Origin: an uncultured Clostridia bacterium
GTDB taxonomy: Bacteria; Bacillota; Clostridia; Christensenellales; Borkfalkiaceae
Length of the DNA: 34,668 nt
Reading direction: 5' to 3'
NCBI GenBank assembly: GCA_946540675.1
Contig: CAMNIW010000002.1
Span: 1 to 34,668 of the forward strand
The notes beneath the pieces were generated by a model. That model saw nothing but the letters and a program-made list of their open reading frames with translations. It was not told the origin of the DNA and searched no databases. Made by a program: the position numbers and the translations under genes. Within the stretch, counting starts at the first letter, position 1. Each line of letters begins with the position of its first letter. This document shows, one piece after another, positions 1 to 34,668 of the stretch.

Positions 1-1
1 C

Positions 2-220
2 GAGAGCAGCGAAATAACCGATTCCATAAGGCGCGGACACATAGCCTACGTCATCAATACCAGCGAAGTCGGCGCGGCGAGAGAACTCTCGGACGGTTAC
101 GAGATAAGAAAATGCGCCACCGAAAGCAACGTCACTATGTTTACGTCGCTCGACACCGTAAGGGTTTTGCTCGACGTACTCGAAGAGACCACGCTCACCA
201 TATCGACGATAGACGCGTAA
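2..220 (+). CDS. carB: carbamoyl-phosphate synthase large subunit, C-terminal MGS-like end (5' truncated by window)
   Basis: Open frame from base 2 reads ESSEITDSIRRGHIAYVINTSEVGAARELSDGYEIRKCATESNVTMFTSLDTVRVLLDVLEETTLTISTIDA*; directly precedes pyrK. Confidence 0.75.
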   Translation, partial: ESSEITDSIRRGHIAYVINTSEVGAARELSDGYEIRKCATESNVTMFTSLDTVRVLLDVLEETTLTISTIDA

Positions 221-224
221 AATT

Positions 225-965
225 ATGAAACAGGGAATATATACCGTAAGCGAAAACTTAAAAATAGCGGACGGAGTTTACAGAATGACTTTGTCGGGCG
301 ACCCGTCCGCAATAACCGCGGCGGGGCAGTTCGTAAACCTTCTTACGGACGGGTGTTATCTCCGTCGTCCGATCTCGGTGTGCGAAGTAGGAAAAGACGG
401 CTTTACCATAATATATAAAGTCGTCGGCAAGGGCACGGAGAAGATGAGCCGCGCGAAGAAGGGAGACGAATTCGACGTGCTGACGGGGCTCGGCAACGGT
501 TACGACGTCGCGGCGTCGGGGAAAAGTCCGCTCCTTATAGGCGGCGGAGTCGGAGTTCCGCCCCTTTACGAACTCGCCAAAAGGCTGACGGCGCAGGGAA
601 AACGGGTTTCGGTGATAATCGGATTCAACAAAAAGAGCGAAGTCTTTTACGAAAAGGAATTTTTATCTCTCGGATGCAAAGTGTTCGTCGCGACGGCGGA
701 CGGGTCTTACGGAGAAAAGGGCTTTGTGACCGACGTTATGAAAAAAGTCGGTACGTATACCTATTTTTACGCCTGCGGACCCGAACCTATGCTCAAAGCG
801 GTGTATAAGAAATCGGAGACGGACGGAGAATTCAGTTTCGAGCGGCGTATGGGTTGCGGCTTCGGCGCGTGTATGGGCTGTTCGTGTAAAACCGTGACGG
901 GCAACAAGCGCATATGCAAGGAAGGACCCGTCATAAAGAAGGGGGATATAATATGGGAAGACTGA
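225..965 (+). CDS. pyrK: dihydroorotate dehydrogenase B electron transfer subunit
   Basis: FAD/NAD reductase-type protein with C-terminal 2Fe-2S cysteines (CGFGACMGCSC...C); adjacent to pyrD. Confidence 0.93.
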   Translation: MKQGIYTVSENLKIADGVYRMTLSGDPSAITAAGQFVNLLTDGCYLRRPISVCEVGKDGFTIIYKVVGKGTEKMSRAKKGDEFDVLTGLGNGYDVAASGKSPLLIGGGVGVPPLYELAKRLTAQGKRVSVIIGFNKKSEVFYEKEFLSLGCKVFVATADGSYGEKGFVTDVMKKVGTYTYFYACGPEPMLKAVYKKSETDGEFSFERRMGCGFGACMGCSCKTVTGNKRICKEGPVIKKGDIIWED

Positions 966-1852
966 GCGTTGACCTTTGCGGCATAGAACTCGACAATCCG
1001 GTAATACCCGCAAGCGGCACTTTCGGCTACGGTTACGAGTTCGCCGATCTCTACGACATAAATATTCTCGGGACGTTTTCTTTCAAGGGTACGACCAAAG
1101 AGCCGAGATTCGGCAACCCGACGCCGAGAATAGCCGAATGCGCTTCCGGTATGCTCAATTCGGTCGGGCTGCAAAACCCGGGCGCGGAAAAGGTCGTTTC
1201 GGAAGAACTTCCGCGGCTTAAAAAGGTGTTCGGCAAAAAGGTAATGGCTAACGTCAGCGGTTTTTCGGTCGAAGAATACGTCGAAACTTGCAGAATTTTG
1301 GACGGACAGGAGCAGGTAGGGTGGATAGAAGTCAACGTTTCCTGCCCCAACGTGCACGGCGGGGGGATGAGTTTCGGTACCGACGCGCGCGCCGCCGCCG
1401 AAGTTACGGCAAAGGTGAAGGCGGCGACTGAAAAGCCGATAATAATAAAACTTTCGCCCAACGTTACCGATATAGTCCCGATAGCGCGCGCGTGCGAAGA
1501 CGCAGGCGCTGACGGGATAAGTCTGATAAACACTTTGCTCGGAATGCGCATTGACCTGAAAACGAGAAAGCCCGTACTCAAAAACGTGACGGGCGGACTT
1601 TCGGGGCCGGCGGTGTTTCCCGTCGCCCTTCGTATGGTCTATCAGACGGCGAAGGCGGTAAAAATTCCCGTCGTCGGCATGGGCGGAGTCGCGAGCGCCG
1701 AAGACGTGCTGGAAATGATGCTCGCGGGGGCGACCGCGGTAGAAGTCGGCGCCGCCAATCTCGTAAACCCTTACGCTTGCAGGGATATAATACGCGACCT
1801 GCCCGCGGCGATGGACAAATACGGAATAAAAACTCTTAAGGAGATAAGATAA
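953..1852 (+). CDS. pyrD: dihydroorotate dehydrogenase (type 1B catalytic subunit)
   Basis: MGRLSVDLCGIELDNPVIPASGTFGYG...; the ATG at 953 fits the family start better than the tracked start at 914; overlaps pyrK by 13 nt. Confidence 0.93.
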   Translation: MGRLSVDLCGIELDNPVIPASGTFGYGYEFADLYDINILGTFSFKGTTKEPRFGNPTPRIAECASGMLNSVGLQNPGAEKVVSEELPRLKKVFGKKVMANVSGFSVEEYVETCRILDGQEQVGWIEVNVSCPNVHGGGMSFGTDARAAAEVTAKVKAATEKPIIIKLSPNVTDIVPIARACEDAGADGISLINTLLGMRIDLKTRKPVLKNVTGGLSGPAVFPVALRMVYQTAKAVKIPVVGMGGVASAEDVLEMMLAGATAVEVGAANLVNPYACRDIIRDLPAAMDKYGIKTLKEIR

Positions 1853-2553
1853 TGGCAAAAGACGTAATTATAGCCTGCGACTTTCCGTCAAAGGAACAGA
1901 CGCTTGCTTTTCTGGATAAATTCACGGGGAGAAAACCCTTCGTAAAGATAGGTATGGAACTTTTCTATGCCGAAGGCCCCGACGTCGTGAGAGAGATAAA
2001 GAAAAGGGGACACAAAATATTTCTCGACCTTAAACTCCACGATATACCCAACACGGTAAAGCGCGCGATGGCGGTGCTGACAAAACTCGACGCGGACATA
2101 GTAAACGTCCACGCGGCAGGCGGCACGGAAATGATGAAAAGGGCGGCGGAAGGTCTTATAAGGGAAGACGGCACGCGTCCGCTCATCATTGCGATAACGC
2201 AACTCACGTCTACCGACGACGAAACTTTAAGGCGGGACATTCTCATTGACAGACCTATGGAAGAAGTGGTCGGAAGTTACGCGCTCACCGCAAAAAACGC
2301 GGGGCTCGACGGGGTGGTGTGCTCTCCGCTCGAAGCGGCGAAAGTGCACGGCGCGTGCGGAAAGGACTTTTTGACGGTAACTCCGGGCGTTCGTTTCGAC
2401 GGCGGCGAAAAGGGCGACCAAAAGAGAGTTACCACGCCGGAAAAGGCGAGAGAACTCGGATCGGACTACATCGTTATGGGCAGACCCATAACGGCGGCGG
2501 AAGATCCGGTAAAGGCGTACGAAAGGGCGCTCAAAGAATTTTTGGGAGAGTGA
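1852..2553 (+). CDS. pyrF: orotidine 5'-phosphate decarboxylase
   Basis: FLDLKLHDIPNTV motif and C-terminal GRPIT; operon context. Confidence 0.93.
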   Translation: MAKDVIIACDFPSKEQTLAFLDKFTGRKPFVKIGMELFYAEGPDVVREIKKRGHKIFLDLKLHDIPNTVKRAMAVLTKLDADIVNVHAAGGTEMMKRAAEGLIREDGTRPLIIAITQLTSTDDETLRRDILIDRPMEEVVGSYALTAKNAGLDGVVCSPLEAAKVHGACGKDFLTVTPGVRFDGGEKGDQKRVTTPEKARELGSDYIVMGRPITAAEDPVKAYERALKEFLGE

Positions 2554-2556
2554 AAT

Positions 2557-3195
2557 ATGGAAGAGAGAAAGGTAAAGATAGCAAAAGACCTGCTTAAAAT
2601 CAAGGCGGTGTTTTTCAGCCCCGACAAGCCGTTTACCTGGGCGAGCGGAATAAAGAGTCCCGTGTATTGCGACAACAGGCTGACTCTCACCGCGCCCGAC
2701 GTCAGGAACGACGTCGAAAACGGACTTGCGGAAGCGATAAAGGAGAATTATCCCGAAGTCGAAGTGCTTATGGGCACGTCCACCGCAGGTATAGCGCACG
2801 CCGCGATAGTCGGACACATAACGGGTCTTCCGATGGGTTACGTCCGTTCGGGCGCGAAAGACCACGGCAGGCAGAACCAAATCGAAGGCAAACTCGAAAA
2901 AGGACAGAAAGTAGTCGTCGTTGAAGACCTTATATCGACGGGCGGAAGCGTTCTCGAAGTGGTGGACGTTTTGAGAGCGGCGGGCGCGGAAGTGCTCGGG
3001 ATAGCGAGCATTTTCACATACGGTATGAAAAAAGGCTTACAACGGCTTAAAGAAGCCGACGTAAAAAACGTTTCGCTCACCGATTTCGACGTGATAGCCG
3101 AAGTCGCGGCGGCGGAAGGGTATATAGAAAAAGAAGACGTCGAAAGGTTGATAAAGTTCAGGAACGACCCTTCGGACGAAAGTTGGATAAAGTGA
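2557..3195 (+). CDS. pyrE: orotate phosphoribosyltransferase
   Basis: PRPP-binding motif VVVVEDLISTGGS; operon context. Confidence 0.93.
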   Translation: MEERKVKIAKDLLKIKAVFFSPDKPFTWASGIKSPVYCDNRLTLTAPDVRNDVENGLAEAIKENYPEVEVLMGTSTAGIAHAAIVGHITGLPMGYVRSGAKDHGRQNQIEGKLEKGQKVVVVEDLISTGGSVLEVVDVLRAAGAEVLGIASIFTYGMKKGLQRLKEADVKNVSLTDFDVIAEVAAAEGYIEKEDVERLIKFRNDPSDESWIK

Positions 3196-3196
3196 T

Positions 3197-4291
3197 ATGA
3201 GAAGCGTAATAGATATTCTCGACCTTACGAGAGAAGAAGTGGACGGGCTCGTGGAAAAAGCCCTTGACATAATAGCCGACCCGAAGAAGTATTCGGAGAT
3301 ATGTCGCGGCAAAAAACTCGCCACGCTCTTTTTCGAGCCGTCGACGAGAACTCGTCTTTCCTTTGAAGCGGCGATGTACGAACTCGGCGGAAACGTCCTG
3401 TCCGTTCCGGGCGCGTCGCTGTCTTCGGCGGCAAAGGGAGAGAGCGTTGCGGACACCGCCAAAGTCGTTTCCTGCTACGCGGATATAATAGCGATACGCC
3501 ACCCCAAGGAAGGCGCGGCCGCCGTCGCGGCGAACAGCGCGGACATACCCGTCATCAACGCGGGCGACGGCGGACACTGCCACCCGACGCAGACTCTTAC
3601 CGATATGCTGACCATACACAGGGAAAAGGGCAGGTTCGACGATCTCGTCGTGGGATTTTGCGGCGACCTTAAATACGGCAGGACGGTACATTCGCTCATA
3701 AACTCCCTGTCGCGGTATAAAAACGTAAAACTCGTTCTCATCTCGCCCGAAGAACTGAAACTTCCGGGATACGTAAAGCGCGGAGCGATAGCGAGAAGCG
3801 GTATGGAATACGTCGAAACGGCGAGCCTTGAAGAATATATGCCCGAACTCGACGTCCTTTATATGACGAGAATACAAAGGGAAAGGTTTGCCGACGCCGA
3901 CGAATACGAAAGGCTTAAAGACAGTTACGTTTTGACGCCCGAAAAACTCGTCCCCGCAAAAGAAGATATGATAATACTTCATCCCCTTCCGCGCGTCAAC
4001 GAGATAAGCGTCAGGGTAGACGAAGACAAAAGGGCGTGCTACTTCAAGCAGGCGCTCAACGGCAAGTATATACGTATGGCGCTCATACTCAAACTGCTCG
4101 AAGAAGCCGAAAACAAGGAGAAAGAGCCGCCGTTTAAGGGCAAGAAGTTGATTTACGGCAAGTATACCTGCAAAAACGACAGGTGTATAACGACCGTCGA
4201 ACAGGAACTCACGCCGATATTTTTCCCCGCGGAGTGCGAAGAAGGAAAATTCCGTTGCGCCTACTGCGAGAAAAAAGTCAAAACCGAATAG
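3197..4291 (+). CDS. pyrB: aspartate carbamoyltransferase catalytic chain with C-terminal PyrI-like zinc ribbon
   Basis: FEPSTRTRLSFEAAM and HPLPR motifs; C-terminal CKNDRC...CAYCEKK (Cx4C...Cx2C) as in the PyrI zinc domain. Confidence 0.92.
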   Translation: MRSVIDILDLTREEVDGLVEKALDIIADPKKYSEICRGKKLATLFFEPSTRTRLSFEAAMYELGGNVLSVPGASLSSAAKGESVADTAKVVSCYADIIAIRHPKEGAAAVAANSADIPVINAGDGGHCHPTQTLTDMLTIHREKGRFDDLVVGFCGDLKYGRTVHSLINSLSRYKNVKLVLISPEELKLPGYVKRGAIARSGMEYVETASLEEYMPELDVLYMTRIQRERFADADEYERLKDSYVLTPEKLVPAKEDMIILHPLPRVNEISVRVDEDKRACYFKQALNGKYIRMALILKLLEEAENKEKEPPFKGKKLIYGKYTCKNDRCITTVEQELTPIFFPAECEEGKFRCAYCEKKVKTE

Positions 4292-4303
4292 AGAACGCCG
4301 AAA

Positions 4304-4335
4304 AAAGCGGGGACGGAAAATTCCGTCCCCGCTTT
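4304..4335. terminator. bidirectional hairpin between convergent pyrB and the 4343-4813 gene
   Basis: aaagcggggacggaa-aa-ttccgtccccgcttt, 15-bp perfect stem. Confidence 0.8.
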
Positions 4336-4342
4336 GCGGTCA

Positions 4343-4813
4343 TCAAAACTCTTCACCGTTGAGTCTGGTTATTATTTTAGCCATCGCCTTTATTTCGGAG
4401 TCGCTCATATTTTCGGAGTATTCGGCAAGGACGCCCGCAGTCTGTTCTTCGGTCTTACACTCTCTGACCGCCGAGAGAGCCGAAGGAAGTTTGTCTTCGG
4501 GGACGAAAGTCTTTATAAGTTCTTCCGTCGCGTCTTTTTTTGCGCCCCTGCAAAAGACGTTTCCTATCGCGAAAGACAGTCCGAAGACGGTCGTTCCGCG
4601 CTCGGGGAGCGTTCCGAAGTCGCCGCCCGTCGCGGCGAGATATACGGCAAAGGCAAGAAAGGAAAGGGCGAGTTTTATCGCCGTTTCCGTGCGTTCAGGC
4701 AGACGGGGAAACAGTTTTCTTATCGCCGCGTATACGGCGAGCACCGCGCCCGCGGCGAGAAAAGTTTCCAGTCCGAAACGATTGAGCATCGCGAATATTT
4801 TTACAGTTTCCAT
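4343..4813 (-). CDS. uncharacterised small membrane protein (about 156 aa)
   Basis: METVKIFAMLNRFGLETFLAAGAVLAVYAAIRKLF... with two hydrophobic segments; ATG at 4813 preceded by GGCGGTGAAA; the tracked start at 4870 lies inside the repeat array. Confidence 0.6.
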   Translation of the reverse strand: METVKIFAMLNRFGLETFLAAGAVLAVYAAIRKLFPRLPERTETAIKLALSFLAFAVYLAATGGDFGTLPERGTTVFGLSFAIGNVFCRGAKKDATEELIKTFVPEDKLPSALSAVRECKTEEQTAGVLAEYSENMSDSEIKAMAKIITRLNGEEF

Positions 4814-5157
4814 TTTCACCGCCTTACGGGCGGAGAAATCCGGGCGAAATGCACTTTTCCGAGAAAGCACAAAGGTCTGCCGCCCGTTTTTTCACCGCCT
4901 TACGGGCGGAGAAATACGGGCGAAACGCACTTTTCCGAGAAAGCGCAAAGGTCTGCCGCTCGTTTTTTCACCGCCTTACGGGCGGAAAAATCCGGGCGAA
5001 GCGCACTTTTCCTGTCGAAGAGCGGAAACAAACCGCCCGTTTTTCACCGCCTTACGGGCGGAGAAATCCGGGCGAAACGCACTTTTCCGAGAAAGCACAA
5101 AGGTCTGCCGCCCGTTTTTTCACCGCCTTACGGGCGGAGAAATCCGGGCGAAACGCA
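4813..5157. repeat. 76-bp tandem repeat array, 4 full units plus a 41-bp partial unit
   Basis: ttttcaccgccttacgggcgg starts at 4813, 4889, 4965, 5041 and 5117, exactly 76 bp apart; each unit has ccgcc-ttacg-ggcgg. Confidence 0.95.
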
Positions 5158-5159
5158 AA

Positions 5160-5321
5160 TTATTCGTCGTCGTTTTTCGGCTTCGGGAAAGATTTTTCGC
5201 CCGTCGGCAAAGGAGCGTTTTTTTCGGGCTCGCTTCGCCGAAATAAGCCGTCGGGCAAATCGGGAACGTTTTTAAGCCTTTTCGGGCACAACTTCTTTTT
5301 CAAATAAAACCTGTTCGGCAT
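5160..5321 (-). CDS. small basic hypothetical protein (53 aa), not in ORF track
   Basis: ATG preceded by GGAGGGATAT; reads MPNRFYLKKKLCPKRLKNVPDLPDGLFRRSEPEKNAPLPTGEKSFPKPKNDDE*. Confidence 0.55.
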   Translation of the reverse strand: MPNRFYLKKKLCPKRLKNVPDLPDGLFRRSEPEKNAPLPTGEKSFPKPKNDDE

Positions 5322-5397
5322 ATATCCCTCCGCCCTATCGTTTTTCCAGACGCGGAAAGATTATAACGCCGTTTTTCCGAAAGTCAAGAGTTTACTG

Positions 5398-7659
5398 TCA
5401 GCAAACTTTTTTGAAAATTCTCACGCAAAAGGCGGTCATATCGTCTTTCGCTTCTCCGCCCGTAAGAGCGAGCGCGCGGTTTAATATGTTGTCCGCGAGA
5501 ATTTTGGGGTTGAGAGCCCTTTGCGACGACAAAAACCCGACGAGATCGCCGGAAGAGCCGAACGCGTCCGACACGCCGTCGCTCATAAAGACTATCACGT
5601 CGCCGCTCGAAAGAGTTGTTCTGCTTATCGTCGGGCGCATTTCGTCGAGTATTCCGAGCGGCAAAGAATTGCCTTCCACGATCTTTACCGAGTCCTTTGT
5701 GACGACGAAGGAATACGGCGAGCCTATCTTTATGAAGTCCGCACCGCCCGAAGAAAGGTCGATGACGCCTATATCCATGGCGGTGAAGTCGTCTTTGCGG
5801 TTAAAGGCGAGAAGTTTGTTTACCGTGGAAAGCACGGTTTCGGACGGAAGTCCCGCCTTGTAAAAGGTTTCGACCAGCGATATGGCGGTGGCGGAAACGT
5901 CTTCCGCGCCTTCTCCGCTGCCCATACCGTCGTTTAAGGCTATCAGGAACTTGTTTTCGGACAGTTTGGTCACCGAGTGGGTGTCTCCGCTTTTTTGCTT
6001 GTCGGATTTTGTCGTCGCCGCTATCCCGAACACGGCGTCGAAAGTCGGCGCGCGCTTTAACGTTACGGACGACAGATCTCGCGTAAGGTCGGCTTTTGCG
6101 GTTATCGCCGGCGGAAAACCGAAAACTTCTTCCACGGACTGTAAAAACGCCTTTTTGGCGACGTCTTTTTGCGGAAGAGTGACGTTTATCTCGACGTCGC
6201 TATCGTCGCCGAACACGAGCGCTTCGGTCGCAAAAATGCCTTCCGTAAACAGTTTTTTAAGCAATTTCTTTTCGCTGTCGCGCCTGATTTCGAGTTGTCT
6301 GCTCATAGAAAAAGCCAACGCTTTCAAAACCGCAGACAGTCCTTTCGTTTCGGACAGGACGAGTTGTCTGCCGCTTTCAAGCGCTTCGTTTTCGTCCATT
6401 TCGCGCTCGAACAGTTTTATAAGAGAATTGACTTTTTCGGTCACGCTTTCGGGATAGGCGCAGTTTTCCGAGAAGGATCGGGGAAGGTCGACAAGGTTCA
6501 GTCTGCCTTTGGCGAACCCGATAGACACCGCGTTTTTAAGTATTTCGGGCGAAGGGAAATCGCGGTTGCGGCACTTTTTAAGCGACGGACAAACCGAACA
6601 CACCGAAAGAAGCACGTCTTCGGCGGCGTTGTCCGTTATGCTTTCTTTGGAAACCGTTTTTTCTCCGAGTTTTTGCATAGAACCGTACATTTCGTCAAAG
6701 ACCGCCGCGATTTCGTACAGTTTTCCCGATACGGCGGAGCGGTTGCGGTTTACCGAGTATCTTACGAGATTGTCCGATTTGTATAGAGCCATCGCGTCCT
6801 TTAACCGTGAAAGACGCTTTGTCGGCGTAAAGAGAAACACGACCGACGGTATCAGCAGGATAAGCGAATAAGCGGGATCCTTTACGGGATAAACGTCGGT
6901 GAACAGCCACAGCATCACCTGTACCGCGACGACCGAGAAAGAAGTCAGTATCTTCGAGCGTTCGGAAAAAATCATCGCGGCAAGCGAACACACGAGAAAT
7001 ATCCCCATCGCCGAAAAACTCCTTTCGTACAGGCACACGGGCAGGGCGGACACGGCGGCGACCACGGCGGTAAAACCTTTCGGAAGGATGACCGCGGCGT
7101 AAAGCGTTATCGTAAGCCCCGCGGCTTGCCAGGCGTATGAGCCGAGTGAAACCGTCGCCCCGTACCCCACCGCGCAAAACAGCGTCGCCGCGGCTATAAA
7201 CTCGTCGGTTTTTACGCGGTATCTGAGACCTTTTATCAGCATAACGCGCGCGCCTGCGGTCATAATCACCGAAAAAGCCGAAACGGTTACGGAAATCACC
7301 GTCTTTTCGAGATAGCCGTAAGACGGTGACGCGGCGATAAAGGGTATAAGAGATATAAACGTGAGCGGTATTATCTCGAAAGTCGGCGTTCTTTTGTAGC
7401 GTCCCGCGATAAAAAAGTACGCGCATATCACGGCGCCGCAGGTCGCGCCTATCCATATCGGCGTTATGTCCGCGGATATGCAAAAGGGGAGAGCGTACAG
7501 AAAAAACGACGGAAGCGGATTGAGTCCGGCTCCGAGATTTCCGACGAGAAGCGCGGCGGAAAGCGGTGAAAATTTTCCGTCGGCGAGAGTTATAAAGACG
7601 TAGCCGACAAGGGTTGCGGCGTACTTCAGGATCCTTTTAAGGTCGACAGGTTTTCTCAT
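5398..7659 (-). CDS. spoIIE: stage II sporulation protein E (membrane PP2C-type phosphatase)
   Basis: Multi-TM N-terminus, Cys-containing middle region, C-terminal PP2C/SpoIIE domain (LIALNDGMGSGEGAEDVSATAISLVETFY...). Confidence 0.9.
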   Translation of the reverse strand: MRKPVDLKRILKYAATLVGYVFITLADGKFSPLSAALLVGNLGAGLNPLPSFFLYALPFCISADITPIWIGATCGAVICAYFFIAGRYKRTPTFEIIPLTFISLIPFIAASPSYGYLEKTVISVTVSAFSVIMTAGARVMLIKGLRYRVKTDEFIAAATLFCAVGYGATVSLGSYAWQAAGLTITLYAAVILPKGFTAVVAAVSALPVCLYERSFSAMGIFLVCSLAAMIFSERSKILTSFSVVAVQVMLWLFTDVYPVKDPAYSLILLIPSVVFLFTPTKRLSRLKDAMALYKSDNLVRYSVNRNRSAVSGKLYEIAAVFDEMYGSMQKLGEKTVSKESITDNAAEDVLLSVCSVCPSLKKCRNRDFPSPEILKNAVSIGFAKGRLNLVDLPRSFSENCAYPESVTEKVNSLIKLFEREMDENEALESGRQLVLSETKGLSAVLKALAFSMSRQLEIRRDSEKKLLKKLFTEGIFATEALVFGDDSDVEINVTLPQKDVAKKAFLQSVEEVFGFPPAITAKADLTRDLSSVTLKRAPTFDAVFGIAATTKSDKQKSGDTHSVTKLSENKFLIALNDGMGSGEGAEDVSATAISLVETFYKAGLPSETVLSTVNKLLAFNRKDDFTAMDIGVIDLSSGGADFIKIGSPYSFVVTKDSVKIVEGNSLPLGILDEMRPTISRTTLSSGDVIVFMSDGVSDAFGSSGDLVGFLSSQRALNPKILADNILNRALALTGGEAKDDMTAFCVRIFKKVC

Positions 7660-7799
7660 AAAACAAGTCCCTTTTTCGTTTGATACAAAGATTATAAAGG
7701 ACTTATCCGCGAAAATAATGCGTATTACGGTCGAAATTTGACCTATATTAGAAAAGTCGCGCCGACCGAGCGGCCTAAAGCGTTTTCCGCTTAAAAAAT

Positions 7800-7831
7800 T
7801 TACGCCCCCGCGGTTTTCCGCGGGGGCGTAA
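7800..7831 (-). terminator. intrinsic terminator of the galactokinase-like gene
   Basis: tacgcccccgcgg-tttt-ccgcgggggcgta stem; on the minus strand followed by TAAATTTTTT. Confidence 0.85.
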
Positions 7832-7853
7832 GAGTTTTGTCGTATATGCGTTT

Positions 7854-9068
7854 TCAGTCTAATGCGCGCGTGCCGAATTTACGGACGTTTGCGACGAATA
7901 CGTTTTCTTTGCCGAAAAGCGAAGACATATTCTTTACGTATTCTTCCTTTTCTCCGTCGCCTACGATAGCGAGAACGGATCCCGCGAAGCCGCCGCCGTG
8001 CACTCTCACCGCGCCGTCTTTTATTATGCGACGGGAAATCTCTATGCCGAGTATCACGGGTTGACTTTCGTCGGCGGGAACGGCGCAGTTCTGCAGTTTG
8101 TCAAGGCTTGACGTCCCCGACTCGTTGACCGCTTTAAGGAAAGTTTTCGCGTCCCCCGCATCCAGCGCTTTCGCCGCCGCGTCCACGCGCTCGTTCTCTT
8201 CGAAGAAGTGCAGAGCGCGGAGTATCGCCCGTCCGCTGAATTTATGTCTGAGAGCGGGAAGACTGTCGAAAAAGTCGCCGTAATCGACTTCGCGAAGGAC
8301 TTTTTTGCCGAAGTACTCCGCGACGCTCTCCATCTCGGAGCGTATCGCGGCGTAGTGCGCCGTAAGAGACGCGTGGTCTCCGCCCGTGTTGGTTATCACG
8401 AGCGAATATCCGCTTATCATCGGGAATTTGTCTATCGTCGGGTCTTTCGGGTCTTTGAAATCGAGTTTGGAAAGGGAGCCTATCGCGATCCCGCTTTGGT
8501 CGAGAAGACCGCAGGGTTTCCCGAAATAGACGTTTTCGGCGTACTGCGAAACGATCGCCTTTTCTACGGCGGTCATCTTTCCGCCGAGATAAAGCGAGTT
8601 GAATATCTCGGCTATAAGCACTTCGAAAGCCGCCGAAGAAGACACGCCCGCGCCCTTGAAGACGTCAGAAGTCATATAGGCGGTAAATCCGCCGAGTTCG
8701 CCGTACTTTTCGGTAAGTTTTGCAGCGACTCCGCGCGTAAGCGCCGTCGACGTTCCCTTTTCCCGTTCTTTCGGGGCAAGGTCATTAAGAGATATTTCGA
8801 AAGGTTTGTACCCGACCGAACATATCTTTATTATCCCGTCGTCGCGCCTTTTTACCGCCGCGAGAATATCGCAGGAGATAGCCGCGACCAGCACTTTGCC
8901 GTGGTTGTGGTCGGTATGGTTGCCGAGTATTTCGGCGCGACCGGGGGAAGAAAACAGCCTTTCGGGAAGGCTCCCTTCGCCCGCGGCAAATTCGGCTTCG
9001 AGAGCCGCCGCGCGCCCTTCTATGTAGTTTTTGTCGAAAGAGTCGCCGTAAAAATCGCGAAGATCCAT
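7854..9068 (-). CDS. galK: galactokinase-family GHMP kinase
   Basis: GRAEILGNHTDHNHG signature, GHMP motif VFKGAGVSSSAAFEV, CGLLDQSGIAIG, C-terminal GGGFAGSVLAIV. Confidence 0.8.
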   Translation of the reverse strand: MDLRDFYGDSFDKNYIEGRAAALEAEFAAGEGSLPERLFSSPGRAEILGNHTDHNHGKVLVAAISCDILAAVKRRDDGIIKICSVGYKPFEISLNDLAPKEREKGTSTALTRGVAAKLTEKYGELGGFTAYMTSDVFKGAGVSSSAAFEVLIAEIFNSLYLGGKMTAVEKAIVSQYAENVYFGKPCGLLDQSGIAIGSLSKLDFKDPKDPTIDKFPMISGYSLVITNTGGDHASLTAHYAAIRSEMESVAEYFGKKVLREVDYGDFFDSLPALRHKFSGRAILRALHFFEENERVDAAAKALDAGDAKTFLKAVNESGTSSLDKLQNCAVPADESQPVILGIEISRRIIKDGAVRVHGGGFAGSVLAIVGDGEKEEYVKNMSSLFGKENVFVANVRKFGTRALD

Positions 9069-9177
9069 AATCCACCGTTTGTTTTCAGATTTGATGAAAT
9101 TATAGCATTACGGAGAAAAAATGTAAAGTTTTATTCGTATATCGCTCAAAAAGTTTTGTCAAAGCGGGAAAAAACGA

Positions 9178-9206
9178 TTGCAAAATTGTATATTATATGT
9201 TAGAAT
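9178..9206 (+). promoter_or_regulatory. sigma-A-like promoter upstream of rpsB
   Basis: TTGCAA, 17-nt spacer, TAGAAT; followed by a leader of about 115 nt. Confidence 0.6.
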
Positions 9207-9328
9207 ATTATGGCTATAAAATTCACACTCGGGCTTTGCGTCCGTTCGTGCCTTTCAAAAAAATTCAGTCGGAAAGGTAAAGGTCGCGTAAAAAAAGAGT
9301 TCGGGGAGGAATAACGGAGGAAATTATT

Positions 9329-10141
9329 ATGGCAGTAACATCTATGAAACAACTTCTCGAAGCGGGCGTCCACTTCGGGCACCAGACCAGAAGATGGAAC
9401 CCCAAGATGAAGAAGTACATCTACGGCGAAAGAAACGGTATTCACATCATCGACCTTCAGATCACGGTCGACCTTGTGGAAAAAGCTTACGACTTCGTCG
9501 TCGATCAGGTAAAAGAAGGCAAGACCGTTCTTTTCGTGGGGACCAAGAAGCAGGCTCAGGAAGCCATTCAGCAAGAAGCCGAGAGATGCGGTATGTACTA
9601 CGTCAATTCGAGATGGCTCGGCGGTACGCTCACCAACTTCAAGACCATCAGGACGAGAATAGACAGACTCAACAAACTCGACAATATGGAAAAGACGGGC
9701 GAGTTCGACCTTCTTCCCAAAAAAGAAGTTCTCGGACTTAAAGCCGAAAGGGATAAACTCCTTTACAATCTCGGCGGAATAAGGGAAATGAAAGGTCTTC
9801 CCGGCATTATGTTCGTAGTCGATCCCAACACCGAAGCCAACGCCGTCAAGGAAGCGAGAAAACTCAATATTCCCGTCGTCGCGATAACCGACACCAACTG
9901 CGATCCCGATCTCGTGGACTACGTAATATCGGGTAACGACGACGCTATAAGAGCGGTAAAACTCATCGCTTCGATAATAGCGGACGCCGTAATAGAAGCC
10001 AAACAGGGCGAAGACGCCGTAAGACGTAACGTCGTGGACGAAGAAGTCGAAGCCGAAGCCGAGACCGAAACCGTCGAAGCGCCCGTAGAAGAAGTGACCG
10101 AAGCGCCCGCCGAAGAAGCGACCGCGGAAGTTCAGGAATAA
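9329..10141 (+). CDS. rpsB: 30S ribosomal protein S2
   Basis: [38 protein letters not shown]...; strong RBS. Confidence 0.97.
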
Positions 10142-10161
10142 TTTAATCAAGGAGAGAAACT

Positions 10162-10821
10162 ATGAATTTTACCGCACAGGACGTCAAGACGCTCCGTGAG
10201 AGAACGGGCGCCGGAATGATGGATTGCAAAAACGCTCTCGTCGAAATGGACGGAGATATGGAAAAGGCTATCGACTATCTCAGGGAAAAAGGCATCGCAA
10301 AGGCCGCTAAAAAGGCGGGCAGGATCGCCGCGGAAGGCATAGTCGACAGTTATATACACATGGGCGGAAGAGTCGGCGTTCTTCTCGAAGTGAACTGCGA
10401 GACCGATTTCGTCGCGAAGGGCGATATGTTCAAGGCTTTGGTACACGACATAGCGCTTCAGATAGCGGCGGCCAATCCCCAGTACGTAAGACCCGAAGAA
10501 GTTCCCGAAGAAGTTATCGAGAAAGAGAAGGCTATTCTCCGCGCGCAGGCTCTCGAAGAAGGCAAGCCCGAAAAGATAGTCGACAAGATGGTAGAAGGAA
10601 GAATCAAGACTTTCTACGAAGATAACTGTCTTTTGTGTCAGAAATTCGTAAAGGATCCTTCCAAGACCATAGATCAGGTCGTCATCGAAGCCACGGCTCA
10701 GATAGGCGAAAAGATCTCCGTCAGAAGATTCGTCCGTTACGAAATGGGCGAAGGACTTCAGAAGAAAGAAGAAGATCTCGCCGCGGAAGTAGAAGCGCAA
10801 GTCGCAGCAATGAAGAAGTAA
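10162..10821 (+). CDS. tsf: elongation factor Ts
   Basis: [37 protein letters not shown]. Confidence 0.97.
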
Positions 10822-10835
10822 TTTTAGCGTTTCGT

Positions 10836-10867
10836 GGGGGAGTTAAATCAAAACTCCCCCTTTTTTA
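10836..10867 (+). terminator. intrinsic terminator after tsf
   Basis: gggggagtt...aactccccc followed by tttttta. Confidence 0.85.
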
Positions 10868-10902
10868 TAAATCGGCGAAGCCGTAAAAACGGGGGTATTC
10901 CT

Positions 10903-11613
10903 ATGGCGTACAAATACAAGAGATTGCTGTTGAAAATCAGCGGAGAAGCCTTGGCGGGCGACAAGAAACACGGATTCGACGCGAACGCGCTGTCCTGCGT
11001 GGCGGGGCAGATCGCCGAACTCTCCGAAGCGGGGGTCGAGATAGGCATAGTCGTCGGCGGCGGAAACTTCTGGCGCGGAAGAGAAGGCGACGAGATGGAT
11101 AAGACCACCGCGGACTATATGGGAATGCTCGCCACGATAATCAACGCGCTCGCGGTGGCGGACGCGCTCGAAAGAAAAGGCGTCGAAGCGAGAGTGATGA
11201 CCGCCCTTTCGGTATCGGGCGTCGGCGAAGAGTTTAACTGCAAGGCGGCTAAAAGGTATTTGTCTGAAGGCAAAGTCGTGGTGTTCGGCGGCGGCACGGG
11301 CAGTCCGTGTTTCTCGACGGACACGGGTGCGTCGCTCCGCGCGGTGGAGATAGACGCGGAAGTCCTTCTTCTCGCCAAAAACATAGACGGCATTTACGAT
11401 TCCGATCCGAAGACAAACCCGAACGCCGAAAAGTACGATTCGCTCACTTACGACGAATACGTCGAAAAGGGGCTCAAAGCGATGGATACGTCGGCGGTCG
11501 TGATGTGCAAGGAAAACGGACTTAAAATACACGCTTTCGGACTTTCGGGCAAGGACTCGATAGTAAAGGCCGTCACGGGCGACGGAGAAGGCACGGTAAT
11601 TTACGGGAAATAA
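10903..11613 (+). CDS. pyrH: UMP kinase
   Basis: MAYKYKRLLLKISGEALAG...; the tracked start at 10834 overlaps the terminator, ATG 10903 preferred. Confidence 0.95.
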   Translation: MAYKYKRLLLKISGEALAGDKKHGFDANALSCVAGQIAELSEAGVEIGIVVGGGNFWRGREGDEMDKTTADYMGMLATIINALAVADALERKGVEARVMTALSVSGVGEEFNCKAAKRYLSEGKVVVFGGGTGSPCFSTDTGASLRAVEIDAEVLLLAKNIDGIYDSDPKTNPNAEKYDSLTYDEYVEKGLKAMDTSAVVMCKENGLKIHAFGLSGKDSIVKAVTGDGEGTVIYGK

Positions 11614-11628
11614 TTTTTTCGAAAAGCC

Positions 11629-11657
11629 TTGTGCGGACGGACGCAATAATATATAAT
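11629..11657 (+). promoter_or_regulatory. sigma-A-like promoter upstream of frr
   Basis: TTGTGC, 17-nt spacer, TATAAT. Confidence 0.55.
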
Positions 11658-11684
11658 TGAGTATATAAACAAGGAGGAACAATT

Positions 11685-12260
11685 ATGGCACTCGATCAGG
11701 AAAAAGTTGAAACGATAATAATGGACGCCGAAGAGAAATTCGAAAAGACGTTGTCCGTTTTCAGAGAAGATATTATGCAGATGAGAGCGGGCAGGGCGAA
11801 TCCGCACGTTCTCGACAAGGTAAAAGTGGACTACTACGGCACGCCGTCGCCGATAAATCAGGTCGGCAATATATCCGTTCAGGACGGGCAGAGCCTTGTT
11901 ATTTCCCCGTGGGATAAATCTCTTCTGAAAGCGGTGGAAAAGGCTATTCTGGTATCCAATATCGGCATAACTCCCACCAACGACGGAAACGTCATAAGGC
12001 TGGTTTTCCCCACTCTTACCGAAGAGAGAAGAAAAGAGATAGTAAAACAGGTCAAGAAGATGGGCGAAGACGCGAAAGTCGCCGTGAGAAACGTAAGGAG
12101 AGATTGTCTCGATTCTCTTAAAAAGATGAACAAGAACAAAGAGATGACCGACGACGAATACGCTAATTACGAGACCGATATCGAAAAGACCGTCAACAAG
12201 ACCGTTGAATCGATAGACAAACTCACTCAGGAAAAAGAAAAGGAGATCCTTACCATATAA
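11685..12260 (+). CDS. frr: ribosome recycling factor
   Basis: MRAGRANPHVLDKVKVDYYGTPSPINQVGNISV. Confidence 0.97.
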   Translation: MALDQEKVETIIMDAEEKFEKTLSVFREDIMQMRAGRANPHVLDKVKVDYYGTPSPINQVGNISVQDGQSLVISPWDKSLLKAVEKAILVSNIGITPTNDGNVIRLVFPTLTEERRKEIVKQVKKMGEDAKVAVRNVRRDCLDSLKKMNKNKEMTDDEYANYETDIEKTVNKTVESIDKLTQEKEKEILTI

Positions 12261-12955
12261 TGGATAAGGAAGTCGCGGCCATGCCCCGTCACGTCGGCTT
12301 TATAATGGACGGCAACGGCAGGTGGGCGCAAAGACGCAACAGAAAAAGGACTTTCGGTCATAAAAAGGGCGCGGAAGTCATAGAAGAAGTAGTAAACGAG
12401 TGTTTTCTCGAAGGCGTCGAAGTCGTAAGTCTTTTCGCTTTTTCGACCGAGAATATGTCGCGGCCGCAGGAAGAGAAAGACAGGATATTCGACCTTTTGG
12501 GCAAGTTTTTGAAAAAGTATTCCAAAAAACTCGTCGAAGAAAAGATACGCTTGATCGTTTCGGGCGACCTTTCGCCCCTTCCGCAAAATCTCGCGGGGGA
12601 GTGTGCTTTACAAATGGCGAAAACGGCGGGTTTTTCGGAAAAAACGCTCAATATAGCGATAAACTACGGCGCAAAAGCAGAGATAACGGCGGCGGTCAAT
12701 TCCCTTATAAGAGAAGGCAAAACCGAAGTTACCGAAGAAGATATAGAAGGACGGCTTTACACGGGCGGGCTTCCGCCGGTAGACCTTGTGGTCAGGACGA
12801 GCGGCGAACAAAGACTGAGCAATTTTATGCTTTGGCAATGTGCGTATGCGGAACTGTATTTCACGGACGTGTTGTGGCCGGACTTCCACAAAGAAGAAGT
12901 AAAAAACGCGCTTGTCTGGTACGGTACGAGAAAACGCCGTTTCGGCGGAGTATAA
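12260..12955 (+). CDS. uppS: isoprenyl transferase (undecaprenyl diphosphate synthase)
   Basis: PRHVGFIMDGNGRWAQRR; DLVVRTSGEQRLSNFMLWQCAYAELYF. Confidence 0.96.
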   Translation: MDKEVAAMPRHVGFIMDGNGRWAQRRNRKRTFGHKKGAEVIEEVVNECFLEGVEVVSLFAFSTENMSRPQEEKDRIFDLLGKFLKKYSKKLVEEKIRLIVSGDLSPLPQNLAGECALQMAKTAGFSEKTLNIAINYGAKAEITAAVNSLIREGKTEVTEEDIEGRLYTGGLPPVDLVVRTSGEQRLSNFMLWQCAYAELYFTDVLWPDFHKEEVKNALVWYGTRKRRFGGV

Positions 12956-12998
12956 GCGGTATTTGCCGCTTTTCTCTTTTCGGCGCGCGGAGAGATAT

Positions 12999-13889
12999 AT
13001 GAAGAAAAGACTTATAACGGGTATAGCGATACTGATATGGATCGTCGCGGTGTTCCTGTTGAAATTTTATTTGCAGGCCGAAGTGCTCGGCAGGAAGGCG
13101 GGATCGCTGATATTCGATTTCTGTCTTATGATAATTGCCGTGATCGGTGCATACGAAATGACTCGGGCGCTCGGGGATAAGATGATAAAAACGGAAAAAG
13201 TACTCGCCGTTTTGTTTCCGATAGCCGTTATGCCGCTCGCTTCGCTTATTGGTATGCAGGCAACCGTAATCGCAATGCTCGTCGCGGCGGTCGTCACGCT
13301 CTCCCTTTTCGTTGTCCGATACAGCGTCGCCACGATAGAAGGAATAGCGTATACTTTTCTCATATTTTGCTATCCGACGATAATACTTGCCCTTCTCGTA
13401 GCGGTCAACCACATCGAGATGTTCACAAACGGCAAGATAGACAGTTTTGCCCCCCTTCTCACGACTTTCGTCGTGTCGCCGCTCGCGGACGTGTTCGCGT
13501 ATACGGTCGGGAGCATAGTAAAGGGCAAAAAACTTTGCCCCGCGATAAGCCCAAACAAGACGGTCAGCGGCGCGATAGGCGGACTTATCGGCGGAACGCT
13601 CGGCGGTATAATCGCCTATTTCGTTCCTTGGCTTCTCGGCGCAAAAGTGCATTATTTCAGCAACATAGGCTTTGACCTGCTCTTATTCGGCGGTCTCGGG
13701 TTCGTGTGTTCGGTGCTTACCGAATTCGGCGACCTTGTGGAGAGCGCGATAAAGAGAAAACTCGGCATAAAGGATATGGGCAATATTCTCCCCGGGCACG
13801 GCGGAATGATGGACAGGATAGACGGACTTTTGTTCGCGTCGCCGCTTATGGTCATAGTGTTTTGCGTGATTTTGCCCCTTGCTTTATAA
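12999..13889 (+). CDS. cdsA: phosphatidate cytidylyltransferase
   Basis: Multi-TM with C-terminal DFGDLVESAIKRKLGIKDMGNILPGHGGMMDRIDGL signature (LTEFGDL here); ATG 12999 after AGAGATAT. Confidence 0.94.
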   Translation: MKKRLITGIAILIWIVAVFLLKFYLQAEVLGRKAGSLIFDFCLMIIAVIGAYEMTRALGDKMIKTEKVLAVLFPIAVMPLASLIGMQATVIAMLVAAVVTLSLFVVRYSVATIEGIAYTFLIFCYPTIILALLVAVNHIEMFTNGKIDSFAPLLTTFVVSPLADVFAYTVGSIVKGKKLCPAISPNKTVSGAIGGLIGGTLGGIIAYFVPWLLGAKVHYFSNIGFDLLLFGGLGFVCSVLTEFGDLVESAIKRKLGIKDMGNILPGHGGMMDRIDGLLFASPLMVIVFCVILPLAL

Positions 13890-13919
13890 TAATACGTCGG
13901 GATAAAGAATATAATAAGT

Positions 13920-13949
13920 AGAGAATGAAAGGTATTCATTCTCTATTTT
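13920..13949 (+). terminator. candidate intrinsic terminator between cdsA and dxr
   Basis: agagaatgaa...ttcattctct followed by attttt. Confidence 0.65.
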
Positions 13950-13961
13950 TACAGGTGAAGT

Positions 13962-15098
13962 ATGATAAAGATAGCCTTGCTCGGAAGTACGGGTTCGATA
14001 GGAAGACAGGTCCTTAAAACGGTCGACAGATACCCCGACCGCTTTAAGGTCGTTTCGCTCGCCTGCGAAAAAAACGCCGAACTCCTTTCAGGGCAAATAA
14101 ACAGATACCGTCCTGAAACGGCGTGTATAAAAGACTCGGAAAAGGCTTATAAAATAAGGGAGATACCCAAGGAAACGACGCTTTACACGGGCGAAAACGC
14201 CTATCTCCACGCGATAAGTGAAGACGCGGATATAGTCTTTGTCGCGGTGTCGGGTTTTGCGGGGCTCGCGCCTACGCTCCGCGCGATAGAGATGAAAAAG
14301 AACGTCGCTCTCGCGAATAAGGAGTCGCTCGTCGCGGGCGGAGAGATCGTTATGAGCCTTGCCGAGAAAAACGGGGTAAAGATAATCCCCGTCGACAGCG
14401 AACACTCCGCGATATTCCGTTGCCTTAATTACGATTTCAAGGCGAAGTTCCGTCGGCTTATAATAACGGCGTCGGGCGGCGCTTTCAGGGATCTTACCAA
14501 AGCCGAGACGGCGAAGAAAACGGCGGCGGAAGCCCTTAAACACCCTAACTGGAATATGGGCAAAAAGATAACGATAGACTGCGCCACGCTCGCCAACAAG
14601 GGACTGGAAGTCATAGAAGCGTGCAGGCTGTATAACGCTCCGCTTGCCAAGGTAAAAGCGGTTATGCACCCCGAATCGATAGTTCACTCCATGGTGGAGT
14701 TCGACGACGGCGCGGTTATGGCGCAACTCGGCTATCCGTCTATGGAAGTGCCCATACAACTCGCTCTTACTTACCCCGAAACGGCGGAAACTGACGTTCC
14801 GCGGCTCGATTTTTCCGCGATGACTCTCAATTTCGGGGAGATAGATACGGACAAATATCCGTGCTTTTCGCTCGCCTTGAAGGCTTTTGAAGCGGGGGAC
14901 AATTACCCTTGCGCGATGAGTGCGGCAAACGAAGCGGCGGTAGGGCTCTATCTCGAAGACAAGATAGGCTTTTACGATATAGCCGCCGCTATAGAATACG
15001 TTCTCGGCAAGGTCGAAAGGCTTAAAGCGACCGAAGAAAATCTCGGTTACACAGACTTTGCGGCAAGGGCGGCGGTATACCAAAAATTCGGGAGATAA
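13962..15098 (+). CDS. dxr: 1-deoxy-D-xylulose 5-phosphate reductoisomerase
   Basis: GSTGSIGRQVLKTVDRYPDRFKV; PVDSEHSAIFRCL; MHPESIVHSMVEF. Confidence 0.96.
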   Translation: MIKIALLGSTGSIGRQVLKTVDRYPDRFKVVSLACEKNAELLSGQINRYRPETACIKDSEKAYKIREIPKETTLYTGENAYLHAISEDADIVFVAVSGFAGLAPTLRAIEMKKNVALANKESLVAGGEIVMSLAEKNGVKIIPVDSEHSAIFRCLNYDFKAKFRRLIITASGGAFRDLTKAETAKKTAAEALKHPNWNMGKKITIDCATLANKGLEVIEACRLYNAPLAKVKAVMHPESIVHSMVEFDDGAVMAQLGYPSMEVPIQLALTYPETAETDVPRLDFSAMTLNFGEIDTDKYPCFSLALKAFEAGDNYPCAMSAANEAAVGLYLEDKIGFYDIAAAIEYVLGKVERLKATEENLGYTDFAARAAVYQKFGR

Positions 15099-15100
15099 AA

Positions 15101-16489
15101 TTGGAACTTTCAATGCTTCTCGGTTTTTCTTCGGTGATGAAGACCGTAGGTAACGTTCTTCTCGCGGTGCTTATCCTGCTCGCGATGATAACGGTACACG
15201 AATTCGGTCATTATATCGTCGGAAAACTGTTAAAATTCAAAATAAACGAGTTCGCCATAGGTATGGGACCCGCGCTTTTCAAGCGCAAGAGTAAAAACGG
15301 AGAGATATTTTCCGTCCGTCTTTTTCCGCTCGGCGGTTATTGCGCTTTCGAAGGCGAAGACGAAGAAAATCCGAGCGAAAACGCGTTCAATAATAAAAAG
15401 CCCTGGCAAAGGATACTCGTACTGCTCGCCGGCGCGACGATGAATTATCTGCTCGCGCTTGCCGTGATATTTATGTCTTTCGGGATATACGGTCAGGCCC
15501 TTATCGGGGTAAAGTACGTCGCTTACGATCCGGTCTACGCCGAACAAAGTCTTCAAAACGGCGACAGCATACTGTCGGTGACGGTCGGCGGCAAAAAGAC
15601 CAACGTCTATCTTACGACAGACCTTATCAACGCTTTGAACGGGAGAAAGGCGGGCGACGAAGCGTCCGTGGAAGTGCTTCGCGGCGGCAAGGCGGAAAAG
15701 GTTACGGTAAAACTCCGCAAAGACGTAAACTGCGGCAGTATGACCGAATCGGACAAGGTTTTCGACGCGCTCGGTTTCGGCTCGGCTTTTATGCTCGAAA
15801 CGAACGGCAAGACGTTTGAAAACGGCGACTATCTTCTCAAAGCGGCAAACGGAGACAAGTACGAAGACGGGATATTCATAAATACCGAAGCCGACCTTTT
15901 ATCCGCGCTCGCGGATAAGACTTCGGGCGAAGAAGTCGGTTTCTGGCTGTCGAGAAAGGGCGAGAGAATAAAGGTCACGTCCGTTCTTTCCGACGAATGG
16001 ACGGCTGTCGATAAGACCGATTTTTCGGCGGTGTGCGCATATTTCGGCATAAAGTCCGCGGGGAATCGCGCCTTTTACACGATGACGTCGTACAGGAAAG
16101 TCGGATTTTTCAGGACGATAGCGCGCGGCTTCGAATATTCGGCAAAGATAGGCGGCACGATATTCCGCTCTCTCGGAGAACTTTTGACGGGTAAAATAGG
16201 CATAAGGTCGGTCGGCGGAACGATAACCACGATAGCGACGGCGTCAAAACTCGTCGGAATGGGTTTTGTATACGCTCTCGAAATAACGGCGTTTATCGGG
16301 GTAAATCTCGCGGTGTTCAACCTTTTGCCGATCCCTGCGCTCGACGGGTCGAGAATAGTCTTTTGCATAATAGAGTGGATAAGGAAAAAACCGGTAAACC
16401 GCAAGATAGAAGCGATAGTTCACGCGGTGGGGTTCGTTTTGATACTCGGTTTTGCGGTGCTTGTGGACGTGTTGCATTTATTTGCCTGA
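15101..16489 (+). CDS. rseP: site-2 protease-type zinc metalloprotease with PDZ domain (TTG start)
   Basis: TVHEFGHYIVGKLL (HExxH) and NLLPIPALDGSRIVF; canonical position after dxr. Confidence 0.92.
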   Translation: MELSMLLGFSSVMKTVGNVLLAVLILLAMITVHEFGHYIVGKLLKFKINEFAIGMGPALFKRKSKNGEIFSVRLFPLGGYCAFEGEDEENPSENAFNNKKPWQRILVLLAGATMNYLLALAVIFMSFGIYGQALIGVKYVAYDPVYAEQSLQNGDSILSVTVGGKKTNVYLTTDLINALNGRKAGDEASVEVLRGGKAEKVTVKLRKDVNCGSMTESDKVFDALGFGSAFMLETNGKTFENGDYLLKAANGDKYEDGIFINTEADLLSALADKTSGEEVGFWLSRKGERIKVTSVLSDEWTAVDKTDFSAVCAYFGIKSAGNRAFYTMTSYRKVGFFRTIARGFEYSAKIGGTIFRSLGELLTGKIGIRSVGGTITTIATASKLVGMGFVYALEITAFIGVNLAVFNLLPIPALDGSRIVFCIIEWIRKKPVNRKIEAIVHAVGFVLILGFAVLVDVLHLFA

Positions 16490-16522
16490 CGTCCGCCGTT
16501 TTCCTTTGTTTATTGATAAACA

Positions 16523-16607
16523 CAGCCCGCCGTGTTTCGCGGAAAGCGAAAACGGCGGGCTGAACTTTTGTTTTTGATTCGGACGCGGGATCTCTCCCGT
16601 TTTTATT
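16523..16607 (+). terminator. two tandem hairpins after rseP
   Basis: cagcccgccgtgtttcgc/gcgaaaacggcgggctg (16523-16562), then cggga-tctc-tcccg followed by tttttattttt. Confidence 0.7.
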
Positions 16608-16676
16608 TTTGCAAAGTGGCAAAAAATCTCTTCGACGCATAGTATATAATAACTTCCGTAAAAAGGGGGGATACTT

Positions 16677-16874
16677 ATGATAAGATGCGATTCGCTTATT
16701 CTCGGCGCGGTGATAGGCGCGGCGGCAATACTCGCTCTCACAAAAGAAAAGGCGGTAAGACCGCCTTACGATCCGCCGTTCCCTTCTCTTCCGCCTTGCG
16801 GTTGCGGAGAAGAGAAAAAGAGACCGAAACCGCCCAAGTGCGATTGCTATTACAGGTTATACGAAAGGTATTGA
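16677..16874 (+). CDS. small hypothetical membrane-anchored Pro/Cys-rich protein (65 aa)
   Basis: RBS-like aaggggggatactt before ATG; MIRCDSLILGAVIGAAAILALTKEK...PPCGCGEEKKRPKPPKCDCYYRLYERY; terminator just downstream. Confidence 0.65.
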   Translation: MIRCDSLILGAVIGAAAILALTKEKAVRPPYDPPFPSLPPCGCGEEKKRPKPPKCDCYYRLYERY

Positions 16875-16876
16875 AA

Positions 16877-16905
16877 GGGGTTGCCGCGTTCTCGCGGCAA
16901 CCCCC
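16877..16905. terminator. strong hairpin after the 65-aa gene
   Basis: ggggttgccgcg-ttct-cgcggcaacccc. Confidence 0.75.
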
Positions 16906-16929
16906 GAATTTTTATCCGATTTAGTCAAA

Positions 16930-17379
16930 TTATTCCGCTTGGGCGTTGTCGTTGACTTCCGCATTGCAATTACGGCTCTGATAGATAAGTCCGAATATTC
17001 CGCCGAGCACGGGGAATACGGTGGACGTGAGCGCGCCGAGCACTATGTTTATGATGTGCAATTTTTTGCTGCAGGTCCCCTCACTGAACGCTTTATACGC
17101 TTTCCCCGCGAATATTCTCAATACCAAGCCGGCGGCTATATAGATCAACGAGAAGATGATAAAGACTATGCCCATGGCGACGAGAACTTCACCTGTCAAA
17201 GCGACGGTTTCGCCGAAATTATCATAGGTCTGCCCGTTAAGCAAGGACGGATCGGCTATGGCGGCGACGCCCGAAGAGATCATAAATATTCCTGAGAATA
17301 TACATATAGCCATACAGACTATAAATATCGTGGAGAATATTTTTGCGAGTTTGTACATAATTTGGGTTGCTTTTTTCAT
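16930..17379 (-). CDS. uncharacterised multi-TM membrane protein (149 aa)
   Basis: Three or more hydrophobic helices; ATG preceded by an AAGGAGAGACATT-type RBS. Confidence 0.75.
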   Translation of the reverse strand: MKKATQIMYKLAKIFSTIFIVCMAICIFSGIFMISSGVAAIADPSLLNGQTYDNFGETVALTGEVLVAMGIVFIIFSLIYIAAGLVLRIFAGKAYKAFSEGTCSKKLHIINIVLGALTSTVFPVLGGIFGLIYQSRNCNAEVNDNAQAE

Positions 17380-17413
17380 AATGTCTCTCCTTTTTTATAA
17401 TTATATAATATAA

Positions 17414-17941
17414 TTATTTTTCATAGATGGAAATATTGGTCACTCCGTCGGTTTCGGCGAGTTTTACAACGATTTTTTCTTTGAGAGAAGACGGAACGTT
17501 TTTCCCGACGAAGTCGGCGCGGATAGGCAGTTCCCTGTGCCCCCTGTCGACGAGCACGGCGAGTTTTATACTGCTGGCTCTCCCTGCGGAAAAGACGGCG
17601 TCTATCGCGGCTCTGGTAGTCCTGCCGGTAAAGAGAACGTCGTCCACCAGAATAACGTCTTTGCCTTCGACCTGTTCTTTTTTAAGTCCGCCGTCCACTT
17701 CGACTTCTTCCTTTCTGTCGTCGCGGTAGTGGGTTATGTCGAGTTCGTAGACGGGTATGGAAATTCCCGAACTCTGTTTTACGTTTTCGCTTATTATGCC
17801 GGCAAGCGGAACGCCGCGCGTTTTTATGCCGACAAGCGCGAGATTGCCGAGATTTTCCGTTCTTTCGATTATCTCGTAGGAAAGTCTTGTCAGCGCGCGT
17901 TTAACGGCGGTTTCGTCAAAAAGTTCGGTTTTGAATTTCAT
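17414..17941 (-). CDS. pyrR: bifunctional pyr operon regulator / uracil phosphoribosyltransferase
   Basis: GIKTRGVPLA...; PRPP motif VILVDDVLFTGRTTRAAIDAVF; VDRGHRELPIRADFVGKNVPSS. Confidence 0.95.
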   Translation of the reverse strand: MKFKTELFDETAVKRALTRLSYEIIERTENLGNLALVGIKTRGVPLAGIISENVKQSSGISIPVYELDITHYRDDRKEEVEVDGGLKKEQVEGKDVILVDDVLFTGRTTRAAIDAVFSAGRASSIKLAVLVDRGHRELPIRADFVGKNVPSSLKEKIVVKLAETDGVTNISIYEK

Positions 17942-18031
17942 ATTTCACCCCAAAAGCCCGTCGGGGCAAACGTTACCCGCGACAGGCTAATTATAACATA
18001 TAATTTTATATAAAACAAGGGTTTTTCGTTT

Positions 18032-18871
18032 TTATACGGAGAAAGACGGCAAAACCGCTCCCGAATAAGCGCGGACTATATAGTCGTAGACGGCTTTCGT
18101 CTTCAAAGCGGCGACGAGAACTTTTATCTTTTCGGCGTTTTCGTTGCCCGCTTTAACGGCTATTATGTTGGCGTAAAGGAGAGCGGCTTCGCTTTCCGCG
18201 TTTTCGGAAGCGAGCGCGTCCTTGACGTTGAGCCCCGCGGCGAGAGCGTAGTTGCCGTTTATCACCGCGAGAGTGCCGTCGGCGGATTCTTTTAACTGCG
18301 CGGGGATTATCGACGCTTCGGCAAGTATTATTTCGTTGCCGTTTTTATCGGCGATGTCCTTGTCCGAAAGAGAATCGGAAGCCTTGACGCCGTCTTTAAG
18401 GGTTATAAATCCTTCCTGACCGAGAACGAACAGAGCGCGCGTGCAGTTGCTTCCGTCGCTCGGTATAATTATCTTTTTGCCCGTCTTGCCCTGAGCCGCG
18501 TAGTCTTCCTTTGTCACGTTTTTGCCGTACAGACCGAGCGGTTCGTAATGTATCTTGTCCACGGCGACGAGATGAGTGCCGTTTTGCCTGTTGAAGTCGG
18601 TAAGATAGGGTTCGTGCTGGAAGTAGTTTGCGTCGAGATCGCCTTGTTCGAGCGCGGTGTCGGGAAGAACGTAGTCGTCGAATATCTTTATTTTGAGAGT
18701 ATAGCCCTTATCTTTAAGGACGTCCTTTACCTGTTCGAGAATCTCGGCGTGCGGCGTGGAAGACGCGCCGACGACTATTGTCTTTTCGTCTTTTTTGCCG
18801 CAGGAACCGAGAGATAAGACGAGCCCTGCCGCGAGTATCGCCGATACGGCGAACGCAATAAACTTTTTCAT
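18032..18871 (-). CDS. metQ: MetQ/NlpA-family substrate-binding lipoprotein
   Basis: Lipobox LGSC; TIVVGASSTPHAEILEQVKDVLKDKGYTLKI...YFQHEPYLTDFN. Confidence 0.92.
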   Translation of the reverse strand: MKKFIAFAVSAILAAGLVLSLGSCGKKDEKTIVVGASSTPHAEILEQVKDVLKDKGYTLKIKIFDDYVLPDTALEQGDLDANYFQHEPYLTDFNRQNGTHLVAVDKIHYEPLGLYGKNVTKEDYAAQGKTGKKIIIPSDGSNCTRALFVLGQEGFITLKDGVKASDSLSDKDIADKNGNEIILAEASIIPAQLKESADGTLAVINGNYALAAGLNVKDALASENAESEAALLYANIIAVKAGNENAEKIKVLVAALKTKAVYDYIVRAYSGAVLPSFSV

Positions 18872-18885
18872 TTTTTGTTCTCCTT

Positions 18886-19560
18886 TTAATTTATTCTTTT
18901 ATCGGTCTTTCTCGAAACGAGCATACCGAGTTCTTGTATTGCCTGTACCACGATCACGATTATCGCCACGGCTATCCATATTACGTCGCGGTTTCCGCGT
19001 TGGTATCCGTAGGTGACGGCTATCGCTCCGAGTCCGCCGCCCCCTATCGTCGCCGCCATCGCGGAATATCCGAGAACGGTGACCGCGGATATGACCGCGC
19101 CCGTTATAAGCGACGGCTTCGATTCGGGAAGATATACTTTGCGGATTATTTCGAAGTCGCTCGCGCCCATCGCCCGCGCGGCTTCTATCACGCCGCGGTC
19201 GGTTTCTTTAAGCGACGATTCGACCATTCTCGCCACGTACGGAGCGGCGGCTATGACGAGCATTACTATCATCGCCTTATTTCCGAGCCCCGTCCCGACT
19301 ATGACTCTCGCCGCAGGCAAAAACGCGACCATAAGTATGATAAAGGGGAAACTTCTCAGCACGTTGACGATAAACCCGAGCGTTTTGTTGAGCCACGGTA
19401 CGGGTTTAAGTCCGTTTTTGTCGGTCGCGCACAGGATTATCCCCAGCGGAAGACCTATCGCGTAGGCTATCGCCGTGGAAAGTGCGGTCATATACGTCGT
19501 TTCCCACAACCCCGTCAGTATCGTTCCGTCTTCAAACAGAGTTTTCAGCATTTGACTCAT
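18886..19560 (-). CDS. metI: methionine-type ABC transporter permease
   Basis: TTYMTALSTAIAYAIGLPLGIIL...NVLRSFPFIILMVAFLP; adjacent to metN/metQ. Confidence 0.93.
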   Translation of the reverse strand: MSQMLKTLFEDGTILTGLWETTYMTALSTAIAYAIGLPLGIILCATDKNGLKPVPWLNKTLGFIVNVLRSFPFIILMVAFLPAARVIVGTGLGNKAMIVMLVIAAAPYVARMVESSLKETDRGVIEAARAMGASDFEIIRKVYLPESKPSLITGAVISAVTVLGYSAMAATIGGGGLGAIAVTYGYQRGNRDVIWIAVAIIVIVVQAIQELGMLVSRKTDKRIN

Positions 19561-20561
19561 AATCGTTTTTCTCCTTTTTCCGCCACGAATTTCACGTTGT
19601 TTCCGACGAGAAAATCTCTCGTCTTTTCAAATTCTTCCCGTCCGCCCGAAAGGGTAAAGACGAGATGCCCGAAAATCTTGCCGTTTATGTCTTTGGTATC
19701 CGCAAAAACTATGTTTACGGCGACCCCTTTTTTTATGGCGAGATCGGATATTATCGGCATAGCCGAACCTTTTCCGTCGAAGATGAGCCTGAATTTATAA
19801 CCGTCGCCCGCGTTCATCGACTTTACGAGATCGGGCAAAACGAGTTCTTTCGCCGTATCCGACTTCGGATCGGAGAACACGTCGGCGACTTTCCCGACTT
19901 CGGCTATTTTGCCGTCGCATATCACCGCGACTTTATCGCAAATGCGTTCTATCACCTTCATTTCGTGCGTGATCATTATTACGGTCACGCCGAATTTTGC
20001 GTTCACGTCCTTTATAAGCGAGAGTATGGATTCCGTCGTCGCCCTGTCGAGCGCGCTCGTCGCTTCGTCGCACAAAAGGTATTTCGGGTTGGTGGCGAGC
20101 GCCCGCGCTATCGCGACCCGCTGTTTTTGTCCGCCCGAAAGTTGCGACGGATACGCCTTGTTTTTATCTTCGAGCCCGACGAGAGAGAGAAGTTCTTTTA
20201 CGCGTTTTTCGGCGTCCGCCCGTTTTACTTTCGCGAGTTCGAGCGGGAAGCGGACGTTTTCTTCGACGGTGCGCTGTTCCAGAAGGTTGAACCCCTGAAA
20301 GATCATACCCGCGTTGCGGCGGATCTCGCGCAGTCTTTTCGGGCTCGCTTTCGTCACGTCTTCGCCGTCTATAAGGACTTTGCCCGAAGTCGGGCGTTCG
20401 AGCATATTTATGCACCTTACGAGCGTTGATTTCCCCGCGCCCGAAAGGCCTATTATGCCGAAAATCTCTCCGTCTTCGACGGTCAGGTTTACGCCTGTCA
20501 GCGCGGCGACGTCGCCGCGCGCCGTGCGGTAAGTTTTGTTTACGTCTATCAGTTCTATCAC
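19557..20561 (-). CDS. metN: methionine-type ABC transporter ATPase with C-terminal NIL domain
   Basis: Walker A GLSGAGKSTL, LSGGQKQRVAIARAL, C-terminal NIL-like region (YKFRLIFDGKGSAMPIISDL...). Confidence 0.94.
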   Translation of the reverse strand: MIELIDVNKTYRTARGDVAALTGVNLTVEDGEIFGIIGLSGAGKSTLVRCINMLERPTSGKVLIDGEDVTKASPKRLREIRRNAGMIFQGFNLLEQRTVEENVRFPLELAKVKRADAEKRVKELLSLVGLEDKNKAYPSQLSGGQKQRVAIARALATNPKYLLCDEATSALDRATTESILSLIKDVNAKFGVTVIMITHEMKVIERICDKVAVICDGKIAEVGKVADVFSDPKSDTAKELVLPDLVKSMNAGDGYKFRLIFDGKGSAMPIISDLAIKKGVAVNIVFADTKDINGKIFGHLVFTLSGGREEFEKTRDFLVGNNVKFVAEKGEKRL

Positions 20562-20589
20562 GGTAAACTCCTTTTTCGGGAAATAAAAA

Positions 20590-20880
20590 AACCCCGTCCT
20601 TAAACATAAGGACGGGAAAACAATATCTCCGTGGTACCACCTTAATTCGCCTTCTTCTCGCGAAGAAAACCTTATCGAGTACGCCGCTTCGAAACAAATC
20701 TCGGCTTGATACTCTGCCGCTTTTACGGGCGGACCCGTCGCAGACTAAAACTTTCATATTCGCCTGCGCCGCTCCGAGACCATGTTCGTCCGTAGGCGTC
20801 TTGCCCCTTTCACCGATACGGGGTTTCTCTGTGCGACGACTTGCGGAGTACTCTTCTCTTCATTGCGTTTGATATTTAAT
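20590..20880 (-). ncRNA. T-box leader upstream of metNIQ
   Basis: Minus strand has AATTAAGGTGGTACCACGG (T-box sequence, 20629-20643 region), terminator cccgtcctta-tgtt-taaggacggg + TTTTTTT, Stem I motifs (AGAGAA, GGTGAAAGGGG, GAACATGGTCTCGGAG). Confidence 0.92.
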
Positions 20881-20887
20881 TGCGCCT

Positions 20888-20916
20888 ATTGTACGATAAA
20901 AAATTCATCTTGTCAA
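20888..20916 (-). promoter_or_regulatory. sigma-A promoter for the T-box/metNIQ transcript
   Basis: Minus strand TTGACA, 17-nt spacer, TACAAT. Confidence 0.8.
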
Positions 20917-21024
20917 GCGTTTAAGGGTGTTTTCGCGACAAAAAAAGTCGCGACGCGTCAAAAAGTTATCAAATACGCCCCGTCCGCATATAGTATAATG
21001 AATAAAAAAGCGGGAAGTGGTTTT

Positions 21025-21951
21025 ATGTCTGCAAAGAGCAGGATAGCGCTCGTTTCGGAATGCGTTCAGGGGTTTTCGGTCGGCGGAAGCGTACGCGGAG
21101 TCGCCCGTACCGAAAAAGGAAAAGACGGAATAGTCCTTTCCGTTTCGCTCGTTCGCCTTGCGCCCGTGACGTACGGCAAATATCTCGCGTGCTATCTCGG
21201 CGGCGGTTTTTATAAAGCCGTTTTGTCCGATCTGTCGGGCGGAAAGTTTCTTCTTCCGAACGGCGCGGAAGAAGGCGGAGCGTTTGCCGTAGTGTACGTC
21301 GGCGACGGGTATAAGACGGTGGCTGTCGGCGGCTTCGGGAAAGACGTCGGAGCAAAGGAGTTTGAAGAATATGCGGAGATGTACGAAAAGGCTGGCGGTA
21401 AACGTCCGCAGGAGAAGGGCGGCGAAGAGAAGAAATACGACGACGAAGCGGTAGCGACCGAAAATTATTACGGCTATCCCGACGTGGACGCGGGCAGCCT
21501 TACGGTGGGGGAAGAAGATGGACAAAAAAGCGTATATGCAGGCGATACGGCTGAGCGGACTTATAGCGGAGAAAAAGAGACGGGAGAAGAAAAAGAAGAC
21601 TTCGGCGACTCTTTTCGCGCACGTTCGGGCGAGCCTTCTTATTACGAAAAGATAGAAAAGGAACTCGGCGGAATATTCGGTAAATTCCCCGAAGAGAAGT
21701 CGCTCGGACAAATGGTCGCGGGCGGCAGGTGGGCAAAGGTATCTTACGACGGCGAAAAGCACTACGTCGTGGGGGTTATCGAAGAAGACGGAAAACCGCG
21801 GTACGTATGTTTCGGCGTGCCGGGAAAATACGGAAAGCGTCCGGCGGAATTTACGGGATATTGTTCGTTTATCCCGATCTCGCCCTTCGACCTTAAAGGC
21901 GACGGCTACTGGGTGATTTTTCAGGACGCGGAAACGGGAGCCGCCCTTTAA
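21025..21951 (+). CDS. conserved hypothetical protein (about 308 aa)
   Basis: Start MSAKSRIALVSE after gggaagtgg; N-terminal and C-terminal ordered regions separated by a Glu/Lys/Gly-rich linker. Confidence 0.75.
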   Translation: MSAKSRIALVSECVQGFSVGGSVRGVARTEKGKDGIVLSVSLVRLAPVTYGKYLACYLGGGFYKAVLSDLSGGKFLLPNGAEEGGAFAVVYVGDGYKTVAVGGFGKDVGAKEFEEYAEMYEKAGGKRPQEKGGEEKKYDDEAVATENYYGYPDVDAGSLTVGEEDGQKSVYAGDTAERTYSGEKETGEEKEDFGDSFRARSGEPSYYEKIEKELGGIFGKFPEEKSLGQMVAGGRWAKVSYDGEKHYVVGVIEEDGKPRYVCFGVPGKYGKRPAEFTGYCSFIPISPFDLKGDGYWVIFQDAETGAAL

Positions 21952-21989
21952 CGCTTGAAATCCGTCGGGAATTATGCTATAATCGCACT

Positions 21990-22250
21990 ATGGTAAAACT
22001 CTGGATAAAGATAATAAAGGAAAACAGGATAGCAAAGCAGACCGAAGTCTTTCGCGACGAGAAATTTACTTACGCGCTCTTTCAGGAATACATATCCGAA
22101 GGGTGTTACGCGCTCGACGTATCCACCCCCGTCATTATAAGAAATCACATTATGCAGTTCGCCAAGTACAACGTGGTGGAGTTCAAGGCGGGCGACTTTA
22201 TGGAGAGCGTCGATTTTGACAAGATGACCGTGGAAAATCTCAACAGATAG
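21990..22250 (+). CDS. small conserved hypothetical protein (86 aa)
   Basis: ORF MVKLWIKIIKENRIAKQTEVFRDEKFTYALFQEYISEGCYALD... preceded by a TATAAT-like element (gctataatcg). Confidence 0.65.
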   Translation: MVKLWIKIIKENRIAKQTEVFRDEKFTYALFQEYISEGCYALDVSTPVIIRNHIMQFAKYNVVEFKAGDFMESVDFDKMTVENLNR

Positions 22251-22296
22251 CCGAAATCGTTTGATTTATCCGCAATATTATGTTAATATAGACAAA

Positions 22297-22335
22297 GAAG
22301 GTTTTCGGAAAACACTTCAATAAAAAAACCGAGGT
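22297..22335 (+). ncRNA. candidate preQ1-I riboswitch upstream of queT-like gene
   Basis: GAAG-GTTTTCGGAAAACA-CTTC-AATAAAAAAACCGAGG: short P1, loop TCGG can pair with tail CCGA next to the SD; A-rich tail; ends just before the QueT start codon. Confidence 0.65.
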
Positions 22336-22340
22336 AAAAA

Positions 22341-22853
22341 ATGAATAAGTTTTCCACGAAGATGTTGTGCAGGGCAGGTATTATCGCGGCGTTGTATATA
22401 GTATTGACTCTTATCAATCCTATATCGTTCGGTCCCGTTCAGATGCGGGTTTCCGAAATGCTGGTAATTCTGCCGCTTTTTTATGTCGAGAGTATTCCCG
22501 CGCTGTTTATAGGCTGCGCGCTGTCCGATATAATCGGCGGATTCGGGTATATAGATATGCTTATCGGCGGCGGAGCTACCCTTCTCGCGGCGATAGCGAC
22601 CTATATAATAGGAAAGGCGATAAAAAACGTGTGGGCGCGGTTTTTCGTAGGCGCGCTTCCGCCCGTTTTGTTCAACGCTTTTCTCATTCCGATAATTTTT
22701 CTGCTCATACCCGAAGCGACCGATCAGACTTATATGTTCAACGTGATGACCGTAGGGGTCGGGGAACTGCTTTCGGTATACGTATTCGGAGCGGTCGTAT
22801 ATTTTGCGATAGTGAGATTGCAAAAGACAAAGGCGGGCAATCTGTTTTCGTGA
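22341..22853 (+). CDS. queT: QueT-family (queuosine precursor) membrane transporter
   Basis: AGIIAALYIVLTLINPISFGPVQMRVSEMLVILPLFY...GCALSDIIGGFGYIDMLIGGGATLLAA. Confidence 0.85.
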   Translation: MNKFSTKMLCRAGIIAALYIVLTLINPISFGPVQMRVSEMLVILPLFYVESIPALFIGCALSDIIGGFGYIDMLIGGGATLLAAIATYIIGKAIKNVWARFFVGALPPVLFNAFLIPIIFLLIPEATDQTYMFNVMTVGVGELLSVYVFGAVVYFAIVRLQKTKAGNLFS

Positions 22854-22876
22854 CGGAAAGATGAAAATTCGGTTTA

Positions 22877-22903
22877 CGGGCGGTCGCTTGCCGCGACCGC
22901 CCG
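22877..22903 (+). terminator. hairpin after queT
   Basis: gggcggtcgc-ttgcc-gcgaccgccc; T-tract weak. Confidence 0.5.
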
Positions 22904-22977
22904 CCGTGTTTGTTGACAAGATTTTCCGCCTATGATAAAATATCGGTGAAAATAAAATATTTCGCAGGTGACTGATT

Positions 22978-23796
22978 ATGGACTGGAACTGGGATAGTTT
23001 TTGGGCGGCGATAAGCGAGTGGTGCGCCAATACGGGCGTCAAAATTCTCATAGCGCTCATCATTCTCATAATTTCCTTTACGGTGATAAACGTATTCACC
23101 AAAAGAATGAGAAAGCGCGCCGAAAAAAAGAATAAGGAAAACAAGACGGTAGTAAAGACCTTCGCTTATATTTTAAGGATAACGCTTAAAATTCTGGTCG
23201 TTATAGCGCTTATCGGCTATCTCGGACTGGATACCAGCGGCATATCCGCGCTGATAGCGGCGCTCGGCGTAGGGGTCGGACTTGCCGTCAACGGCACTCT
23301 TTCCAACTTCGCGGGCGGCATTATGATAATTATGACCAAGCCTTTCCGCGACGACGACTATATCTCGGCGTGCGGTTACGAAGGGACGGTCGAAGACATC
23401 AAGATAATACATACCAAGATCCGCACTTTCGACAACAAGGTGATATATCTTCCCAACGGCACTCTTTCCACTTCCACGATAGTCAACTTTACCGAGAAGG
23501 ATTTGAGAAGGGTAGACCATAAGTTCTCGATTTCTTACGAAAACGATTTCGGAAAGGCGAAGGAAATAATCAAAAAGGTCGCGGAAGAAAACGAACTCGT
23601 TCTTCGCGACCCCGAAGTCACCGTCGGCATAGCGGCTCACGGACAAAACTCGATAGAGATATTCGCAAGGGCGTGGTGCAAGACCGAAAATTATTGGCCG
23701 GTATACAATTATATGCTCGAAGCGGTAAAAAAGGCGTTTGACGAAAACGGCATACAGATACCGTATAATCAGGTGGACGTACATATAAAGCAGTGA
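22978..23796 (+). CDS. mscS: MscS-family small-conductance mechanosensitive channel
   Basis: ALGVGVGLAVNGTLSNFAGGIMIIMTKPFRDDDYI...YLPNGTLSTSTIVNF. Confidence 0.93.
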   Translation: MDWNWDSFWAAISEWCANTGVKILIALIILIISFTVINVFTKRMRKRAEKKNKENKTVVKTFAYILRITLKILVVIALIGYLGLDTSGISALIAALGVGVGLAVNGTLSNFAGGIMIIMTKPFRDDDYISACGYEGTVEDIKIIHTKIRTFDNKVIYLPNGTLSTSTIVNFTEKDLRRVDHKFSISYENDFGKAKEIIKKVAEENELVLRDPEVTVGIAAHGQNSIEIFARAWCKTENYWPVYNYMLEAVKKAFDENGIQIPYNQVDVHIKQ

Positions 23797-23846
23797 TTTT
23801 TCCGTTAAAAATATAACCCGTTTCTTCTGTTTTTATTTATAAAGAA

Positions 23847-23893
23847 AGCCCGCCGTTTTCGCCAAAAGCGAAAACGGCGGGCTGAATTTTTTT
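23847..23893. terminator. perfect 16-bp hairpin with T-tract after mscS
   Basis: agcccgccgttttcgc-caaaa-gcgaaaacggcgggct followed by gaattttttt; closely related to the hairpin at 16523-16562. Confidence 0.8.
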
Positions 23894-23895
23894 AT

Positions 23896-24027
23896 TCACA
23901 CTCGGCTATAAACCCGTCGACGATAAGCAAATATTTGCGGAAAGACAAATTCCCCGCGATAGATACGTTTGCCAATCTGTGCGAAATAATCGAAGCGTCC
24001 GCGGACGAAATACTCGGACTCAAATAA
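23896..24027 (+). pseudogene. 3' remnant of an XRE-family HTH regulator
   Basis: Frame reads SHSAINPSTISKYLRKDKFPAIDTFANLCEIIEASADEILGLK*; no start codon or N-terminal helices. Confidence 0.65.
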
Positions 24028-24030
24028 AGA

Positions 24031-24067
24031 ACGGACGACCCGACGGGTCGTCCGTTTCCGTTTTTTT
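24031..24067 (+). terminator. intrinsic terminator after XRE remnant
   Basis: acggacgaccc-gac-gggtcgtccgt then ttccgttttttt. Confidence 0.8.
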
Positions 24068-25065
24068 CAGAACGCGAACTGAATCACGCAAAACGCGGCG
24101 TATATCGCAAGGAGCGTTATTCCCTGCCAGCGCGAAAGTTTGTTTTTTATGAGCGGCGGTACAGTCAAAATCAGCATCACCGCAAACATTACGGGTATGT
24201 CTATTATAAACGAGCGGTTTATTCCCATAAACGTCGCTTCCGCCGGCACGGCGAACGGCCGTATTGCCACCGAAAGTCCGCTTACGAACACTATATTGAA
24301 AAGGTTTGCCCCGATAAGGTTGCCGAGAGAGAGCGAGCCGTGCCCCTTTATAAGCGAAGTTATCGCCGTCACGAGTTCGGGAAGGGAAGTTCCGAGCGCC
24401 ACGAAAGTCAGCGCTATGACCGATTCCGGTATGCCGACCGTTTTCGCGATGATTATTCCGTTGTCGACGAGAAGGTTAGCCCCGAACGCAATGAGAGTCG
24501 CGCCGAACACGAGAAAGATTATATCCTTTATAATTCCCTTTTTGCCGCCGTTGTCTTCGGGTTTTTCTTCGGAATTTTCACCGAGAAGGGCGGAAGCCTT
24601 TTTCGCCTGTATGGACGAAAGGGTTATATATGCGACGAATATGAGAAGAAGGACTATGCCGATCCAGCGGTAGAAATATCCGAACACGTATGCGGTTATC
24701 GCGTATAAAACAGCCGACGCGAAGAAGAACGCCACGGGTATAAGCAACGTTTTCCTATCCGTTTCGGACGGTCGTATGGTTATAGTGAGCGCGGCTATAA
24801 GCGCGGTGTTGCAGATGACCGAGCCTATCGCGTTGCCGTAGGAGATGGCTCCCGATCCCTTTACCGCCGAAGTCGCGGAAACCATGACTTCGGGAAGAGT
24901 CGTTCCTATCGAGACGACGGTCGCGCCGATGAGCAGTTCGGGAATATGAAATCTCTTTGCGATCCCCGAAGCCCCGTCGACAAACCAGTCGCCGCCGAAG
25001 ATGAGCATCACGAGCCCGACTACGAAAAGCAGTATGGCAAAAATCAGTTCTTTACTCATATACAC
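24067..25065 (-). CDS. calcium/sodium antiporter (CaCA, YrbG-like)
   Basis: Duplicated motifs GATVVSIGTTLPEVMVSATSAVKG and ALTFVALGTSLPELVTAITSLIKG. Confidence 0.93.
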   Translation of the reverse strand: MYMSKELIFAILLFVVGLVMLIFGGDWFVDGASGIAKRFHIPELLIGATVVSIGTTLPEVMVSATSAVKGSGAISYGNAIGSVICNTALIAALTITIRPSETDRKTLLIPVAFFFASAVLYAITAYVFGYFYRWIGIVLLLIFVAYITLSSIQAKKASALLGENSEEKPEDNGGKKGIIKDIIFLVFGATLIAFGANLLVDNGIIIAKTVGIPESVIALTFVALGTSLPELVTAITSLIKGHGSLSLGNLIGANLFNIVFVSGLSVAIRPFAVPAEATFMGINRSFIIDIPVMFAVMLILTVPPLIKNKLSRWQGITLLAIYAAFCVIQFAF

Positions 25066-25093
25066 TCCTATTATATAAATTTTGCCTGAATAA

Positions 25094-25220
25094 AAGACCG
25101 CCCTTTACGCATTAGTAAAGGACGGTCTTGTCAATTAAGTCTTTAACGATCAAACCGGAAGCTCATCGCTCCGTGTTAACGATATGATCCCGCAAAAGCG
25201 GTGACTACTCCCCATCGCTT
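25094..25220 (-). ncRNA. yybP-ykoY-like (Mn2+) riboswitch with intrinsic terminator
   Basis: Minus strand GGGGAGTAGT...GTTAACA[CGGAGC..GCTTCCG]GTTTGATCGTTAA, closing P1 TTAAGCGAT/ATCGTTAA, then terminator GACCGTCCTTTAC..GTAAAGGGCGGTCTTTT. Confidence 0.75.
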
Positions 25221-25223
25221 AAT

Positions 25224-25252
25224 ATATTATCAAATCGAAATAAAATTGTCAA
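25224..25252 (-). promoter_or_regulatory. sigma-A promoter for the riboswitch/antiporter transcript
   Basis: Minus strand TTGACA, 17-nt spacer, TAATAT. Confidence 0.75.
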
Positions 25253-25360
25253 CGAAAATTTGTCGAAAATAATTTTTTATGCCGTCGTATAAAATGACAG
25301 GCATTTGTCATATTTACGCCGTTATAATGCAAGTGTAAAACACGAAAGGAGAAAAATTTT

Positions 25361-25885
25361 ATGGAAATGGCGGCAAGACTTATTATAAAGGGAGCGATAG
25401 CGGGCAACGCGGAAAATCAATACCGTATGGGCGACAAATACTTTTACGGCATAGGTTGCGACACCGACATAAAGGTCGCGGAGAGTTGGTACTGTCTCGC
25501 GGCTAAAAGGGGGCACGCGACTTCGGCGTATATGTACGGATATATATTGCTTACGGGAATGGGCGGAAAGGTAAACGTAAAGCGCGGAACGCGTTTTGTC
25601 AAAAAATCCGCGTATCTCGGCAATAAAAACGCTATACTGCTCCTTGCGAGAAACTATTTTTACGGTTACGGCGTAAAAAAGAACGACAAAAAGGCTTTTT
25701 CGCTCTGGGCAAAGGGCGCAAAACTCGGTTGCGCCGAAGCCGAATATTATCTCGGACTTTGCTACGACAAGGGCATATACGTCCGCAGGAACGTTCTCAA
25801 ATCCAAAAAGCACCTTATGGCCGCTCTCGAAAGGGGGTTCGAGCCTGCCGGACAGGCGGTCAGAGATCTCGGATTTGTCGCCTGA
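25361..25885 (+). CDS. Sel1-repeat (TPR-like) protein
   Basis: Repeated NAENQYRMGDKYFYGIGCDTDIKVAESWYCLAAKRGHATSAYMYG and NAILLLARNYFYGYGVKKNDKKAFSLWAKGAKLGCAEAEYYLGLCYDKG units. Confidence 0.9.
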   Translation: MEMAARLIIKGAIAGNAENQYRMGDKYFYGIGCDTDIKVAESWYCLAAKRGHATSAYMYGYILLTGMGGKVNVKRGTRFVKKSAYLGNKNAILLLARNYFYGYGVKKNDKKAFSLWAKGAKLGCAEAEYYLGLCYDKGIYVRRNVLKSKKHLMAALERGFEPAGQAVRDLGFVA

Positions 25886-25988
25886 CGGCGTATATTGTCG
25901 ACAGGGCGCATAGACCCGTAAAACTTCCGTTCTAAACGGTTTTTCCGTCGCATAAGATATAGCAGAAACCCAAAAAAGGAGATGTTAT

Positions 25989-26711
25989 ATGAAAGACGGA
26001 ATTGAATACGCGGAGATGCTCGGACTCGGCGTTTCGTCGTGCGACGTAGTGGTAAAACCCGCGAAAAGGAGAAGAAAAAAGGCGGCGGACCTTAAAGAAC
26101 GGGTCATAGAAAAGGTAAACGAAGAAGCGCCGCGCGAAGAGAAGACGGAAGAGCCGCCCGCGGCGGAAGAGTTTCACGCGGCGGAAGAAAAACCCGCAAA
26201 GAAGAGAAAATTCAGATTCGATATAGTTTACGCCGAAGGGATAGCCGTATTCGCGCTTATCGTGGCGATACTGCTTACCAATATTTTTTGGGAGAACAGC
26301 GGCATAAACACCGTTTTCAGAAAGGCTTTCGGCAAAGACGCAGAGAAGACCGACGCGAGAACGTACCAGAGTTTCAACGCGAAGTCGCCGTCGTCCGAAC
26401 TCGCCGTCAGCGTCGACGCGGGCGTTATGACGTTCAGCGGTAAAGGCGCGCTTTATCCCGTGTGCGACGGCAAGGTTTCTTCGGTAGTCGAAGAAGACGG
26501 AAAGTATACCGTAACGGTAAAGCACAGCGACGTTTTCAGCACGGTCATATCGGGCGTCGATTACGTCTATACCGAAGTCGGCGGAGACGCGTTCAAATAT
26601 ATCCCGATAGGGTACGTCGCGGACGGGCAAGCCAAAGTCTATATGTATAACGGCGGAACGCTCGTCACCGATTATATAGTCGAAGACGGAACCATCATAT
26701 GGGAAAGTTAA
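25989..26711 (+). CDS. spoIVFA: stage IV sporulation protein FA-like (degenerate M23 domain)
   Basis: Single TM followed by LysM/M23-like C-terminus (GALYPVCDGKVSSVVEEDGKYTVTVKHSDVFSTVISGVDYVYTEVGG); overlaps spoIVFB. Confidence 0.8.
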   Translation: MKDGIEYAEMLGLGVSSCDVVVKPAKRRRKKAADLKERVIEKVNEEAPREEKTEEPPAAEEFHAAEEKPAKKRKFRFDIVYAEGIAVFALIVAILLTNIFWENSGINTVFRKAFGKDAEKTDARTYQSFNAKSPSSELAVSVDAGVMTFSGKGALYPVCDGKVSSVVEEDGKYTVTVKHSDVFSTVISGVDYVYTEVGGDAFKYIPIGYVADGQAKVYMYNGGTLVTDYIVEDGTIIWES

Positions 26712-27529
26712 AAATAACGATCCACCCGTTGTTTTTCATATTCGGATTATACTTTGCCGCCATCGGCAAAGTATTTTCTTTTCTTACGTACGTCTGTTCG
26801 GCGGCGCTTCACGAAATAGGACACGCGACCGCGTCCGAAAGGCGCGGATACAGGCTCGACAGGATAACGCTTATGCCTTACGGAGCGGTGATAAGCGGCG
26901 ACGTGGACGGGCTGGGATATAAGGACGAGTGCGCGATAGTGGTCGCGGGGCCGACGGTCAATCTCGCGATATATCTTTGCGTCGTCGCGAGTTGGTGGCT
27001 CTTTCCGGAGACCTATCCGTATACCGAGATCGCGGCTACGGCAAATCTCGCTCTATTTGCGATAAACCTTTTGCCGGCGTATCCGCTCGACGGGGGAAGG
27101 CTGCTCCTTTGCACTCTTTCGCTCGCGATAAAGCGAAAGACGGCGGTCGCGATAACAAGGGCGACGGGGGTCGTTTTGTCTTTGGTTCTATTGGCGGCGT
27201 TTATTTGGTCGTGCTTTGTCGCGGTCAATTTTTCCATACTCTTTTTTGCCGCGTTCACGCTCGTCGGTGCGCTCGATAAGAACGCAAAAGACAGATACGT
27301 GCGCATTTTTTCGAGCGTGGATACCGCTTCGGTCAAAAAGTGCAAAGCGGTAAAGACGATCGCCGTAAACGAAAACGCCACGATAAAGGATCTGTACGGA
27401 ATAATCGACGGAGACAGCCTTTACAGGATAACGGTATACGACGGACGGGGGAGAAAGGTAAGGACTTACGAGCCCGAAGAAGTGACGGGGCTGTTTACCG
27501 AAAAATCTTTATATGAAAAAATCGCGTAG
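26699..27529 (+). CDS. spoIVFB: stage IV sporulation protein FB, M50 intramembrane protease
   Basis: ALHEIGHATASERRGYRLDRITLMPYGAVI and NLLPAYPLDGGRLL. Confidence 0.9.
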   Translation: MGKLKITIHPLFFIFGLYFAAIGKVFSFLTYVCSAALHEIGHATASERRGYRLDRITLMPYGAVISGDVDGLGYKDECAIVVAGPTVNLAIYLCVVASWWLFPETYPYTEIAATANLALFAINLLPAYPLDGGRLLLCTLSLAIKRKTAVAITRATGVVLSLVLLAAFIWSCFVAVNFSILFFAAFTLVGALDKNAKDRYVRIFSSVDTASVKKCKAVKTIAVNENATIKDLYGIIDGDSLYRITVYDGRGRKVRTYEPEEVTGLFTEKSLYEKIA

Positions 27530-27540
27530 AAGGTGAATAT

Positions 27541-27801
27541 ATGGCTTTGATAGAAAACGCCCTTTCGGGGCTCGGATTCGGCGAAGAAATAACGCCTTGT
27601 CCTTTCAGGTACACGGTGATAGGCGGCAAGGCGGCGATAATCGAAGGGGTAACGGGGATAACCGCTTTTTCGGAAGACGCGATGGTCTTTTCGGTAAAGG
27701 GCGGTTGCGTTACGGTATCGGGCGAAGATCTCGCCGTCGTCCGTTACGGCGGCGGAGAAGCGCTCGTAAAGGGCGATATAACGGGGGTGACGACAGGGTG
27801 A
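27541..27801 (+). CDS. yqfC: sporulation protein YqfC (YabP-like)
   Basis: Small YabP/YqfC-type beta protein immediately upstream of yqfD-phoH. Confidence 0.8.
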   Translation: MALIENALSGLGFGEEITPCPFRYTVIGGKAAIIEGVTGITAFSEDAMVFSVKGGCVTVSGEDLAVVRYGGGEALVKGDITGVTTG

Positions 27802-28700
27802 AAAGGGGAAGACTTTACGCCGTCTATAAAGTTTCGGGCGAGAGCGCGGATATCTTTGTAAAACGGCTTTTCGCGGAAGGCATAGCCGTTAAGGACTGCA
27901 AAACGAAAGAAGACGGCGTTGTTTTTACCGCGGATTTCGCGGATAGCAAAAAAATTTTTGCAATTTCACGCAATATGTGTTATAATGTACGGAGAGTAAG
28001 GTATAGGGGCGGACTTGCCTTTCTCCGCTATGCGCTCGAAAACGTCGGGTTATTCGTCGGTTTCGCGCTGTTTTTCGCGCTCGTCTTCGCTTTCGACGGG
28101 ATAGTGACCGATATAGAGTACGTCGGCGACGGAGAAAAACTTTCGGACGGAATAGAAGCCGTTCTTAAAGCGGAAGGGATAAAAGCGGGCGGATTTTTTA
28201 CCGCCGATCCGCAAAAACTCGCCGAAAAGATATTTTTATCGTCGGACGGATTTTCGTTCGTTTCGGTAAAAAAGTCGGGAAGGCGGCTGTACGTGGAAGC
28301 GTACGGGAAGACCGTCGCGGCTCAACCCTTGGACACGAAAAAGGACAGACTTATAAGCGAAGTCGACGGAAAGGTGACCAAGGTCACGGTGATGAGCGGA
28401 CTTGCGCTCGTATCCGCGGGGGACAAGGTAAAACGCGGAGAAACGCTCGTCGCGGGAGAATACGAAAAAGACGGCAAGGCGTACCGCACGTACGTCATAG
28501 CGGAGATAGAAATAGCGGCGGAGTACGTTTTCGACTACGAATGCCCCGCGATAAACGACCTTTACGAAGCGCGTGCGGTGGAAACGGCGGTATCTTCCGT
28601 CGGAGAAAAGGACATAATATCGACGTCGGCGGAAAGTTTTTCGGACGGCGAAAAAAATTTTTACAGGGTGACGGTGACCTGTTCGGTCACGGTGAGTTGA
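27798..28700 (+). CDS. yqfD: sporulation protein YqfD (GTG start)
   Basis: VKRGRLYAVYKVSGESADIFVKRLFAEGI...; GTG at 27798; placed between yqfC and phoH; the tracked start at 27597 overlaps yqfC out of frame. Confidence 0.82.
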   Translation: MKRGRLYAVYKVSGESADIFVKRLFAEGIAVKDCKTKEDGVVFTADFADSKKIFAISRNMCYNVRRVRYRGGLAFLRYALENVGLFVGFALFFALVFAFDGIVTDIEYVGDGEKLSDGIEAVLKAEGIKAGGFFTADPQKLAEKIFLSSDGFSFVSVKKSGRRLYVEAYGKTVAAQPLDTKKDRLISEVDGKVTKVTVMSGLALVSAGDKVKRGETLVAGEYEKDGKAYRTYVIAEIEIAAEYVFDYECPAINDLYEARAVETAVSSVGEKDIISTSAESFSDGEKNFYRVTVTCSVTVS

Positions 28701-28701
28701 T

Positions 28702-29667
28702 TTGACGGAGAAATTGAGCGTCGAAACGGGCGGCATAGACAACCTTGCCAAGGTTCTCGGCGTATTTGACGAAAATCTTAATATCATCGCGCGCGAAACG
28801 GGAGTTTCGGCGGACGTGAACGGTACTCGGATAGAATTGTCGGGCGACGGGGAAAGAGTTCTTCTCGCCAAGACGGTTCTGGAGAGACTGGTCGCGATAG
28901 TAAAGTCGGGAGAAACTCTCGACAGGTCGCGCATAATCTACTGCGTGGAACTCGCCAAAGAAGGCAACGCGAGCGGCATCGAAAAGATAATGTCGGGCGT
29001 CGTCGCGATAACTTCCCGCGGAAAGCAGATAAAGTGCAAGACGGTCGGACAAAAGACGTACGTCGACGCTATAAAGAAAAACGCGGTCGTGTTCGGCGTG
29101 GGACCGGCGGGCACGGGTAAGACCTATCTCGCGGTCGCGACGGCGGTATCGGCGTTCAAGAGCAAGGAAGTGGAAAAGATAATACTTACCCGTCCGGCGG
29201 TGGAAGCGGGCGAAAAACTCGGATTTCTTCCGGGCGATCTGCAAACCAAGGTCGATCCCTATCTCCGTCCGCTGTACGACGCTCTTCAGGAGATGTTCGG
29301 GCTCGATACCTACGTCAAACTTATGGAAAGGGGAGTTATAGAGATCGCGCCGCTCGCCTATATGCGCGGCAGGACTCTTTCCAACGCGTTCATAATTCTG
29401 GACGAAGCGCAAAACACCACCAAGGAACAGATGAAGATGTTTCTCACCCGTCTCGGCGAGAACGCGAAAATGGTGATAACGGGCGATCTTACGCAGGTGG
29501 ATCTTCCCGAAGGCAAAAAGAGCGGACTTAAAGAAGCGGTCGAAGTTCTTAAAGACGTCGACGGGATAAAGACGGTGTTTCTCACCGCGAAAGACGTCGT
29601 CCGTCATCCGCTCGTTACCGAAATAGTCAAGGCTTACGAAAAATACGAAAACAAAGACAGACAATAA
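28702..29667 (+). CDS. phoH: PhoH-family ATPase (TTG start)
   Basis: FGVGPAGTGKTYLAVATAV; RPAVEAGEKLGFLPGDLQTKVDPYLRPLYDAL; FIILDEAQNTT. Confidence 0.95.
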   Translation: MTEKLSVETGGIDNLAKVLGVFDENLNIIARETGVSADVNGTRIELSGDGERVLLAKTVLERLVAIVKSGETLDRSRIIYCVELAKEGNASGIEKIMSGVVAITSRGKQIKCKTVGQKTYVDAIKKNAVVFGVGPAGTGKTYLAVATAVSAFKSKEVEKIILTRPAVEAGEKLGFLPGDLQTKVDPYLRPLYDALQEMFGLDTYVKLMERGVIEIAPLAYMRGRTLSNAFIILDEAQNTTKEQMKMFLTRLGENAKMVITGDLTQVDLPEGKKSGLKEAVEVLKDVDGIKTVFLTAKDVVRHPLVTEIVKAYEKYENKDRQ

Positions 29668-29679
29668 CGGAAGAAAGTT

Positions 29680-31152
29680 ATGATACAGCACTCTGAAAAA
29701 GAAAAGCCGTGGAAAGGCAAAGACTACGCGCGGACGATAACCTGGTTCGTTTTCCATGCGGCGATCATACTCGCGCTGCTCATCGCGGTCCTGTACTGGA
29801 ACGCCGATTTCGACGGAGAAAAGGTCAGTCGGTTTCTCGCGGAAAACGGCGAAGCGAAAAGGCTCGCGTATCTCGCCGTGGCGATGCTTTTGCTCACCGC
29901 GAGCATATATTTCTACTTTTACAGCGAGCACAGGGATTTTATTCTCGCGACGAGAAATATAAATCTCGTTTTTTCGATACTCGAAATCACGATAATCGTC
30001 GTAAACGTCGTGGGCAAGGGATTCAGTTTCTACGCCCGCCCGTTCGCCCTTTGCGCGCTTTTGTCTCTTCTTCTCATCGACAGGCGTTCGGCGATATTCA
30101 TGAACAGCATAAGCGTGCTCATAATTCTCGTGTCCGACCTTCTTTTGTCGGTAAACCCCGTCGAGTCCGAAGTATTGTTCTCGACTTTGATAGTCGGGTA
30201 TTTCACCGGACTTTTGTCGATATATCTCGTCGACGGCATAACTTCGAGAATCAAAGTTTTCGTGATGGGTTTCGCGCTTGCGGTGCCCATAACGATCAGT
30301 TGTTTCTGCATAGAATTCACCGATTATCTTGCCGACCCCGTAACGTATACCGTACAGGGGCTTTCGGCGGGACTTTTATCGGTCGTGCTTATGATGGCTC
30401 TGGTGCCGTTTTTCGAAGTGGCGTTCAAGGTGTTGACGGTTTACAGGCTGTCCGAGATAACCGACCATAAAGCCAGACTTATACGCGCGCTTATAGAGAA
30501 GGCGCCGGGGACTTTCAATCACTCGCTCATAGTTTCCACGCTTGCGGAGTCCTGCGCTTCGGCGATAGGCGAAAATCCGCTCCTTGCGAGAGCGTGCGCT
30601 TATTATCACGACGTAGGCAAACTCAAAAACCCCGAATTCTTTACCGAAAACCAGCAGGGATTCAATCCGCACGACGAACTCACCCCCGAACTTTCCACCG
30701 ACATAATCCGTTCGCACGCGAAAGACGGGTACGATCTCATACGCAAATACAGGCTTCCGCAAATACTCGCGGACGTCGCTCAGCAGCACCACGGAACTCT
30801 CCCGATAAGGTATTTCTATATGAAGGCTTCCAAGTTCACCGACGGCGAACTCGATATAGGGAACTTCTCGTATCAGGGTCCCAAGCCGCAAACCAAGATG
30901 GCGGCGATAATAATGATAGCCGACGGGTGCGAAGCGAAAGTCAGGACTCTTCCCGATCGCTCGCACGAAAAAGTCGACGCCGCGGTAAGGGAGATCATAG
31001 AAGAGAGAATGGATTTCGGTCAGTTTGACGAATGCGACATAACGATGAACGACATAGACCTTATAAGAAAGACCATAACCAACAGCCTTGCGGGCGTATA
31101 TCACGACAGAGTGCAGTACCCCAAACTCAAAATCGGAAGGCGCAAGGACTGA
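29680..31152 (+). CDS. pgpH: 7TM-HD domain phosphodiesterase (PgpH/YqfF-type), short form
   Basis: Multi-TM plus HD domain (FNHSLIVSTLAESCASAIGENPLLARACAYYHDVGKLKNPEFFTENQ); position between phoH and ybeY. Confidence 0.88.
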   Translation: MIQHSEKEKPWKGKDYARTITWFVFHAAIILALLIAVLYWNADFDGEKVSRFLAENGEAKRLAYLAVAMLLLTASIYFYFYSEHRDFILATRNINLVFSILEITIIVVNVVGKGFSFYARPFALCALLSLLLIDRRSAIFMNSISVLIILVSDLLLSVNPVESEVLFSTLIVGYFTGLLSIYLVDGITSRIKVFVMGFALAVPITISCFCIEFTDYLADPVTYTVQGLSAGLLSVVLMMALVPFFEVAFKVLTVYRLSEITDHKARLIRALIEKAPGTFNHSLIVSTLAESCASAIGENPLLARACAYYHDVGKLKNPEFFTENQQGFNPHDELTPELSTDIIRSHAKDGYDLIRKYRLPQILADVAQQHHGTLPIRYFYMKASKFTDGELDIGNFSYQGPKPQTKMAAIIMIADGCEAKVRTLPDRSHEKVDAAVREIIEERMDFGQFDECDITMNDIDLIRKTITNSLAGVYHDRVQYPKLKIGRRKD

Positions 31153-31154
31153 AA

Positions 31155-31655
31155 ATGAACGAAAAAAACAACACGCTCACGATAATTTCGGACGATAAAG
31201 AGACGGAAGAGTTCGGGCTTCAAAAGGTCGCGGACTGCGCGTATAAAGAACTTTCGCAGACGGACAGGCTCGCTATCGAACTGTCGTTCGTCAAAGAAGA
31301 AGAGATACGCGCGCTCAACGCGGAATACCGCAACGTCGACAAGGTGACCGACGTGCTGTCTTTTCCGTATCTCGACGGGATACGGTATAAGGCGGTAAAG
31401 GAAGAAGACTTCGCGGAAGATACGGACGGGGAGAACGGCGTTCTCATAGGTTCGGTGTGTATATGTCTCGATCGCGCTAAAAAGCAGGCGGCGGAATACG
31501 GGCACTCATTGAAAAGGGAAGTGTCGTATCTTGCCTTGCACGGAATGCTCCACTGCTTCGGATACGACCATATGACCGAAGAAGACGACGCGGAGATGAC
31601 CGCTCTTGCGGACAGGATAATGAAAACTCTGGGCGTCGGAAGGGAAAGCGTATGA
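31155..31655 (+). CDS. ybeY: endoribonuclease YbeY
   Basis: HGMLHCFGYDH metal-binding motif; VTDVLSFPY; ATG at 31155 preferred over tracked 31032. Confidence 0.94.
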   Translation: MNEKNNTLTIISDDKETEEFGLQKVADCAYKELSQTDRLAIELSFVKEEEIRALNAEYRNVDKVTDVLSFPYLDGIRYKAVKEEDFAEDTDGENGVLIGSVCICLDRAKKQAAEYGHSLKREVSYLALHGMLHCFGYDHMTEEDDAEMTALADRIMKTLGVGRESV

Positions 31656-32548
31656 AAAGCGGAACGGTAGCGGTAGTAGGAAGGGCGAACGCGGGCAAAT
31701 CCACGCTCGTGAACGTTCTCGTCGGCGAAAAGGTGGCGATAGTTTCGCCAAAACCGCAAACGACGAGAGACAGGATATACGGGGTGCTGACCGATAAGGA
31801 TTATCAGATAGTATTCGAAGACACCCCGGGGGTATATAAGGCGAAAAACGCGCTCAATTCGAGAATGCAGCGTTCGGCGGAGACCACGGCAAAGGAGACC
31901 GACGTGGTCTTATTCGTTGTCGACGGTCACGAAGGCATAAGGGAAGAAGACGTCGCGCTTTGTAAGAAGTTCGCTTCGCTCGGCGCGCCGACGATAGTCG
32001 CGCTCACCAAAACCGACATTATGCCGAAAGAGAACATACCCGAAAATCTCGTCAGGTTCGGCGGAATAGAAGGCGTTTCGGAGATAATACCCGTTTCGGC
32101 GAGAAAGGGCAGGAAAATGAAAGAACTCCTGTCGCTCATAGTAAGTTATCTCCCGGAAGGCGATTACGTGTTCGACCCGAACGCCGTCTCGGACAAATCC
32201 GAAAAGTTTATGATAGGCGAGATAATGCGCGAAAAGATATTGCTCCGATACGAAAAGGAGATACCGCACGGCGTCGCCGTCAGGGTCAATTCTTTCGAGA
32301 AGAAGCAAAACGGCGTATACGACGTAAATCTCGACATAATTTGCGAAAGGCAAAATCATAAGGCTATAATCATAGGCAAACAGGGCAGGGCGTTAAGGGA
32401 AGTAAATACCTTTGCGAGAGAAGCGATGGAAAAATTTCTCGGAGCCAAGGTCTTTCTGACGACGTACGTCGTGGTCAAGGAAAACTGGCGCGACGACCCC
32501 GCTCTCCTTAAAGAATACGGTTATTCCGAAGAAAATCTCGGGATATAG
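31652..32548 (+). CDS. era: GTPase Era
   Basis: GRANAGKSTLVN, DTPGVYK, C-terminal KH domain. Confidence 0.96.
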   Translation: MKSGTVAVVGRANAGKSTLVNVLVGEKVAIVSPKPQTTRDRIYGVLTDKDYQIVFEDTPGVYKAKNALNSRMQRSAETTAKETDVVLFVVDGHEGIREEDVALCKKFASLGAPTIVALTKTDIMPKENIPENLVRFGGIEGVSEIIPVSARKGRKMKELLSLIVSYLPEGDYVFDPNAVSDKSEKFMIGEIMREKILLRYEKEIPHGVAVRVNSFEKKQNGVYDVNLDIICERQNHKAIIIGKQGRALREVNTFAREAMEKFLGAKVFLTTYVVVKENWRDDPALLKEYGYSEENLGI

Positions 32549-32581
32549 TATAAACGTCGTCGGGTTTCGCATACTTGCGTT

Positions 32582-32680
32582 ATGAAAGACGTAAAAAAAG
32601 CCGCTTGGAAACTGTTTGAAAAGACCGGAAATACGGGCTACTATATGCTGTATAAAAAACTCTGCGATAAGGGCGGCTGA
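32582..32680 (+). CDS. yqzL: YqzL-like small protein (32 aa), not in ORF track
   Basis: MKDVKKAAWKLFEKTGNTGYYMLYKKLCDKGG*; sits between era and recO, the yqzL position in Firmicutes. Confidence 0.7.
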   Translation: MKDVKKAAWKLFEKTGNTGYYMLYKKLCDKGG

Positions 32681-32698
32681 TAGCCGACGGGAGACAAT

Positions 32699-33415
32699 AT
32701 GACCGAAAAAGTAAACGGGATAACGGTTTTTACCGTCAATTACAAAGACAGCGACAAGATCCTTACCCTGTTTACGCTCGAAAAGGGCAAGATAACGGCT
32801 AACGCAAAAGGCGTGAGAAAGGCGAACGCCAAGTGCAAGCCGGTATCCGAGCCTTTTTGTTTTGCCGAAATAATGCTCGCGGAGAAGTCGGGGAGATACA
32901 CGGTGACCGAAGTAAATTCCTTCGACTCGTTTTACCCGATACGGCTCGATCTCAGAAAGTACTACGCCGGTATGACCGCGCTCGAATTTACCGACGCCTT
33001 TATGCAGGACGGTATGGAAGACCCCGACCACTTCGTGCTTTTGGCGGAGTTTCTCAAAGACCTGTCTTACGGCGACGGCGACGCGAAGGACAAACTCGCG
33101 GAGTTTTTGTATTCGGCGGTAAACCAAAGCGGTTACAGTATGGCGTTAAGCGTTTGCGGACGCTGCGGAAAAGAGATAAAGGACAGAGTTTTTTTGTCGG
33201 TAAAGGACGGGTACTGCGTTTGCGACGAGTGCAGAAAGACGGGCGAAGGCGAGTTTTCGTACGACACTTACAAATATCTCAAAGCCCTGTGCGACGGACT
33301 TGCTTTAAGTCACGACGAAGACTGCGCGAACAACGCTCTTAAATTTTTCGGATATTACGTGAGCAAGGTTTCGGGAGTAAATCTCAAATGCCTTACCACT
33401 CTTATAGAATTATAA
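32699..33415 (+). CDS. recO: DNA repair protein RecO
   Basis: N-terminal OB-fold-like sequence, CGRCGKE...CDEC zinc motif; follows era. Confidence 0.92.
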   Translation: MTEKVNGITVFTVNYKDSDKILTLFTLEKGKITANAKGVRKANAKCKPVSEPFCFAEIMLAEKSGRYTVTEVNSFDSFYPIRLDLRKYYAGMTALEFTDAFMQDGMEDPDHFVLLAEFLKDLSYGDGDAKDKLAEFLYSAVNQSGYSMALSVCGRCGKEIKDRVFLSVKDGYCVCDECRKTGEGEFSYDTYKYLKALCDGLALSHDEDCANNALKFFGYYVSKVSGVNLKCLTTLIEL

Positions 33416-33431
33416 AAACGGAGAAAACGCT

Positions 33432-34668
33432 ATGACAAGTGAAGAAGTTTTCGGCAAGAAAGCGAGATGGACGGAATTTCCCGAAGATCTCGGTCTTCCG
33501 CTTATCAGGAAAAAATTTCATATAGAAAAGAAGAGCAAAGCCACTCTCACGATATGCGGGCTCGGCTTTTTCGAAGCGTACTTAAACGGCAAAAGAGTGT
33601 CGGAAGACTACCTGAAACCGTGTTTTTCGGATTATTCTTACCGCGATTCCGGCAAGTTCGCCTATCCGCTTCCCGGTGAAGAAGGCGGACACAGGGCGTA
33701 CGTCTGCCGCTATGAAGTCGGAAACCTTTTGGCGGACGGGGAAAACGCGCTTGCGGTAATAGTCGCGGGCGGTTGGTACACTCAGAGAGAGAAACACGAC
33801 GAAGGTTACGTAAATTTCGGAGAAAAGGTAAAACTTTGCTTTTCGCTTGCGACCGAAAACGGCGAAGAGATATATTCCGACAAGACTCTCAGGTACGTGC
33901 CGTCGCACATAAAGAAAAGTAATATATACTTCGGCGAAACGGTCGATTACGGCGAATACGCGGAAGAATATTTCCTGCCTTCTTACGACGACGGGGAGTG
34001 GGAAACCGCTACGGAAGTCGACTTTTCGACGCCGCTGTATATTCAGGACGTCCCCTGCGACAGGGTGACCGCGACGATCGTTCCCCAAAAGATATTCTCG
34101 TCGGAAAAATACGACCTGTACGACGTCGGCAAAAACGTCACCGGCTGGGTGAGCGTAAAGGGCACGGGAACGGTGATCCTTCGTCACGCCGAAAACGTTG
34201 TCGGGAGCGATCTTGATTTCCGCTCTATCGGATTCGGGGAGCAAAAGGACGTCTATATCGGACTTAAAGACGGCATAGTCGCCCACCCGACTTTCAGGTG
34301 GGATTCCTTCCGCTATTTCAAGGTCGAAGGAAACGTTACCGACGTAAAGGTCGAAGTCTTACATATTCCCTTCAAGGAAAGGTCGTCTTTTTACTGCGAC
34401 GACGAGAATATAAACAAACTGTACGAAGCGTATAAACTCACGCAACTCAACAATATGCACGCCGGTATCCCGTCCGACTGTCCGCACAGGGAAAAACTCG
34501 GCTACACCGCCGACGGGCAACTGATAACCGAATCGGCTCTTTTGTGCTTCGACTGCGATTCGTTTTTCCGCAAGTGGTTTGCGGACATAGTCGACTGTCA
34601 GGACAAAAAGACGGGACACGTACAGCACACCGCGCCGCTTATGGGCGGCGGGGGCGGCCCGGGAGCCT
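33432..34668 (+). CDS. GH78 alpha-L-rhamnosidase (3' truncated by window)
   Basis: Open to window end; SDCPHREKLGYTADGQL, F-R-Y-F-KVEG, HTAPLMGGGGGPGA as in GH78. Confidence 0.88.
   Translation, partial: MTSEEVFGKKARWTEFPEDLGLPLIRKKFHIEKKSKATLTICGLGFFEAYLNGKRVSEDYLKPCFSDYSYRDSGKFAYPLPGEEGGHRAYVCRYEVGNLLADGENALAVIVAGGWYTQREKHDEGYVNFGEKVKLCFSLATENGEEIYSDKTLRYVPSHIKKSNIYFGETVDYGEYAEEYFLPSYDDGEWETATEVDFSTPLYIQDVPCDRVTATIVPQKIFSSEKYDLYDVGKNVTGWVSVKGTGTVILRHAENVVGSDLDFRSIGFGEQKDVYIGLKDGIVAHPTFRWDSFRYFKVEGNVTDVKVEVLHIPFKERSSFYCDDENINKLYEAYKLTQLNNMHAGIPSDCPHREKLGYTADGQLITESALLCFDCDSFFRKWFADIVDCQDKKTGHVQHTAPLMGGGGGPGA

Follow-up and report, generated by a model that had tools for sequence, protein, structure and literature searches.

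Mycobacterial interspersed repetitive units (MIRUs) are dispersed through the genome and apparently mobile; they have a unit of about 77 bp and are arranged in tandem at senX3-regX3. Such units lie between genes that run in the same direction, close to where one stops and the next starts, and translational coupling is possible there (PMC12548453). The STAR elements of Staphylococcus aureus are GC-rich intergenic direct repeats interspersed at many loci, where their copy number changes (PMC3532100). Intergenic VNTRs, or minisatellites, consist of near-identical units set head to tail at one locus, with a period that is not a multiple of 3 and no conservation among species.

Here we describe a tandem array of 76-bp units in a window of 34,668 nucleotides (the whole stretch of DNA that was analysed) from an uncultured Clostridia bacterium (Table 1). 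It resembles MIRUs in its placement and STAR elements in its composition and intergenic position. In contrast to both, however, its unit occupies a single locus; it is unrelated in sequence to STAR, seems to be home-grown from the local ribosome-binding site (RBS), and lacks the coupled ORFs with canonical starts of the MIRUs. With minisatellites it shares every trait listed above, having near-identical head-to-tail copies at one intergenic locus, and it departs from them in that the unit contains an RBS. The array looks like nothing out of the ordinary, a local stutter: a lineage-specific minisatellite built out of a copied ribosome-binding junction.

Table 1. Features of the array and its surroundings (positions in the window).
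Feature	Position	Strand	Remarks
76-bp tandem array	4813-5157	-	Units 4813-4888, 4889-4964, 4965-5040 (divergent linker), 5041-5116, 5117-5157 (partial)
Extended Shine-Dalgarno (SD) site AAGGCGGTGA of gene X, last unit	4816-4825	-	Spacing of 5 to ATG
Hairpin CCGCC-CGTAA-GGCGG burying the SD	4819-4833	-	Repeated in every unit
Gene X, 156 aa, predicted all-helical (membrane) protein	4343-4813	-	
Small ORF (sORF), 53 aa, MPNRFYLKKK...	5160-5321	-	Has RBS; family directly upstream of gene X in congeners; absent from ORF list
Predicted sigma-A-type promoter TTGACT-N16-TATAAT for sORF-array-gene X transcript	5360-5387	-	
spoIIE homologue, upstream neighbour	5398-7659	-	Pfam SpoIIE match

TRF delimits the array at 4813-5157 with a period of 76 and 4.5 copies, confirming the five starts exactly 76 bp apart (4813, 4889, 4965, 5041, 5117) seen in the initial annotation, and the remark made there that this period is not a multiple of 3 holds. 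There are four full units plus a fifth, partial copy of 41 bp. Identity within the array is 0.80 at a lag of 76; over the rest of the 40-149 range it stays at or below 0.40. Between copies one and four there is a single difference in 76 bases. The third unit (4965-5040) has 23 to 26 of its 76 positions changed relative to the other full units, nearly all of them in a distinct linker, its first 48 bases being nearly unchanged; despite the altered linker it is still 76 bp long and still has the ACGGGCGG element, which could be a hint of constraint. The CCGCC-TTACG-GGCGG hairpin proposed for each unit is indeed present, each of the five copies having an exact CCGCCTTACGGGCGG (4819, 4895, 4971, 5047, 5123). 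This core has no substitutions across the copies, although 0 of about 6 landing there is not significant (p ~ 0.18, hand calculation). A CRISPR array, with its unique spacers, was rejected, the linker being near-identical in three of the four full units. This genome does carry a probable CRISPR array elsewhere (L094, G000:C11, 1366-2133; repeat GTGTAATTCTATCAATATCCAACAAGGAACTAAAAC, period ~66 bp).

The minus-strand order is spoIIE, the promoter-like sequence, an RBS, the 53-codon sORF, the array, gene X, and a hairpin with T-runs (~4291-4340) beside pyrB; this hairpin, AGCGGGGACGGAAAATTCCGTCCCCGCTTT, is probably a terminator shared bidirectionally by pyrB and gene X. The copy nearest gene X was predicted to abut its ATG, and it does, overlapping the A. 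The proposal that the array is the 5' leader of gene X did not hold up, as the conserved sORF (5321-5160) precedes it on the same predicted transcript. Because this small ORF, with its own promoter and RBS, lies upstream on the same strand, the array is, on the predicted transcript, intercistronic between two minus-strand genes. Promoter-like sequences similar to that of the window are found at the same place in congeners. Just past the -10 box (5353 in the window; gene X promoters of relatives, L143-L182) there is a conserved sequence, GCGTCTGGAAAA in the genus of the window and GCGGCGGGAAAA in other genera; it may be an operator or an element of the 5' UTR, and a single copy of it exists in 738 kb of this genome.

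Searches of Pfam up to E = 1 gave no match to gene X, and no NCBIfam model came near its cut-off. The AlphaFold model of gene X is all-helical (mean pLDDT 82) and matches no PDB fold at E <= 0.001. A profile search found homologues in 143 of the 251 genomes of the family, and those relatives that are named derive from gut metagenomes, those of ruminants among them. The sORF lies directly upstream of gene X in 12 of 13 loci of the genus, the window included; it was not recognised in G002. In congeners it usually ends at the gene X start or overlaps it: its stop codon begins between -168 and +104 nt relative to that start, and beyond it in seven of them (G001, G003, G004, G006, G008, G010, G014), versus -349 in the window. 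The next gene upstream is spoIIE in several congeners (e.g. G011, G004, G012, G013) but not in others (e.g. G001, G006).

A whole-genome search placed the unit at a single locus, so that it is not a dispersed repeat. The initial annotation had named a lack of conservation in relatives among the findings that would refute its reading, and neither the array nor its period is conserved there. A DNA search of 100 relatives with the unit found no copy, exact-pattern scans of GTDB species genomes and IMG/VR (from which the genome of the window and those near it may have been left out) did not find the core pattern, and in none of the 70 loci from relatives that have gene X or a homologue of it did TRF detect an array at the junction. 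The locus whose spoIIE is closest by DNA (L078, 61% identity) is uninformative on the array, because the sORF-gene X pair has been lost or moved there (within the 348 bases compared). On these comparisons, the conserved part is the gene X ribosome-binding junction copied by each unit, not the array. Such arrays are not unique to this locus: in the 738 kb of the genome (about half) scanned with TRF as background, two tandem arrays combine three or more copies with a long period that is not a multiple of 3, namely this one and a non-coding array of 58 bp x 3.3 upstream of a tuf-like gene (L133, G000:C47, 1886-2074). At a locus in another genus (L162, 470-628), a 71-bp repeat x 2.2 lies upstream of the gene X promoter region, a different junction.

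We consider it likely, from sequence comparison, that the array arose at species level, as a minisatellite, by tandem duplication of the sORF/gene X junction, i.e. of gene X's own translation-initiation region. Every minus-strand unit ends in the extended SD and hairpin that serve gene X, and the 3' end of the unit, GATTTCTCCGCCCGTAAGGCGGTGAAAATGG, aligns by eye with the junction between sORF end and gene X RBS in congeners, for example GTTTTTTTGCCCCCAAGAAAAAGGCGGTGCAAAATGG in L043; it is this 3' end, and not most of the linker, that could be traced to a source. Past the sORF stop, the first unit reads FAFRPDFSARKAVK in the sORF frame, an echo of the KKAV ending of congeners, whose sORFs finish in motifs such as FFAPKKKAVQNG; the last unit runs into gene X as SAFRPDFSARKAVK-M. 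Likewise, AAGGCGGTG serves gene X as its SD in several congeners, and it does so in another genus too.

The array would have formed by replication slippage or unequal recombination, and its copy number probably varies between strains. The copy adjoining the ATG would work as the gene X RBS, and AAGGCGGTGA forms a stronger duplex with the anti-SD (-12.5 kcal/mol) than does AAGGAGA (-9.3). Since the SD copies at 4901, 4977, 5053 and 5129 are not followed by ATG, GTG or TTG at usable spacing, the upstream copies would act as a GC-rich structured spacer, parting gene X from a small ORF to which it is normally coupled, and any activity of theirs as a ribosome standby site or decoy would be weak at most. 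Because the coupling of neighbouring genes falls as their spacing rises (PMC12548453), the array probably separates gene X from its sORF. We rejected GGCGG as the general SD of this lineage, as the motifs that prevail upstream of ORFs are AGGAG and GGAGG, with no enrichment of GGCGG; the 16S gene was not found in this metagenome-assembled genome.

Alternatively, the array could be a functional regulatory RNA in which CCGCC/GGCGG hairpins hide the SD and alternative CGGGCGG/CCGCCCG pairings expose it, thereby controlling gene X; we regard this as unlikely. The SD of the last unit is almost fully paired within its hairpin (mean unpaired probability 0.01, as low in 3% of shuffles), and the more distant locus L079 has the same SD-hairpin design, but in most other congeners SD burial is unremarkable relative to shuffles. 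Similarly, the full array is more stable than its dinucleotide shuffles (z = -4.3), whereas a single unit reaches only z ~ -1.9 and the opposite strand -4.9; because the excess rises with copy number and is present on the opposite strand, it is largely the copy-with-copy pairing expected of repeats. The initial annotation had suggested competing stems chained along the array. The pairing motifs are there, but one alternative stem is broken, the unit-end CCGCCCG being CCGCTCG in the second unit (4889-4964), and no compensatory changes were seen in the array stems, leaving the chain without covariation support. Rfam gave no match at the gathering score, only a meaningless snoRNA match (E = 0.15). 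Conserved structure with compensatory changes, the mark of a structured cis-regulatory RNA, was not found: the 70 loci compared lack the array, and the SD hairpin is variably present. A regulatory role for the array is possible but unsupported. In another genus, the L065 locus has a terminator-like hairpin, GCGTCCGCCGC-AAACA-GCGGCGGACGC, and a T-run directly before the gene X SD, a possible attenuator.

A MIRU-like ribosome relay, in which mini-ORFs within the units hand ribosomes along to gene X, is less probable still. Each mini-ORF would consist of an SD, an ACG start 6-7 nt downstream and 23 codons ending at a TGA inside the next SD, the last stopping 2 nt before the ATG. An ACG does lie 6-7 bases downstream of four SD copies, and from three of the four a frame of 23 codons runs to a stop within the next SD; ACG is also the apparent sORF start in four congeners, and MIRU ORFs couple to the insertion gene in a similar way (PMC12548453). 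Of internal ORFs overlapping neighbouring stop or start codons, a trait of MIRUs, the units offer only ACG-led frames. However, the same arrangement arises in 31% of dinucleotide-shuffled units, the third unit breaks the chain with a 46-codon ORF, and three of four unit differences are non-synonymous in the ACG frame (hand count). On balance, the duplicated junction accounts better for the array than either of these schemes, and the last explanation, a pure artefact of metagenome assembly, is very unlikely, since, even in a genome of 246 contigs and 78% completeness where the copy number could be wrong, the units are set apart by SNPs and one distinct linker, the longest exact repeat is 65 bp, and congeners match the flanking sORF and gene X.

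Members of the sORF family share [KR][FY]Y close to the start and P..[LF]F in mid-protein. In 8 of 12 members there is a well-placed, purine-rich SD and no ATG, GTG or TTG at the aligned start, which is instead ACG in four, ATT in two and ATC in two; the sORF of these species therefore appears, by alignment, to start at ACG, ATT or ATC. The eight form five groups (G011, G009, G012/G013, G003/G006 and G010/G008; loci L036, L037, L038, L040, L041, L042, L046 and L048). The G010/G008 pair has a coding signature: third positions account for 12 of 17 changes, and the changed codons are synonymous in 9 cases versus non-synonymous in 4; the G003/G006 pair (3 versus 8) does not discriminate, and the third pair is identical. 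Near-cognate starts have bacterial precedents in infC and sigR, two genes that IF3 represses (PMC5472188). By analogy, we tentatively suggest, as a rather speculative scheme, a genus-wide leader-ORF switch in which an sORF with a near-cognate start is coupled to gene X, so that gene X would respond to initiation fidelity (IF3) as infC and sigR do, and which would have been rewired in this species by an ATG start and the tandem RBS array. The array itself could serve at most as a strain-typing locus, and it is a fairly clear case of a repeat traceable to a copied ribosome-binding region. The apparent non-canonical starts of the sORF family are more interesting than the array and are worth a proper test.
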